Below, piece by piece: positions 1 to 64,000 of a DNA stretch of 64,000 bases (positions are counted from its first letter, which is position 1; each line of letters begins with the position of its first letter). Location of the stretch: assembly GCA_016182845.1 (NCBI GenBank), contig JACPFT010000004.1, positions 1 to 64,000 on the forward strand, given 5' to 3'. The notes below the pieces were generated by a model, which was not told the origin of the DNA, ran no database searches, and saw only the letters and a list, made by a program, of their open reading frames with translations. The stretch is from Gammaproteobacteria bacterium (GTDB lineage Bacteria; Pseudomonadota; Gammaproteobacteria; Enterobacterales; Permianibacteraceae). The position numbers were made by a program, and so were the translations under genes.

Positions 1-53
1 AGCTTGGCCTTGGCGATGTCGATGCCCAGAGGGGTGAAGTCGGGAGTGCTCAT
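1..53 (-). CDS. IS110-family transposase, N-terminal fragment running off the window
   Basis: Only the first 17 codons are visible, reading MSTPDFTPLGIDIAKAK from an ATG at 53. The segment LGIDIAKAK matches the start of the DEDD (RuvC-like) catalytic domain of IS110-family transposases, where the Asp in GIDIAK is the first catalytic acid. IS110 enzymes recombine with the help of a structured RNA made from a non-coding end of the element. The rest of the gene lies before position 1, so intactness cannot be judged. The family call rests on one short motif but that motif is characteristic. Confidence 0.7.
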   Translation of the reverse strand, partial: MSTPDFTPLGIDIAKAK

Positions 54-241
54 GGCTTGCGCGATCTACCTTGTGAATGCAGGCTGCCGGCGAGGCCGGG
101 CCGAAGATACTGTTCGATGGAGGGCAAGTGAAAGCGGGAAACCTGGTGCGAAATCTACGTCTCGACCGCAGCGATCAAGGGCGGGTACGGCATCCAGGCT
201 CCCTTTACTCAAGAGCGACTTGAGCAAATTCAGAATACAAG
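54..241. other. Non-coding stretch upstream of the IS110 transposase
   Basis: There is no convincing gene here; a short plus-strand frame has no recognisable content. It lies 5' of the IS110-type transposase start, where IS110-group elements carry their left end and, in characterised members, the bridge-RNA template. A 6-bp stem is visible (208-213 with 219-224, loop of 5). The element boundary cannot be placed from one copy. Confidence 0.3.
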
Positions 242-313
242 GTCGGGTTAGCGCAGCGTAACCCGACAGGGCTCCAAGCGAAGTGTCGGGTTACGCCTAT
301 CGGCTAACCCGAC
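242..313. repeat. Tandem pair of palindromic repeats (GTCGGGTTA/TAACCCGAC)
   Basis: Two hairpin units share the arms GTCGGGTTA and TAACCCGAC: 242-267 with an 8-nt loop and 285-313 with an 11-nt loop. The second ends directly against the stop codon of the EthD-like gene (314-316). It resembles REP-like intergenic palindromes. IS110-family elements often insert next to such sequences, which may explain the neighbour. Confidence 0.7.
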
Positions 314-628
314 CTACGGGGCCACCAGCTCGCTGAACTGCAGCTCCGGCTGCAAATTCGTGTAATTGCTCACATCCCCAAGGATCTCCGCGCCATGGGC
401 GGCCAGGCCAGCCTTCAGGCCCTCCAGGGACTCGAAATAAATGCTGCCGATGGCGAGCAGGCGCGGCGCCGAGCCGTCGCCCATCGCCAGGCCCCGCTCG
501 ATCTCGTGACGCCGGGCGCCGAAGGGCGCCAGCCGGTCCATAACCATGGGAAAATGCGTATCCCGGTAATACTCGAAATCGAAGCGGGCGCCCTCGCGGG
601 CGAAATACAGGGCGGATGCGCGGATCAT
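314..628 (-). CDS. EthD-like dimeric alpha/beta-barrel protein
   Basis: This 104-residue protein matches the small EthD family (ferredoxin-like alpha+beta fold, usually dimeric). The family-typical features are an early beta strand, then FDFEYYRDTHFPMV with the conserved YY..THFP pattern, and a C-terminal segment of the type 'AEILGDVSNYTNLQPELQFSEL'-like order. EthD proteins accompany degradative oxygenases in some bacteria but most members have no known reaction. The ATG at 628 is chosen because GGAG lies 7 to 10 bases upstream; longer in-frame starts run into a palindromic repeat. It is a stand-alone gene between two repeat clusters, so context gives no function. Confidence 0.75.
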   Translation of the reverse strand: MIRASALYFAREGARFDFEYYRDTHFPMVMDRLAPFGARRHEIERGLAMGDGSAPRLLAIGSIYFESLEGLKAGLAAHGAEILGDVSNYTNLQPELQFSELVAP

Positions 629-664
629 GACGTCTCCTTCGATGAGGCGTGGAAAAAACCAAAG

Positions 665-793
665 CCGTTCGTGCTGAGTAGCTGGCCGAAGGCCAGCATA
701 TCGAAGCACTCTCGCCACCCATTCATCCTTCGACTTGGCCTGTCCTGAGCTTGTCGAAGGACCCGCTATCGCGGGCTACTCAGGACGAACGGG
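665..793. repeat. Dispersed palindromic repeat cluster (TTCGT.CTGAG...TCGAAG type)
   Basis: Two imperfect palindromes, 665-711 and 727-793. Each is built from CCGTTCGTNCTGAG, a variable GC-rich stem, and a TCGAAG block. Five further clusters with the same building blocks occur in this window (near 12988, 15757, 18296, 29383 and 31468) plus a single unit near 42907, always between genes. Confidence 0.75.
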
Positions 794-808
794 AGTTCAA
801 TGCAGCCC

Positions 809-2743
<1,935 letters not shown>

Positions 2744-2835
2744 GGGGCTCTCCTTGGGTCCAGGCATCCTGGCGGTCTAACCATAAACCACCACACAGCC
2801 GGTCACCAGCCCGATTCGAGCACCCTGTGAGCGCT

Positions 2836-4251
2836 TCAGCGTGCCGCGAGCTGCGGGTCGCGCCAAGGTTTGCCCTCCTGGTACGCGATCAGTCGTTGTT
2901 TCATTGCGACCACATCCCAGGAGCGGAATCTAGCCTCGTCGATGGCTTCCCGCTGCAGTTCCACGGCCTTGTGGAATTGACCGAGTTCGGCCTGAGCCGC
3001 CGCCAATGTTTCCCACACCTCCGGTTCGGACTCGAGGGCCTTGGCCACCGGCCTGCCCGTCGCCTTGGTCGCGGAGCCGGCCGCAGCCTGGGCCAGCGCC
3101 AGCGCTCGATGACCATCGCGCCGCGCCGGTTCGGGATCTGTGGCCAATTCCCAGGCCAACCGGCGCTGGGCCAGGGCGTGATTGGCCTCGGCAGCCAGCG
3201 TCAACCAGTGGCGCGCTTTCTCCCTGTCATGCTTGTGTCCGGGATCGTTTAGGATCAGCTGGGCCAATTCATATTGGGCTTCCGCGTTGCCGCCCTGGGC
3301 CGATAGCTGCAGCCAGGCCGCGCCTTTGTTCTGATCGCTACGGCAGCCGGCGCCCGCGATGAGATTGCTTCCCATGCTGTACTGTGCCTCGGCATCGCCG
3401 CCCTGCGCCGCCAGCGAAAGCCAGTAGGTCGGATTTTTGTTCTTCGCCTTCGCGGCGACCTCATGCAGCATCAGGGCCTGCGAATAGATCATCTGCGCCC
3501 TGGGGCTACCGGCCTCGGCGGCTTGCAGAATCTGGTTCATAGCTTCTGGTTTCACGATAGATGTAGCGTCACTGGCCATGCGGAAATCTATTACCACCCG
3601 TTGCCAGAGTTTCTCAGAACTCGATGGCTTCGCTTCGAAGCGCCACCGACGCAGGGCCATCAAGGCCGCCTTGTTGAATCCGGTCTTGGGTATGGCGTAC
3701 TCGACCGCCGCGTCGCGCACGCTCCCGTCGGCGCCGACATGAAACTTCAGTGCGACCACACCCTCGACGCCTTTCATGGCCGCTTCACGCGGGTATCCGG
3801 GCGGGTGCTTCTTCACGGCCTTCGCCGATGCCCAATACTCGGGGTCCTCCCTCAACTCGGGCAACAGCCGCTTCGCCAAGGCATCTTGCCCATATTGGGT
3901 GCGAATTGCCTCGGCTTGTTGCCGACCACGAGCCTGCTCTCCTGTATCGAGCTTGGCGAAGATCTTGTCCCGGACCTTAGCCGAATTCATCGCATCCTGC
4001 TCCGCCGCCAGGCTCAGCCAGGCGAATGCGAGCGCCAAATCTTTCGCTACGCCTTCGCCTTTGTAATACATGACACCGAGATTGAACTGCGAATGACCCT
4101 CGCCCAATTCGGCCAGGCGACGGAACTCGGTGGCTGCGGCGGTGAAATTCTTCTCGCGATAGAGCTCTTCGGCGAGGTCAAAGTCGGCACGCACCGAGGG
4201 CGACGCGGCGGCCCACAGGCCAAGAATGGCAAGAAGAGAGCGAAAGTGCAT
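2836..4251 (-). CDS. Secreted Sel1-repeat protein with an internal TonB C-terminal domain
   Basis: 471 residues. A signal peptide (1-22, ending SVRA|D) is followed by TPR/Sel1-like helices (about 25-90, with SQFNLGVMYYKGEGV). Next comes a TonB C-terminal-type domain (about 147-226, HPPGYPREAAMKGVEG through MALRRWRFEAKP). Further Sel1 repeats follow (about 240-370, repeating LAAQGG.AEAQY), then a last TPR-like pair. Sel1 repeats mediate protein contacts. TonB-C domains normally end a TonB protein and touch outer-membrane receptors, so an internal copy without a membrane anchor is unusual. Likely periplasmic; partner unknown. A weak TTGAAC-17-TAGTGT promoter may lie about 60 bases upstream. Confidence 0.8.
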   Translation of the reverse strand: MHFRSLLAILGLWAAASPSVRADFDLAEELYREKNFTAAATEFRRLAELGEGHSQFNLGVMYYKGEGVAKDLALAFAWLSLAAEQDAMNSAKVRDKIFAKLDTGEQARGRQQAEAIRTQYGQDALAKRLLPELREDPEYWASAKAVKKHPPGYPREAAMKGVEGVVALKFHVGADGSVRDAAVEYAIPKTGFNKAALMALRRWRFEAKPSSSEKLWQRVVIDFRMASDATSIVKPEAMNQILQAAEAGSPRAQMIYSQALMLHEVAAKAKNKNPTYWLSLAAQGGDAEAQYSMGSNLIAGAGCRSDQNKGAAWLQLSAQGGNAEAQYELAQLILNDPGHKHDREKARHWLTLAAEANHALAQRRLAWELATDPEPARRDGHRALALAQAAAGSATKATGRPVAKALESEPEVWETLAAAQAELGQFHKAVELQREAIDEARFRSWDVVAMKQRLIAYQEGKPWRDPQLAAR

Positions 4252-4357
4252 GAAAGATTTCCAAAAACAACGTTCACGAGCACGGCGACACTATCAGAAC
4301 CTGACAGGCCGTTCAATAGTGCTCAAGAAGTCGGGCCTTCAAATCGGTGCGAAGGAC

Positions 4358-5206
4358 TCAAATCCAGACCTGCACGTTGTCGATAAGCCGCGCGCGCCCC
4401 AAGAAAGCCGCCGCCAGGATCACGAAATAGCTATCGCCCGCGCGCGGCTCGTGCAGATCCTTGCCGTGGCGGATCTTGAAATAATCCGGCTTCAAGCCGA
4501 CCTTTTCGATCATGAGGTTTGCCTGTTCTTCCAGGCGGGCGAAATCGCGCTCGCCGGATTTCAGGGCCTCGGCACATTGGCTCAGGGCCCGGTAAATCAC
4601 CGGTGCCTGGGCGCGCTCCTCGGGCGTCAGATAGCCATTGCGCGACGACAGGGCCAGGCCGTCCTCGGCGCGCTTGGTCTCGGCGCCGACGATCTCCACG
4701 GGTACGGACAGGTCCGCCACCATCTGGCGGATCACCATCAGCTGCTGGAAATCCTTCTCGCCGAACACGGCGATATCCGGCTGAACCAGGTTGAAGAGCT
4801 TGGCGACGACCGTGGCGACGCCGCGAAAATGCCCGGGCCGGCTCGCGCCGCAGAGGATATTGGACAGGGCCGGAACCTCGACGATGGTCTGATTCTCCCG
4901 GCCGCGCGGATACATGATGGCGTCCGTGGGCGTGAACAGCGCATCGACGCCCTTGGCGCGCAGGATGGCGCAGTCTTCTTCCAGGGTGCGCGGATATTTG
5001 GACCAATCCTCGTTCAGACCGAACTGCAGGGGATTGACGTAGATACTCACCACCACCTTGTCGCCGCGCTCGCGGGCCCGTTCGATCAGGCTGGCGTGGC
5101 CCTCGTGCAGATTGCCCATGGTGGGCACGAAGGCAATGGTCTGGCCGGCGGCGCGCCAGGCGGCGATGCACTGGCGCAGGGCTTGTAATTCACTGAATAT
5201 CTGCAT
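4358..5206 (-). CDS. panC: Pantothenate synthetase (pantoate-beta-alanine ligase)
   Basis: Joins pantoate and beta-alanine with ATP to make pantothenate, the last step of vitamin B5 synthesis. The 282 residues are normal length. The N-terminal nucleotide-binding signature PTMGNLHEGHASLI contains the HxGH-type motif of the cytidylyltransferase superfamily; FGEKDFQQL and the SSRNGYL region form the rest of the active site. The ATG at 5206 (MQIFSELQ) fits family N-termini, whereas the longer frame enters a palindrome. It follows panB on the same strand but a 28-bp perfect inverted repeat separates them, so co-transcription may be modulated there. Confidence 0.97.
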   Translation of the reverse strand: MQIFSELQALRQCIAAWRAAGQTIAFVPTMGNLHEGHASLIERARERGDKVVVSIYVNPLQFGLNEDWSKYPRTLEEDCAILRAKGVDALFTPTDAIMYPRGRENQTIVEVPALSNILCGASRPGHFRGVATVVAKLFNLVQPDIAVFGEKDFQQLMVIRQMVADLSVPVEIVGAETKRAEDGLALSSRNGYLTPEERAQAPVIYRALSQCAEALKSGERDFARLEEQANLMIEKVGLKPDYFKIRHGKDLHEPRAGDSYFVILAAAFLGRARLIDNVQVWI

Positions 5207-5220
5207 GGCGAAATCCGGAT

Positions 5221-5343
5221 TTAACCGCCAAGGCGCCAAGACGCCAAGGAAAAAAGAGGAAGCTTGCCGACTGTAGATTCCCAAGTGCTCAGCAGAACGA
5301 TGGGATTAACTCTCACTTGGCGTCTTGGCGCCTTGGCGGTTAA
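5221..5343. repeat. 28-bp perfect inverted repeat (AACCGCCAAGG family) between panB and panC
   Basis: Left arm 5221-5248 and right arm 5316-5343 are exact reverse complements over 28 bases and enclose 67 bases. The arms are built from AACCGCCAAGGCGCCAAG. Related units occur at 13601-13717 and 30246-30269. The RNA would form a very long hairpin between panB and panC. It ends without a U-run, so it is not a classical terminator. Confidence 0.85.
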
Positions 5344-5351
5344 TGTCTCTC

Positions 5352-6143
5352 TTAGAAACTATGTTCCGGCCCCGGAAACGCCTTGTCCTTGACTTCCTTG
5401 ACGAAGGTTTCCAGGGCGCCGCGCACGCCGCCGGTGCAGCCGGCGAGGTAATCGCGGGAGAATTTCGGCGGCTTGGGGAACAGGCCCAGCATGTCGTGCA
5501 GGACCAGGACCTGACCGTCCGTGTCCACGCCGGCGCCGATGCCTATGGTCGGAATGGGCAGCTCGGCGCTTATGTCCCTGGCGAGCGCGGCGGGGATGCA
5601 CTCGAAGACCACGAGCTGGGCGCCCGCCTCGGCCAGGGCCATGGCATCGTCGCGGATCTGCTTAGCTTGGGCCTCGGTGCGGCCCTGGACCTTGTAGCCG
5701 CCCAGGATATTCACCGACTGCGGAGTCAGCCCCAAGTGACCGCAGACCGGGATGCCGCGTTCGGTGAGCAGGCGGATCGTCGGCAGCAGCCAGGCGCCGC
5801 CTTCCAGCTTGACCATGTGGGCGCCGGCCTGCATCAGCGCGGTCGCACTCTGAAAGGTTTGTTCCGGTGTCGCATAGCTCATGAAAGGCAGATCGCCGAT
5901 CAGCAGGCAACGGCTATTGGCGCGGGCCACGCACTGCACGTGGTAAGCCATCTGCTCCAGGGTCACCGGTACGGTGGAATCATGGCCTTGCAGCACCATG
6001 CCCAGCGAGTCCCCCACCAGGATCACCTCGACGCCGGCGGCGTTGATGAGACTGGTGAAGGTCGAGTCGTAGCTGGTGAGGACCGTGAATTTCTCGCCGT
6101 TCTGCTTCATTTTCTGCAGGCTGGCGACGTTGATCTTGCTCAT
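5352..6143 (-). CDS. panB: 3-methyl-2-oxobutanoate hydroxymethyltransferase
   Basis: Transfers a hydroxymethyl group from methylene-tetrahydrofolate to alpha-ketoisovalerate, the first committed step to pantoate. The 263 residues form a TIM barrel of normal length. Visible motifs are VLTSYD near the N-terminus, [19 protein letters not shown] (metal and ketoacid binding Asp), KLEGG with the substrate Lys/Glu, and IGIGAG near the end. Its start overlaps the stop of the deoxynucleoside kinase by 4 bases (ATGA), so the two are translationally coupled. Placement beside folK fits its use of a folate cofactor. Confidence 0.97.
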
Positions 6144-6814
6144 ACGTGCACGCTTTTCGGGTTGAAGTAATGGCGGCCTTTCACCGTGGTGTCGATGCGG
6201 CCCAATAATTCCTGGAAATCATCCTCGCTCTCGACCAGGTCGACGCCCGAGGCATTGACGATCAAAAGCGGCGCATCGTCGTAGTAATGGAAAAAATGCG
6301 CGTAATCGTCGACGACTTTCTGCAGATACGTCCGCTCGATTGTGTCCTCTTCGGGACGGCCGCGCTTACGGATACGATTCATCAGCACATCGACCGGCGC
6401 CTGCAAATAAATCACCAGATCCGGGCGCGGCGCGTCGACGGCCATTTGCGCGTAGACCTGTTCGTAGAGGCGAAGCTCGTCGTCGTCGAGATTCATGCGC
6501 GCGAACAAGCGATCTTTCTCCATGAGAAAATCGGCGACGCGCAGGGGCGCGAACAGATCCGGCTGACGGGCTTTTTGCAGCTCGCGGGCGCGCTGGAACA
6601 GGAAGAATAATTGCGTGGGCAGGGCCGCCGATTTGGGATTCTGGTAGAAGCGCTCCAGGAAGGGATTTTCCTCGGCTTCCTCCAGGAGCAGCTCGGCCTG
6701 AAAGCACTTCGCGAGGCGGCGTGCCAGGGAGGTCTTGCCGACGCCGATGGGGCCTTCCACGGCGATGAATTTACGCGCCTCGTTCACGGTTTCCGTCGTG
6801 TTCGGCTCGGTCAC
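6140..6814 (-). CDS. Deoxynucleoside kinase (dAdo/dGuo/dCyd kinase family)
   Basis: Phosphorylates deoxynucleosides for salvage. 224 residues with P-loop GPIGVGKT (21-28), a Glu-rich ENPFLERFY segment, the DR-containing motif MEKDRLFA and the lid RKRGRPEED. This matches the dNK family of deoxyadenosine/deoxyguanosine kinases; the exact substrate cannot be read from sequence. It starts with GTG at 6814, overlapping the folK stop by 4 bases, and in turn overlaps panB. The gene is often found in this folK-panB interval in beta- and gammaproteobacteria, although the pathway link is not obvious. Confidence 0.88.
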
Positions 6815-7299
6815 TGTGTCGCTATCCTCTGCATGCTATTGAGATCCACGCGGCCCAGGGCCTCGCTCAGGCTCGTGCCATCCGGAAACACCAGATCGGG
6901 CGCGACATCCGCGAGCGGCAAGAGCACGAAGGCCCGGTTCAGCATTCCGGGGTGGGGAACGCTCAGCCTAAGCGTGGCGATTTGTGCGCTGCCGTACAGT
7001 AGCAGGTCCAAATCCAGGCTGCGAGCCCCCCAGCGGCGCTGGCGGACGCGTCCCTGGGCGTTCTCGATGGCCTGGAGTGCATCGAGTAGGACCTCGGGTT
7101 CGAGTCCCGTTTCCAGTGCCGCCACGGCATTGACATAGTCCGGTTGGTCCTGGGGACCCATGGGCGGGTTGCGGTAATAGGGGGAGACCGCCGCGAGGCG
7201 CGAATGCGCCAGGGCTTTCAAGGCCGCGACGGCCGCATCCAGCTGGGCGACCGGCTCGGCTAGATTGGCGCCCAGGCCGATGAAGGCGAGCACGCTCAA
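6811..7299 (-). CDS. folK: 2-amino-4-hydroxy-6-hydroxymethyldihydropteridine pyrophosphokinase
   Basis: Transfers pyrophosphate from ATP to hydroxymethyl-dihydropterin in folate synthesis. About 162 residues, the usual size. The start IGLGANL, the GPQDQPDYVNAVA loop, and RWGARSLDLDLLLYG with the paired metal-binding Asp residues are all present. No ATG is available. TTG at 7299 overlaps the pcnB stop codon (TTGA) and best aligns with family N-termini; GTG at 7293 is the alternative. Its end overlaps the kinase start by 4 bases. pcnB-folK order is the same as in E. coli. Confidence 0.93.
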   Translation of the reverse strand: MSVLAFIGLGANLAEPVAQLDAAVAALKALAHSRLAAVSPYYRNPPMGPQDQPDYVNAVAALETGLEPEVLLDALQAIENAQGRVRQRRWGARSLDLDLLLYGSAQIATLRLSVPHPGMLNRAFVLLPLADVAPDLVFPDGTSLSEALGRVDLNSMQRIATQ

Positions 7300-8657
7300 T
7301 GAGTGGCCGGCGCCGGCTTCTTGCGCGGGCCGCGCCGGCGGCGGGCGGCCGGGGCCTTCTCGCCCGTGGCGGCCAGGGTCTTGAGCAAGGCCTCGCGGCC
7401 ACGGCCATCGGCCTCCTGCCAGTCGGTCCACCAGTCGGCCAGCTCTTGATCCGCCTCGCCGATCTCGGCGCGCAGTAGCAGGAAATCGTAGGCGGCGCGG
7501 AAACGCGGGTGCTCGAACAGGCGCTCGGCGCGCTTGCCGGCGCGCTGGGGTAGGCGGTGTTGCAGGGTCCAGATCTCGCGCATCATGGTGCTGTAATGGC
7601 GTGGAATCGCGGTGTGCTGACACTGCTTGTCCAGCACCTCGCTGACCGCGTGCTGAAAGGCCTCGGCCGGGGCCTCATTGCGCGCCAGGCGCTTTTCGAA
7701 GGCGTTCTGCACCGGATGCCAGAGCAGGGCGGCGTAGAGGAAGCCGGCGGTGACCGGCCGATCTTCGGCGACGCGCGCATCGGTATTGCCCAGGGCCAGC
7801 AGCAGCATCCGCTCGACGCGGCCGGACTCGTCCTGCTTCACGGCCTTGGCCGTTGCCGGGTAGAGCTCGGCGAACAGGCCATTGGCCTGCAAGGCCCGGT
7901 ATGTCGCCGCACCCGCGCCCATCAGGAACAGCTTGGCGGATTCGTCGAACAGGCGGGCGGAAGACACTTCGCGCAGCAGCACGGCCATCTTGGGCATGGG
8001 CGCGGCGGTACCGGCCTCGATGGACAGATCCAGCTTGGCGGCCAGGCGGGCGGCGCGCAGCATGCGCACCGGATCCTCGCGGAAGCGCACTTCCGGATCG
8101 CCGATCATGCGCAGCTGGCGCTTATCCAGGTCTTCCAGGCCGCCGACGAAATCGACGACGGAGAAATCGGCGATGTTGTAGTACAGGGCGTTGATGGTGA
8201 AATCGCGGCGCAGGGCATCGTCCTCGATGCTGCCGTAGACATTGTCGCGCAGGAGCATGCCCTGCTCGCTCTGATGGCGATCGCCGTCCTCGGTCTGGGC
8301 GCGGAAGGTGGCGACCTCGATGACTTCCGGGCCGAAGACCACGTGGGCCAGCTTGAAGCGCCGGCCGATGACCCGGCAGTTGCGGAACAGCTGCTTGACC
8401 TGTTCCGGGGTCGCGTCGGTGGCGATGTCGAAGTCCTTGGGATGCAGGCCCAGGAGGATGTCGCGCACGCCGCCGCCCACCAGATAGGCGGCATAGCCTT
8501 CCTTCTTCAGGCGGTACAAGACCTTGAGGGCGGCCTCGGAGATATCCCGGCGCGAGACATCGTGCGCATCGCGGGCGAGCACGACGGGCTCGTGAGCCGT
8601 GCGCGGCTTGGTCTTGCCGAGAACCTTCTTGGCGAGTTTGACGACTTTGCCGAACAC
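7296..8657 (-). CDS. pcnB: Poly(A) polymerase I
   Basis: Adds 3' poly(A) tails to RNA and so promotes degradation. 453 residues, starting at GTG 8657. The nucleotidyltransferase core has GGGVRDILLG (61-70) and the catalytic DxD at D75/D77 in PKDFDIAT. It continues with the RRFKLAHVVFG segment, RRDFTINALYY and the RNA-binding domain. The C-terminal tail is basic and Ala/Pro rich (AARRRRGPRKKPAPATH). The family also contains CCA-adding enzymes; the extended N-terminus, the basic tail and the dksA/gluQ/folK neighbourhood favour PcnB. It overlaps folK. Confidence 0.94.
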   Translation of the reverse strand: MFGKVVKLAKKVLGKTKPRTAHEPVVLARDAHDVSRRDISEAALKVLYRLKKEGYAAYLVGGGVRDILLGLHPKDFDIATDATPEQVKQLFRNCRVIGRRFKLAHVVFGPEVIEVATFRAQTEDGDRHQSEQGMLLRDNVYGSIEDDALRRDFTINALYYNIADFSVVDFVGGLEDLDKRQLRMIGDPEVRFREDPVRMLRAARLAAKLDLSIEAGTAAPMPKMAVLLREVSSARLFDESAKLFLMGAGAATYRALQANGLFAELYPATAKAVKQDESGRVERMLLLALGNTDARVAEDRPVTAGFLYAALLWHPVQNAFEKRLARNEAPAEAFQHAVSEVLDKQCQHTAIPRHYSTMMREIWTLQHRLPQRAGKRAERLFEHPRFRAAYDFLLLRAEIGEADQELADWWTDWQEADGRGREALLKTLAATGEKAPAARRRRGPRKKPAPATH

Positions 8658-8721
8658 GGGGCCTGCCTTTTGTATGAAGTAGCGGAAAACCCCGGATCAT
8701 ACCGGCGCCACAGGACAGGGT

Positions 8722-9603
8722 CTAGGGCAGGGGCGACGGCGCGTGACCTAGACCGTGAGGCAGACGCCCGCGCCGCCAGTGATCGAGGCCATGGGCAAGG
8801 ATTTCCGGAACCTCGGCGCCATAGAGCTCGTCGGGCGGCTCCTGGCCCAGGAAGCGCAGGGCCAGCCAGAGCTGGCGGCCATCGCCCGGATGCAGGGGCG
8901 CGGCGTAAGTCTGCTTGGACAGCTTGTGGCCGTCGGCGTCCAGGGCCACGGGGATATGCAAGAAACGCGGCGGCGCCGCGTCCAGATACCGGTACAGGAC
9001 CAGCTGCCCCGGCGTGGCGGCGATGAGATCCGAGCCGCGCACGATGTCGCTGATGCCCTGGGCGATGTCGTCCACCACCACGGCCAACTGGTAGCTCCAG
9101 AAGCCTTCCTTGCGCTTGAGCACGAAGTCCTCGCCGGCCTGGGCCGCGTCCACCTCCAGCTCGCCCTGCAAGACGTCGAGAAAGCGCGTGGGCGCCGCCT
9201 CGACCCTGAGGCGCAGGGCATGCTCCCCCCGGCGCGGCAGCGCCCGCTGCCGGCAGAAACCGTCGTAGACGCTGGCGCCGCGCTCGTGCAGGGACTTACG
9301 CGAACAATCGCAGGCATAGACGAGGCCGGCGGCATCGAGCTCGGCCAGGCGTTCGGCATAAACGGCATCGCGCATCGACTGGCGCCTGACCTCGCCGTCC
9401 CAATGCAGGCCGAAGGACTCCAGGCAGCGCAGGATGGCGTCGGCCGCACCCGGCTGCTCGCGCAGGCGATCGACGTCCTCTATGCGCAACAGCCAGTGCC
9501 CCCCGGCGCTGCGCGCTTCCATCCAGGAGGCGACGGCGGCCAAGAGCGAGCCGAAGTGCAGGGGCCCGGTGGGGGATGGGGCGAAGCGGCCGGTATAGGG
9601 CAT
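8722..9603 (-). CDS. gluQ: Glutamyl-Q tRNA(Asp) synthetase
   Basis: A truncated paralogue of glutamyl-tRNA synthetase that places glutamate on the queuosine of tRNA(Asp). 293 residues without the anticodon-binding domain, as expected. It has the HIGH-type motif HFGS (16-19) after GRFAPSPTGPL, a zinc site of CDC and a later Cys (YDGFCR), and a KMSKS-type KLSKQ motif near residue 228. The dksA-gluQ pairing matches E. coli (yadB). A strong hairpin between the two genes probably limits read-through from dksA. Confidence 0.95.
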   Translation of the reverse strand: MPYTGRFAPSPTGPLHFGSLLAAVASWMEARSAGGHWLLRIEDVDRLREQPGAADAILRCLESFGLHWDGEVRRQSMRDAVYAERLAELDAAGLVYACDCSRKSLHERGASVYDGFCRQRALPRRGEHALRLRVEAAPTRFLDVLQGELEVDAAQAGEDFVLKRKEGFWSYQLAVVVDDIAQGISDIVRGSDLIAATPGQLVLYRYLDAAPPRFLHIPVALDADGHKLSKQTYAAPLHPGDGRQLWLALRFLGQEPPDELYGAEVPEILAHGLDHWRRGRLPHGLGHAPSPLP

Positions 9604-9619
9604 GGTGGGTGTGGGTGTA

Positions 9620-9650
9620 GAAACAACATGGGGCGCCTCCGCGCCCCATG
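9620..9650 (-). terminator. Probable rho-independent terminator after dksA
   Basis: A 10-bp perfect stem (9627-9636 with 9641-9650) with a 4-nt loop is followed on the minus strand by the T-rich TTGTTTCT. It lies between the dksA stop and the gluQ start. Confidence 0.6.
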
Positions 9651-9666
9651 TCCCTTCGAACCTAGC

Positions 9667-10131
9667 TTAGCTCGAGTACTGCTTTTCCTTGATTTCCGCC
9701 AGGGTCTTGCAGTCGATGCACAGGCTCGCCGTGGGGCGGGCCTCCAGGCGGCGGATGCCGATTTCGACGCCGCAGGACTCGCAATAGCCATAGTCGCTGT
9801 CTTCGGTGTCGATCTGGGCGATCGTGGATTCGATCTTCTTGAGCAGCTTGCGCTCGCGATCGCGGGTACGCAGTTCCAGGGAGAATTCCTCTTCCTGGCT
9901 GGCGCGGTCCACCGGATCGGGGAAGTTGGCCGCTTCGTCCTTCATGTGGTCGACGGTGCGATCCACTTCTTCCATGAGCTGACGCTTCCAGGCTTCAAGA
10001 ATCTTCTTGAAGTGGACCTTTTGATCGCCGCACATGTACTCCTCGCCCTTCTTCTCGACATAGGGTGCGATGCCGAACTGGTTCAGGGTCGTGGAGCTTG
10101 GCTTTTTTGCTACAGCCGCCTTGGTGGCCAT
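9667..10131 (-). CDS. dksA: RNA polymerase-binding transcription factor DksA
   Basis: Binds the secondary channel of RNA polymerase and, with ppGpp, drives the stringent response. 154 residues. The coiled-coil domain carries the tip acids D72 and D75 in PDPVDRA. The C-terminal zinc finger has four cysteines (C117, C120, C138, C141 in CESC...CIDC). This is the full-length four-Cys form rather than a Cys-less paralogue. GGAGAT precedes the ATG. It has its own consensus-like promoter (10165-10193) and is divergent from leuS. Confidence 0.97.
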
Positions 10132-10164
10132 CGTGGATCTCCTACCGCACGTTGAAGGCGTGCA

Positions 10165-10193
10165 TCTATATCAAATCAAATTCGTTGACGCAA
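10165..10193 (-). promoter_or_regulatory. Sigma-70-type promoter of dksA
   Basis: On the minus strand TTGCGT (10188-10193) and TATAGA (10165-10170) are separated by exactly 17 bases, about 34 bases before the dksA ATG. Confidence 0.65.
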
Positions 10194-10230
10194 TGCATAC
10201 GCGAACCGGCAGACCGATAGTAAAGACTAG

Positions 10231-12972
<2,742 letters not shown>

Positions 12973-12987
12973 AACACTCGCCAATGC

Positions 12988-13072
12988 CCCGTTCGTACTG
13001 AGCCTGTCGAAGTACGGACGGGAACCTGAGCACTGCCGTTCATCCTTCGACAAGCTCAGGACGAACGGCGGT
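12988..13072. repeat. Dispersed palindromic repeat pair between leuS and lptE
   Basis: Two units of the TTCGTNCTGAG...TCGAAG family: 12988-13017 in one orientation and 13035-13071 in the opposite one. Together they nearly fill the leuS-lptE gap. Confidence 0.75.
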
Positions 13073-13087
13073 TAAGGAACCGGAATC

Positions 13088-13579
13088 ATGAAAAGAACAC
13101 TCAGCGTGGCCCTGACCCTCTCGCTGGCCCTCTCCGCCTGCGGCTTCCACCTACGCGGCTCGGGCGGCCATGCCCTGGCCGCCGGCACGCCCGTGGCCTT
13201 CGAGGCGGCTCAGGAAGAGAGCGAGTTCGCGCGCCTGGTACAGCGCAAGCTGGAAGGCGCGGAAGCGGCCCTCGTGTCCGGCGACAAGACCCCGGGCGCA
13301 AGGCGGGTGCACGTGGGCGCCGAGAGCCTGGAGCGCCGCGAGCTGACCGTGAACACCCTGGGCCGGGTCGCCGAATACGAGCTGATCTTGAGCGTGCCGG
13401 TGACCCTGGCCGCGCCCGGTGCCGAGGCGAAGGAGCAAGTGCTGAGCGCCCGCCGGGAATACACTTACGATCGGAACCGCGTGATCTCCATGGGCGAACA
13501 GGAGGCCTTCCTGCTTACCGACATGCGCCGGGATCTGGCGGATCAGCTGATGCGCCGCCTGGAACGGGTGGCTCGCTGA
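13088..13579 (+). CDS. lptE: LPS-assembly lipoprotein LptE
   Basis: Outer-membrane lipoprotein that plugs the LptD barrel and takes part in delivering lipopolysaccharide to the cell surface. 163 residues. The lipoprotein signal ends at a lipobox LSAC with Cys18, followed by the family hallmark GFHLRG. The RLERV end and the LTVNTLGRVAEYEL segment are typical. Position between leuS and holA is as in E. coli (rlpB). SD-like AAGGAACCGG precedes the ATG. Confidence 0.93.
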   Translation: MKRTLSVALTLSLALSACGFHLRGSGGHALAAGTPVAFEAAQEESEFARLVQRKLEGAEAALVSGDKTPGARRVHVGAESLERRELTVNTLGRVAEYELILSVPVTLAAPGAEAKEQVLSARREYTYDRNRVISMGEQEAFLLTDMRRDLADQLMRRLERVAR

Positions 13580-13600
13580 GCCAGCGAAGACTAGAAAATA

Positions 13601-13717
13601 AACCGCGAAGGCCGCTAAGGCCGCGAAGATTTGAGGGCATGGCGCGTCGCCGACCTCTGCCAACTTTGCGGCCATAGCGGCCTTCGCGGTAATTCTTCTT
13701 GGCGTTCTTGGCGGTTA
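13601..13717. repeat. AACCGC(C/G)AAGG-family palindrome between lptE and holA
   Basis: Left arm AACCGCGAAGGCCGCTAAGG (from 13601) faces right arms at 13664-13692 and 13698-13717 in reverse complement. It is the same family as 5221-5343 but diverged. The right end lies only about 33 bases before the holA start. Confidence 0.7.
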
Positions 13718-13749
13718 CTATCTTCTTTCCCTCTCCAAACCGAGCCAGT

Positions 13750-14784
13750 ATGCGTCTCTCCCCCGACACCCTGCCCCGCCATCTGACCGGTACGCTGGCG
13801 CCGGCCTACCTGGTCTGCGGCGATGAGCATCTGCTGGTCATGGAGGCCCTGGACGCCATCCGCGCCGCCGCCCGTGGCGCCGGCATCCTGGAGCGGGAGG
13901 TCCTGGAGGTGGACAAGGGTTTCGACTGGCAGCGCCTCGTCGATGCCGCCGCCGCCCTGTCCCTGTTCGGGGATCGCCGGCTCATCGAGCTGCGCCTGGC
14001 CGAGGCCGGTCCCGGCGCGGCGGGAGGCAAGGCCTTGCAGGCCTTCGTCGACCTGGCCCCGCCGGACATCCTCTTGCTCGTCACCGGCCCCAAGCTGGAT
14101 CGCCGCTCGGAAGACTCGGCCTGGTTCAAGGCCGTGGAGGCCTATGGCGCCTATGTGGCCGTGCCCAACGTGGGTCCGGAACGCTTCCCCGCCTGGCTGG
14201 AGAGCCGGCTGGCCGCCGTGGGTCTGGGCGCCGAGGCGGAGGCCCTGGAGCTGCTGGCCGAGCGTTCCGCCGGCAATTGCCTGGCCGCCGCCCAGGAAAT
14301 CGCCAAGCTGGCCCTGCTCCATCCCGGCGAACGCCTGTCCACGGCCCAGGTGGCCGAGGCCGTGGCCGACAGCGCCCGCTATGACGTCTACCAGTTCATC
14401 GACACGGTCCTGGCCGGGGATCAGGTCAAGACCCTGCGCATGCTCTCGGTCCTGGAAGCCGAGGGCGTGGAGCCGGCGGTGATGATCTGGGCCCTGAGCC
14501 GGGAATGCCGGACCCTGGCCCAGCTGGCCGAGGCCCAGCGCCAGGGCGGCAACCCCAGCCAGCTGTTCCGGGAGTTCAAGATCTGGTCCAGCCGCGAGAA
14601 TATCGTGCGCACGGCCCTGCGCCGCTACCCGGTGTCGGCCTGGCAGCGGCTCGATGCCCGTTGCCTGCACCTGGACAAGCTGATGAAGGGCCAGGCCAGC
14701 GGCATGCTCTGGGACGAGATCCGCGCCCAGGCCCTGCTCATGGCCGGCGCCAAATTGCGCCTGCCTACCGAGGCGGGGCGATGA
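13750..14784 (+). CDS. holA: DNA polymerase III subunit delta
   Basis: The delta subunit opens the beta sliding clamp inside the clamp-loader complex. 344 residues, very close to the E. coli length. The N-terminal AAA+-like domain has YLVCGDEHLLVMEALD. The middle contains RSAGNCLAAAQEIAKLALL, a family signature, and the C-terminal collar domain ends in a helix-rich segment. The ATG at 13750 is chosen because upstream in-frame codons fall inside the repeat. The stop overlaps the nadD start (ATGA). Confidence 0.95.
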   Translation: MRLSPDTLPRHLTGTLAPAYLVCGDEHLLVMEALDAIRAAARGAGILEREVLEVDKGFDWQRLVDAAAALSLFGDRRLIELRLAEAGPGAAGGKALQAFVDLAPPDILLLVTGPKLDRRSEDSAWFKAVEAYGAYVAVPNVGPERFPAWLESRLAAVGLGAEAEALELLAERSAGNCLAAAQEIAKLALLHPGERLSTAQVAEAVADSARYDVYQFIDTVLAGDQVKTLRMLSVLEAEGVEPAVMIWALSRECRTLAQLAEAQRQGGNPSQLFREFKIWSSRENIVRTALRRYPVSAWQRLDARCLHLDKLMKGQASGMLWDEIRAQALLMAGAKLRLPTEAGR

Positions 14785-15404
14785 TCGGCCTGCTCGGCGG
14801 CACCTTCGATCCGGTCCACCTGGGCCATCTGCGCGCCGCCGAGGAGTTGCGCGAAAGCCTGGGGCTGCACGAACTGCGCCTCCTGCCCTGCCGTCCCGGC
14901 CACCGCCATCCGCCCCATGCCAGCGAGGAACAGCGCCTGGCCATGCTCCGCCTGGCCCTGGCCGACAACCCGGCGCTGCGCCTGGACGAGCGGGATCTGC
15001 GCCGTGCCGGCCCGACTTATTCCGTGGACACCCTGGCCGAGTTGCGCACGGAATACCCGGGCCGGCCCCTGGTTCTGATCATGGGTCTGGATGCCTTCAC
15101 CGGCCTGCCCACCTGGAAGGACTGGCGGCGGCTGACCACGCTCGGGCATCTGGTCGTCGCCCACCGGCCCGGCGCCCACCCGCCCTTGAGCGCGGAGCTG
15201 GCCGAGTGGCTGGCCGAGCGCCGCGTCGGCGATGCTAAAGCATTGGCCGGCGAGCCCGCCGGTCGCGTATTATTGGCGCCCCTGACCGCCCTCGATATTT
15301 CCGCCACCGACATCCGCCGCCGACTGGCCGAAGGCCGCTCGGTACGCTATCTCGTGCCGGAGCCCGTGCGGAACTATGTCGAGCGCCACCACCTCTACCG
15401 CTAA
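14781..15404 (+). CDS. nadD: Nicotinate-mononucleotide adenylyltransferase
   Basis: Makes deamido-NAD from nicotinate mononucleotide and ATP. 207 residues. The N-terminus MIGLLGGTFDPVHLGH carries the GGTFDP and HxGH nucleotide-binding motifs (residues 6-16), and ISATDIRRRLAEGRSV near the end is the second conserved ATP-binding motif. The start ATG overlaps the holA stop by 4 bases. holA-nadD-rsfS order is as in E. coli. Confidence 0.96.
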   Translation: MIGLLGGTFDPVHLGHLRAAEELRESLGLHELRLLPCRPGHRHPPHASEEQRLAMLRLALADNPALRLDERDLRRAGPTYSVDTLAELRTEYPGRPLVLIMGLDAFTGLPTWKDWRRLTTLGHLVVAHRPGAHPPLSAELAEWLAERRVGDAKALAGEPAGRVLLAPLTALDISATDIRRRLAEGRSVRYLVPEPVRNYVERHHLYR

Positions 15405-15411
15405 GCCCGTG

Positions 15412-15738
15412 ATGAACTCCGAACACCTTCAATCCCTGGTCCTCGACAAGCTCTCCGATCTAAAGGCCCAGGCCGTCCTGGCCCTGGACGTGCGCAAGCT
15501 GACCTCCATCGCCGATGCCATGATCATCGCCACCGGCACCTCCAACCGTCATGTGAAGGCCCTGGCCGACAATGTCGTGGAAGGCGCCAAGGAAGCCGGC
15601 GTGCCGCCCATCGGCGTGGAAGGGGAGAAGAGCGGCGAATGGGTCCTGGTGGATCTCGGCGATGTGATCGTGCACATCATGCAGCCGGAGACCCGGGAGT
15701 TTTATCAGCTCGAGAAGCTGTGGGACGTGCCGGCATAA
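15412..15738 (+). CDS. rsfS: Ribosomal silencing factor RsfS
   Basis: Binds ribosomal protein L14 and blocks subunit joining during starvation. 108 residues with the DUF143/Iojap pattern: DLKAQAVLALDVRKLTSIADAMIIATGTSNRHV, then GVEGEKSGEWVLVDLGDVIVHIM and a C-terminal YQLEKLW. The ATG at 15412 is 8 bases after the nadD stop; a GTG directly before it is possible. Co-transcribed with nadD. Confidence 0.95.
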   Translation: MNSEHLQSLVLDKLSDLKAQAVLALDVRKLTSIADAMIIATGTSNRHVKALADNVVEGAKEAGVPPIGVEGEKSGEWVLVDLGDVIVHIMQPETREFYQLEKLWDVPA

Positions 15739-15756
15739 AGCGGCTACAAATTAACC

Positions 15757-15860
15757 CCGTTCGTACTGAGTAGCGGGCCATCGGCCCGCGTATCGAAGTA
15801 CGGGCATGGCCACTGACCCTTCGATACGCCCGCCCGAAGCGGGCTACTCAGGGCGAACGG
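15757..15860. repeat. Dispersed palindromic repeat pair between rsfS and rlmH
   Basis: Two units of the CTGAGTAGC...GTATCGAAG subtype face each other: 15757-15804 and 15817-15860. Confidence 0.75.
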
Positions 15861-15878
15861 AACTCCTCGAAAATCGCC

Positions 15879-16349
15879 ATGCGCATCCGCCTGATCGCCG
15901 TTGGAACCAAGATGCCCGCCTGGGTGACCACGGGCTACGAGGACTATGCCAAGCGCCTGTCCGGCGACGTCCGTTTGGAACTGGTCGAGATCGAGGCCGG
16001 GCAGCGCGGCAAGAACGCCGATGTGAAGCGCATCCTCGACCGCGAAGGCGAGGCGACTCTTGCGGCCATCCCCAAGGGCAGCCGCGTCGTCGCCCTGGAC
16101 GTCAAGGGCGAGCCCCATTCCACCGAATCCCTGGCCAAGCGCCTGGCGGCCTGGCAGCAGGGCGGGCAGGACCTGGCCCTCTTGGTGGGCGGGCCGGAGG
16201 GCCTGGCCGCGGCCTGCGTGAACTCGGCCCAGGAAAAATGGTCTCTGTCCGGCCTGACCCTGCCCCACCCCCTGGTGCGCATCGTCGTCGCCGAGGCCTT
16301 GTACCGGGCCTGGTCGCTGAATCACAACCATCCCTACCACCGGGCCTGA
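15879..16349 (+). CDS. rlmH: 23S rRNA (pseudouridine1915-N3)-methyltransferase
   Basis: SPOUT-fold enzyme that methylates pseudouridine 1915 in helix 69 of 23S rRNA. 156 residues, the normal size. [15 protein letters not shown] starts the family, LLVGGPEGL is the SAM-binding knot loop, and the C-terminal segment [28 protein letters not shown] is nearly invariant in the family. It lies between rsfS and mrdA as in E. coli. Confidence 0.97.
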
Positions 16350-16370
16350 ACCCGCCGCGAATAACGAACC

Positions 16371-18281
16371 ATGCCGCCGCAAGCCGCCACCATCAAGGAC
16401 CATATCCGCGAGTCGAACATCTTCTTCGCGCGCTCGGTCCTGGCCCTCGTCCTGGTGGTCGTCCTGCTAAGCATCCTGCTGGCTCGCATGTACTGGCTGC
16501 AGGTCACCGAGCACGACCGGTTCAAGACCCTGGCGGAGAACAACCGCATCACCCTGATCCCCATCGCCCCGGCACGCGGCCTGATCTACGACCGCAAGGG
16601 CGTGGTCCTGGCCGAGAACCGCTCCATGTTCGTCCTGGAAGTGGTGCCGGAGCAGGTCAAGGATCTGAAGGCCACGGTCGCCGAACTGCGCCAGCTCATC
16701 GCCATCAGCGACAACGATTGGGAACATTTCCAGGCCAACCGCCTGCGCAGCCGCTCCTTCCAGGCCCAGGTCCTGCGCTCCAATCTGTCGGACACCGAAG
16801 TCGCCGCCTTCTCGGTCAACCGCCACCGCTTCCCTGGCGTTTCGGTCCAGCCGCGTCTGATCCGCCACTACCCCCATGGCGAGGCCTTCGCCCATGCCCT
16901 GGGTTATGTGGGACGCATCAACGAAAAGGAACTGGCCGAGATCGACCCCGGCAATTACAAGGCCACGCAGTACATCGGCAAGCTGGGCATCGAGAAGTTC
17001 TACGAGAAGGAACTGCATGGCACGGTCGGCTACGAGGAGGTGGAGACCGACGTGCACGGCCGCGTTCTGCGCACCCTGCGCCGGGTGCCGCCGGTGGCCG
17101 GCAAGGACCTGCACCTCCACCTCGACGCCGGCCTGCAGCAGGCCGCCGAGCAGGCCCTAGGCGAACAGCGCGGCGCGGTCATCGCCCTGGATCCGCAGAC
17201 CGGCGGCATCCTGGCCCTGGTGTCCAAACCCGGCTACGACCCGAATCTGTTCGTGACCGGCATTCCCAGCACGATCTACAAGGCCCTGCGCGCCTCGCCG
17301 GAGCAGCCCCTGTTCAACCGCGCCCTGCGCGGCACCTACCCGCCGGGCTCCACCATCAAGCCCATGCTGGCCCTGCTCGGCCTCAAGGAGGGTGTTGTCA
17401 CGCCCAGCACCGTGGTCTACGACCCGGGCTTCTTCCAGCTGCCAAAATCCAGCCACAAATACCGCGACTGGCGCAAGGGCGGCCACGGCGCGGTGAGCCT
17501 GGAATTCTCCCTGATGCAGTCCTGCGACATCTATTACTACACCCTGGCACACAAGCTGGGCATAGACCGGATCTCGCCCCATTTCGAGCACCTGGGCTTC
17601 GGCCGTTTGAACGGCCTGGACAACGGCGACGAGATGGCAGGCATCCTGCCCTCGCGGGCCTGGAAGCGCGCCAAGCGCCGCGAGGCCTGGTATCCGGGCG
17701 ACACGGTGAACATCGGCATCGGCCAGGGCTTCTGGTCGGTGACCAGCCTGCAACTAGCCCAGGCCACGGCACGCCTGGCCAATCGCGGAACCGCCTACCA
17801 GCCGCGCATGGTCAAGGCCCTGGCGCAGAGCGGCGTGCCCGAAGCGCTCCCGCCGGTGCCGGACGGCGAGCCCCTGGCCATCGCGCCCGAACACTGGGGC
17901 CCGGTCATGGAGGCCATGCGCAAGACCTCCATGCACGAGCGCGGCACGGCCTACAAGGCCTTCAAGGGCGCGCCTTACACCCATGCGGGCAAGACCGGCA
18001 CGGCCCAGCGCTTCTCGGTGAAGCAGAACGCCAAGTACGACGAGAAGAACGTCGCCGCCAAGCTCAGGGACAATGCCATGTACATCGGCTTCGCGCCCTT
18101 CGAGAAGCCCGAGATCGTCGTCGCCGTGGCTGCCGAGAATGCCGGCCACGGCGGTTCCAGCGCCGCGCCGGTGGCCCGCGCGGTCATGGACTTCTACCTG
18201 AACCAGGGCAAGATGACCCTGCCGGCGCCGGGCATGGAAGAAGATGTGGGCGAGGAAGAAGTTGGAGGAGAGGAACGGTGA
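16371..18281 (+). CDS. mrdA: Penicillin-binding protein 2 (peptidoglycan transpeptidase)
   Basis: Cross-links peptidoglycan in the lateral wall as part of the elongasome. 636 residues: a membrane anchor at about 20-40, a dimerisation/pedestal domain, and a transpeptidase domain. The active site has Ser327 in GSTIK, S384-C-D (the PBP2 form of SxN), and K541-T-G in AGKTGTAQ. The C-terminal tail is acidic (EEDVGEEEVGGEER). The following gene is its partner glycosyltransferase RodA, separated by a repeat pair. Confidence 0.97.
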   Translation: MPPQAATIKDHIRESNIFFARSVLALVLVVVLLSILLARMYWLQVTEHDRFKTLAENNRITLIPIAPARGLIYDRKGVVLAENRSMFVLEVVPEQVKDLKATVAELRQLIAISDNDWEHFQANRLRSRSFQAQVLRSNLSDTEVAAFSVNRHRFPGVSVQPRLIRHYPHGEAFAHALGYVGRINEKELAEIDPGNYKATQYIGKLGIEKFYEKELHGTVGYEEVETDVHGRVLRTLRRVPPVAGKDLHLHLDAGLQQAAEQALGEQRGAVIALDPQTGGILALVSKPGYDPNLFVTGIPSTIYKALRASPEQPLFNRALRGTYPPGSTIKPMLALLGLKEGVVTPSTVVYDPGFFQLPKSSHKYRDWRKGGHGAVSLEFSLMQSCDIYYYTLAHKLGIDRISPHFEHLGFGRLNGLDNGDEMAGILPSRAWKRAKRREAWYPGDTVNIGIGQGFWSVTSLQLAQATARLANRGTAYQPRMVKALAQSGVPEALPPVPDGEPLAIAPEHWGPVMEAMRKTSMHERGTAYKAFKGAPYTHAGKTGTAQRFSVKQNAKYDEKNVAAKLRDNAMYIGFAPFEKPEIVVAVAAENAGHGGSSAAPVARAVMDFYLNQGKMTLPAPGMEEDVGEEEVGGEER

Positions 18282-18295
18282 CACAGTCCTGTCAG

Positions 18296-18410
18296 GCCCT
18301 TCGATACGCCCGCCATGCGGGCTACTCAGGGCGAACGGAAGTTTTCAAAACCCTCTCCGGTAAAAATCCGTTCGTGCTGAGTAGCCGCGCCAGCGGCGTA
18401 TCGAAGCACT
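18296..18410. repeat. Dispersed palindromic repeat pair between mrdA and rodA
   Basis: Units 18296-18338 and 18368-18409 in opposite orientation, CTGAGTAGC/GTATCGAAG subtype. They separate two genes that are usually tightly coupled. Confidence 0.75.
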
Positions 18411-18429
18411 TTCCGCCGGAGCCGACACC

Positions 18430-19557
18430 ATGCTGAGCAGCCAACCCCGCGCCGACACCCATAAGGAGCAGCGCAGTCTGGCCTGGAAGCTGCACATCGA
18501 CGTGCCCCTGCTGCTGGGTCTCCTGGTCCTCATGGGCCTCGCCCAGGTCGTGCTCTACAGCGCCTCCGGCCAGGACATCGCCATGGTGGAGAAGCAGGTC
18601 GCGCGCCTCGGTCTCGCCCTGGCCTTCATGTTCGGCCTGGCGCAAGTGCCGCCGCGCGTGCTCAAGTTCTGGACCCTGCCGCTCTACGTGGTCGGCGTGC
18701 TCCTGCTCATCGCCGTGTTCCTGGTCGGCGACGTGGCCCTGGGCGCCCAGCGCTGGCTGGAGATCGGCGGCTTCCGCTTCCAGCCTTCCGAGTTGATGAA
18801 ACAGGCCCTGCCCATGATGGTTGCCTGGTATCTGTCGGAGCATCAGCTGCCGCCCAAATTCAAGCATCTCGCCGTGGCCTTCGGCATCCTGGCCCTGCCC
18901 ATCCTGCTCATCGCCGAACAGCCGGATCTGGGCACCGCCGTCCTGGCCCTGTCCTCCGGGCTGCTCGTCATCCTCCTGGCGGGCATGAGCTGGAAGCTGA
19001 TCGCCGGCCTGGCGGCGGCCATCGGCGGCTTCCTGCCCATCCTCTGGAACTTCCTGATGCACGACTACCAGCGCCGGCGCGTGCTCACCATGCTCGACCC
19101 GGAGGCCGATCCGGTGGGCGCCGGCTACCAGATCATCCAGTCCAAGATCGCCATCGGCTCGGGCGGCATCTACGGCAAGGGCTGGCTGCACGGCACCCAG
19201 GCCCAGCTGGAATTCATCCCCGAGCACCACACCGACTTCATCTTCGCGGTCCTGGGCGAAGAATTCGGCCTGTCCGGCGTCCTGATCCTGATCGCGGTCT
19301 ATCTCTTCATCATCGCTCGAGGCCTGTACATCGCGACCCAGGCCCAGGACAGCTACTCGCGCCTCCTGGCCGGCGCCATCACCCTGACCTTCTTCGTCTA
19401 TGTCTTCGTCAATATCGGCATGGTCTCCGGCATCCTACCCGTGGTCGGCGTGCCCCTGCCCCTGGTCAGTTATGGCGGCACGTCCCTGGTCACCCTGCTG
19501 GCCGGTTTCGGTATGCTGATGTCCATTAAGACGCACCGAAAATTAGTCTCCGCATGA
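18430..19557 (+). CDS. mrdB: Rod-shape peptidoglycan glycosyltransferase RodA (SEDS family)
   Basis: Polymerises lipid II into glycan strands together with PBP2. 375 residues with about ten membrane segments. SEDS signatures include GAQRWLEIGGFRFQPSELMK, the long periplasmic loop around QIIQSKIAIGSGGIYGKGW, and FIPEHHTDFIFAVLGEEFG, which contains the conserved catalytic-region Asp. GVPLPLVSYGGTS is near the end. The stop overlaps the start of mltB by 4 bases. Confidence 0.97.
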   Translation: MLSSQPRADTHKEQRSLAWKLHIDVPLLLGLLVLMGLAQVVLYSASGQDIAMVEKQVARLGLALAFMFGLAQVPPRVLKFWTLPLYVVGVLLLIAVFLVGDVALGAQRWLEIGGFRFQPSELMKQALPMMVAWYLSEHQLPPKFKHLAVAFGILALPILLIAEQPDLGTAVLALSSGLLVILLAGMSWKLIAGLAAAIGGFLPILWNFLMHDYQRRRVLTMLDPEADPVGAGYQIIQSKIAIGSGGIYGKGWLHGTQAQLEFIPEHHTDFIFAVLGEEFGLSGVLILIAVYLFIIARGLYIATQAQDSYSRLLAGAITLTFFVYVFVNIGMVSGILPVVGVPLPLVSYGGTSLVTLLAGFGMLMSIKTHRKLVSA

Positions 19558-20657
19558 ACCGCGCCGCCTCGATCACAAGGATCTCCGTGAACACCATTTC
19601 CCTGGCAGCCCTGGCCCTCCTCGTCTTGAGCGCCTGCGCCGCCCGGAGTCATGCCCAGGCGCCCAAGCCGGCCGCAGTCTCGACACCGGCGCCGGCCGCC
19701 ATGCCGGCCCGCCCCCAGGTCCCGCCGCAGACCGGCGCCAAGCCGGCCCTGACGAAGGCCCAGAAGGCCTTCGTCGCCCAGATGCACAAGCGCCACGGCT
19801 TCGACAGCAAGGCCCTGGAAACCGCCCTGGCTCGCCCGCCGCGCGCCGATGTGCTGCGCCTGATCAGCAAGCCCGCCGAGAAGGCCAAGCCCTGGTACGA
19901 GTACCGCGCCATGCTGGTCCAGCCGGCCCGCGTCGAGGCCGGCATCGCCTTCTGGCGCGAGCATGCCCAGGCCCTGGAGAAAGCCGAAAAAACCTATGGC
20001 GTGCCGGCCTCGATCATCTGCGGCATCATCGGCGTGGAAACCTATTTCGGGCGCATCAAGGGCAAGATCCCGGTCCTCGACAGCCTCAACACCCTGGCCT
20101 TCCACTACCCACCCCGCGCCGAGTATTTCCGCAGCGAACTGGAAGCCTACCTGCTCCTGGCCCGCGCCGAAGCCTGGCCGGTGAGCGAACCCACCGGCTC
20201 CTACGCCGGCGCCATGGGCTTTGGTCAGTTCATGCCCAGCAACTACCGGAAACTCGCCATCGATTTCGACGGCGACCAGCACATCGACCTGGTGGGCAAC
20301 CCGGTGGACGCCATCGGCTCGGTGGCCCGCTACCTGGCCCACCACGGCTGGGAGCCCGGCGCACCGCTGTTCGACGCCCTACCCAAGGCCCGCCCCGCCA
20401 GTTGGCTGAGCCGCAGCCTGAAACCCCATCTCACGCCGGCCGCGCTGAAGGCCGCCGGCCTGCCCGATGCCCGCCCTGCCGCCTATCTGGAACTGGAGAC
20501 CGGCGCCAAGACCAAGGGCCAGTGGCTGAGCTACCAAAACTTCTACGTGATCACCCGCTACAACCGGAGCCATATGTACGCCATGGCCGTGGCCGAACTG
20601 GCGGGGCGGATCGAATCCGGGTATAAAACAACGCAAGACGCCGCAAAAAAGAAGTAA
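19554..20657 (+). CDS. mltB: Membrane-bound lytic murein transglycosylase B
   Basis: Cleaves glycan strands with 1,6-anhydro ring formation. 367 residues. A lipoprotein signal ends at LSAC (Cys28), followed by a Pro/Ala-rich linker and the SLT-like domain. Glu162 in IIGVETYFG is the catalytic residue; GSYAGAMGFGQFMPSNY and DGDQHIDL are typical of MltB. The start is coupled to the rodA stop (ATGA). A GTG 11 codons downstream would also give a normal signal peptide. Confidence 0.94.
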   Translation: MNRAASITRISVNTISLAALALLVLSACAARSHAQAPKPAAVSTPAPAAMPARPQVPPQTGAKPALTKAQKAFVAQMHKRHGFDSKALETALARPPRADVLRLISKPAEKAKPWYEYRAMLVQPARVEAGIAFWREHAQALEKAEKTYGVPASIICGIIGVETYFGRIKGKIPVLDSLNTLAFHYPPRAEYFRSELEAYLLLARAEAWPVSEPTGSYAGAMGFGQFMPSNYRKLAIDFDGDQHIDLVGNPVDAIGSVARYLAHHGWEPGAPLFDALPKARPASWLSRSLKPHLTPAALKAAGLPDARPAAYLELETGAKTKGQWLSYQNFYVITRYNRSHMYAMAVAELAGRIESGYKTTQDAAKKK

Positions 20658-20663
20658 TCAAGA

Positions 20664-21593
20664 ATGCCGGCACGCTCCCCGCTACGCCCCTGCGCCCTGC
20701 TCCTCGCCCTGATCCTGGCCGGCTGCGCCAGCGACGGCCCGCCGGTGGGCGCGCCGCCCCGCCAAGCCGGCGAGCTCGTGCCCAAGGACGAGCCGGTCAA
20801 GCCCTGGTCTTACCGCCCCTACGAGGTCAACGGCGTCTGGTACACGCCGCTGAAATCCGCCCGCGGTTATCGCGAGAAGGGCATCGCCTCCTGGTACGGC
20901 ACCAAGTTCCATGGCCGCCTGACCTCCAGCCGCGAGCCCTACGACATGTACGCCATGAGCGCGGCTCACAAGACCCTGCCCCTGCCCAGCTATGTGCGCG
21001 TCACCAATCTGAAGAACGGCCAAAGCACCATCCTGCGCGTCAACGATCGCGGCCCCTTCCACGACGGCCGGGTCATCGATCTGTCCTATGCCGCCGCCCA
21101 TAAGCTGGGCATCGCCGCCACGGGGACCGGCATCGTCGAGGTGGAAGGCATCATCGCCTCCGAGTACTCGCCCCTGGACCGCCCGGGCCAGGAGCTGGCC
21201 GATGCCGGGCGGCGCCTCGATCCGGCGCAGCTGCCGCCGCCGCCGGAACCGGCCTACCACCCGCCCCTGATCAAGGCCGGTCCCTATGCCGCCGGCCATG
21301 GTCCGGCCCAGAGCCGCCAACGCATCGCCGGCGCGGCTCCCACTGCCGGCAACACCGGACAGATCTTCGTGCAGATCGGCGCCTTCGCCGCGCGGGCCAC
21401 GGCCGAGGCCCTGGCCCGGAACCTGGAGCGCGATTACGACGTGCTCACCGCCATCACCCCGACCCGTTCAGCCAGTGGCCTGACCCTGCACCGCGTGCGC
21501 CTCGGTCCGGTCAGCGACGTGGACGAGGCCGACGCCCTCATGGCCCGCCTCGCCCAGGCCAATCTGGGCCGGCCGGTGCTGGTGGTGGAATGA
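20664..21593 (+). CDS. rlpA: Septal/rare lipoprotein A, probable lytic transglycosylase
   Basis: Outer-membrane lipoprotein that in Pseudomonas cuts peptide-free glycan strands. 309 residues with lipobox LAGC (Cys21), a double-psi beta-barrel domain (about 70-165) and a C-terminal SPOR domain (about 230-307) that binds denuded peptidoglycan. The positions aligned with the catalytic acids and histidine of the active Pseudomonas enzyme appear to be present: E90, H101 and D127 (NDRGPF). It follows mltB by 6 bases, so the two wall-lytic enzymes share a transcript. Confidence 0.94.
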   Translation: MPARSPLRPCALLLALILAGCASDGPPVGAPPRQAGELVPKDEPVKPWSYRPYEVNGVWYTPLKSARGYREKGIASWYGTKFHGRLTSSREPYDMYAMSAAHKTLPLPSYVRVTNLKNGQSTILRVNDRGPFHDGRVIDLSYAAAHKLGIAATGTGIVEVEGIIASEYSPLDRPGQELADAGRRLDPAQLPPPPEPAYHPPLIKAGPYAAGHGPAQSRQRIAGAAPTAGNTGQIFVQIGAFAARATAEALARNLERDYDVLTAITPTRSASGLTLHRVRLGPVSDVDEADALMARLAQANLGRPVLVVE

Positions 21594-21600
21594 GTCTCCT

Positions 21601-21660
21601 CCGTAGGTCCCGCTTCAGTGGGACAATCCGTCCTTAGTCCCGCTGAAGCGGGACCTACAC
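21601..21660. repeat. Paired palindromic repeats (GTAGGTCCCGCTTCAG type)
   Basis: Two hairpins of opposite orientation, built from GTAGGTCCCGCTTCAGYGGGAC and its complement. The family recurs at 24166, 27512 and 37722. Confidence 0.8.
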
Positions 21661-21684
21661 GACCGCCAGCTCTCCGCCTATTTC

Positions 21685-21693
21685 TGCTAGAAT
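21685..21693 (+). promoter_or_regulatory. Extended -10 promoter candidate for dacA
   Basis: TGCTAGAAT (21685-21693) is an extended -10 element 65 bases before the dacA ATG. No good -35 is seen. Confidence 0.4.
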
Positions 21694-21758
21694 CCGCGAC
21701 TTTTCCGGCCCCGCGCTGTCATACGCTGACGACTCCAGTCAGAGGATTTTCGAAAACC

Positions 21759-22979
21759 ATGTTCACCGCCCGTTTGCTGCCGCTTTCCCTAGCCGCCCTG
21801 CTCGCCCATTCCGCCACCGTCCAGGCCGCCGACCAGGCGATGCCGACCCTGAGTCCGCCGGCGCCGACCCTGACGCCGGATGCCGTGGCCATCCCGCCGG
21901 CCCCGTCCGTGGCCGGTTCGGCCTTCATTCTCATGGATTTCGAGACCGGCGACGTCCTGGCGGAGAACAAGGCCGACGAGCGCATGCCCATGGCCTCGCT
22001 GACCAAGATGATGACCTCCTATGTCATCGCCAGCGAGATCAAGGCCGGCCGCATCAGCGACGAGGACATGGTGGAAATCTCCCCCAATGCCTGGGCCAAG
22101 AACCTCAAGGAGTCCTCCCTGATGTTCGTTGAAGTGGGCAAGACCGTGAAAGCCCGCGACCTGCACCTGGGCATCATCATCCAGTCCGGCAATGACGCCT
22201 CCATCGCCATGGCCGAGCATGTGGGCGGCACCGAGTCCGGCTTCGCCGATCTGATGAATGCCCACGCCAAACGCCTGGGCATGACCAACACCCATTATGT
22301 CAACGCCACCGGCCTGGACAGCGAGGAGCACTACTCCACGGCCCGCGATCTCGCCATCCTGGCCCGCGCCCTGATCCGCGACTTCCCCGAGGAGTACACG
22401 ATCTATTCCCAGAAGGAATTCAGCTTCAACGGCATCAAGCAGTACAACCGCAACCAGCTGCTCTGGGACACGACCATGGCCGTGGACGGCGTGAAGACCG
22501 GCCACACCTCCAAGGCCGGCTACTGCCTGGTCAGCTCGGCCACCAAGGAGGGCATGCGCCAGATCGCCGTGCTCATGGGCACGGCCTCCGAGCTGATGCG
22601 CAAGCAGGAGTCCAAGAAGCTGCTCAACTACGGCTTCCGCTACTACGAGAATGTCAGCCCGGTGAAGGCCGGCGAGACCCTGCACAGCCAGCGCATCTAC
22701 ATGGGCGACAAGGACGAACTGGCCATGGGCGTGCTCAGCGAGGTCAAGATCACCATCCCCACCGCCAAGCGCAAGAACATGACCGCCAACTTCCAGGTGG
22801 ATCCGGGCCTGACCGCGCCGGTCGCCAAGGGCCAGACCGTCGGCAAGATCTTCATCCAGATCGACGGCAAGGACTACCGCCAGCTGCCCCTGGTGGCCCT
22901 GGAAGACATCGCTGAGGGCGGGCTGATGAGCCGGGCCTTCGACTGGCTGCGCCTGAAGTTCCAGAGCTTGAGCCAGTAA
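21759..22979 (+). CDS. dacA: D-alanyl-D-alanine carboxypeptidase (PBP5/6 type)
   Basis: Removes the terminal D-Ala of peptidoglycan pentapeptides in the periplasm. 406 residues. The signal peptide ends around VQA|AD and is followed by a Pro-rich linker. The serine peptidase domain has S80-LTK, S143-GN and K246-TG. The C-terminal beta domain and amphipathic anchoring helix (AFDWLRLKFQSLSQ) are present. The ATG at 21759 is preceded by AGAGGA. It may have its own promoter and is followed by a strong hairpin. Confidence 0.97.
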   Translation: MFTARLLPLSLAALLAHSATVQAADQAMPTLSPPAPTLTPDAVAIPPAPSVAGSAFILMDFETGDVLAENKADERMPMASLTKMMTSYVIASEIKAGRISDEDMVEISPNAWAKNLKESSLMFVEVGKTVKARDLHLGIIIQSGNDASIAMAEHVGGTESGFADLMNAHAKRLGMTNTHYVNATGLDSEEHYSTARDLAILARALIRDFPEEYTIYSQKEFSFNGIKQYNRNQLLWDTTMAVDGVKTGHTSKAGYCLVSSATKEGMRQIAVLMGTASELMRKQESKKLLNYGFRYYENVSPVKAGETLHSQRIYMGDKDELAMGVLSEVKITIPTAKRKNMTANFQVDPGLTAPVAKGQTVGKIFIQIDGKDYRQLPLVALEDIAEGGLMSRAFDWLRLKFQSLSQ

Positions 22980-22993
22980 GCCAGATCCCGCTT

Positions 22994-23019
22994 GACTCGC
23001 CCCGCCGCCGGGGCGAGTC
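22994..23019 (+). terminator. Probable terminator hairpin after dacA
   Basis: A 10-bp perfect stem, GACTCGCCCC with GGGGCGAGTC (22994-23003 and 23010-23019), is followed by TCATTCT. The weak T-tract suggests partial termination before ybeD. Confidence 0.55.
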
Positions 23020-23050
23020 TCATTCTGATCCTGTAGTGCCGGAGAGACTC

Positions 23051-23347
23051 ATGAGCACACAATCCCCGCCGAACGACCAGACCCCCTCGGGCGAAACCAC
23101 GGATGTCTGGCAGTTCCCCATGGACTTTCCCTTCAAGGTCATGGGCCTGCAGCGCGAAGGCTTCATCGAGGAAGTCCTGACCGTGGTCCAGGCCCACTGC
23201 CCGGGCGATTACAGCCCGCGTGAAACCGCCAGCGCCAAGGGCAATTACACCGCCGTCACCGTGGTCCTGCGCATCGAGAGCAAGCTCCAGATCGACACGC
23301 TCTACCAGGCCGTTTGGTCCGTGGAAGGCGTGAAGTTCGTGCTCTAA
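23051..23347 (+). CDS. ybeD: DUF493 (YbeD) family protein
   Basis: 98 residues of the YbeD family, a small ACT-like alpha/beta fold found next to lipoate genes; its biochemical role is not established. The motif QFPMDFPFKVMG is the family signature, followed by the second half ending VEGVKFVL. The ATG at 23051 has GGAGAG upstream; a longer start would add 5 residues. In E. coli ybeD is followed by lipB, but here three accessory genes intervene. Confidence 0.92.
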   Translation: MSTQSPPNDQTPSGETTDVWQFPMDFPFKVMGLQREGFIEEVLTVVQAHCPGDYSPRETASAKGNYTAVTVVLRIESKLQIDTLYQAVWSVEGVKFVL

Positions 23348-23372
23348 GCACAAGGTCCCCAAGCAGGCCCCC

Positions 23373-24155
23373 ATGAAACACATGAAACACTGCCCGACCC
23401 ACGGCCCCTACACCGTGGAGATGCTGGAGCTGGCCGGCAAGACCATCGAACGGCGCTGCCCGCGCTGCGTCACCGACTTCAAGGCCGGGCAAGTCCAGTT
23501 CGCGGTCAGCCAGGAGAAACAGTCCCGCGAGGATCGGATCCGCCAGCTGATAGGCAAGTCCGGCCTGCCCCGGCGTTATATCCAGAAATACGATTTCGAG
23601 ACCTTCAGCTCCGCGACACCAGAGCAGCAGTACGCCCTGCAGATCGCCCAGCAATTCGCCTACGGCTTCGAACAGGCCCTGGAGCACGGCAGCAACCTGC
23701 TGTTCACCGGCCGCTCCGGCACCGGCAAGAACCACCTGGCCACCAGCATCGCCAAGGTCATCATCGAGCAGGGCTATAGCGCCCTGTTCCTGACCACCAT
23801 CAACGCCATGCGCTCCATCAAGGAAACCTTCAGCCAGGATTCCGAGCTGACCGAACGCCAGGTCATCTACCGTCTGGTGCAGGATTTCGACCTCCTGATC
23901 CTCGACGAGGTGGGCATCCAGTTCAAATCCCAGACCGAGGGCATCCTGCTCTTCGACATCCTGAACGGCCGCTACGAGGAGATGAAGCCGACCATCCTCA
24001 TCAGCAACGAGGACTTGGGCCAGCTGCGCCAGACCCTGGGCGAACGCCTGATCGACCGCCTCCTGGAAGACGGCACCCACGTGGAATTCCTCTGGAACAG
24101 CTTCCGCCAGGCCAACCACGGCAACCTGTTCAATCAGCGTTGGGGGCGGAACTGA
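23373..24155 (+). CDS. DnaC-like AAA+ helicase-loader ATPase with N-terminal zinc ribbon
   Basis: 260 residues. An N-terminal Cys/His cluster (C7, H10, C29, C32) forms a likely zinc ribbon. The ATPase core has Walker A GRSGTGKN (113-120) followed by HLA as in E. coli DnaC, Walker B LLILDE (174-179), and LGERLIDRL with the presumed arginine finger. The zinc ribbon plus DnaC core is usual for phage or prophage loaders rather than chromosomal DnaC. IstB of IS21 is a relative, but no transposase lies beside it. It starts 26 bases after ybeD. A role in loading replicative helicase is inference. Confidence 0.82.
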   Translation: MKHMKHCPTHGPYTVEMLELAGKTIERRCPRCVTDFKAGQVQFAVSQEKQSREDRIRQLIGKSGLPRRYIQKYDFETFSSATPEQQYALQIAQQFAYGFEQALEHGSNLLFTGRSGTGKNHLATSIAKVIIEQGYSALFLTTINAMRSIKETFSQDSELTERQVIYRLVQDFDLLILDEVGIQFKSQTEGILLFDILNGRYEEMKPTILISNEDLGQLRQTLGERLIDRLLEDGTHVEFLWNSFRQANHGNLFNQRWGRN

Positions 24156-24165
24156 GAGCCATTTG

Positions 24166-24216
24166 GTAGGTCCCGCTTCAGCGGGACAGGACCTGTCCGA
24201 CTAAAGTCGGACCTAC
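24166..24216. repeat. Paired palindromic repeats (GTAGGTCCCGCTTCAG type)
   Basis: Two hairpin units in opposite orientation lie between the converging DnaC-like gene and the solute-binding protein gene. Confidence 0.8.
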
Positions 24217-24219
24217 GCC

Positions 24220-24984
24220 TTACCGCCCGTCACCTGCCTCCCGAGCTTCCCTTGCCACATCTTCGTAGCCGCGCCCCAGATGGCGCCGGTAGAGCTCCTC
24301 CACCAGACCCTCCGCGAAGAGCTCGTCCAGGGCCTTGCCGTAACGGGCGGCGAGTTCCGCGTGCTCGGGCGTCAGAACCAGGTACATGGGCTGCGCCCCC
24401 AGATAGGGCTTGAGGAAACGCACGCGCGCACCCATCTGGCGGGCGAAGGTCGGGCAGACCAGGCCGTCGCAGAGCGCATAGCGGTAATACTTTTTGCCCA
24501 GGCCCAGGAGCAGTTCCCGTTCGCCGCGCACATCCACGCGCCGCCAGCCGTCGAAGCGGCGCACCACGGGCAGATAGCTGTAACCCAGGACGGCACCCAC
24601 CGGCTGGCCCACCATCAGCTCCCAGCGAAATTCCCGCTCCGCGTCGTCCGCGTGGACCAGGACGCCGATGATGAAGAAGCTGGTGGGCTTACCGGCGGTG
24701 ATGAAACCGGGCATGACCGTGTTGTCGATGACGCCGGCAAATTGCCCGGCCAGGGCCGCCTGTTCGCAGCGCTTCCAAGGCAGGGCAACCAGTTCCACCG
24801 GCTGCTTCATGCGCGCGAAGGCGGCCTGGAGGATGGCATGGCTGATGCCGCCGCTGATCCGACCGTTTGCCGTTTCGGTGAACGGCGGCCATTCCGCGCC
24901 GCATAGGCGGATCGCCTCCCCGGCCCGGGCCGGGGGAACCTGAGCACAACACAGCAGGAACAGGACCAGGAGGCGCAAGCTCAT
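24220..24984 (-). CDS. Periplasmic solute-binding protein, family 3-like
   Basis: 254 residues. The signal peptide (MSLRLLVLFLLCCAQVPPARA) is followed by AEWPPFTETANGRISGGISHAIL, the typical opening of family 3 extracellular binding proteins. It ends with the LVEELYRRHL helix. There is no ABC permease or ATPase gene nearby, so it may work as an orphan sensor or use a permease elsewhere; the ligand cannot be read. The ATG at 24984 is chosen because it begins the signal peptide directly. It is divergent from the cysteine desulfurase fusion. Confidence 0.8.
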   Translation of the reverse strand: MSLRLLVLFLLCCAQVPPARAGEAIRLCGAEWPPFTETANGRISGGISHAILQAAFARMKQPVELVALPWKRCEQAALAGQFAGVIDNTVMPGFITAGKPTSFFIIGVLVHADDAEREFRWELMVGQPVGAVLGYSYLPVVRRFDGWRRVDVRGERELLLGLGKKYYRYALCDGLVCPTFARQMGARVRFLKPYLGAQPMYLVLTPEHAELAARYGKALDELFAEGLVEELYRRHLGRGYEDVAREAREAGDGR

Positions 24985-25028
24985 GGCGGCTCCACAACGA
25001 GGGCATGGGCAGAGTATAGACCTGTGTG

Positions 25029-25068
25029 CCGCCGGGGACAGACCCCGCGCAGGGTCTGCTCTCGGCGG
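25029..25068. repeat. Nested hairpin (CAGACCC...GGGTCTG) upstream of divergent genes
   Basis: The inner stem 25039-25045/25052-25058 (7 bp) sits inside an outer stem CCGCCG/CGGCGG (25029-25034/25063-25068). The core resembles repeats commonly scattered in proteobacterial genomes; it may also fold in the leader of the minus-strand gene. Confidence 0.5.
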
Positions 25069-25084
25069 GTCTCTCCCCTCTTGG

Positions 25085-25125
25085 AATAAGCAGACCATAG
25101 CTTATTGCGCTATTAGCTTAGTGCG
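25085..25125. promoter_or_regulatory. Two adjacent inverted repeats, candidate operators
   Basis: AATAAGC (25085-25091) and GCTTATT (25100-25106) are perfect 7-bp arms. Directly after it GCGCTA...TAGTGC (25107-25124) is a second, imperfect dyad. This AT-rich patch sits between two divergent genes, 76 to 116 bases before the fusion gene start, where a repressor could bind. The regulator is unknown. Confidence 0.4.
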
Positions 25126-25200
25126 AATGGTTATATGCTGGTAAACTGCGCCCTGCGTAAAAAAGCGCAGTCTTCTTCTCGTCTGCTGTCCGGTACCGCC

Positions 25201-27501
25201 ATGCCCTGCTCCTTCCGCGAAATCTATCTCGACGCCAATGCCACCACCCCGGTCCTGCCCGCCGCCGCCGAAGCCGCGCGCGAGGCGATGATGCTCGGAT
25301 TTGGCAATCCCAGCAGCGCCCATTGCACGGGTCTGAAGGCCAAGGCCCTGATGGAATCGGTACGCGCCAAGGCCGCGAAGGTCCTGGGTTCGGGGGCGGG
25401 CAAGCTGCTCTTCGTCAGCGGCGCCACCGAGGGCATCCAGACCGCCGTCTTGTCCGCCCTCTGCGCCCTCAAGGAACGCCGCGAGCGCGGTGAGACCATA
25501 GGCACGGAGCTGCTCTACGGCGCCACCGAGCACAAGGCCGTGCCGGAGACTCTCAAGCACTGGAACCGCCTACTGGGCCTGAATCTGCATGTGCTGGCCA
25601 TCCCCGTGGCCGAGAACGGCCGCCACGATCTGGACTTCCTGAGCCAGCACCTGCCCCAGGCGGCCCTGGTCGCCACCATGGCCGCCAACAACGAGACCGG
25701 GGTGATCTCCGATCTGGCCGCCATCGAAGCCCTGCTGAACGCGCAGCAAAGCCGCGCCTATTGGCTGGTGGACAGCGTGCAGGCCCTGGGCAAGCTGGCG
25801 CTGAACCTGGCCGCGACGCGCATCGACTACGCGCCCTTCTCCGGCCACAAGCTCTATGCCCCCAAGGGCATAGGCCTGCTCTATGTGCGCCAGGGCGCGC
25901 CCTTCACGCCGCTCATGGCCGGCGGCGGCCAGGAGAGCGGCCTGCGCTCCGGGACGGAAAACCTGGCGGGCATGGCCGCCCTGGGCGCCGTGCTCGATGC
26001 CCTACTCTCTGGCCGCGACTTCCAGCCGCGCGCAAGCCTGGAAGCCTACCGGGAGCAGCTGGCCGAGGCCCTGGGCGAGGCCTTCCCGGGTCTCAGCTTC
26101 AACGCGCCCTTCGAGCTGTCCCTGCCCACCACCCTGAATTTCTCCGTGCCCGGCTTCGCCAGCAAGGAACTCCTGGATCTCTTCGACGCGGCACATATCC
26201 GCGTCTCTTCGGGCTCGGCCTGTTCCTCCAACAAGGCCATGCCGAGCTATGTCTTGCAGGCCATGGGTCTGCCGGAATGGCGCGCCGCCTCGGCCGTGCG
26301 CCTGTCCTTCGGCCCGGCGGCGACGCCCGAGTTCATCGCGGCGGCCTGCGCGCGCATCCGCGAGTGCGGCGCGGCACTGCGCCGGAGCTGTCTCATCGCC
26401 TCGGAGCTGGAACCCCTGCCCGGCGACGGCGTGCTGCAACTCACCGCCAACGGCGCCTGCACCTGGCTGGTCAGCGACGCGGCCTCCAAGCGCTGCGTGA
26501 TCATCGATCCCCTGGAAGAGCTGACGGAACGCATCGAAAAATACGTGAGCTGCCAGGGCTTCCAGGTCCTGGCCGTGCTGGACACCCATGGCCATGCCGA
26601 CCATGCCTCGCCGCGCGCCCTGCTGATGGCACGTCTGGACGGCCTGCTGGCCGACTTCGCCCGCGAGACCGATCACCTGGGCTGGCCGCGCCGCCTGGGC
26701 ACGGTGCAGCTGGCCGACGGCCTGTTCGCCCCGGCCATCAGCTTGGGGACCAAGGTCCTGGCGCGCATGCCCCTCCCCGGCCACACCAATGACAGCCTGG
26801 GCTTTTTGCTGGGCGAGCCGGAAGACGGACGCTTAAGCAGCGAACGGGTGCACTTCGCCTTCACCGGCGACGCCATCCTCATCGGCGGCCTGGGCCGCAC
26901 CGACTTCGCCAGCAGCTCGGCGGAATCGCTCTACGCCAGCCTGCATGCCCTGCGCCTCACTATCGCCGCCGACACCCTGCTCTGTCCGGCCCATGACTAC
27001 AACAACCAGTTCGCCACCACCCTCGCCGCCGAAGCCTTGAGCGGCGGCCTACTGGCCAAGGTCCTGGACGAGCATCTGCCCTTGTCCCTGGCCGATTTCG
27101 TCCGCGAGAAGCGCCAGGCCGATGCCCGGATCAACGAGCATGCCGAGGTCCTGCTCTGCGGCGCGGTGGAACACTGCCGCGACCTGACCGACATGCACCT
27201 GAAGCCCGAGGCCCTGGAACGCTTCTTCGCCGAGCATGCCGATGCCCTCCTGGTGGACGTGCGCGAATCCTATGAGCACGCGCTCAGCGGCCAGCCCCTC
27301 AACGGCCTGCCCATGATCAGCATCCCCCTGTCGCGCCTGACCAACGGCCTGGACGGCTGGCTGCACGGCGAGCCGCGCCCCCTGGTGTTCTTCTGCCGCA
27401 GCGGCAACCGCTCGACCCGCGCCGCGGAGACCCTGCGCCGCCTGGGCTATGCCCAGGCCTGGCACCTGGCCGGCGGTTTGGCCCTGGGGCAGGTGCACTA
27501 A
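25201..27501 (+). CDS. Cysteine desulfurase / persulfide dioxygenase-like / rhodanese fusion protein
   Basis: 766 residues with three sulfur-handling domains. Residues 1-395 are a NifS/IscS-type cysteine desulfurase: DANATTP, TEHKAV, PLP lysine K217 in FSGHKLYAPKG, and catalytic C341 in SSGSACSS. Residues about 405-640 are a metallo-beta-lactamase fold of ETHE1 type: H463-G-H465-A-D467-H468, H528, D557 in FTGDAILIGGLGRTDF, and H598. Residues about 670-766 are a rhodanese with C732 in CRSGNRS. All catalytic residues are present. Cysteine sulfur could be mobilised to a persulfide and either transferred or oxidised to sulfite. The ATG at 25201 gives the family N-terminus; an earlier in-frame ATG (25135) is less likely. 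Confidence 0.9.
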   Translation: MPCSFREIYLDANATTPVLPAAAEAAREAMMLGFGNPSSAHCTGLKAKALMESVRAKAAKVLGSGAGKLLFVSGATEGIQTAVLSALCALKERRERGETIGTELLYGATEHKAVPETLKHWNRLLGLNLHVLAIPVAENGRHDLDFLSQHLPQAALVATMAANNETGVISDLAAIEALLNAQQSRAYWLVDSVQALGKLALNLAATRIDYAPFSGHKLYAPKGIGLLYVRQGAPFTPLMAGGGQESGLRSGTENLAGMAALGAVLDALLSGRDFQPRASLEAYREQLAEALGEAFPGLSFNAPFELSLPTTLNFSVPGFASKELLDLFDAAHIRVSSGSACSSNKAMPSYVLQAMGLPEWRAASAVRLSFGPAATPEFIAAACARIRECGAALRRSCLIASELEPLPGDGVLQLTANGACTWLVSDAASKRCVIIDPLEELTERIEKYVSCQGFQVLAVLDTHGHADHASPRALLMARLDGLLADFARETDHLGWPRRLGTVQLADGLFAPAISLGTKVLARMPLPGHTNDSLGFLLGEPEDGRLSSERVHFAFTGDAILIGGLGRTDFASSSAESLYASLHALRLTIAADTLLCPAHDYNNQFATTLAAEALSGGLLAKVLDEHLPLSLADFVREKRQADARINEHAEVLLCGAVEHCRDLTDMHLKPEALERFFAEHADALLVDVRESYEHALSGQPLNGLPMISIPLSRLTNGLDGWLHGEPRPLVFFCRSGNRSTRAAETLRRLGYAQAWHLAGGLALGQVH

Positions 27502-27511
27502 CAACCATCAC

Positions 27512-27573
27512 TGTCCGGCTGAAGCCGGACCTACATGGAAGCGGAGCTCCGTAGGTCCGACTTCAGTCGGACT
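27512..27573. repeat. Paired palindromic repeats (GTCCGGCTGAAGCCGGAC type)
   Basis: Hairpins at 27513-27534 and 27549-27572 carry the GTAGGTCC border and a variable stem. Same family as 21601, 24166 and 37722. Confidence 0.8.
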
Positions 27574-27695
27574 CCCGCCCGGTTGGTCGCAGATTTGTCC
27601 CCATCCCCCGCCCTCCCCCACCAGGGTTCACAAGGCGGGCCGGGCCGATTTCAGGCATAATCGCGCCCTGATTTTTCCCCGGGTCTGCGCGCACC

Positions 27696-28373
27696 ATGAG
27701 CGATCTCCGCGACACCATCACCGTCCGCCAGCTGGGCCGCCAGGACTATGTCCCGGTCTGGCAGGCCATGTCCGCCTATACCGACACGCGCGGCCCGGAT
27801 GCCCCGGACGAATTCTGGTTCGTCGAGCACGAGCGCGTCTTCACCCAGGGCCAGGCCGGCAAGGCCGAGCACCTGCTCTTCCCCGGCGATATCCCGGTGG
27901 TGCAGGTGGATAGAGGCGGCCAGGTGACATACCACGGCCCGGGCCAGCAGGTCGTCTACTTCCTGCTCGATCTGCGCCGTAAGAGCCTGGGCGTGCGCGA
28001 GCTCGTCTCGAAGATCGAACAGGCCATCGTCGATACCCTGAAGCACTACGGCATAGCCGGCGCGCCCCGCGCCGACGCTCCGGGCGTTTATGTGGCCGAC
28101 GGGTCCAAGATCTGCAGCTTGGGCCTGCGCATCCGCCGAGGCTGCTCCTTCCACGGCCTGGCCTTCAATATCGGCATGGACCTGGAGCCCTTCTCGCGCA
28201 TCAACCCCTGCGGCTACGCCGGCCTCGCCATGACCCAGCTCAGCGCCCAGGGCGGCCCGGACAGCCTCGCCGCCGTGGAGCCGGTGCTCCTTGCGCAATT
28301 AATGAACAATCTGGGCTACAATACCGCCCTTTCCGCGTCCGGCCTGCCGCAGTTCAGCGGGCTTCAGGAGTAA
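27696..28373 (+). CDS. lipB: Octanoyl-ACP:protein N-octanoyltransferase
   Basis: Moves the octanoyl group from acyl carrier protein to lipoyl domains of 2-oxoacid dehydrogenases and GcvH. 225 residues. [12 protein letters not shown] is the substrate-binding motif. Lys138 in DGSKICSLG and Cys172 in NPCGYAG are the catalytic pair. A CATAAT sequence about 35 bases upstream may be a -10 element. The lipA start follows 3 bases after its stop, so the two lipoylation steps are co-expressed. Confidence 0.97.
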
Positions 28374-28376
28374 GCC

Positions 28377-29360
28377 ATGACCGAATCCGTCAAACCCGTC
28401 GTCCAGGGCGTGAAGCTGCGCGCCGCCGACAAGATGGCCCGCATCCCCGTCAAGATCGAGCCCACCGAGGTCATGCCGCGCAAGCCGGACTGGATCCGCA
28501 TCCGCCTGCCCAACAGCCCGGACATCGCCCGCATCAAACAGGTCTTGCGCGACAACAAGCTGCACACGGTCTGCGAGGAAGCCTCCTGCCCCAACCTGCC
28601 GGAATGCTTCAGCCACGGCACCGCCACCTTCATGATCATGGGCGACATCTGCACGCGCCGCTGCCCGTTCTGCGACGTGGGCCATGGCCGCCCCAACCCC
28701 CTGGATCCGGAAGAACCCGTCAAACTGGGCAAGACCATCGCCGAGATGCACCTGAAATACGTGGTGATCACCTCGGTGGATCGCGACGACCTACGCGACG
28801 GCGGCGCCCAGCACTTCGTGGACTGCATCAGCGAGATCCGCAAGGGCTCGCCCAAGATCCAGATCGAGGTCCTGGTGCCGGACTTCCGCGGCCGCATGGA
28901 CGTCGCCCTGGCCGTCATGGACGCCAGCCTGCCGGACGTCTTCAACCACAACCTGGAAACCGCGCCGCGCCTCTACAAGCAGGCTCGCCCCGGCTCCGAC
29001 TACGCCCATTCCCTGAAGCTCCTGCAAATGTTCAAGGAACGCCATCCCGGCGTGCTCACCAAGTCCGGCCTGATGCTGGGTCTCGGCGAGACCAATGAGG
29101 AAATCATCGAGGTCATGAAGGATCTGCGCGCCCACCAGGTGGACATGCTGACCCTGGGCCAGTACCTGCAGCCCTCCAAGCACCACCACCCCGTGGACCG
29201 CTTCGTGCACCCGGACGAGTTCAAGGAACTGGCCCGCGTCGCCAAGGAGCTGGGCTTCACCCATGTGGCCTCGGGTCCGCTAGTGCGTTCGAGCTACCAT
29301 GCCGACCGCCAGGCCGCCGGCGACACCATCGACGGCCTGCCCCAGGCCTATCCGGCTTAA
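28377..29360 (+). CDS. lipA: Lipoyl synthase
   Basis: Radical-SAM enzyme that inserts two sulfurs into protein-bound octanoyl chains. 327 residues. The auxiliary 4Fe-4S cluster is bound by C66, C71 and C77 ([12 protein letters not shown]) with the serine of the C-terminal RSSYHA motif; the radical-SAM cluster by C92, C96 and C99 (CTRRCPFC). The auxiliary cluster is consumed as sulfur donor, so the nearby sulfur-mobilising fusion gene is suggestive context, though not proof of a link. Confidence 0.98.
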
Positions 29361-29382
29361 GAACGAACACCTAGCAGCACAA

Positions 29383-29462
29383 CCCGTTCGTCCTGAGCCT
29401 GTCGAAGGACGAACGGCCACCCCGGCACGACCTTCGTAGTTCGACAGGCTCACCACGAACGG
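29383..29462. repeat. Dispersed palindromic repeat pair between lipA and the DedA gene
   Basis: CCCGTTCGTCCTGAG...GGACGAACGG (29383-29416) and a second unit (29431-29462) in opposite orientation. Confidence 0.75.
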
Positions 29463-29471
29463 AATCTCCTC

Positions 29472-30239
29472 ATGGACTGGAACGCCTTTCCCCAATTCGT
29501 GCAAGACCATGCCGCCCTGGCCGGCCTCATCACCTTTGGCGTGGCCTTCGCCGAATCCCTGGCCTTCGTCGGCATCATCATGCCCGGCGCGGCGGCCCTG
29601 ATCGCCATCGGCACCCTGGTCGGCACGGGCCATCTGCCCTTCTGGGAAACCTGTATCGCCGCCTTCCTGGGCGGCCTCATGGGCGATGGCGTCAGCTACG
29701 CCCTGGGCCGGCGCTACCACCAGCACATCCGCGACTTCGCCCTGGTGCGCCGCTACGAGAACATCCTGAACTTCGGCGAGGTGTATTTCCGCCGCCGGGG
29801 CGCCATGAGCATCGTCGTCGGCCGCTTCATCGGCCCGACCCGCCCGGTCCTGCCGCTCGTGGCCGGCATGTGCGACATGCCGGTGCGCCGCTTCATCGCC
29901 GCCAACTGGCCGGCCTGTCTGGTCTGGGCGCCGGTGTACTTGAGCCCCGGCATCCTGGTCGGCGCCGCCGTCAGCCTGGACAGCGAGAGCCTGGAACTCT
30001 TCTACTGGCAGCTGGCCGGCTTCATCACCGCCGCCACCGCCGCCTGGTGGAGCCTGCGCGCCGCCCTACGCCTGAAGCGCGGCGACAGCGAAGCCCTGCC
30101 CGCCTGGCTCAAGGGCCGGCCCTTCACCCTGCTCCTGCCCGGCAGCATCGCCGCCAGCGCCGGCCTTCTGGTCGCCCTCAGCCAGAACCCGGCCGCGCCG
30201 GAGCTGATGACCGCGCTGTGGCGCGTGGTCAGCCGTTAA
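29472..30239 (+). CDS. DedA family membrane protein
   Basis: 255 residues with five or six membrane segments. The DedA (SNARE-associated/VTT) domain shows FAESLAFVGIIMPGAAAL, the glycine-rich GGLMGDGVSYALGRR, and GRFIGPTRPVLPLVAGM with the conserved arginines. Members act as phospholipid or undecaprenyl-phosphate flippases or affect membrane potential; which applies here is not visible. About 50 C-terminal residues extend past the core and include one more hydrophobic helix. Flanked by repeats on both sides, probably monocistronic. Confidence 0.9.
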   Translation: MDWNAFPQFVQDHAALAGLITFGVAFAESLAFVGIIMPGAAALIAIGTLVGTGHLPFWETCIAAFLGGLMGDGVSYALGRRYHQHIRDFALVRRYENILNFGEVYFRRRGAMSIVVGRFIGPTRPVLPLVAGMCDMPVRRFIAANWPACLVWAPVYLSPGILVGAAVSLDSESLELFYWQLAGFITAATAAWWSLRAALRLKRGDSEALPAWLKGRPFTLLLPGSIAASAGLLVALSQNPAAPELMTALWRVVSR

Positions 30240-30245
30240 GAGCTG

Positions 30246-30269
30246 GATTAACCGCCAAGGCGGTTAATC
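30246..30269. repeat. Perfect palindrome GATTAACCGCC-AA-GGCGGTTAATC
   Basis: Two 11-bp perfect arms with a 2-base centre, just after the DedA gene stop. It is a minimal unit of the AACCGCCAAGG family and could also act as an end-of-transcript hairpin. Confidence 0.7.
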
Positions 30270-30355
30270 TTCTTCGCCTCCTCCCTCTGGTCGGGCTTGG
30301 TTTCGCCGTCGCTACACGCTACCCTCGGGGTTTGATGCTGCATTGCGGAAAGACC

Positions 30356-31459
30356 ATGCACTTGCCCGACTGGAAACGCGCCGTCATCAAGATCGGCTCC
30401 AATCTCATCGCCCCCGGCGGCCAGGCCCTAAGCACGGCCCACCTCCTGCCCCTGGCCCGCTTCGTCCAGGCCAGCCGCGCCCAGGGCCGGGAAGTGATCC
30501 TGGTGTCCTCCGGCGCCGTGGCCGCCGGCCGCGCCGCCTTGCGCGAGCGCTCCGCCGAGGCCCATGGCATGGCCGGCAAGCAGGCCCTGGCCGCCATCGG
30601 TCAGGCCCGGCTGATGAGTTTCTGGGCACGCTTCTTCGACGAGCCGGTGGCCCAGCTGCTGCTCACCCATGACGATCTGAAGCACCGCCGCCGCTACTTG
30701 AATGCCCGCAACACCCTGCGCGAGCTGTTGGCCCTGAAGGCCTTGCCGGTGGTCAACGAGAACGACTCGGTGGCCGTGGACGAGCTGCGCCTGGGCGACA
30801 ACGACAATCTCGCCGCCCATGTGGCGGTCCTGGCCGAGGCCGAGCTCTTGATCATCGTCAGCGACATCGACGGGCTCTACGACGCCGATCCGCGCGGCAA
30901 TCCCGATGCCCGCCTGATCCCGGAAGTGGCGCGCATCGACGCCGGGATCTACGCCCTGGCCGGCGGCGCCGGCTCCACGGTCGGCACCGGCGGCATGCGC
31001 ACCAAGATCCAGGCCGCCGAGAAGGCCACGACCCGCGGCATCACGACGCTCATCGTCAACGGCCGCAAGCCCGAGGTCCTGGAAGCCCTGGCGCGCCGCG
31101 AACTGACCGGCACCCAGTTCCCGCGCACCGAATCGGCGCTCAATGCCAAGAAGCACTGGATGCTGCATGCCCTGCCCTCCGCCGGCCAGGTGGAGGTGGA
31201 CGCGGGCGCGGCACGGGCCCTGCGCGAACGGGGCGCCTCCCTGCTGCCGGCCGGCGTCACGGCGGTCCTGGGCGAATTCCGCCAGGGCGATGCCATCGAG
31301 ATCCGCCTGGAAGGCCGCAGCATCGCCAAGGGCATCAGCCAGTACGATGCCGACGAGCTCGGCAAAATCGTCGGCAGAAAATCCTCGGAAATCGCCGAGC
31401 TATTGGGCAGGGACGCGGCGGAAACCGTGGTGCACCGAGACGATCTCGTGATGATTTAA
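30356..31459 (+). CDS. proB: Glutamate 5-kinase
   Basis: Phosphorylates glutamate at the gamma carboxyl, the feedback-controlled first step of proline synthesis. 367 residues. The amino-acid kinase domain has KIGSNLI, VSSGAVAAG, NENDSVAVDELRLGDNDNLAAHVA and SDIDGLYDADP. The C-terminal PUA domain (about 275-360) is present. The ATG at 30356 has GGAAAG upstream; an ATG 7 codons earlier is possible. It precedes proA, separated by a repeat pair. Confidence 0.97.
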   Translation: MHLPDWKRAVIKIGSNLIAPGGQALSTAHLLPLARFVQASRAQGREVILVSSGAVAAGRAALRERSAEAHGMAGKQALAAIGQARLMSFWARFFDEPVAQLLLTHDDLKHRRRYLNARNTLRELLALKALPVVNENDSVAVDELRLGDNDNLAAHVAVLAEAELLIIVSDIDGLYDADPRGNPDARLIPEVARIDAGIYALAGGAGSTVGTGGMRTKIQAAEKATTRGITTLIVNGRKPEVLEALARRELTGTQFPRTESALNAKKHWMLHALPSAGQVEVDAGAARALRERGASLLPAGVTAVLGEFRQGDAIEIRLEGRSIAKGISQYDADELGKIVGRKSSEIAELLGRDAAETVVHRDDLVMI

Positions 31460-31467
31460 CACCCCAG

Positions 31468-31560
31468 CGTTCGCCCTGAGCCTGTCGAAGGGCGAAGTCC
31501 CCCAGATCTCCATAGATCGTGAAACGTCCGTTCATGCTTCGACAGGCTCAGCACGAACGG
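31468..31560. repeat. Dispersed palindromic repeat pair between proB and proA
   Basis: CGTTCGCCCTGAGCCTGTCG...GGGCGAA (31468-31496) and an oppositely oriented unit (31528-31560). Confidence 0.75.
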
Positions 31561-31587
31561 ACTTCTCACCGTACACTCGGTATTCCC

Positions 31588-32838
<1,251 letters not shown>

Positions 32839-32850
32839 GCACCGACCGGC

Positions 32851-32879
32851 GCTTGTCAGGAATTTTGACAAGCGTCAAA
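32851..32879. promoter_or_regulatory. Upstream dyad with repeated TGAC/GTCA half-sites (candidate activator site)
   Basis: GCTTGTCA (32851-32858) and TGACAAGC (32866-32873) form a perfect 8-bp dyad. TTTGAC/GTCAAA (32864-32869/32874-32879) forms a second, overlapping one. The distance of about 55 to 85 bases before the -24/-12 element suits an enhancer-binding protein. It could also serve as an end-of-transcript hairpin for proA. Confidence 0.45.
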
Positions 32880-32921
32880 TTCCACCGGTTACGCCCGCTG
32901 ATTTATAAGGGATTTCCCAAC

Positions 32922-32937
32922 AGGCACCCTTGATGCA
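32922..32937 (+). promoter_or_regulatory. Sigma-54 (RpoN) -24/-12 promoter
   Basis: AGGCACCCTTGATGCA keeps the invariant GG (32923-32924) and GC (32935-32936) with exactly 10 bases between them and matches the TGGCAC-N5-TTGCA consensus at 9 of 11 defined positions. It lies 34 bases before the PEP-CTERM gene ATG. PEP-CTERM genes are known to be driven by RpoN with the PrsK/PrsR two-component system, so the site fits its gene. Confidence 0.65.
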
Positions 32938-32971
32938 TGCAGTTCTCCGACACTCTACCGGAGGTCGCATC

Positions 32972-33799
32972 ATGGTCGCCCGAACCTCAGACCTGTTCGC
33001 GCGGTATGGGAAACTGGCCCTACCCCTGCTCCTGCTACTGGGTGCGGCCCTGCTTTCCACTCCAGCAAACGCCGCCTTTCCTCGCACCGACAGTTTCCCC
33101 TGCGATGAAAATCCCAATTTTTTCCGGACCTGCTTCGACTTCGATTCCCATCAGGAACTCGCCTTCGCGTCCATAGGAAGCAGCCAGTCGCTCACCCTGG
33201 ACGTGGGAGCAGGAAACCCGCTGGATAGCGTGGATTATTCCCTGAATTTCTCCTTCGGCTCCTTCAGCCAGGTGAGCGTATCGGGCGACGGCACCCTGGA
33301 TCTCGGCGGCGGGAATTTCATTCAAGCCTTCGACATGAACCAGTTTCTGGCCGACACGGGGCTGACGGCTCCGGCCAGCTCCTTCTTCGACGTGTTCTAT
33401 GGCTTGTACGACACCGACGACGACGGCTTCGTCTTCGGCGGAACTCCGGATGCGGACGATACGCCGGTTCTGCGCTTGACGTGGTATTTCAACGACTTCG
33501 CCGGTCAGCCCGGGATCGACGACGTCTTCGATACCTTCAGCGACTATGTCGTACAGCTCTTGTTTTTCGGGGATCATTTCGAAATCAATGGTTTGAAGAC
33601 TTCTCAGTACTCCCGCTTTCAACTGGGCCAGACCCAATGGGAAGGCAGCCGGGAAGCCTGCTTCCAATTCAGCATGCCCGATGCCCAATGCCTGGATCGC
33701 CAGGCGATCAGCGAGCCTGCCACCTTCGCATTATTCCTGCTGGCCGGCCTGAGCCTACTCGCCTACCGTCCCGCGCGACGCCTCGTCGCCGGCGCCTGA
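32972..33799 (+). CDS. PEP-CTERM sorting-domain protein (exosortase substrate)
   Basis: 275 residues. The N-terminal signal (about 1-34, ending ANA|A) is preceded by a basic stretch. The body is rich in Asp, Ser and Phe, with an acidic DTDDDGFVFGGTPDADD loop that could bind calcium. The C-terminus has SEPAT (247-251), a hydrophobic helix and a basic end (RPARRL), which is the PEP-CTERM layout with Ser in place of the first Pro. Such proteins are cut by EpsH-type exosortase and reach the cell surface or matrix. GGAGG precedes the ATG. The TIR gene starts 14 bases after its stop. Function of the body is unknown. Confidence 0.82.
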   Translation: MVARTSDLFARYGKLALPLLLLLGAALLSTPANAAFPRTDSFPCDENPNFFRTCFDFDSHQELAFASIGSSQSLTLDVGAGNPLDSVDYSLNFSFGSFSQVSVSGDGTLDLGGGNFIQAFDMNQFLADTGLTAPASSFFDVFYGLYDTDDDGFVFGGTPDADDTPVLRLTWYFNDFAGQPGIDDVFDTFSDYVVQLLFFGDHFEINGLKTSQYSRFQLGQTQWEGSREACFQFSMPDAQCLDRQAISEPATFALFLLAGLSLLAYRPARRLVAGA

Positions 33800-33813
33800 A
33801 GCCCGGCGGCGCG

Positions 33814-35889
33814 ATGGATTTAGCGCCAGCGGGGGGCATGAGCGGCGCGGAAGCCTCCGCGCCGCGCTACTGCGCCTTTATCAGCTACAGCCACCAGGAC
33901 AAGGCCTGGGCGCACTGGCTCCACTCTGCCCTGGAAGCCTATGTCATCCCCAAGGAGTTCCGCACTGCGCCCGAGCACAAGCGCCTGGGTAAGGCGTTCC
34001 GCGACGAGGCAGAGCTGGCCTCCTCGGCGGATCTGTCGGAAACCATTCAGGCCGCCCTGGCTCAATCCGAAGCCCTGATCGTCATCGCCTCGCCGGCCGC
34101 CGCCCGTTCCCCCTGGGTCAACCAGGAAATCCTGGCCTTCAAGCGCCTGGGACGGGCCGCCCGGGTGTTCTGCCTGATCGTCGAGGGCCAGCCCTTCGCC
34201 GGCGACGCGGGCCAACCGGAACAGGAGTGCTTCCCGCCCGCGCTGCGCCATGCCTTCGACGCCGAGCGCGGCGGCTTGAGCGAACAGCGCCAGGAGCCCC
34301 TAGGCGTCGATGTCCGCAAGGACAGCAAGCGCGACGCCCTATTGCGCCTCGCGGCAGGTCTGCTGGACCTGGGCTTCGACGATCTGAAGCGCCGGGAACA
34401 GCACAGGCGTCAGCGCCAGATGGCCTGGATCACCCTGGCCTCCCTGGCCGGCATGTTGTTCACCTCGGGCCTGGCCTGGTATGCCTATCAAGCCGAGCAA
34501 GAGGCCACCCGCCAGCGCAAACAAGCCCAGCACGAGGCCGCCATCGCCAAGGAGACCACGGGATTCTTGATTTCCATTTTCCAGGATGCCGACCCCTTGC
34601 GCGTGCGCGGCGAAAAGATCACCGTTCGCGAGGTCCTGGATCGCGGCCTGCTCCGGATCAATCAAAGCTTTCGGGACGCGCCGGAAATTCGCTCGTCCCT
34701 GCTTGGCAGCATGGGCGATGTGTATCAGGGCCTGGGCCTTTACCAAACCTCCAAATCGCTTTATCAACAACTGGAAGCCCCGGAGTTGCAAGCTGCACTC
34801 CCTTCGGAGAAGCGGCTGCACTTCCTGAATGCCCAGGCGGAAATCGACTTGCTGATGGGCGACTACGCGCGGGCGAAACGCGAAGCCGAGCGCATCGAAT
34901 CCCTGTTGAAATCGACGCCACAGCGGGAAGAGGCCGAACTCATCAGGAACCGCAATATACAAGCGGAAATCGCCCTACGCTCCGAGGCCCCCGAGATGGC
35001 GGGCCCTTTGTTGTCGGCGAATTTGTCGCTCCCGCTCAACAACGATGGCGCAACGCTGAAGGAGTTGGCGCGCAGCCATTTCAACCAGGGCATCTTGCAC
35101 TGGGCCCGCCACGACAACACGGCGGCAGGCGCCGCCTTCTCCCAAGCCTTGGCGCTGAGAAAAAAGGTCTTCGGCGACGACCACCCCCTGGTGTCCGAAG
35201 CGGAATACGCCATCGCCACCAATGACTATAATTCCGGACGCTATCTGCAGGCCGAACAGGCCTGGGCGAAGCTCCTGCCCCGCTATCGCAGCTATGTGGG
35301 GGATCAGCATCCGGATTACGCCTCGCTGTTGCACAGCTATGCACTGACCCTGCTGGAGCGCGGCGCCTTCGCCGAGGCGAAACAACATTTCCTGCACACC
35401 CTGGCCATCGACCGCCGGGAAAAGGCCGCCGATCACGACGATCTGGCCTACTCCCTCAACTCCCTGGGCCTGGCCGAGCTGGGCCTGAATAATCCGGCAC
35501 AAGCGCGGCAATACTGGCAGGAAGGCTTGGGCATCGCGCGCAAGCACCAACACCGCATGCGCGCGCCCCTGTTGCTCAATCTCGCCGATCTGGAATGCCG
35601 CGAGGGCCATGCCGAGCTTAGCCCGCCCCTGCTCGCCGAGGCGGAGCAGGCCAATGCCGCGGATTATGCCGGTATCGCCTGGCGCACCGGTCAGCTGGAA
35701 ACGGTCAGGCTGTTCTGCGCGGCGAGACGCGGCGAGACCGTGCCGACCCAGGCTTTCGACGCCGGCATCGCCGCTATCGAGGCCCATTGGGGCAAGGCGC
35801 GCCTCTACACCGAGGCGGCGCGCTGGCGCCAGGCTCATGCCCGGCCGGAGGCGGCTACACTCAAGGAAGCGCCCGCCACGAAGCCCTAA
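33814..35889 (+). CDS. TIR-domain protein with one membrane segment and C-terminal TPR array
   Basis: 691 residues. TIR domain (about 18-150): RYCAFISYSHQDKAW, the FRDEAELASSADLSETI loop, and SPAAARSPWVNQEI, whose E105 aligns with the catalytic Glu of TIR NADases. A basic region (193-202) and a single membrane helix (about 203-225) follow. Then comes KETTGFLISIFQDADP...ITVREVLDRG, a segment shared with bacterial kinase-TPR proteins, and at least six TPR-like repeats to about 640. The TIR side is probably cytoplasmic and the TPR side periplasmic. ATG 33814 is used; ATG 33838 is equally possible. It could be an NADase effector or a scaffold. The next gene starts 7 bases after its stop. Confidence 0.85.
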   Translation: MDLAPAGGMSGAEASAPRYCAFISYSHQDKAWAHWLHSALEAYVIPKEFRTAPEHKRLGKAFRDEAELASSADLSETIQAALAQSEALIVIASPAAARSPWVNQEILAFKRLGRAARVFCLIVEGQPFAGDAGQPEQECFPPALRHAFDAERGGLSEQRQEPLGVDVRKDSKRDALLRLAAGLLDLGFDDLKRREQHRRQRQMAWITLASLAGMLFTSGLAWYAYQAEQEATRQRKQAQHEAAIAKETTGFLISIFQDADPLRVRGEKITVREVLDRGLLRINQSFRDAPEIRSSLLGSMGDVYQGLGLYQTSKSLYQQLEAPELQAALPSEKRLHFLNAQAEIDLLMGDYARAKREAERIESLLKSTPQREEAELIRNRNIQAEIALRSEAPEMAGPLLSANLSLPLNNDGATLKELARSHFNQGILHWARHDNTAAGAAFSQALALRKKVFGDDHPLVSEAEYAIATNDYNSGRYLQAEQAWAKLLPRYRSYVGDQHPDYASLLHSYALTLLERGAFAEAKQHFLHTLAIDRREKAADHDDLAYSLNSLGLAELGLNNPAQARQYWQEGLGIARKHQHRMRAPLLLNLADLECREGHAELSPPLLAEAEQANAADYAGIAWRTGQLETVRLFCAARRGETVPTQAFDAGIAAIEAHWGKARLYTEAARWRQAHARPEAATLKEAPATKP

Positions 35890-35896
35890 ACCCGCC

Positions 35897-37693
35897 ATGA
35901 CCACGAGCCCGGCCGAACACGCCTACCGGGATGCCTTTGGCCTCTATGCCAAGGGCAATCTCTTCCTGGCCTTGAGCGCCCTGCGCGAGGCCTTGGAGCG
36001 TTGGCCGGAGGAGCTGCCCCTGCTGCGCCTGCATGCCCAGCTCCTGTCCCGGGCCGGCGCCTACAGCCAGGCCATCCAGGCCTGCGTGCGCCTCTTATTG
36101 CGCGACGAGGGCCTGCGCGGCGAGGTGTTTCCCATCCTGGGCAAGGCCTACAAGGAGTTGTGGCTGGCCACCGGCCAGCGCGAGGCACTGTACCTGGCCC
36201 GCCATTACTACCAGCAGAGCCATGCCGAGGGCGGGGACTACTATCCGGGCATCAACGCCGCCACCTTGAGCCTGCTCTGCGGCGACGGGGCCGAGGCCGA
36301 GCGCCTGGCGCGCCAGGTCCTGGAGCGCCTGAGCCAGGGCGGGGAGGGGGAGGATGAGCACTGGCGCTCGGCCAGCGCCGGCGAGGCCGAACTCATCTTG
36401 GGCCATGCCTCGGCGGCCCTCACGCACTACCAGGCGGCGGCCAGTGCCGTGGCCGGGCGCTACGGCGATCTGGCCAGCATGCGCAAGCAGGTGCTCCTGC
36501 TCCAGGCCCTGCGCCCGGTGGCCGAGCTGCTGGAGCATGTGCTGATCCTGCCGGGCATCGCGGTCTTCGCCGGCCATCGCATCGACGCCGAGGAGCGGGT
36601 TGACGGACGCTTTCCGCCCTCCCGGGAAGCCGCCGTGCGAGCGCGCATCGCCGAGGCCGTGCACGACAAGGACATCCGCATCGGCTATGCCTCGGCGGCG
36701 GCCGGCGCCGATCTGCTGTTCCAGGAGGTGATGCAAGCCCAAGGCCGGGAAACCAATATCGTCCTGCCCTTCGCGGCCGGGGACTTCGTCGAGGCCAGCG
36801 TCCGCCCTAGCGGCGAGGCCTGGGTGGGCCGCTTCGAGGCGGTCCTGGCCCGGGCCACCCGGCTCTGCCATGTGACGCCCGAGGCCTATCTGGGCGACAC
36901 CAGCCTGTTCGAGCAAGCCAATCTGGTCATCGAGGGCCTGGCGCGCTTGCGTGCCCAGCAGCTGGATGCCCCCCTGCATTTTCTCGCCGTCTGCGGCACG
37001 CCATCCCCCGAGGCCAAGCCGGGCGGCACCCAGGCCAGCCTGGCGCGCTGGGAAGCCCTGGGCTGCGCGCCCCTGCGCATCGACCCCCACCCCGGACATG
37101 CCGTCTCGGCCTTGCCCGATTCGTCCGGCGAGGCCACGTCCACCGGCCAGCGCCGCTGTCTGGCCCTGCTCTTCGCCGACGTGGTGGGCTATAGCCGGCT
37201 GGCGGAGCGGGAGCTGATGGCCGAGCACCAGCGCCTCCTGGCCCGGGTCAGCGCGCGCCTGGTGCGCGTCCAGCCCCCGCCCCTGCACCGCAATACCTGG
37301 GGCGACGGTCTATTCCTGGTCTTCGAGGACTTGGGCGACGCCGCCGATTTCGCCCTCGGGCTCCTGGACGATCTGGCCCAGCCCCGGGAGGACGGCGGCT
37401 GGGCCCTGTCGGCGCGCATCAGCCTGCATTTCGGCCCGGCCTATGTGTTCCACGACAGCGTCATAGAGCGCCTGAACGTGCTGGGCACCAGCGTCAACCG
37501 CGCCGCCCGCATCGAGCCGGTGACCCCGCCCGGCGAGGTCTATTTGACCCAGGAAGCGGCGGCCCTCCTGGCCGCCACGGCGCGCCGCCGCTTCCACCTG
37601 GAATACATCGGCCCGGTCAGCCTGCCCAAGGGTTTCGGCACTTCCGAACTGTTCAAGCTGGCCCGCCAGTCGCCGGGGAATTTCGACCGCTGA
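35897..37693 (+). CDS. TPR/DUF4071 - SLOG-like - class III nucleotide cyclase protein
   Basis: 598 residues, no membrane segment. Residues 1-210 are TPR-like with YYPGINAATLSLL (115-127), resembling the MAP3K TRAFs-binding (DUF4071) family. Residues about 218-368 look like a Rossmann nucleotide-binding domain of SLOG type (GIAVFAGHRID, then GYASAAAGADLL). Residues about 418-590 are a class III cyclase: metal-binding D428 (LLFADVVGYSRL) and D470 (WGDG), and transition-state N534 and R538 (VNRAAR). The usual purine-specifying Lys is Asn466, with Thr531 at the second position, so ATP/GTP choice is uncertain. Coupled to the TIR gene; likely a signalling or conflict module. Confidence 0.82.
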   Translation: MTTSPAEHAYRDAFGLYAKGNLFLALSALREALERWPEELPLLRLHAQLLSRAGAYSQAIQACVRLLLRDEGLRGEVFPILGKAYKELWLATGQREALYLARHYYQQSHAEGGDYYPGINAATLSLLCGDGAEAERLARQVLERLSQGGEGEDEHWRSASAGEAELILGHASAALTHYQAAASAVAGRYGDLASMRKQVLLLQALRPVAELLEHVLILPGIAVFAGHRIDAEERVDGRFPPSREAAVRARIAEAVHDKDIRIGYASAAAGADLLFQEVMQAQGRETNIVLPFAAGDFVEASVRPSGEAWVGRFEAVLARATRLCHVTPEAYLGDTSLFEQANLVIEGLARLRAQQLDAPLHFLAVCGTPSPEAKPGGTQASLARWEALGCAPLRIDPHPGHAVSALPDSSGEATSTGQRRCLALLFADVVGYSRLAERELMAEHQRLLARVSARLVRVQPPPLHRNTWGDGLFLVFEDLGDAADFALGLLDDLAQPREDGGWALSARISLHFGPAYVFHDSVIERLNVLGTSVNRAARIEPVTPPGEVYLTQEAAALLAATARRRFHLEYIGPVSLPKGFGTSELFKLARQSPGNFDR

Positions 37694-37721
37694 ACCTGCG
37701 CCCTAGCCTGAGCCGGGGCTT

Positions 37722-37778
37722 CCGTAGGTCCCGCTTCAGCGGGACGCCCTGCGCAGTCCGACTGAAGTCGAACCTACA
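37722..37778. repeat. Paired palindromic repeats (GTAGGTCCCGCTTCAG type)
   Basis: Hairpins 37722-37745 and 37755-37777 in opposite orientation, closing the TIR/cyclase unit. Confidence 0.8.
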
Positions 37779-37849
37779 CCGGGTGGGGCGGGCTAACCGG
37801 ACCGCCAGGACTCCGGGTAGAATGCCCGCTTTACCCCCATAGGAACGCC

Positions 37850-38851
37850 ATGAGCGCCTCCGATACGCCCTACGGCGAGCTGAGCCCGGATCTGATCGCC
37901 GATGCCCTGGAATCCCTGGGCTTCCGCCTGGATTCCGGCCTCTTGCCGCTCAATTCCTACGAGAACCGCGTCTACCAGTTCCGCGCCGAGGACGGCCGGC
38001 GCTATGTCACCAAGTTCTACCGCCCGGGGCGTTGGAGCGATGCCCAGATCCAGGAGGAGCACGATTTCTGCGACGAGCTGCTGGCCGCCGAGCTCCCGGT
38101 CAGCCCGCCCCTGCGCTTCGACGGCGCGAGCCTCGTGCATTTCGGCGGCCACCGCCTGTCGGTGTTCGACTCCCAGGGCGGGCGCGCCCCGGAGCTGGAC
38201 AACCTGGATCACCTGGCCCAGCTGGGGCGCTTGCTGGCACGCATCCACCTGGTGGGCGAGACCCGCCCCTTCCTGCATCGCCCAGCCTTGAGCGTGCAGA
38301 GCTTCGGCCACGAGGCCCTGGCCACGGTCCTTGCCGCCGGCCATGTGCCGGACTATGTGCGAGCCCGTTTCGAGACCGCCGCCCGCGAGCTCATCGCCGC
38401 CTGCGAGTCGGCCCTGGTGGTTGCCGGGCCGCTGACCAGCCTGCGCCTGCACGGCGACTGCCATCCGGGCAATGTGCTGTGGACCGGCAGCAATCCCCAC
38501 GAGGGCGGGCCCCATTTCGTCGACTTCGACGACAGCCGCTCTGGCCCGGCCATGCAGGATCTGTGGATGCTGCTCTCGGGCAGCGCGGAGGAACAGAAGC
38601 AGCAGTTCGACACCGTCTTGGACGGCTATGAGGAATTTCGCGAGTTCGACTGGCGGGAATGGCGGCTCAGGGAAGTGCTACGCGCCTTGCGCATGCTGCA
38701 TTACAGCGCTTGGCTGTCATCGCGCTGGGCCGACCCGGCCTTCCCCATGGCCTTCCCCTGGTTCGGCCATGCCCGTTACTGGGAAGAGCAGTGCCTGACC
38801 CTGCACGAGCAACTGCTGCGGGTCCAGGCGACGGCGGAGACCTGGCCATGA
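37850..38851 (+). CDS. srkA: Stress response serine/threonine protein kinase (YihE/SrkA)
   Basis: APH-fold kinase that in E. coli counters stress-induced cell death. 333 residues. NSYENRVYQ is the nucleotide loop, the catalytic HGDCHPGN (D203) and the metal-binding VDFDDS (D225-D228) are intact, and the end segment around MLHYSAWLSSRW is family-typical. A TAGAAT element lies 32 bases before the ATG. Its stop overlaps the start of the ACT-domain gene. Confidence 0.93.
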   Translation: MSASDTPYGELSPDLIADALESLGFRLDSGLLPLNSYENRVYQFRAEDGRRYVTKFYRPGRWSDAQIQEEHDFCDELLAAELPVSPPLRFDGASLVHFGGHRLSVFDSQGGRAPELDNLDHLAQLGRLLARIHLVGETRPFLHRPALSVQSFGHEALATVLAAGHVPDYVRARFETAARELIAACESALVVAGPLTSLRLHGDCHPGNVLWTGSNPHEGGPHFVDFDDSRSGPAMQDLWMLLSGSAEEQKQQFDTVLDGYEEFREFDWREWRLREVLRALRMLHYSAWLSSRWADPAFPMAFPWFGHARYWEEQCLTLHEQLLRVQATAETWP

Positions 38852-39249
38852 ACGCGGCCTACACCATCCACCTGCATCCGGAGACCTACGCGGTCTGTTC
38901 CCTGCCGGCGGATCTGCCCGTGCCCTACTGGGCCTGGCAGGGGGAATTCATCTCCATCACCCGCGCCGCCGGTTTTTACAGTCTGGTCTGCCCGGCGAAG
39001 GCCGTGCCCGAGGAGCAGGTGGCCGAGCGCGGTTGGCGCTTGCTGCACATCGATTGCGCACAAGGCTTCGCCGAGGCCGGCCTCATGGCCCGGCTGTCCG
39101 CGCCGCTGGCCGCCGCCGGCATCAGCCTCTATGGCCTGTCGGCCTTCGATTCGGATTATGCCCTGGTCAAGGAGGCCCGCCTGGACGATGCCCTGGCGCT
39201 GCTGGCCGAGGCCGGCTTCCGGCTCCACGCCGCTCATTCCGCCCGATAA
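38848..39249 (+). CDS. ACT-domain protein
   Basis: 133 residues made of tandem ACT-like halves. The first half has YAVCSLPADLPVPYWAWQGEFISITRA, the second GISLYGLSAFDSDYALVKEARLDDALALL. This matches the family annotated as ACT domain-containing proteins, possibly amino-acid sensors; no ligand is known. It overlaps srkA by 4 bases (ATGA), so both are made together. Its last 16 bases overlap the end of the converging secreted-protein gene. Confidence 0.85.
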   Translation: MNAAYTIHLHPETYAVCSLPADLPVPYWAWQGEFISITRAAGFYSLVCPAKAVPEEQVAERGWRLLHIDCAQGFAEAGLMARLSAPLAAAGISLYGLSAFDSDYALVKEARLDDALALLAEAGFRLHAAHSAR

Positions 39250-39749
39250 TCCCCGTCGAATTCCAGCTGCCAATCCCGGCCCTCATTGCGAGAGCTTTCC
39301 CAGATTTGGCGCACATGGCCGTGGTCCCGGGCCGACCAGGCGATGCGATGCAGCACGCGTGACCCGTCCTCGCCCAGGTCCGCGCCGCTCAGCAGCATGC
39401 GCCCCTCCCTGAACTCGCCCTCCAGGACCAGGAGCATGCCCCTATTGTCCACCCAGGTCTGGTGCCAGCGCCGCCGGCTCCGGTCGTAGATGCTGAGGCT
39501 GGTGCCGCGATAGCCCTTGGGCGTGCGATAGCTCTCGCGGAGCGCGCAGCCGTTCAAGACGCGTTCGATGCGGTTATAGCCCACCAACTTGCCGTCCCGG
39601 CCATGGACTTTCCAGTCGCCCAGCCAGAAGTCGAATTGGTTGTAGGGGGTGTCCTTGCAAGGTTCCTTGCCACCCGGCGCGGGCGCCGAACTGGCCTGGG
39701 AGACGGCGGCCAGCACGATGAGCAGGGCGGTCCCGAATGCGCGGCGCAT
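39234..39749 (-). CDS. Secreted protein of unknown function (DUF1579-like)
   Basis: 171 residues with a signal peptide (MRRAFGTALLIVLAAVSQASSA). The mature part begins NQFDFWLGDWKVHGRDGKLVGYNRIERVLNGCALRE. The pattern 'FDFWLGDW...G...G...IE....GC' is shared by small secreted beta-barrel (lipocalin-like) proteins annotated as DUF1579 or similar. Reaction or ligand unknown. It converges with the ACT gene and overlaps it by 16 bases. Confidence 0.75.
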   Translation of the reverse strand: MRRAFGTALLIVLAAVSQASSAPAPGGKEPCKDTPYNQFDFWLGDWKVHGRDGKLVGYNRIERVLNGCALRESYRTPKGYRGTSLSIYDRSRRRWHQTWVDNRGMLLVLEGEFREGRMLLSGADLGEDGSRVLHRIAWSARDHGHVRQIWESSRNEGRDWQLEFDGDYRAE

Positions 39750-39840
39750 GATGCCTCCCGGCGGTTTGGTCTTCCCTCAAGGCTGGCGCAACGCTGCGCA
39801 GCAATACGTCGGCAGAAGTCACGCCGGGGCTGTGACCTTT

Positions 39841-40878
39841 TCACAGGCCCCGCAGGCTTAGCCAATCGGCGATGCGCCGGGCCAGCAGCCCTTGCGCGCG
39901 CAGGCTGACGAAGATCCCGATATGCCCGCCGGGGAAGGCCGCCTCCTCGTGGTCGCCGCCCGCCGGCAGCAGGCCGCCCAGGGCCCGGCTGGCGGCCGGC
40001 GGAACCAGATGATCGGCCAGGGCATAGACATTGAGAACGGGCATGGACAAGGCGCTCAAGTCCGCCATGGCCCCGCTCACCAGGCCATTGCCCTGGTAGC
40101 AACCGGCCACGAAATCCCGGAGCAGGCCCGCCGCCAGGCGCGGCCCGCCGAAGATCCACTGCTCCATGCGCAGGAATTCCGCCAGGGCCTCCGGGTCCTG
40201 GGCCAGACGATGGGCTTGGGCGTATTTGCGGATGCGCAGCTCGTAGGGCTTGAGCAGGAGGAAGAGGTGATCGAGCAAGGCCGCCGGCAGGCTGCGCCAC
40301 TGCCCGGCAAGGGCAGTGAGATCCAGCTCTTGGGCGAAGCGGCTCAGGGCATCGTCCTCCGTCTGGAAGTCCACCGGGGTGACCAGGCAGATCAGGCCGG
40401 CGACGCGCTCGGGCTGCCTGCTGGCCAGCATCAGGCTCAGGGCACCGCCCTGGCAGACGCCCAGGACCGGCAGGGCCTCGCGCCCGGATTCGGTGCAGGC
40501 CTTTACCAGGAGCTCGGGCAGGACCCGGTCCAGGCAGGCCTCCAGATCCAGCTCAGGCCGCTCGGGCGCGGGCTCGGTCCATTCCACCAGGAAGGCGGCG
40601 ATGCCCAGCTCGCCCAGGCGGCGGATCAGGGAATGGCGCGGATCCAGGTCCAGCATGCTGGGCCGGTTGACGAAGGCGTAGATCATGAACACCGCCCCCC
40701 GCGGCTGGTCGCAGGGGTAGTGCCAGAGCCGGGCCTGGTCGCGCTCGGCCAGGAGCACGCGCTCGACGCCTGCCGGCTCCGGCGGCGCGGCCGCCATCAG
40801 GACCGGCAAGGCGGCCAGGACCTCGGCCGCATGGGCGGCTAGGCCCGCGTCCAGGGCGGCCAGATCGACCCGGCTCAT
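39841..40878 (-). CDS. phaC: Class III poly(3-hydroxyalkanoate) synthase subunit PhaC
   Basis: Polymerises hydroxyacyl-CoA into storage polyester on granules. 345 residues, the short class III size. The lipase-like box GVCQGG carries catalytic Cys142, with Asp289 (YALADHLVPP) and His319 (FPGGHIGIF) completing the triad. It overlaps the upstream phaE-like gene by 4 bases (ATGA). No thiolase or acetoacetyl-CoA reductase gene is in the window, so precursor supply lies elsewhere. Confidence 0.93.
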   Translation of the reverse strand: MSRVDLAALDAGLAAHAAEVLAALPVLMAAAPPEPAGVERVLLAERDQARLWHYPCDQPRGAVFMIYAFVNRPSMLDLDPRHSLIRRLGELGIAAFLVEWTEPAPERPELDLEACLDRVLPELLVKACTESGREALPVLGVCQGGALSLMLASRQPERVAGLICLVTPVDFQTEDDALSRFAQELDLTALAGQWRSLPAALLDHLFLLLKPYELRIRKYAQAHRLAQDPEALAEFLRMEQWIFGGPRLAAGLLRDFVAGCYQGNGLVSGAMADLSALSMPVLNVYALADHLVPPAASRALGGLLPAGGDHEEAAFPGGHIGIFVSLRAQGLLARRIADWLSLRGL

Positions 40879-41510
40879 GCTCGCCCCCCAGCCTGCAGAA
40901 CCGCGAACAGGGCATTGAAACGGTTGATGCAGCGCCCATAGGCCGCCGGCAGCCCCGCGACTAGGGCGGCTTGGTGCACCGGCCCGGTTGCCTCCTGCCA
41001 GAGCGCCAGCAGCTGCTCATGGGAGCTCAGCTCATGCCCTTCGAGGGTGTCGGCGAGCAGCAGCCGGAAGGCCGCCAGGCTGCACGCGGCGATGCCCAGA
41101 TAGACCTCCACCAAGGCCGCGACGGCCTCGCCAAAGCCCCGGTCGTCCGCCGCGCCGGGCAGTGCGCCGACGCCGGCCGACAGGCCTTGCAGGACCAGGG
41201 CGGATGCCGTGCGCAGGCCGGCCAGGCATTGCGCCGCGACCCGTTCGCCCTCCCGGGCATAAACCGCCTGCCAATCCGCCTCGGAAGCCACGGCCACCGC
41301 CGCCAGGACAGGCCGCCAGTCGGTCACGAACTGGCGCGTCAGCTCCAGGTTCGTGGCCAGGCGTGCCGCCAGTGCCTGTGGGCTGGCCGCCATCTGGGCC
41401 TGGGCCGCCCCGCCCAGCAACTGGGCCGGCAGTTCGGCGAGGCCGGCCAGCCCGGTGAAATGGGCCAGCCACAGACCGGCGAAGGGATTGGGTGGAAGGG
41501 GCGAATTCAT
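40875..41510 (-). CDS. phaE: PhaE-like subunit of class III polyhydroxyalkanoate synthase
   Basis: 211 residues, helical and Ala/Leu-rich. The opening PNPFAGLW and the end YGRCINRFNALFAVL resemble the PhaE family, whose members stabilise and activate class III PhaC. Typical PhaE proteins are clearly longer, about 350 residues, so this is a compact or diverged form. Overlap with phaC (40875-40878) strongly supports a shared complex. The assignment depends largely on context. Confidence 0.72.
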   Translation of the reverse strand: MNSPLPPNPFAGLWLAHFTGLAGLAELPAQLLGGAAQAQMAASPQALAARLATNLELTRQFVTDWRPVLAAVAVASEADWQAVYAREGERVAAQCLAGLRTASALVLQGLSAGVGALPGAADDRGFGEAVAALVEVYLGIAACSLAAFRLLLADTLEGHELSSHEQLLALWQEATGPVHQAALVAGLPAAYGRCINRFNALFAVLQAGGRA

Positions 41511-41628
41511 GGCGCCAGTCTAGCAAGCACGCCCGAGAACGTATTGCCTTCGACGGGAAAAATGCGCGAGGATTCGGGCTCGCGATGCGGCTATGCCGCA
41601 GCTTCGCCACGCATGAGGTAGCTCCCCC

Positions 41629-42318
41629 GTGATTTCGAAATTGCCGCCCTGGGTCGAAGTGGGCGGTTTCGCCCTGTCGGTCATCGCCGGCTCGGTCAAT
41701 GCCATCGGCCTGCTGGGCTTCAAGCACCAGGCCGTGTCCCATCTGACCGGCAGCTCGACCCTGCTGGGCCTGGAGATGGCCAACGGCGATCTGGGCGCCA
41801 GCTTGCACCTGGTCCTTATCCTGTTGAGCTTCGTTTTGGGCGCCACCTTGAGCGGCCTGGTGGTGAAGAGCGCGGCACTGAAACTGGGCCGCCGCTACGG
41901 CGTCGCCCTGCTCCTGGAGGCGGGGCTCTTGCTGCTGGCCATGCTGACCCTAAACCGGGGCTCCGACACCGGCCATCTGCTCGCCTCCGCCGCCTGCGGC
42001 CTGCAAAACGCCATGGCCAGCACCTACAGCGGCGCGGTCATCCGCACCACCCACGTCTCGGGCCTGTTCACCGATCTGGGCGTCATGCTGGGCGCCTGGC
42101 TGCGCGGCCTGCCGGTCGATGGCCGACGCCTGAAGCTCTACCTGTTCCTGATCGGCGGCTTCATCCTGGGCGGCAGCCTGGGTAGCCTGGCCTACCGGGC
42201 CTATGCCTTCAGCTCCCTGGCCCTGCCGGCCGGCATCGCCCTGCTGATGGCCACGGTGTACTGGATCTATTGGTACTTGGACAGCAGGCGCCATGCCGCT
42301 GCCCGCGCGTTACAATAG
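41629..42318 (+). CDS. DUF1275 (YoaK) family membrane protein
   Basis: 229 residues with about six membrane helices. DUF1275 features are FALSVIAGSVNAIGLLGF near the start, HLTGSSTLLG, ACGLQNAMAS and the TTHVSGLFTDLG motif. The molecular role is not established. It starts with GTG at 41629, with GAGGT upstream and an in-frame stop just before, so no ATG alternative exists. A TACAAT sequence at its 3' end (42311-42316) may be the -10 of the next gene. Confidence 0.88.
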   Translation: MISKLPPWVEVGGFALSVIAGSVNAIGLLGFKHQAVSHLTGSSTLLGLEMANGDLGASLHLVLILLSFVLGATLSGLVVKSAALKLGRRYGVALLLEAGLLLLAMLTLNRGSDTGHLLASAACGLQNAMASTYSGAVIRTTHVSGLFTDLGVMLGAWLRGLPVDGRRLKLYLFLIGGFILGGSLGSLAYRAYAFSSLALPAGIALLMATVYWIYWYLDSRRHAAARALQ

Positions 42319-42345
42319 CGATTTCATCGCCAACGGATTCCGCCC

Positions 42346-42885
42346 ATGCGCAACGCCCTGCAAGACCAATTGCTGAAAGCCGGCCTGGTGGCCGAGAAGA
42401 AGCTAAAAGAAGCCAACCGCGCCAAGGCCAAGGAGAAGAAACTGGCCGGCAAGGGCGCCGAATTCGGCCCTTCCGAGGATGCCATCGCCGCCAGCCAGGC
42501 CATGGCCGAGAAGCAGCGCCGCGACCGGGAGCTCGCCGAACAGCAGAAGCAGGAAGCCGCCGCCAAGGAAACCGCCGCCCAGGTTCGCCAGCTCATCGAC
42601 CACTACAAGCAGCCGAAAGGCGGCGATCAGGCATACAACTTCAGCGATAAGGGCAAGATCAAGACGCTGCATGTCAGCGCCAAGCTCCGCGATCAGTTGG
42701 TGCGCGGCCAGCTGATCGTCGTGCGCTCCGGCGACAGCTACGAGCTGGTGCCCAAGGTCGCCGCCGAGAAGATCAAAGAACGGGACGAGAGCTTCATCGT
42801 GCTCTGGAACCTGCCCGCCGCCGATGCCCCGGCCGAGGACGATCCCTACAAGGACTTCCCCATCCCCGACGATCTGATGTGGTAG
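42346..42885 (+). CDS. DUF2058 (YaiL-like) nucleoprotein/polynucleotide-binding family protein
   Basis: 179 residues. The start MRNALQDQLLKAGLVAEKKLKEANRAK is the family signature, followed by a long charged helix or coiled coil (about 20-85, Lys/Glu/Gln rich). A compact C-terminal half (YNFSDKGKIKTLHVSAKLRDQL...IVRSGDSYELVP) ends in an acidic tail. Members are suspected to bind nucleic acid but the role is unproven. Common in gammaproteobacteria. Confidence 0.87.
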   Translation: MRNALQDQLLKAGLVAEKKLKEANRAKAKEKKLAGKGAEFGPSEDAIAASQAMAEKQRRDRELAEQQKQEAAAKETAAQVRQLIDHYKQPKGGDQAYNFSDKGKIKTLHVSAKLRDQLVRGQLIVVRSGDSYELVPKVAAEKIKERDESFIVLWNLPAADAPAEDDPYKDFPIPDDLMW

Positions 42886-42906
42886 GCAAGCCGACCGGGG
42901 GCAACT

Positions 42907-42950
42907 CCGTTCGTCCTGAGTAGCCGGCGCGAGCCGGCGTATCGAAGGAC
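42907..42950. repeat. Single dispersed palindromic repeat unit
   Basis: CCGTTCGTCCTGAGTAGC, then a GCCGGCGC/GCGCCGGC-type stem and GTATCGAAGGAC. CTGAGTAGC subtype, here as a single unit. Confidence 0.75.
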
Positions 42951-43046
42951 TCTTGGCCTTACGGGCATGCCTCCATTTGCGCCCCGGGCCATTTCGGACG
43001 ATGCTTCTGCAAAGCCGCTGGCACAAGCGGCGCACCGGAGCATGCC

Positions 43047-43904
43047 ATGGTTCTTATCCGTCGCCTCGCCCTCGCCGGCGCACTCGCCTTCTCCGCCCTC
43101 CTGGCCCGCGCCGACGAGGATGTCGCCGGCTCCAAGGACCACCCCCTGCTGAGCCGCTACCCGGACAGCATCCTCACCGAGTACGAACAGAACTACAACA
43201 GCGTGGACATGGCCGTGGGCACGGCGCCGGACGGCCAGCCCCTGCGTCGGGCCGTGGAAGGCCAGGCCACGGTCATCACGTACTTCCACCGCGACGCTCA
43301 GAAGCAGCCCAGCCCCCTGCAGCTGCTGCGCAACTACCAGAACGCCATCAAGAGCATCCAGGGCGAGGTCGTCTACGAGCGCCTGCCCCAGGAAGGCGAC
43401 GGCGGTGAAACCACGCTGAAGGCCAAGGCCGGCGGCAAGGAGGTCTGGGTCAAGGTGGAGCCGGACATCTGGAGCGCACCGGCCCAGAGCTATCGCCTGT
43501 CCATCGTCGAGCTGGAGGCCATGGCCCAGGTGGTCAGCGCCAACGCCCTGCTGGATGCCCTGAACAAGGACGGCTTCATCGCCCTGTACATAGGCTTCGA
43601 CACCGGCAAGGCCGAGCTGAAGGCCGACGGTCAGGCCACGGTGCGGGAGATCAAGCGCCTGCTGGACGGCGCACCGGCCCTCAAGCTCAGCATCGAGGGC
43701 CATACGGACAATGTGGGCGGCGCGGAGGCCAACCAGAAACTCTCGGAGGCACGCGCCCGGGCGGTGATGCAGGCCGTCGTGGCTACCGGTATCGATGGCG
43801 GACGCTTGGCCGCCAAGGGCCTGGGCCAGAGCACGCCCATCGCCGACAACCGCAGCGAAGAGGGCCGGGCCAGGAATCGGCGGGTGGAGCTGGTCAAACG
43901 CTAG
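43047..43904 (+). CDS. OmpA-family outer-membrane/peptidoglycan-binding protein
   Basis: 285 residues. Signal peptide (1-22, ending LLARA|D). The N-terminal part (about 25-160) contains TVITYFHRDAQKQPSPLQLLRNYQNAIKSIQGEVVYER, resembling DUF4892-like OmpA proteins. The C-terminal OmpA domain (about 165-285) has ALYIGFDTGKAELK, IEGHTDNVGGAEANQKLSEARA and RNRRVELVKR, the set that binds diaminopimelate. No transmembrane beta-barrel is evident. Followed by a bidirectional terminator shared with pnp. Confidence 0.87.
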   Translation: MVLIRRLALAGALAFSALLARADEDVAGSKDHPLLSRYPDSILTEYEQNYNSVDMAVGTAPDGQPLRRAVEGQATVITYFHRDAQKQPSPLQLLRNYQNAIKSIQGEVVYERLPQEGDGGETTLKAKAGGKEVWVKVEPDIWSAPAQSYRLSIVELEAMAQVVSANALLDALNKDGFIALYIGFDTGKAELKADGQATVREIKRLLDGAPALKLSIEGHTDNVGGAEANQKLSEARARAVMQAVVATGIDGGRLAAKGLGQSTPIADNRSEEGRARNRRVELVKR

Positions 43905-43921
43905 GTCCGGATCCTGGTAAT

Positions 43922-43949
43922 AAAAAAGGGAGCCGAAGCTCCCTTTTTT
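43922..43949. terminator. Bidirectional rho-independent terminator
   Basis: A6-GGGAGC-CGAA-GCTCCC-T6 lies between the converging OmpA-like and pnp genes and works on both strands. Confidence 0.9.
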
Positions 43950-43966
43950 CATGTCAGCACGAGAAC

Positions 43967-46063
43967 TTAAGCGGCGTTGCCTTCGTTCAGGGCCTTCATG
44001 GACAGGCGGATGCGGCCCTGGCGGTCCACTTCCAGGCACTTGACGCGCACTTTCTGGCCTTCGGTCAGGTAGTCGCGCACGTTCTCCACGCGCTCTTCGG
44101 CGATCTGGGAGATATGCACCAGGCCGTCCTTGCCGGGCAGGATGGTGACGAAGGCGCCGAAGTCGGCGATCTTGGCCACCACGCCCTCGTAGACCGTGCC
44201 CTCTTCCACATCGGCGGTGATGGCCATGATGCGGTCGATGGCGGCCTGGGTCTTGGTCTGATCCACGGCGGCGATCTTGACCGTACCGTCATCGGCGATG
44301 TCGATGCTGGTGCCGGTCTCTTCGGTGATGGCGCGGATGGTCACGCCGCCCTTGCCGATGATGTCGCGGATCTTGTCCGGATGGATCTTGATGGTGGTGA
44401 TGCGCGGGGCGAAATCGGAGATGTCGCCGCGGTGCGAATTGATCGCCTGGTTCATCACGCCCAGGATGTGCAGACGGCCGCCCTTGGCTTGGCGCAGGGC
44501 GATTTCCATGATTTCCGGGGTGATGGAATCGATCTTGATGTCCATCTGCAGGGCGGTCACGCCAGCGGCGGTGCCGGCCACCTTGAAGTCCATGTCGCCC
44601 AGGTGATCTTCGTCACCCAGGATGTCGGACAGCACGGTGAAGCGCTCGCCTTCCTTGATGAGGCCCATGGCGATGCCGGCCACCGGCGCCTTGAGGGGCA
44701 CGCCGGCGTCCATCAGGGCCAGGGAGCCGCCGCAGACGGAAGCCATGGAGGAGGAGCCGTTGGACTCGGTGATTTCCGAGACCAGGCGCACCACATAGGG
44801 GAATTCGGTCATGGACGGCATGACGGCGGCCAGGCCGCGCTTGGCCAGGCGGCCGTGGCCGATTTCACGGCGCTTCGGCGAACCGACGCGGCCGCACTCG
44901 CCCACCGAGTAGGGGGGGAAGTTGTAGTGCAGCATGAACACGTCGGAAGTTTCGCCTTCCAGGGTCTCGACGCGCTGGGCATCGCGCTCGGTGCCGAGGG
45001 TGGTGGTGACCAGGGCCTGGGTCTCGCCGCGGGTGAACAGGGCGGAGCCGTGGGTGCGCGGCAGGACCGAGGTTTCCACGTAGATGGCGCGGATCATCTC
45101 GTTGTCGCGGCCGTCGATACGCGGCTGGCCGTCCAGGATGCGATCGCGCACGGTGCGGTATTCGATGTCGCCGAAGATGCCCTTGACGGTGTCGGCGGCC
45201 GGAGCGCCTTCTTCGCCAGTGGCGAGTTGGGCGACGACTTCGTCGCGGATCTGGCCCAGGGCCGCATAGCGGTCCTGCTTCTCGGCGATGGTATAGGCCT
45301 GGCTGATGCGGGAGGCGGCCATGTCCTTGATCTGGGCGATCAGGGCTTCGTTCTTGGCCGGGGCGTCCCAGTTCCAGCGCGGCTTGCCGACTTCGGCAGC
45401 CAGTTCCTTGATGGCCGTGATGGCGGCCTGGAAGGCCTGGTGGCCATAGACCACGGCGCCGAGCATGACCGATTCCGACAGCTGCTGGGCTTCGGATTCC
45501 ACCATCAGCACGCCGTGCTCGGTGCCGGCAACCACCAGGTTCAGCTGGGAGGTCTTCAGCTGGGTCGCGGTCGGGTTGAGCAGGTACTGGCCATCGGCAT
45601 AGCCGATGCGCGCGGCGCCGATGGGGCCGTTGAAGGGAATGCCGGAGATGGACAGGGCGGCGGAGGCGCCGATCAGGCTCAGGATATCCGGATCGATTTC
45701 CGGGTCCACGGACAGCACGGTGGCGATGACCTGGACTTCATTGAGGAAGCCTTCCGGGAACAGCGGACGGATCGGACGGTCGATCAGACGGCTAGTCAGG
45801 GTTTCCTTTTCCGAAGGGCGGCCTTCGCGCTTCAGGAAGCCGCCCGGGATACGACCGGCGGCATAAGCCTTTTCCTGGTAGTCGACGGTCAGCGGGAAGA
45901 AGTCCTGGCCAGGACGGGCGCTCTTGGCGCCGACCACGGTGACCAGCACGGAGGTGTCGCCGACGGAGACGATGACGGCGCCGGAAGCCTGACGGGCGAT
46001 GCGGCCGGTTTCCAGGGTGACGGTCTGATGACCGAAGGCGAAAGACTTGCGAATAGCTTGCAT
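43967..46063 (-). CDS. pnp: Polyribonucleotide nucleotidyltransferase (PNPase)
   Basis: 3'-5' phosphorolytic exoribonuclease and degradosome component. 698 residues. Two RNase PH-like domains are separated by a helical linker. The catalytic half shows [23 protein letters not shown] and the Asp-containing [16 protein letters not shown] domain ([15 protein letters not shown]) and an S1 domain ([16 protein letters not shown]) close the protein. rpsO lies upstream, with a terminator and a 143-bp palindrome in between; stem-loops in the leader could be targets for RNase III-type autoregulation as in E. coli, which is inference. Confidence 0.98.
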
Positions 46064-46122
46064 TGAGTTTCCTCGTGGGTTGAGCGTTCATTCACCGAGG
46101 GAACATCTAGGGATGAGTCCTA

Positions 46123-46265
46123 AGAGCCTGTTCACGATCTTGCTGAAGGGCGTATCGCGGCGTTAAAACCGGGATAAAAATGCTCACATACTGCGTGTAT
46201 GCTCCGCTTTCTATCCCGGTTTTGCCTTGCGCTTCATCCCTTGATCAAGCTCGTGAACAGGCTCT
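46123..46265. repeat. 143-bp MITE-like palindrome between rpsO and pnp
   Basis: The terminal arms AGAGCCTGTTCACGA (46123-46137) and its exact complement (46251-46265) enclose internal matching arms AAAACCGGGATA (46165-46176) / TATCCCGGTTTT (46212-46223) and an apex CATAC/GTATG. The whole element folds into one long hairpin. No coding potential. It lies in the pnp leader, about 60 bases before the start. Confidence 0.8.
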
Positions 46266-46293
46266 AAACCGGCATCATCTCTAGAGGCTCCCA

Positions 46294-46309
46294 TCGTCCA
46301 TTTGGACGA
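46294..46309. promoter_or_regulatory. Stem-loop in the rpsO-pnp interval
   Basis: TCGTCC/GGACGA stem with an ATTT loop. The 333-base gap between rpsO and pnp holds this hairpin, the 143-bp palindrome and the rpsO terminator, with no gene. Confidence 0.35.
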
Positions 46310-46360
46310 CGTTCGGAGAACTTCAGCGAAAATTACAACATTTATGGGCTTACAGTTGGC

Positions 46361-46387
46361 AAAAAGGGCCGATGTCGGCCCTTTTTT
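46361..46387. terminator. Rho-independent terminator after rpsO
   Basis: GGGCCGA-TG-TCGGCCC flanked by runs of A and T. On the minus strand the 12-bp hairpin (including A/T pairs) ends with five T. It lies directly behind the rpsO stop. Confidence 0.88.
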
Positions 46388-46396
46388 CGCTAACGC

Positions 46397-46666
46397 TTAG
46401 CGGCGGATGCCGAGGCGTTCGATCAGCGCGCCGTAGCGCTCGTGATCTTTCTTCTTCAGGTAGTCCAGCAGCTTGCGGCGGGAGCTGACCATGCGCAGCA
46501 GACCGCGGCGGCTATGGTTGTCCTTGGTGTGTTCCTTGAAGTGACCCTGCAGATGGTTGATCTGGGCGGTCAGCAGGGCAACCTGGACTTCCGGGGAGCC
46601 GGTGTCGGCGGCGCCACGGGCGAAGTCGGCAACGATCTTGGCCTTGGTTTCGGCGGAAAGGGACAT
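46397..46666 (-). CDS. rpsO: 30S ribosomal protein S15
   Basis: Primary 16S rRNA-binding protein of the small subunit. 89 residues, exactly the usual length. [15 protein letters not shown] starts the protein, with [37 protein letters not shown] as the family signature and a Tyr/Arg-rich end. The ATG at 46666 has GGAG 8 to 11 bases upstream. It has its own sigma-70-like promoter and a leader of about 70 bases. Confidence 0.98.
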
Positions 46667-46744
46667 TGTGTATCTCCTGAGTGAGTCACGAAAATCGCGC
46701 CAGCCAATCACTCATTCAGCCGGCGCGGGAAAAAACGGTGCCGC

Positions 46745-46773
46745 ATTGTACCGGTCAGGCCGCTAGGGATCAA
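46745..46773 (-). promoter_or_regulatory. Sigma-70-type promoter of rpsO
   Basis: On the minus strand TTGATC (46768-46773) and TACAAT (46745-46750) with a 17-base spacer. The -35 lies across the truB stop codon. Confidence 0.7.
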
Positions 46774-47696
46774 CCTTCCTGCTCGGGCTGGATCACGACC
46801 AAGCGTCTAGGCGCCACGCGGGCTTCCTCGTCCATCTCGCCCATACCCAGGAACTCGCCGCTCTCGTCGTAACAGCGCACCCAGCCGTCGAGAGGCGCAT
46901 TCCGTACGCGCAGAGGCTGGCCCTGGCGGAAGTAGAAGCTCATCGACGCGGCCAAGGTCACCGATGGGAAGGACTGGATGCCGGCATCCATGGGCAGCAG
47001 CAGTGCGTCCAGGGCCTCGTGGCCCTGCTCGGCGGCCTGCTCCAGGCGCTCCCAGGTCACCATGGCGGATTCCGGGAAGTCGTTGACCATGAGCCTGCGC
47101 AGCACGGCCACGTGAGCGCCGCAGCCCAGAGCATCGCCCATGTCCTCGACCAGGTTGCGGATGTAAGTGCCCTTGGAGCAGAGCACGTCCAGGCTCATGT
47201 CTGGGCTGACGAAATCCAGCAGTTCCAGGCGGTGAATGGTGACGGCACGCGCCTCGCGCTCCACGGTCTCGCCGGCACGGGCCAGTTCGTAGAGGGGGCG
47301 GCCTTCGTGCTTCAGGGCCGAGTACATGGAGGGCACCTGCAGGATCTCGCCGCGAAAACGCGGCAGCAGCGCCTCGATATCGGCGCGGCCGGCCTGCACC
47401 GGCTTGGTCTCCACCACCTCGCCGTCGGCATCGGCGGTCGTGGTCTTGATGCCCAACCGGCCCACGGTCTGGTAATGCTTGTCACTGTCCAGCAGGAACT
47501 GGGAGAACTTGGTGGCCTCGCCCAGGCAGATGGGCAGCATGCCCGAAGCCAGCGGGTCCAGGCTACCGGTATGGCCGGCTTTCTGGGCGCCGAACAGTCG
47601 CTTGACCTTCTGCAGGGCCAGGTTGGAGGTGATGCCCATCGGCTTGTCGAGCAGCAGGATGCCGTTGACCGCCCGGCCCTTTCTACGTCGCGCCAT
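46770..47696 (-). CDS. truB: tRNA pseudouridine(55) synthase
   Basis: Makes the universal pseudouridine 55 in the T-loop of tRNAs. 308 residues. [15 protein letters not shown] is the family start, and [19 protein letters not shown] carries catalytic Asp47. The [13 protein letters not shown] motif and a C-terminal PUA-like domain are present. It starts 5 bases after the rbfA stop and belongs to the rimP-nusA-infB-rbfA-truB series. Confidence 0.97.
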
Positions 47697-47701
47697 GCTC
47701 G

Positions 47702-48082
47702 TCAGTCCTGCTTGTGGGTCTTGTCTTCGGCCACGGCGCTGTCGATGAGATTGGACAGCTTGCGGCCACGCAGCAACGAGGCGTCGAAGAGGAACTTCAG
47801 GGCCGGCATGGTGCGCAGCTTGATGCGCCGGGACAGCTCGGTGCGCAGAAAGCCCGCCGCGCCGTTCAAGACCTTGAGGGCCTCGGCAACTTCCTCATCC
47901 GTGTCGCGGCCCAGGAAGGTCACGAAGACCTTGGCATGGGCCAGATCCGTGGACACCTCTACGCCGGACACGGTGACCATCATGCCCAGACGCGGGTCCT
48001 TGACCTCGCGCTGGATCAGAACGGCCAGCTCTTTCTGCATCTCGTCGGCGATGCGGTCGGTACGTTTAAATTCTCGAGCCAT
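47702..48082 (-). CDS. rbfA: 30S ribosome-binding factor A
   Basis: KH-like protein needed for 16S rRNA 5' end maturation and cold adaptation. 126 residues. [25 protein letters not shown] at the N-terminus and [24 protein letters not shown] in the C-terminal half are characteristic. Separated from infB by about 115 bases containing a hairpin. Confidence 0.96.
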
Positions 48083-48100
48083 ATCAATCTCTTAAGCTCA

Positions 48101-48129
48101 AAAGGCCCGGCACGGAGTGCCAGGCCTTT
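48101..48129 (-). terminator. Hairpin between infB and rbfA, possible attenuator
   Basis: AAAGGCC...GGCCTTT with an inner GGCAC/GTGCC stem. On the minus strand it ends in CCTTTT, so it may terminate part of the transcripts leaving infB. Confidence 0.55.
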
Positions 48130-48198
48130 CTCGTTTCGACAACCTCGAACGCCCCGAAAAGGGTCCGCTGGGACTGTCTACCTGGATCCAAAGAACGC

Positions 48199-50847
<2,649 letters not shown>

Positions 50848-50865
50848 CGACTGTCCCCCTAGCTC

Positions 50866-52359
50866 TTACTCGGCGTCCTGGAACCACGGCGCGCGTGCGG
50901 CCATGATGAGGGCGGCGGCTTTTTCTTCGGTCATTCCGTCGATTTCCGTCAGGTCGTCGATGGCTTGCTCGGCCAAATCTTCCATGGTGCGGATGCCCTT
51001 GCTGGCCAAGACAAAGGCCAGGTGACGATCCATACCCTCCATGGTCAACAGGTCTTCGGCCGGTTCGGAACTCTCCAGCTGCTCTTCCGAGGCGATGGCC
51101 TTGGTCAGCAGGGAGTCCTTGGCGCGGGCGCGGAGCTCGTTGATCATGTCTTCCTCGAAACCTTCGATTTCGAGCATCTCGTGTAGCGGCACATAAGCCA
51201 CCTCTTCCAGGCTGGAGAAGCCCTCGGCGATGAGCACATCGGCGAGTTCTTCATCGACGCCCAGACCATCGATAAACAGTTTCTGGAGGCGTTCGCTCTC
51301 GGCGGCGTTCTTGGCCTGGGCCTCTTCCGCCGTCATGACGTTCAGGGTCCAGCCGGTCAGCTCGGAGGCCAGGCGCACGTTCTGGCCGCCGCGGCCGATG
51401 GCCTGGGCCAGGTTGTCCTCGCTCACCGCGATGTCCATGGCATGACGATCTTCGTCCACCATGATGGAGACGACTTCCGCCGGCTTCATGGCTTCCAGGA
51501 CGAACTGCGCGGGATTGTCATCCCAGAGCACGATGTCGATGCGCTCGCCGCCCAGTTCGCCGGACACGGCCTGGACGCGGGAACCGCGCATGCCGATGCA
51601 GGCGCCCTGCGGGTCTATGCGCTTGTCCTTGGAACGCACGGCGATCTTGGCGCGCACGCCCGGATCGCGGGCCGCGCCCTTGATCTCGATGAGCTCCTCG
51701 GCGATTTCCGGAACTTCGATACGGAACAGCTCGATGAGCATCTGCGGCTTGGTGCGGGTCAGGCACAACTGCGGGCCGCGGTTTTCCGGCTTGACGGTAT
51801 ACAGCAGGGCACGCACGCGGTCGCCGGGGCGCATCTGCTCGCGCGGCATCATGTCCTCGCGGCCGATCACGCCCTCGGCGTTATTGCCGAGATCGACGAT
51901 GATGCTGTCGCGGTTGACCTTCTTGACCACGCCGGTGATCAGCTCGCCGATGCGGCTGGCGAAGGCGTCGACAATCTTCTTGCGCTCGGCCTCGCGCACC
52001 TTCTGCACGATGACCTGCTTGGCGGTCTGGGCGGCGATGCGGCCGAACTCAATGGACTCGATCTCGTCCTCGGCATAGTCGCCGATATTCAGATGCGGCT
52101 CGTCGATCTGGGCCGCCGAGACGGTGGTCTGGCGGGCCGGGAATTCCATGGGCTGGTCGTCGGCGATGACTTCCCAGCGACGGAAGGTCCGGTAGGCGCC
52201 GGTCTTGCGATCGATGTCGATGCGCACTTCCATATCGCCGCCATGCTTCTTCTTGGTCGCCATGCCAATGGCAGCTTCCAGGGCTTCAAAAATGGTTTCC
52301 GGGGCGACGTCCTTTTCATTGGACACCGCTTCCACAACCAGCAGGATTTCCTTGTTCAT
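50866..52359 (-). CDS. nusA: Transcription termination/antitermination protein NusA
   Basis: RNA polymerase-associated pausing and antitermination factor. 497 residues: the N-terminal polymerase-binding domain ([16 protein letters not shown]), an S1 domain (about 135-200), two KH domains ([20 protein letters not shown], and [15 protein letters not shown]) and two acidic C-terminal helix-hairpin-helix repeats as in gamma- and betaproteobacteria. The ATG at 52359 gives the family start. rimP ends 58 bases upstream. Confidence 0.98.
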
Positions 52360-52417
52360 TTCGGTACGCCTCTTCAGCTTTGCCGAGTTCTCATCAAAAA
52401 AAAAGATGCGCAGAGAC

Positions 52418-52909
52418 TTAGTGTAAGCCCTTGGCATTGGCCTCTTTGAGCAAGGCCTCGTAATCGGGGACCAGGTTGCCGCGTTCGACCTGGGACAGGG
52501 GCAGCTCCACCGTCTCCTTGTCGACGGTCAGGACGATGCTCTCGCCCTTCACCCCGTTGAGCAGGCCCTTGAAATTGCGGCGACCCTTGTGGGGCACGGC
52601 CATCTTCAGCTTGATCACCTGGCCGACCACGGCAACGTAATGGGCGGCGGTGAACAGCGGGCGATCGATGCCCGGCGAGGACACCTCCAGGCGGTACTCG
52701 CCCTGGATCGGGTCTTCCACGTCCAGGATGGAGCCCACCTGGTAGCTGACCTTGGCGCAGTCATCGACGTTCACCTTGTTGGGGTGATCGATGTAGATGC
52801 GCAGGGTCGCGCTACGGCCGTGCTGCACCAGCTCCAGGCCCACCAGTTCGAAACCCAAGGCGGTGACGGCCGGGGCGACGAGTTCGTACAAGCGGTCTTG
52901 CTTGCTCAT
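52418..52909 (-). CDS. rimP: Ribosome maturation factor RimP
   Basis: Helps assemble the 30S subunit. 163 residues. [36 protein letters not shown] begins the family, and [33 protein letters not shown] is the strongly conserved core. First protein gene of the series leading to pnp and located right after the initiator tRNA, as with metY-rimP-nusA in E. coli. Confidence 0.97.
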
Positions 52910-53057
52910 GGGTTCTCGCGAAATACAAATAAAAAATGGGCACTAGGCCCATCACTGCTCCGTCACGGACCGGCTAAGCCCATGAGGTTATGTCAACTGA
53001 ACGAGAGCATAGCTTAGTTCAGCCACCACATTGAATCCGCCAAAAAATCGCGGGTAC

Positions 53058-53080
53058 AAAAAAGCCCCTTGACGGGGCCT
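53058..53080 (-). terminator. Rho-independent terminator after the initiator tRNA gene
   Basis: GCCCC-TTGAC-GGGGC with a run of six T on the minus strand (53058-53063). The 148 bases from here to rimP contain no gene; rimP is reached by read-through or an unseen promoter. Confidence 0.85.
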
Positions 53081-53114
53081 CTCGTTCGACACCGCCAAGA
53101 CGGTCCGATCAAAG

Positions 53115-53191
<77 letters not shown>

Positions 53192-53205
53192 TCAATGCGG
53201 CGTGC

Positions 53206-53234
53206 ATTGTAGCGAATGTGAGAGTGATCGGCAA
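53206..53234 (-). promoter_or_regulatory. Sigma-70-type promoter of the initiator tRNA
   Basis: On the minus strand TTGCCG (53229-53234) and TACAAT (53206-53211) with a 17-base spacer, followed by a GC-rich discriminator (GCACGCCGC) typical of stringently controlled stable-RNA promoters. Confidence 0.75.
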
Positions 53235-53306
53235 CGCTTACTTTAGAGTAATCCATGGTTCGTGTGCATTGCCCTTGCGCGGCCGAGTCGCCCTGCTCCG
53301 CAAACG

Positions 53307-53333
53307 ACAGAGGCCGCACAAGGCGGCCTCTGT
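53307..53333 (-). terminator. Terminator hairpin at the end of the nuo operon
   Basis: ACAGAGGCCGC (53307-53317) pairs with GCGGCCTCTGT (53323-53333), an 11-bp perfect stem, directly after nuoN. The downstream T-tract is short. Confidence 0.65.
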
Positions 53334-53349
53334 CTGCGAGCGGCATCGC

Positions 53350-54798
53350 TTAGGAAGCGAACACCGCCGCGCACAGGGCCAGCAGCGGGCCGGGCATGAG
53401 GCCCAGGACCAGCATGGACAGGCCGGCGATGCTGAAGGCCAGGCGCAGGTCGCCGGCGGTCTGCAGTTCCGGGGCCTCGCCCTCGTCGAAGAAGATGGCC
53501 TTGACGACGCGCAGGTAGTACCAGGCACCCACCACCGCGAACAGCACGGCGATGGCGGCCAGCCAGACGGCATGGGGCAGGCCGCTGTCGAGCACGGCGC
53601 GGATCACTTCCAGCTTGGGCCAGAAACCGACCAGGGGCGGCACGCCGGCCATGGACATCATGATGAACATCATCATCAGGGCATGCCAGGGACTGCGCTT
53701 CCACAGGCCCTTGAAGTCGTCGATGGACTCGCATTCGAAGCCGGCGCGGGTCATCACCAGGATCATGCCGAAGCCGGCCACCGACATCAGGGCATAGACC
53801 AGGATGTAGAACATGGCGGCGCTATAGCCCTGGGCCGTGCCGGACAGCAGGCCCAGGAGGAAATAGCCGATATGGGCGATGCCTGAGAAGGCCAGCATGC
53901 GCTTGATATTGCTCTGGGCCACGGCGCTGACGTTGCCGATGACGATGGACAGCATGCACAGGATGGTCAGCAGCAGCTGCCACTGGGCCAGGACCGAGTT
54001 CAGGGTCTCGGGCAAGAGGCGCATGGCCATGCCGAACACCGCGATCTTGGGGGCCGAGGACACCAGGGCACTCACCGAGGTGGGCGCGCCGTGGTACACG
54101 TCCGGCACCCACATATGGAAGGGCACGGCGCCCAGCTTGAAGGCGATGCCGGCCACCAGGAAGATGGCGCCGAAGGTCAGCAACGCGGCCTTGTCCGGGT
54201 GAGCAGCGAGGATTTCCACGGCCTTGGCCTGGACTTCGGTGATCTGGATGGAGCCGGTCACGCCGTAGATCATGGACATGCCATAGAGCAGCAGGCCCGA
54301 GGCCAGGGCGCCCATGACGAAGTACTTCATGGCGGCTTCGGGGCCGTCCGTGGAGTCGCGGCGCATGGCGACCATGGCGTAGAGCGACAGGGACAGCAGC
54401 TCCAGGCCGAGGTAAATCGTCAGGAAGCTGTATCCGGAGACCATGACCAGCATGCCCAAGGAGGCGAACAGGGCCAGGATGTAGTACTCGCCGCGGTGGA
54501 AGCTGCGCTGGTTGATGTAGTCGCGGGAGAACATCAGGACCAGGGCCATCACCGCCAGCATCCCGGCCTTCAGCAGGGTCGCCATGCCGTCCACCACGAA
54601 CATGCCGTGGTAGAGGACTTCGCGGGCCGCGCCGAAGTTCTGCAGGTTGAGCACGAAGGTCGCGACCAGGCTGAGCTGGGCCAGACCATAGGTGAGCGTG
54701 CGCTTCTCATCGCCTACATACAGGTCGATGAGCAGAATCGCGCAGGCGGCCGCCAGGAGGAAGAGCTCCGGCAGCATGGGCATCAGGTTCGCGCTCAT
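53350..54798 (-). CDS. nuoN: NADH-quinone oxidoreductase subunit N
   Basis: Antiporter-like proton-pumping subunit of complex I. 482 residues and about 14 membrane helices. It shows the Mrp-type core with GLELLSLSLYAMVAM, KLGAVPFHMWVPDVYHGAPT and the LAFSGIAHIGYFLLG segment. The start overlaps the nuoM stop by one base (TAATG). Last gene of the nuo operon, before a terminator. Confidence 0.97.
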   Translation of the reverse strand: MSANLMPMLPELFLLAAACAILLIDLYVGDEKRTLTYGLAQLSLVATFVLNLQNFGAAREVLYHGMFVVDGMATLLKAGMLAVMALVLMFSRDYINQRSFHRGEYYILALFASLGMLVMVSGYSFLTIYLGLELLSLSLYAMVAMRRDSTDGPEAAMKYFVMGALASGLLLYGMSMIYGVTGSIQITEVQAKAVEILAAHPDKAALLTFGAIFLVAGIAFKLGAVPFHMWVPDVYHGAPTSVSALVSSAPKIAVFGMAMRLLPETLNSVLAQWQLLLTILCMLSIVIGNVSAVAQSNIKRMLAFSGIAHIGYFLLGLLSGTAQGYSAAMFYILVYALMSVAGFGMILVMTRAGFECESIDDFKGLWKRSPWHALMMMFIMMSMAGVPPLVGFWPKLEVIRAVLDSGLPHAVWLAAIAVLFAVVGAWYYLRVVKAIFFDEGEAPELQTAGDLRLAFSIAGLSMLVLGLMPGPLLALCAAVFAS

Positions 54799-56330
54799 TA
54801 TCGGCAGACCCCTTCAACGACAGTTTGCAGTTTGGACTGGACGCCGCAGCCGATCAGATGCTGCACGGACGGCTCCATGACGGTGGTGAGCGCCTTAGGG
54901 TACAGGCCCAGGGCCAGGGTCATCACGGCGAGCACGGCCAGGATCAGGAACTCGCGCTTGTTGAGGTCCGGCAACTCGGCCACGTGCTTGTTGGCCACCT
55001 CGCCGAAGACCACGCGCTTGTACATCCACAGGGTGTAGGCGGCGCCGGTGATGAGCGACACGGAAGCCAGGAAGGCGTACCAGAAATTGGCCTTGAAGGC
55101 GGCGACGATCACCATGAACTCGCCCACGAAACCGGCCGTGCCCGGCAGGCCGGCATTGGCCATGGCGAAGAGCATGAAGAAGGCGGCGAACTTGGGCATG
55201 GAATTCGCTACCCCGCCGTAATCGCCGATCATGCGCGAGTGCATGCGGTCGTACATGACGCCGACGCAGAGGAAGAGCGCGGCGGACACGAAGCCGTGGG
55301 AGATCATCTGCACCAGGGCGCCCTGGAAGCCCAGGGCCGCATGGGTGTTGGCGCCGACCAGCTTGAAGACGATGAAGAAGCCCAGGGTCACGAAGCCCAT
55401 GTGGGCGATGGACGAATAGGCGATCAGCTTCTTCATGTCCTTCTGCACCAGGGCGACCAGGCCGATATAGACCACGGCGATCAGGGACAGGGCGATGATG
55501 ATATTGGCCAGGTCCGCCGAGGCGTCCGGGGTGATGGGCAGGTTGAAGCGCAGGAAGCCGTAAGTGCCCATCTTCAGCATGATGGCCGCCAGGACCACGG
55601 AACCGCCGGTCGGGGCTTCCACGTGGGCGTCCGGCAACCAGGTGTGAACCGGGAACATCGGCACCTTGACGGCGAAGGCCAGGAAGAAGGCGATGAAGAT
55701 CAGGGTCTGGGGACCCATTTCCAGGGGCAGCTTGTGCATGGCCTCGATGGCGAAGCTGCCGCCCTTGATGCCCATGTAGATCAGCGCCACCAGCATGAGC
55801 ACCGAGCCCAGGAAGGTGTAGAGGAAGAACTTCAGGGTCGCGTAGACGCGGTTCGGGCCACCCCAGATGCCGATGATCAGGAACATCGGGATCAGCATGA
55901 ATTCCCAGAACACGTAGAACAGCATGGCGTCGGTGGCCGCGAACACGCCGTTCATCAGGCCGGTCATGACCAGGAAGGCGGCCATGTAATGGGACACGCG
56001 CTTCTCGATGACTTCCCAGCCCGCCAGGACCACCAGAACCGTCGTGAACGAGGTCAGGGCGATCAGGGGCATGGCGAAACCGTCCACGCCCAGGGCGTAG
56101 TTGATCTCGATGTTACCGAGGCGAATCCAGTTCGCGTGCTCGACGTATTGCATGGCCGCCGTGGTGGTATCGAAACCGGTCCACAGCGGGATGCACAGGC
56201 CGAAGGTCGCCAGGGCTATGCCCAGGGACAACCACTTGCTGGCGGCGGTGTTGCGCTCGCCGGTACCGAACAGGACTGCCAAACCACCCGCGATCGGCAG
56301 CCAAATCAGGAGACTTAAGAGATTGGTCAT
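54798..56330 (-). CDS. nuoM: NADH-quinone oxidoreductase subunit M
   Basis: Proton-pumping membrane subunit of complex I. 510 residues. The key features are FWEFMLIPMFLIIGIWGG (pump Glu), FFLAFAVKVPMFPVHTWLPDAHVEAPTGGS (pump Lys and the NuoM signature), and LIAYSSIAHMGFVTLG. It lies 18 bases after nuoL. Confidence 0.98.
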   Translation of the reverse strand: MTNLLSLLIWLPIAGGLAVLFGTGERNTAASKWLSLGIALATFGLCIPLWTGFDTTTAAMQYVEHANWIRLGNIEINYALGVDGFAMPLIALTSFTTVLVVLAGWEVIEKRVSHYMAAFLVMTGLMNGVFAATDAMLFYVFWEFMLIPMFLIIGIWGGPNRVYATLKFFLYTFLGSVLMLVALIYMGIKGGSFAIEAMHKLPLEMGPQTLIFIAFFLAFAVKVPMFPVHTWLPDAHVEAPTGGSVVLAAIMLKMGTYGFLRFNLPITPDASADLANIIIALSLIAVVYIGLVALVQKDMKKLIAYSSIAHMGFVTLGFFIVFKLVGANTHAALGFQGALVQMISHGFVSAALFLCVGVMYDRMHSRMIGDYGGVANSMPKFAAFFMLFAMANAGLPGTAGFVGEFMVIVAAFKANFWYAFLASVSLITGAAYTLWMYKRVVFGEVANKHVAELPDLNKREFLILAVLAVMTLALGLYPKALTTVMEPSVQHLIGCGVQSKLQTVVEGVCR

Positions 56331-56348
56331 TGTCGTTATCCTTGAGCC

Positions 56349-58388
56349 TCAGCGAGCGAAATACAGCCAGGTGAAGAACACCAGCAGGCCGATGATCATG
56401 GCGAAGGCATAGTGATACAGGTAGCCGGACTGGAGCTTGCGCACCTGGGCCGCCACGCGGCCGACCGTGCGGGCCGTGCCGTTCACCATCATGCCGTCGA
56501 TGACGGTCATGTCGCCCCAGTGCCAAAGTTTCTTGCCCACGGCGACGGAGCCGTTGGCGAACACGGCCTGGTTGAAGTCGTCGAAGCCGTACTTGTTGTG
56601 CATCAGCTTGTAGATCGGCGAGAACACTTCCGCGATCTTCTTGGGCACGGCCGGCATCATCACGAACAAGACATAGGCCGCCACCACGCCGCCCAGGGCC
56701 AGCCAGAACGGCAGGGTCTGTACGGCATGCAGGGCGAAGCCGGCGGCGCCGCCCACGTGATGCCATTCTTCCCGCAGGTGTTCCAGGGTGTTGTGGTTGT
56801 CGGCCACATAGATCACGCCCTTGAAGAAGTCGCCGATGAGCATGGGCTCGGTGAAGAACCAGGCCACGCAGACCGAGGGAATGGCCAGGGCGACCAGGGG
56901 CAGCCAGACCACCCAGGGCGATTCATGGGGCTTCTGGGCCTCATGGTGGGCATGACCGTGGGTATGAGAGCCGTGGTGCGCATCGTCGTGATGGGTCGCC
57001 GAATGGTGATGGGACTCGCCGAAGCGCTCCTTGGTGTGGAACACCAGGAAGTACATGCGGAAGCTGTACAGGGCGGTGATGAACACGCCCACTAAGACGC
57101 AGAAATAGGCATAGCCCGAGCCGGCGATGGTCGAAGCATGCACCGCCTCGATAATGGCGTCCTTGGAATAGAAGCCGGCGAAGCCCGGGGTGCCGATCAG
57201 GGCCAGGGAACCCAGGAGCGAGGTGATCCAGGTGATGGGCATGTACTTCTTCAGATTGCCCATGGCGCGGATGTCCTGCTCATGGTGCATGCCGATGATC
57301 ACCGAGCCGGCGCCGAGGAACAGCAGGGCCTTGAAGAAGGCATGGGTCATCAGGTGGAAGACGCCGGCGGCATAGGCCGAGACGCCCAGGGCCACGACCA
57401 TGTAGCCCAGCTGGGACAGCGTGGAATAGGCCACGACGCGCTTGATGTCGTTCTGGATCAGGCCCAGGAAGCCCATGAACAGCGCGGTGGTGGCGCCGAT
57501 CACCAGGACGAAGCTCAGCGCCGTCTCGCTCAATTCGAACAGCGGCGACATGCGCGCGACCATGAACACGCCAGCGGTCACCATGGTGGCGGCGTGGATC
57601 AGGGCGGAGATCGGGGTCGGGCCTTCCATGGAGTCGGGCAGCCAGACGTGCAGGGGCACCTGGGCGGACTTGCCCATGGCGCCGATGAACAAGCAGATGC
57701 AGATCACGGTCATCACCGCCCAGGGATGGCCGGCGAAGAGTTCCATGGTCGGGTTGCCGGCGGCGAAGGCCGGGGCCTTGCCGAACACGGTGTAGTAATC
57801 CAGGGAACCGAAATACATCAACACGCCGGCGATGCCCAAGAGGAAGCCGAAGTCGCCGACGCGGTTGACCAGGAAGGCCTTCATGTTGGCGTAGATGGCG
57901 GTCGGACGCTTGAACCAGAAGCCGATCAGCAGGTAGGACACCAGGCCCACCGCTTCCCAGCCGAAGAACAGCTGCAGGAAGTTATTGGCCATCACCAGCA
58001 TGAGCATGGAGAAGGTGAACAGGGAGATATAGCTGAAGAAGCGCTGGTAGCCCGGATCTTCGTGCATATAGCCGATGGTGTAGACATGCACCATCAGGGA
58101 CACGGAGGTCACCACCACCATCATCATGGCGGTCAGGTTGTCCACCAGGAAGCCCACGTTCATGGACAGATCGCCCACCAGGGCCCATTCGTAAACGGTG
58201 GCGTTATAGACCGGCGCGGCGTTGAAGGCGTGCTGGTAGAACACATAGACCGACAGGGCGGCGGCGATGGCCACGCCCGCGATGGTCACGGTATGGGCGC
58301 CGGCACGGCCGATCTGCTTGCCGAACAGGCCGGCGAGGATCGAGCCGATGAGCGGCGCCAGTACGACGGCGAGATAGATGTTTTCCAT
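56349..58388 (-). CDS. nuoL: NADH-quinone oxidoreductase subunit L
   Basis: Largest antiporter-like subunit of complex I with the long lateral helix. 679 residues. FGWEAVGLVSYLLIGFWF, KSAQVPLHVWLPDSMEGPTPISALIHAATM and VVAYSTLSQLGYMVVALG are present. A His-rich loop (about 458-486, HHHSATHHDDAHHGSHTHGH) lies before the C-terminal part; similar His-rich stretches occur in other proteobacterial NuoL proteins. 8 bases separate it from nuoK. Confidence 0.98.
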   Translation of the reverse strand: MENIYLAVVLAPLIGSILAGLFGKQIGRAGAHTVTIAGVAIAAALSVYVFYQHAFNAAPVYNATVYEWALVGDLSMNVGFLVDNLTAMMMVVVTSVSLMVHVYTIGYMHEDPGYQRFFSYISLFTFSMLMLVMANNFLQLFFGWEAVGLVSYLLIGFWFKRPTAIYANMKAFLVNRVGDFGFLLGIAGVLMYFGSLDYYTVFGKAPAFAAGNPTMELFAGHPWAVMTVICICLFIGAMGKSAQVPLHVWLPDSMEGPTPISALIHAATMVTAGVFMVARMSPLFELSETALSFVLVIGATTALFMGFLGLIQNDIKRVVAYSTLSQLGYMVVALGVSAYAAGVFHLMTHAFFKALLFLGAGSVIIGMHHEQDIRAMGNLKKYMPITWITSLLGSLALIGTPGFAGFYSKDAIIEAVHASTIAGSGYAYFCVLVGVFITALYSFRMYFLVFHTKERFGESHHHSATHHDDAHHGSHTHGHAHHEAQKPHESPWVVWLPLVALAIPSVCVAWFFTEPMLIGDFFKGVIYVADNHNTLEHLREEWHHVGGAAGFALHAVQTLPFWLALGGVVAAYVLFVMMPAVPKKIAEVFSPIYKLMHNKYGFDDFNQAVFANGSVAVGKKLWHWGDMTVIDGMMVNGTARTVGRVAAQVRKLQSGYLYHYAFAMIIGLLVFFTWLYFAR

Positions 58389-58396
58389 GTTCTCGC

Positions 58397-58702
58397 TTAC
58401 CCCTTGAGATGGTCGAGTTCTTCGACATTGATGGTGTTGCGGTTACGGAACAACACGACCAGGATCGCCAGACCGATGGCCGCTTCAGCCGCGGCAACCG
58501 TCAGGATGAAGAACACGAAGATCTGGCCGGCGGTATCGCCGAGATAGCGAGAGAAGGCGATGAAATTGGTATTCACCGCCAGCAGCATCAATTCCACGCA
58601 CATCAGCAGGATGATGACGTTCTTGCGGTTCAACACCAGGCCCGCGACCGCGATCGCGAACAGGATGGCGCTGACCACCAGATAATCAGACAGAGCAATC
58701 AT
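58397..58702 (-). CDS. nuoK: NADH-quinone oxidoreductase subunit K
   Basis: Small membrane subunit with three helices. 101 residues. [17 protein letters not shown] carries the conserved membrane Glu used in proton transfer; [18 protein letters not shown] has the second. [17 protein letters not shown] is the typical start. Confidence 0.97.
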
Positions 58703-58720
58703 CGTTATCCCCAGTCCTCG

Positions 58721-59359
58721 TTATTCCGACGCGGCATCGGATGCCGGCGCCGCTTGTTCTTTCTTGACCGCGGCCATCTTGACCAGCTGCACGCGATCCG
58801 CGCGATTCACGGCCACCTGCCATTCCGGCTTCTGCACCTTGCGCTCGCGGGAACCGCGGAAGGTCAGGCTGATGGCGGCGACGATGGCCACCAGGAGCAG
58901 GACCGCCGCCAGCTCGAACGGATAGAAATAATCCGTATAGATGAGCATGCCCAGTTCCTTGATGTTCGAGTACTCGGCCGGGTGCGCCGCCGGCGTGGCA
59001 TAGGCCTCCAGGCCGAAGTGCACGCTGGACACGATGCTGTAGATGGCCGCGAACACCAGGCCGGCGACCACGAGGGCCAGCGGCAGGAAGCGCACGAAAC
59101 CGGACTTCAGGGCCGCGTAGTCCACGTCCAGCATCATCACCACGAACAGGAACAGGACCATGACCGCGCCCACGTAGACGAGGACCAGGGAAATGGCCAG
59201 GAACTCGGCCTCCAGCAGCATCCACAGGATGGCCGAACAGACGAAGCACAACACCAGGAACAGGGTGGCGCGCACGGAATTGCGCGTGGTCACCACCAGG
59301 CTGGCCGACGCGATCAGGATCGCGGCGAAGACGTAAAAAATGATCTTTTCGACACTCAT
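58721..59359 (-). CDS. nuoJ: NADH-quinone oxidoreductase subunit J
   Basis: Membrane subunit with five helices. 212 residues. RATLFLVLCFVCSAILWMLLEAEFLAISLVLVYVGAVMVLFLFVVMMLD is nearly invariant in NuoJ, and the pi-bulge region lies within YVGAVMVLFLF. A hydrophilic tail (about 165-212) follows. GAGGAG precedes the ATG. Confidence 0.97.
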   Translation of the reverse strand: MSVEKIIFYVFAAILIASASLVVTTRNSVRATLFLVLCFVCSAILWMLLEAEFLAISLVLVYVGAVMVLFLFVVMMLDVDYAALKSGFVRFLPLALVVAGLVFAAIYSIVSSVHFGLEAYATPAAHPAEYSNIKELGMLIYTDYFYPFELAAVLLLVAIVAAISLTFRGSRERKVQKPEWQVAVNRADRVQLVKMAAVKKEQAAPASDAASE

Positions 59360-59369
59360 GCCAGACTCC

Positions 59370-59852
59370 TCAACGGTAAGCCGCGTCGAGAGCGCGGTCG
59401 GCGGCGATCTGGGCTTCGTACTTGTCGCCGACGGCCAGCAGCTTCGCCTTGGTCATGATGTGCTCGCCGCGCTTCTCGAAGTGGTAATCGAACACGCGGG
59501 TCTCCACGATGGAGTCCACCGGGCAGGATTCCTCGCAGAAGCCGCAGAAGATGCACTTGAACAGGTCGATCTCGTAGCGCGTCGTGCGGCGGGTGCCGTC
59601 GTCGGCGCGGGGACCGGCCTCGATGGTGATGGCCAGGGCCGGGCACACGGCCTCGCAGAGCTTGCAGGCGATGCAGCGCTCCTCGCCGTTGGGATAACGG
59701 CGCAGGGCGTGCAGGCCGCGGAAGCGGTTGGACTGCGGGGTGTTCTCTTCCGGGTACTGGACCGTGACCTTGGGCTGGAAGAAATACTTCAGGGTCAGGC
59801 GCAGGCCCTGCAGCAGTTCGACCAGCAGGAAACTCTTGATAATGTGCTTCAT
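59370..59852 (-). CDS. nuoI: NADH-quinone oxidoreductase subunit I
   Basis: Carries the two 4Fe-4S clusters N6a and N6b that pass electrons towards N2. 160 residues. The two ferredoxin motifs [16 protein letters not shown] and [17 protein letters not shown] are complete. An N-terminal amphipathic segment ([20 protein letters not shown]) rests on the membrane. It begins directly after the nuoH stop. Confidence 0.98.
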
Positions 59853-60905
59853 TTAGATCACGCCTCCCTTCACCAGCGCGGCGGTCACGACCACCCAGAC
59901 GATGGTCAGCGGAATGAATACCTTCCAGCCCAGGCGCATGACCTGGTCATAGCGGAAGCGCGGGAAGGTGGCGCGGACCCAGAGGAAGGCGAACATGAAG
60001 AATGCGGTCTTCACCAAGAGCCAGACGAAGCTGGACGCGCCCAGCAGGCCCCAGGATTCCGGGAAGGGGCTGAGCCAGCCGCCGAAGAACAGCACGGCGG
60101 TCAACAGGGACACCAGGATCATGTCGGCGTATTCGGCCAGGAAGTACAGGGCGAAGGGCGCGCCGGCGTATTCCACGAAATAACCGGCGACAATTTCCGA
60201 CTCGCCTTCCGGCAGGTCGAAGGGCGCGCGGTTGGTCTCGGCGAGGCCGGACACGAAGTACACCACCAGCATGGGCAAGAGCGGCAGCCAATTCCAGCTG
60301 AAGAAACCGCCCTGCTGGGCATTGACGATCTCGCCGAAATTCATCGAGTGGCTGACCAGGAGCACGCAGACGATGGCGAAGCCCATGGCGATTTCATAGG
60401 ACACGATCTGAGCCGCCGAGCGCAGGGCGCCCAGGAAGCCGTACTTGGAGTTGGACGCCCAGCCGCCCACGATAACCCCGTAGACCGTCAAAGACGTCAT
60501 CGCCAGGATGTAGAGCAGGCCGGCATTGACGTCGGCCAGGGCCACGCCCGCGTCGAAGGGCACTACCGCCCAGGCGGCGAAGGCCGGCGCCAGGGTCAGC
60601 AAGGGAGCGATGATGAACAGGCCCTTGTTGGCGCCGGAGGGCACGATGATTTCCTTCATCAGCAGCTTCACCACGTCGGCGAAGGGCTGGAGGAGACCAA
60701 ACGGACCCACTCGGTTCGGCCCGATACGAACCTGCATAAAGCCGATGACCTTGCGTTCCGCCAGGGTATAGAAGGCGACGCAGATCACCAGGGGCAGCAG
60801 GACGCTGAGGATCTTGACCAGGGTCCAGGCGACGGTCAGGACGCCGGCGATGAAGGGATCACCGCCCGCGACCGAGTCCATCCATGCGTGAATAGCTTCT
60901 AGCAT
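59853..60905 (-). CDS. nuoH: NADH-quinone oxidoreductase subunit H
   Basis: Membrane subunit forming the quinone chamber. 350 residues with eight helices. [36 protein letters not shown] and [30 protein letters not shown] (conserved acidic loop) are present; it ends in [31 protein letters not shown] precedes the ATG. Confidence 0.98.
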
Positions 60906-60918
60906 TCTTGTTATCTCC

Positions 60919-63252
60919 TCACGCCTTCTCGACGCTCAGGGCGCCGAACAGGGAACCGAGAGCGGCCTGGGACGACACCAGCACGGTCTTGGCCGGCAGG
61001 CGATCATCGACATTGACCGGCAGCTCGACCTGGGCCTCGCCCTGACGGACGCGAACCTTGTCGCCGTCGGCGACGCCCAGCTGGGCGGCCAGGGCCGGCG
61101 CCAGACCGGCCACGGCGGTCGCGGCATCGGCGGTCTTGTTCAGGGCCGGGGCACGGCGCACCAGGGCATCGGCGGCATAGAGCGGCACTTCGCCCAGGCG
61201 CACCAGACCTTCGCCAGCGCCATTGACGGCGGCGAGCTTGATGCTGCCGGCATGCACCGTGGCGCTGTCGGCCAGAGCCTTGAGCTCGGCGGCCACATCC
61301 TCCGAGGACACGTAGTCATAGCCCTTGAGGTTGAGCAGATTGCCCAGTACGCGCAGCACCTTCCAGGCCGGACGGGCCTCGCCCTTGGCCGGGACCACGG
61401 CGGCGAAGCTCTGCCACAGGCCTTCGACATTGACGAAGGAACCGGAGGTCTCGGTGAAGGCCGCCACCGGCAGCAGTACGTCGGCATAGTCGCGGGCCGC
61501 GCCGTCGTTGAAGGCGGACAGGGACACCACGAACTCGGCGTTGTTGAGGGCCTTGAGGGCGGCGGCGCCATCGGCGGAATCCAGCTCCGGCTCCACGCTC
61601 ATCAGCACGAAGGCCTTGAGGCCGGCGCTGAGCATGTCCTTGGCGGCCAGGCCGGGCTTGACCAGGCTGCGGCCGCCGGCGGCGCGGTGCGGCACGGCGC
61701 CGGCGATAGTGGCGCCGGCGCTGTTGGCGCCTTCGGTCAGCACGCCGCAGGAGGCGCCGGACAAGGAAGCGATCAGCTGGGCCAGGCCCAGGATCTGGCC
61801 GTAGGCCGGGTGGTTCTGGGCGAGATGGCCGAGGATAACGGCCTTTTTTTCGCCGGCCTTGAGTAGCTCTGCGGCATGGGCCTGGGCGGCGGTCGGAACG
61901 ACATTGGCCAGGGCCTCGGCGGCGTCGGCGGCCAGGGCGGCCGGGTCGGTCACCAGGGCCTTGGCGATGCCGGCCAGTTCGGCGGCCAGGTTCAGGCCGT
62001 CGGCGACGATATGCTCGGCGATCTTGAAGTTGAAGTCGAACTCGGCCGGATTGACCACGGCGATCTTGCCGTTGCGGGTCGCCTTGCGCAGGCGCAGAGC
62101 CGCCAGCGGCACTTCCTTGCGCAGGTTGGAACCGACCAACAGGCAGGCGTCGAGGTTTTCCAGCTCGGCGATGGCCAGCCCCAGTGCCGGGAACAGACCC
62201 TCGGCGTTCTGGGTCGAGACATCGGCGCGGCGCAGGCGGTGATCGACGTTGTTGGAACCCAGGTCGCGCATCAGCTTGGCGGCGAGATAGGCTTCCTCGG
62301 CGGTCGCGTTGGGCGACACCAGGGCGCCCAGCTGCTCGGCCGGAATGGCCTTCAGGCTGTTGGCCACGTGCTCCAGGGCGGTCTGCCAGTCGGTTTCCAC
62401 CCACTGGCCATCGCGCTTGAGCATGGGCTGGGTCAGGCGGTTCTTGCCGTTCAGGGCTTCGTAGGCGAAGCGGTCGCGGTCCGAGATCCAGACTTCGTTG
62501 ATGCCTTCGTTTTCACGGGGCACGACGCGCATGACCTGGCTGCGGCGCTGATGCACATGGACGTTAGTGCCCAGGCAGTCATGGGGCGCGACGGAGTCGG
62601 CCTGGTTCAGTTCCCAGGCGCGGGCGCTGAAGCGAAAGGGCTTGGAGGTCAGGGCGCCGACCGGGCAGAGGTCGATGATATTGCCCGAGACCTCCGAATC
62701 GACGCTCTTCTCGATGAAGGTGCCGATTTCCATGTGCTCGCCGCGGCCGGTGGCACCCATCTCGCGCATGCCGGCGATCTCGGTGCCGAAGCGCACGCAG
62801 CGGGTGCAGTGGATGCAGCGGGTCATGTCGGTGGCGACTAACGGACCGATGTCCTTGTCGCGCACGGCGCGCTTGCCTTCCGTGAAGCGGGACACGTCCT
62901 TGCCGTAGCCGACGGAGATGTCCTGCAACTCGCACTCGCCGCCCTGATCGCAGATCGGGCAATCCAGCGGGTGGTTGATGAGCAGGAATTCCATCACCGA
63001 CTTCTGGGCGACGCGGGCGCGCTCGGAGGCGGTGAACACCACCATGCCCTCGTTGACCGGGGTCGCGCAGGCCGGCAGGGCCTTGGGCGCCTTGGCGACT
63101 TCCACCAGGCACATGCGGCAGTTGGCGGCCACGGACAGCTTCTTGTGGTAACAGAAGCGCGGGATCTTGATCCCGGCCTTGTCGGCGGCTTCGATCAGCA
63201 TGGAGCCCGGTTCGGCCTCCAGCTTCACGCCATCAATTTCGATATTGACCAT
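60919..63252 (-). CDS. nuoG: NADH-quinone oxidoreductase subunit G
   Basis: Iron-sulfur scaffold of the peripheral arm. 777 residues. The 2Fe-2S ligands ([15 protein letters not shown] and the later ACATPV), His/Cys ligands ([14 protein letters not shown]) and 4Fe-4S motifs (HCTRCVRFG...CPVGALT) are present. A molybdopterin-oxidoreductase-like domain follows, degenerate as usual. The ATG at 63252 is preferred over 63258 because AGG then lies at better spacing. Confidence 0.97.
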
Positions 63253-63279
63253 AGTCATAACCTATCTGGCTCCCACGGC

Positions 63280-64000
63280 TCAATGCGCGTGGCCGTTGCC
63301 CACCAGGCAACGCTTGTGCTCGATGTGGTAAGCGAATTCGTCGCGGTAATGTTTCATCATGCCGGCGACGGGCATGGCGGCGGCATCGCCCAGGGCGCAG
63401 ATCGTGCGGCCCATGATGTTGCCCGCCACCTGGTCCAGCTTGTCCAGGTCTTCCATGACGCCCTGGCCGTGCTCGATGCGATGCACCATGCGCGCCAGCC
63501 AGCCGGTGCCCTCGCGGCAGGGGGTGCACTGGCCGCAGGACTCTTCGTAATAGAAGTGGGACAGACGGGCCAGGGTCTTGACCATGCACACCGTGTCGTT
63601 CATGACGATGACCGCGCCGGAGCCGAGCATGGAACCGCCCTGCTTGGCGATGGAGTCGTAGTCCATGGTCAGGTCCATCATCTGATGGCCGGGGATGACC
63701 GGGGCCGAGGACCCGCCGGGGATGACCGCCTTGAGCTTGCCGCCCTTCACGCCGCCGGCCATTTCCAGCAGGGTGGAGAAGGGGGTGCCCATGGGGATCT
63801 CGAAATTGCCCGGCTTGTTGACATGGCCCGAGACGGAGAACAGCTTGGTGCCGCCGTTGTTGGGCTTGCCGATGTCCAGGAACCACTGACCGCCGTTCTG
63901 CAGAATCACCGGCACCGAGGCATAGGACTCGGTGTTGTTGACGTTCGTCGGGCGGCCGTAGAGGCCGTAGTTGGCCGGGAACGGCGGCTTGAAGCGCGGT
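63280..64000 (-). CDS. nuoF: NADH-quinone oxidoreductase subunit F, C-terminal part (cut by window end)
   Basis: Binds NADH/FMN and the N3 cluster. The last 239 codons are visible. FPANYGLYGRPTNVNNTESYASV is in frame and continues beyond 64000, so the apparent internal start near 63915 is not the real one. SGHVNKPGNFEIPMG and the N3 cluster motif ESCGQCTPCREGTGW are present. The nuo genes A-E presumably lie beyond the window. Confidence 0.97.
   Translation of the reverse strand, partial: PRFKPPFPANYGLYGRPTNVNNTESYASVPVILQNGGQWFLDIGKPNNGGTKLFSVSGHVNKPGNFEIPMGTPFSTLLEMAGGVKGGKLKAVIPGGSSAPVIPGHQMMDLTMDYDSIAKQGGSMLGSGAVIVMNDTVCMVKTLARLSHFYYEESCGQCTPCREGTGWLARMVHRIEHGQGVMEDLDKLDQVAGNIMGRTICALGDAAAMPVAGMMKHYRDEFAYHIEHKRCLVGNGHAH

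Follow-up and report, generated by a model that had tools for sequence, protein, structure and literature searches.

The fusion gene and its surroundings

The window, i.e. the whole stretch of 64,000 nucleotides analysed here (contig JACPFT010000004.1 of a Gammaproteobacteria bacterium), contains one continuous gene with three intact domains: a desulfurase, a metallo-beta-lactamase (MBL) domain assigned to the persulfide dioxygenase (PDO) type and a rhodanese (Table 1). An alternative start at 25135 yields the longest mechanical ORF, of 788 aa. Pfam detected Aminotran_5 at residues 8-377 (E 7e-56, 190 bits) and Lactamase_B at residues 423-582 (E 1e-8), both above the gathering cut-off, as well as Rhodanese at residues 679-760 (E 2.5e-7; 31.5 bits against a cut-off of 22.2), and the AlphaFold2 model of the protein had a mean pLDDT of 89.7 and a pTM of 0.88. 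The three-domain chain described in an earlier note on this DNA is thus borne out by Pfam and by the continuous ORF, and the residues listed there (K217, C341, H463, H465, D467, H468, H528, D557, H598 and C732) were all found in the translation. The same note had reckoned with a sequencing join of two frames. G+C at third codon positions stays at an even level (0.85-0.96) throughout the ORF and therefore gives no sign of such a join, and the occurrence of the same architecture at 86 other loci rules out an assembly or frame artefact.

Table 1. Features of the fusion gene and of its flanks in the window
Feature	Position	Strand	Remark
REP-like palindrome, just past the 3' end of the divergent neighbour	24195..24216	-	
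Divergent neighbour; solute-binding protein family 3 matched weakly	24220..25098	-	23.3 bits, cut-off 26.4
Three-domain fusion gene (desulfurase, PDO-type MBL, rhodanese)	25201..27501	+	Single ORF, 766 aa, without internal stop
Assigned class I (NifS/IscS-type) cysteine desulfurase domain, residues 8-377	25222..26331	+	Pfam Aminotran_5
Lys217, presumed PLP lysine	25849..25851	+	K in 87/87 aligned fusion proteins
Cys341, presumed persulfide-forming cysteine in SSGSACSS	26221..26223	+	C in 87/87 aligned fusion proteins
Cys397, conserved, desulfurase-MBL junction	26389..26391	+	87/87
Predicted PDO/ETHE1-type MBL domain with C-terminal CG motif, about residues 402-655	26404..27165	+	Pfam 423-582; best matches PDOs
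Cys420, conserved, start of MBL domain	26458..26460	+	87/87
His463, predicted iron ligand	26587..26589	+	Triad with H528 and D557 in 78/87
His528, predicted iron ligand	26782..26784	+	Triad in 78/87
Asp557, predicted iron ligand	26869..26871	+	Triad in 78/87
Rhodanese domain, about residues 664-763	27190..27489	+	Pfam 679-760
Cys732, rhodanese cysteine in CRSGNR	27394..27396	+	87/87 aligned fusion proteins
Pair of REP-like palindromes facing each other, in the gap from the fusion gene to lipB	27513..27572	.	

The divergent neighbour showed no sign of belonging to the fusion system, and neither a TauE nor an Lrp gene lies alongside the window copy of the fusion. Downstream, the gap to lipB (start at 27696) measures 194 bases, and the region 27500-27600, which includes the facing palindromes, folds with -48.4 kcal/mol (z -5). 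The proximity to lipB-lipA had been read as a functional link. However, no match to lipA, lipB or ybeD was found at the 86 other fusion loci (80 with flanks of up to 8 kb and six with 1.5 kb), and in two genomes of the same family as the window (G001 and G002) ybeD immediately precedes lipB and the fusion is absent. The link was therefore abandoned, a lipoate or LipA role was rejected, and the proximity is incidental.

The genome was also searched for a separate iscS or sufS, as the note had proposed. Both are encoded, in an iscR-iscS-iscU-iscA cluster and in a SufS-SufE fusion, and the idea that the three-domain protein is the cell's sole desulfurase was rejected. The SufS-SufE protein likewise joins a desulfurase to a sulfur acceptor, but unlike the three-domain fusion it includes no oxygenase. 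A search of the window genome for another close relative of the MBL part turned up none (best 29%).

Recurrence of the fusion and its desulfurase half

The desulfurase-PDO-rhodanese fusion recurs across phyla. Eighty-seven fusion proteins were aligned, from the window, from six order-level relatives and from 80 named loci among the matches listed. The full-length architecture occurs in 6/58 relatives, and the hosts include Burkholderiales, Shewanella/Pseudoalteromonas and their allies, Planctomycetota and Verrucomicrobiota, that is, at least three phyla. In a census at E <= 1e-100 with a profile of 45 rows (A2), the window genome was alone among 369 genomes of its class; since only two candidates were scored per genome, no frequency of the fusion is given for the class. 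When all candidates were scored, the same profile matched in eight of nine chosen genomes, G008 being the expected negative. Profile A2 came from 50 rows first picked, without L059, L073, L077, L088 and L099, and profile A3 (44 rows) also leaves out L028; all counts given per 87 proteins were taken from another alignment, in which these six sequences are present. The L077 fusion sequence contains a stop codon. As to whether the architecture is common and already characterised, the first part holds in that it is recurrent, whereas no characterisation was found: among the open-licence papers listed by the searches, none has a title or a start of abstract that describes a desulfurase-MBL-rhodanese fusion.

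The desulfurase half was assigned to the class I cysteine desulfurases by its predicted fold, the PLP lysine and the SSGSAC loop, all of which it shares with NifS and IscS; the roles of Lys217 and Cys341 are those that we take from family knowledge. The PLP-stacking His (H111) is also kept in 87/87. The best NCBIfam model was TIGR03402 NifS, with 269 bits, under its cut-off of 530.75, and the fusion likewise scored under each curated cut-off for IscS, DndA and SufS. In the fold comparison of the predicted model, NifS, IscS and Nfs1 were matched with Z of about 36-41 and selenocysteine lyase with Z 39-40; as selenocysteine lyase folds match as well as IscS, the fold does not prove cysteine to be the substrate. 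This whole-model list held desulfurase-like folds only, because the desulfurase domain fills it, and the MBL-rhodanese half was folded separately.

Whereas NifS and IscS stand alone, the C-terminal end of the desulfurase continues into the MBL domain in the fusion. Cysteines 383 and 397 are conserved there, whereas the final 50 residues of the IscS of the window genome are, by eye, free of cysteine. C383 and C451 are each present in 85 of the 87 proteins. At the other end of the chain, the rhodanese loop residues C732, R733, G735 and R737 are kept in all 87.

The MBL domain

The earlier note had described a full MBL metal set. The residues are there, and the predicted 2-His-1-Asp iron triad is whole in 78/87 proteins, its counterparts in human ETHE1 (hETHE1) being H79, H135 and D154 (PMC4383860). 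By itself this set does not prove a PDO, as glyoxalase II has it too according to the same text. The assignment to the PDO type is made because of overall similarity together with R566, Y600 and C653. By sequence, the MBL part matched BpPRF at 1.9e-42, human ETHE1 at 2.7e-28 and human glyoxalase II at 3.1e-16, and by fold its predicted model matched PDOs with Z 20-22 versus Z 16-19 for glyoxalase II. That the domain hydrolyses thioesters in the manner of glyoxalase II instead of acting as an oxygenase is very improbable: besides the common metal set, this reading can draw on a score of 58.7 bits with GSH_gloB, the NCBIfam glyoxalase II model, but that score lies far under the cut-off of 200.8, PDOs score better, and the GRTDF, HDY and CG features are PDO-like. 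Glyoxalase II identity was thus disfavoured. The bifunctional Blh model (NF040641) also remained under its cut-off, with 43 versus 625 bits.

Among the 78 members with an intact MBL domain, R566 is present in 77, Y600 in 76 and the type-I cysteine C653 in 76. In the alignment made here these are the counterparts of hETHE1 R163, Y197 and C247, so that the fusion shares with human ETHE1 and the type I PDOs both the iron triad and these three positions; R566 and Y600 also correspond to R139 and Y173 of AcPDO, which are described as glutathione (GSH) contacts in all PDO types (PMC6060420). The type-I GSH-contact Arg differs. AcPDO R190, which was equated with hETHE1 R214 and with the NPR Arg, 17 residues past the HDY Tyr, has no Arg equivalent at column 617 in 78/78 intact members, and four of them have an Arg two columns further on. 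In the region of AcPDO P211-K212, where the alignment is loose, no PK pair occurs in residues 618 to 653 (78/78). In Ps. putida, the type II PDO has neither R190 nor K212, yet GSH is bound there by other arginines (PMC6060420 and PMC12856154), and therefore loss of R190 alone does not equal loss of GSH binding. From the sequence, the missing R190 equivalent may mean that the substrate is a protein-held persulfide. Glutathione synthetase (TIGR01380) was over its cut-off in six of 11 fusion genomes, including the planctomycete of L036, and under it in five (L035, L043, L049, L060 and L068, of which only that of L035 is labelled complete), in a test that covers TIGR01380 alone.

The closest known protein over the MBL and rhodanese parts is BpPRF of Burkholderia (Paraburkholderia) phytofirmans (PDB 5ve3-5ve5), the best sequence match and, tied with other PDOs, at the top of the fold list. 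Both have the MBL domain followed by a single rhodanese, with an identity of about 25%; unlike the fusion, BpPRF has no desulfurase domain, and its NPRL Arg is replaced by Leu, Phe or another residue in the fusion. What stands of the original proposal is accordingly a desulfurase joined to a BpPRF-like PDO-rhodanese module, with catalytic residues conserved in the 87 aligned proteins, and what fell is its tie to lipB-lipA. CstB of Staphylococcus aureus receives its persulfide from sulfide via SQR and is not known to have a desulfurase domain. Like the fusion, it carries PDO and rhodanese in one chain, and it has a tauE neighbour (PMC5480029).

In nine of the 87 proteins, all from the named loci, the MBL domain has decayed and the iron ligands are lost, and oxidation is therefore not always kept. 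These nine still carry C341 and C732.

Gene neighbourhoods and proposed function

A TauE/SafE-family exporter gene adjoins the fusion in 9/80 named loci, which belong to three phyla and show four different arrangements, and in 35/80 an Lrp/AsnC-type gene is found in divergent orientation no more than 400 nt away, the Lrp and TauE profiles having been built from the same loci that were later scanned and thus favouring these genes. Pfam confirmed TauE/SafE in L035 and L065 and Lrp/AsnC in L092 and L040. The TauE profile gave no match on the fusion loci outside the nine adjoining positions, while further Lrp matches were located at 1.1 kb (L035), downstream (L071), on the same strand (L090) and at 7.5 kb (L058, with a second domain match of the adjacent ORF). 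Genes were called with a simple ORF script, and some of the ORFs are false. YbaO/CyuR/DecR of E. coli is a member of the Lrp family. It responds to cysteine and induces yhaO, and a title cited in the same paper assigns to it the control of cysteine detoxification (PMC7373191). In S. aureus, tauE, cstA, cstB and sqr lie side by side and are all raised upon deletion of cstR (PMC5480029). The TauE and Lrp neighbours point to cysteine catabolism.

We propose, with a probability of about 0.6, that the fusion is a cysteine-catabolic enzyme whose single chain would use O2 to convert L-cysteine to L-alanine and sulfite; the individual reactions, the course of sulfur from domain to domain and the role in the cell are all inferred. 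Besides the neighbouring genes, the conserved catalytic residues, the PDO-like MBL domain and the presence of IscS and SufS in the window genome speak for this reading; the window copy without TauE or Lrp, the decayed MBL members, the missing R190 equivalent, the good match to selenocysteine lyase folds and the suf placement described below speak against it. PLP on Lys217 would allow Cys341 to take the cysteine sulfur as a persulfide, which would move, directly or via Cys732 of the rhodanese, to the mononuclear-iron site of the MBL domain (H463, H528, D557), where it would be oxidised to sulfite, to be exported or used afterwards. The scheme would resemble the S. aureus PDO pathway, except that cysteine desulfuration would replace sulfide:quinone oxidoreductase as the source of persulfide, and excess cysteine could therefore be removed without release of H2S.

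The end product might also differ. A sulfane-sulfur controller, making mainly thiosulfate or a low-molecular persulfide, with the rhodanese using PDO-made sulfite and desulfurase-made persulfide, would agree with the rhodanese cysteine kept in all 87 proteins, with the thiosulfate yielded by CstB (PMC9774590) and with the S. aureus tauE product, which PMC5480029 presents as a putative sulfonate/thiosulfate effluxer and not as a sulfite exporter. Sulfite and thiosulfate are, however, indistinguishable from sequence and nothing favours thiosulfate alone, and we regard this alternative as distinctly unlikely.

Another neighbourhood bears on a biosynthetic role. Seven of the 80 loci, all planctomycete (L036, L041, L045, L046, L047, L055 and L061), have sufD on one side of the fusion and a Rieske gene together with a sufT-like gene on the other, the families beyond L036 being assigned by clustering only. 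Of 30 sufD loci taken from the L036 genome and from its relatives, nine have the fusion after sufD (in two of them at 0.9-1.25 kb), ten show the Rieske gene, and 11 show neither within the flank examined. This suf-operon placement suggests sulfur donation to Fe-S assembly. The fusion could then in general be a donor whose desulfurase feeds Fe-S or other assembly, with the rhodanese as carrier and the MBL domain as an overflow valve or of secondary importance, as would also suit the nine MBL-decayed members that retain both sulfur-handling cysteines. Yet suf genes adjoin the fusion, by the clustering, at only 7/80 loci, compared with 9/80 for TauE and 35/80 for divergent Lrp, the L036 genome holds other desulfurase homologues, and the iron triad is whole in 78/87, so that we consider a donor rather unlikely. 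The Lrp, TauE and suf sets do not overlap, and 29/80 named loci have none of these contexts in the positions stated.

A more specific form of the cysteine-catabolic reading is put forward tentatively. As a 'cysteine burner', the protein might pass the Cys341 persulfide within the chain to an iron oxygenase whose glutathione pocket is partly lost and which accepts a protein-held persulfide, so that cysteine sulfur would end up as sulfite and neither H2S nor a thiol persulfide would be set free; C397, C420, C383 and C451 might form a relay or a metal site joining the two halves. In some planctomycetes the enzyme might be integrated into the suf operon, and one protein would then both supply sulfur for Fe-S clusters and dispose of persulfide left unused.

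Too much cysteine is toxic, and H2S is released by the well-known bacterial routes of disposal; desulfurases have so far been viewed as donors of sulfur for Fe-S clusters and tRNA. If the cysteine-catabolic reading is true, this recurrent single protein would open a new route, directly from cysteine sulfur to sulfite, and link desulfurases to persulfide oxidation, and the naturally MBL-decayed members would be ready-made controls. The annotated record of one such protein reads only 'aminotransferase class V-fold PLP-dependent enzyme', a generic name under which such a function is easily missed.

Architecture, fold and distribution

The fusion gene encodes 766 residues in a stop-free frame, and translation of this ORF places all the catalytic and metal-binding residues listed in the earlier note at the numbers given there. 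Pfam gave a domain for each of the three parts proposed in that note, a cysteine desulfurase (Aminotran_5), a persulfide dioxygenase (PDO)-type metallo-beta-lactamase (MBL; Lactamase_B) and a rhodanese; 23 NCBIfam models matched the fusion, none at its own cut-off. An AlphaFold2 model using 45 family members as input reached a mean pLDDT of 89.7 and a pTM of 0.88. When the family profile was compared to the PDB (E <= 1e-50), the best stretches of all 26 matched sequences lay in the desulfurase part, and thus no solved structure of the complete fusion was among them.

Features of the fusion and its gene neighbourhoods
Feature	Position or locus	Strand or orientation	Basis
Fusion gene	25201-27501	+
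Aminotran_5	residues 8-377	+	Pfam, above cut-off
Lactamase_B	residues 423-582	+	Pfam, above cut-off
Rhodanese	residues 679-760	+	Pfam, above cut-off
Codon of residue 158	25672-25674
Segment between ybeD and lipB	23373-27501
REP-like palindrome	21603-21624
REP-like palindrome	24195-24216
REP-like palindrome	27513-27534
REP-like palindrome	27551-27572
REP-like palindrome	37756-37777
SufS-SufE gene, window genome	L003:1432-3075
Pirellulaceae suf operon, fusion between sufD and Rieske gene	L036:3219-11567
TauE/SafE before fusion	L035, L043	same strand
TauE/SafE before fusion	L065, L076, L094	divergent
TauE/SafE after fusion	L039, L049, L068	facing
TauE/SafE after fusion	L097	same strand

In fold comparisons, the desulfurase half matched NifS/IscS/Nfs1 structures with Z of about 36-41 and selenocysteine lyase with Z of 39-40. 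The C-terminal (MBL-rhodanese) half, folded alone with a pLDDT of 92.4, has persulfide dioxygenases as its closest solved relatives in sequence, the two-domain PDO-rhodanese protein BpPRF ranking first (E 1.9e-42). Its Z values were 20.3-22.4 for entries titled PDO, ETHE1 or SdoA and 16.4-19.0 for glyoxalase II or GloB entries, a gap that is clear yet not large, so that the PDO type rests more strongly on the ranking by sequence. The MBL and rhodanese domains are placed differently in the model than in BpPRF (rmsd about 16 over both domains); this difference could be genuine or an artefact of modelling. Two-domain PDO-rhodanese fusions are already known (PMC9774590, PMC7785958), and no description of a desulfurase-PDO-rhodanese chain was found in open-licence literature, mostly titles and abstract beginnings.

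The fusion is a real, recurrent protein. It occurs in full length in 6 of 58 relatives, spread over four families of the window's order. A contig scan yielded at least 573 relatives of the query, and the best 80 loci, the top of the list rather than a census, all carry a long ORF of the family, with the MBL domain decayed in nine. They include Roseateles, Pelomonas, Variovorax, Mitsuaria, Duganella, Massilia, Acidovorax, Shewanella, Pseudoalteromonas, Thalassotalea and Paraglaciecola, as well as the phyla Planctomycetota and Verrucomicrobiota. Three Pseudoalteromonas plasmid records also carry the fusion. On plasmid pTHAF3_a of Pseudoalteromonas sp. THAF3 (L146), the gene two places ahead of the fusion encodes a TusA-family sulfurtransferase. 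In a tree built from 87 sequences (the window protein, six relatives from its order and the 80 loci), the window protein fell within the betaproteobacterial branch (support 96, SH-aLRT only), and the six relatives grouped with Shewanella and allies in the second branch. The window row was flagged among the long branches of unsure place, and transfer between these groups is therefore no more than likely.

Conserved residues and decayed members

K217, C341, H111, D191, Q194, the cysteines C397 and C420, and the rhodanese residues C732, R733, G735 and R737 are invariant in all 87 sequences, and the complete triad of predicted iron ligands (H463, H528, D557) is kept in 78. Conservation among these 78 intact members is 77 for R566, 76 for Y600, 78 for H598 and 76 for C653, and position 568 (Asp in the window protein) holds Asp in 55 of them and Asn in the other 23. 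In our alignment these five positions correspond to R139, Y173, H171, C224 and D141 of AcPDO, important residues according to PMC6060420.

The arginine contacting glutathione (GSH) in type-I PDOs aligns to an NPR motif in BpPRF, MxPDO and AtETHE1. At this position none of the 78 intact members has Arg (Leu in 61, Phe in 11, others in six); four have an Arg two columns beyond it, and none has a Pro-Lys pair between residues 618 and 653. For hETHE1, R214 is no more than a possible GSH contact, from docking (PMC4383860). Compared to type-I PDOs, the fusion therefore keeps the universal pocket residues without a type-I glutathione anchor, a pattern that would fit a substrate other than free GSSH. 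However, this loss is no proof against free GSSH, because type II PDOs, as described in PMC6060420 and PMC12856154, bind GSH without the same residues.

Two further columns, C383 and C451, hold Cys in 85 of 87 sequences, and column 158 in 86, the sole exception being the Ala of the window protein. C397 and C420 are also retained in the nine MBL-decayed proteins; that the conserved cysteines form a relay or a metal site where the two halves join is a guess. Each of these nine (L028, L059, L073, L077, L082, L088, L092, L099, L100) lacks at least one iron ligand and has a shortened MBL domain, with the desulfurase and rhodanese cysteines retained; the whole proteins, as trimmed, measure 681-702 residues. 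Their hosts are Duganella, Massilia, Rugamonas, an Oxalobacteraceae MAG and Roseateles toxinivorans, which has two copies, L027 intact and L028 decayed. In the tree seven of them share a branch to which neither L059 nor L028 belongs, so one to three MBL losses are possible.

The lip site and other desulfurases

In the window, ybeD is followed by a DnaC/IstB-like ATPase gene, a gene with a weak SBP_bac_3 match on the reverse strand, the fusion, lipB and lipA. A link of the fusion to lipB-lipA, suggested previously, found no support, as ybeD, lipB and lipA were absent from the examined flanks of every other fusion locus. In two genomes of the same family lacking the fusion, lipB directly follows ybeD, whereas about 4.1 kb comprising the ATPase, SBP_bac_3 and fusion genes separates them in the window. 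Because of both observations, insertion most likely brought the fusion and lip genes together. Five REP-like palindromes (GTAGGTCCGACTTCAGTCGGAC, at most 3 mismatches; 0 expected) were found in the window; the third and fourth, in the gap from the fusion to lipB, point towards each other and are predicted to fold into a strong hairpin. A check for separate desulfurases found iscS and a SufS-type desulfurase joined to a SufE domain, which gives the window genome two fused desulfurases in addition to iscS.

Gene neighbours and putative function

We consider it reasonably probable (about 0.6), from domain content and analogy, that cysteine would be converted through an internal persulfide to alanine and sulfite within one protein. 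The main rival is sulfur donation to Fe-S clusters, with an overflow valve, and its support comes mainly from the planctomycete suf operon. In seven loci (L036, L041, L045, L046, L047, L055, L061) gene families assigned by clustering gave the order SufB, SufD, fusion, Rieske, SufT-like, with SufC preceding SufB in six. In L036, SufB, SufC and SufD exceeded NCBIfam cut-offs, the Rieske gene its Pfam cut-off, and the SufT-like gene that of Pfam FeS_assembly_P and no NCBIfam cut-off; a SufR match was below cut-off. Among 40 genomes, comprising that of L036 and relatives, 38 gave a SufD match. The fusion followed sufD in 9 of 30 sufD loci examined; these nine include L036's genome and maybe others of the seven loci, and so are not independent of them. 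Of the 30, ten had a Rieske gene after sufD without the fusion and 11 neither in the examined flank. The L036 genome has further desulfurase homologues.

For conversion to sulfite, the strongest hints beyond the domains are a TauE pairing and an amino-acid-type regulator. A TauE/SafE-family gene adjoins the fusion in nine of the best 80 loci, in which its profile matched nowhere else. Pfam sulfite exporter TauE/SafE scored 140.7 bits for the L035 gene and 83.6 bits for that of L065; the other seven are assigned by profile similarity. This arrangement mirrors the gene company of S. aureus cstB, where tauE is labelled putative sulfonate/thiosulfate efflux (PMC5480029). Thiosulfate as the product is the second rival.

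An Lrp/AsnC-type regulator gene lies divergently within 400 nt of the fusion in 35 of the best 80 loci, namely L081 and 34 of the 46 proteins that share a branch with the window protein; of the remaining 12, two (L071, L090) have it elsewhere and ten gave no match. Pfam confirmed this identity for two of the divergent genes. In the window genome the closest Lrp-type genes (35% and 28% identity) lie away from the fusion. TauE/SafE, divergent Lrp/AsnC and suf genes were absent from these positions in 29 of the best 80 loci. In Shewanella (L050) the fusion's neighbours are an M74 peptidase, a DUF386 and a phosphatase-like gene.
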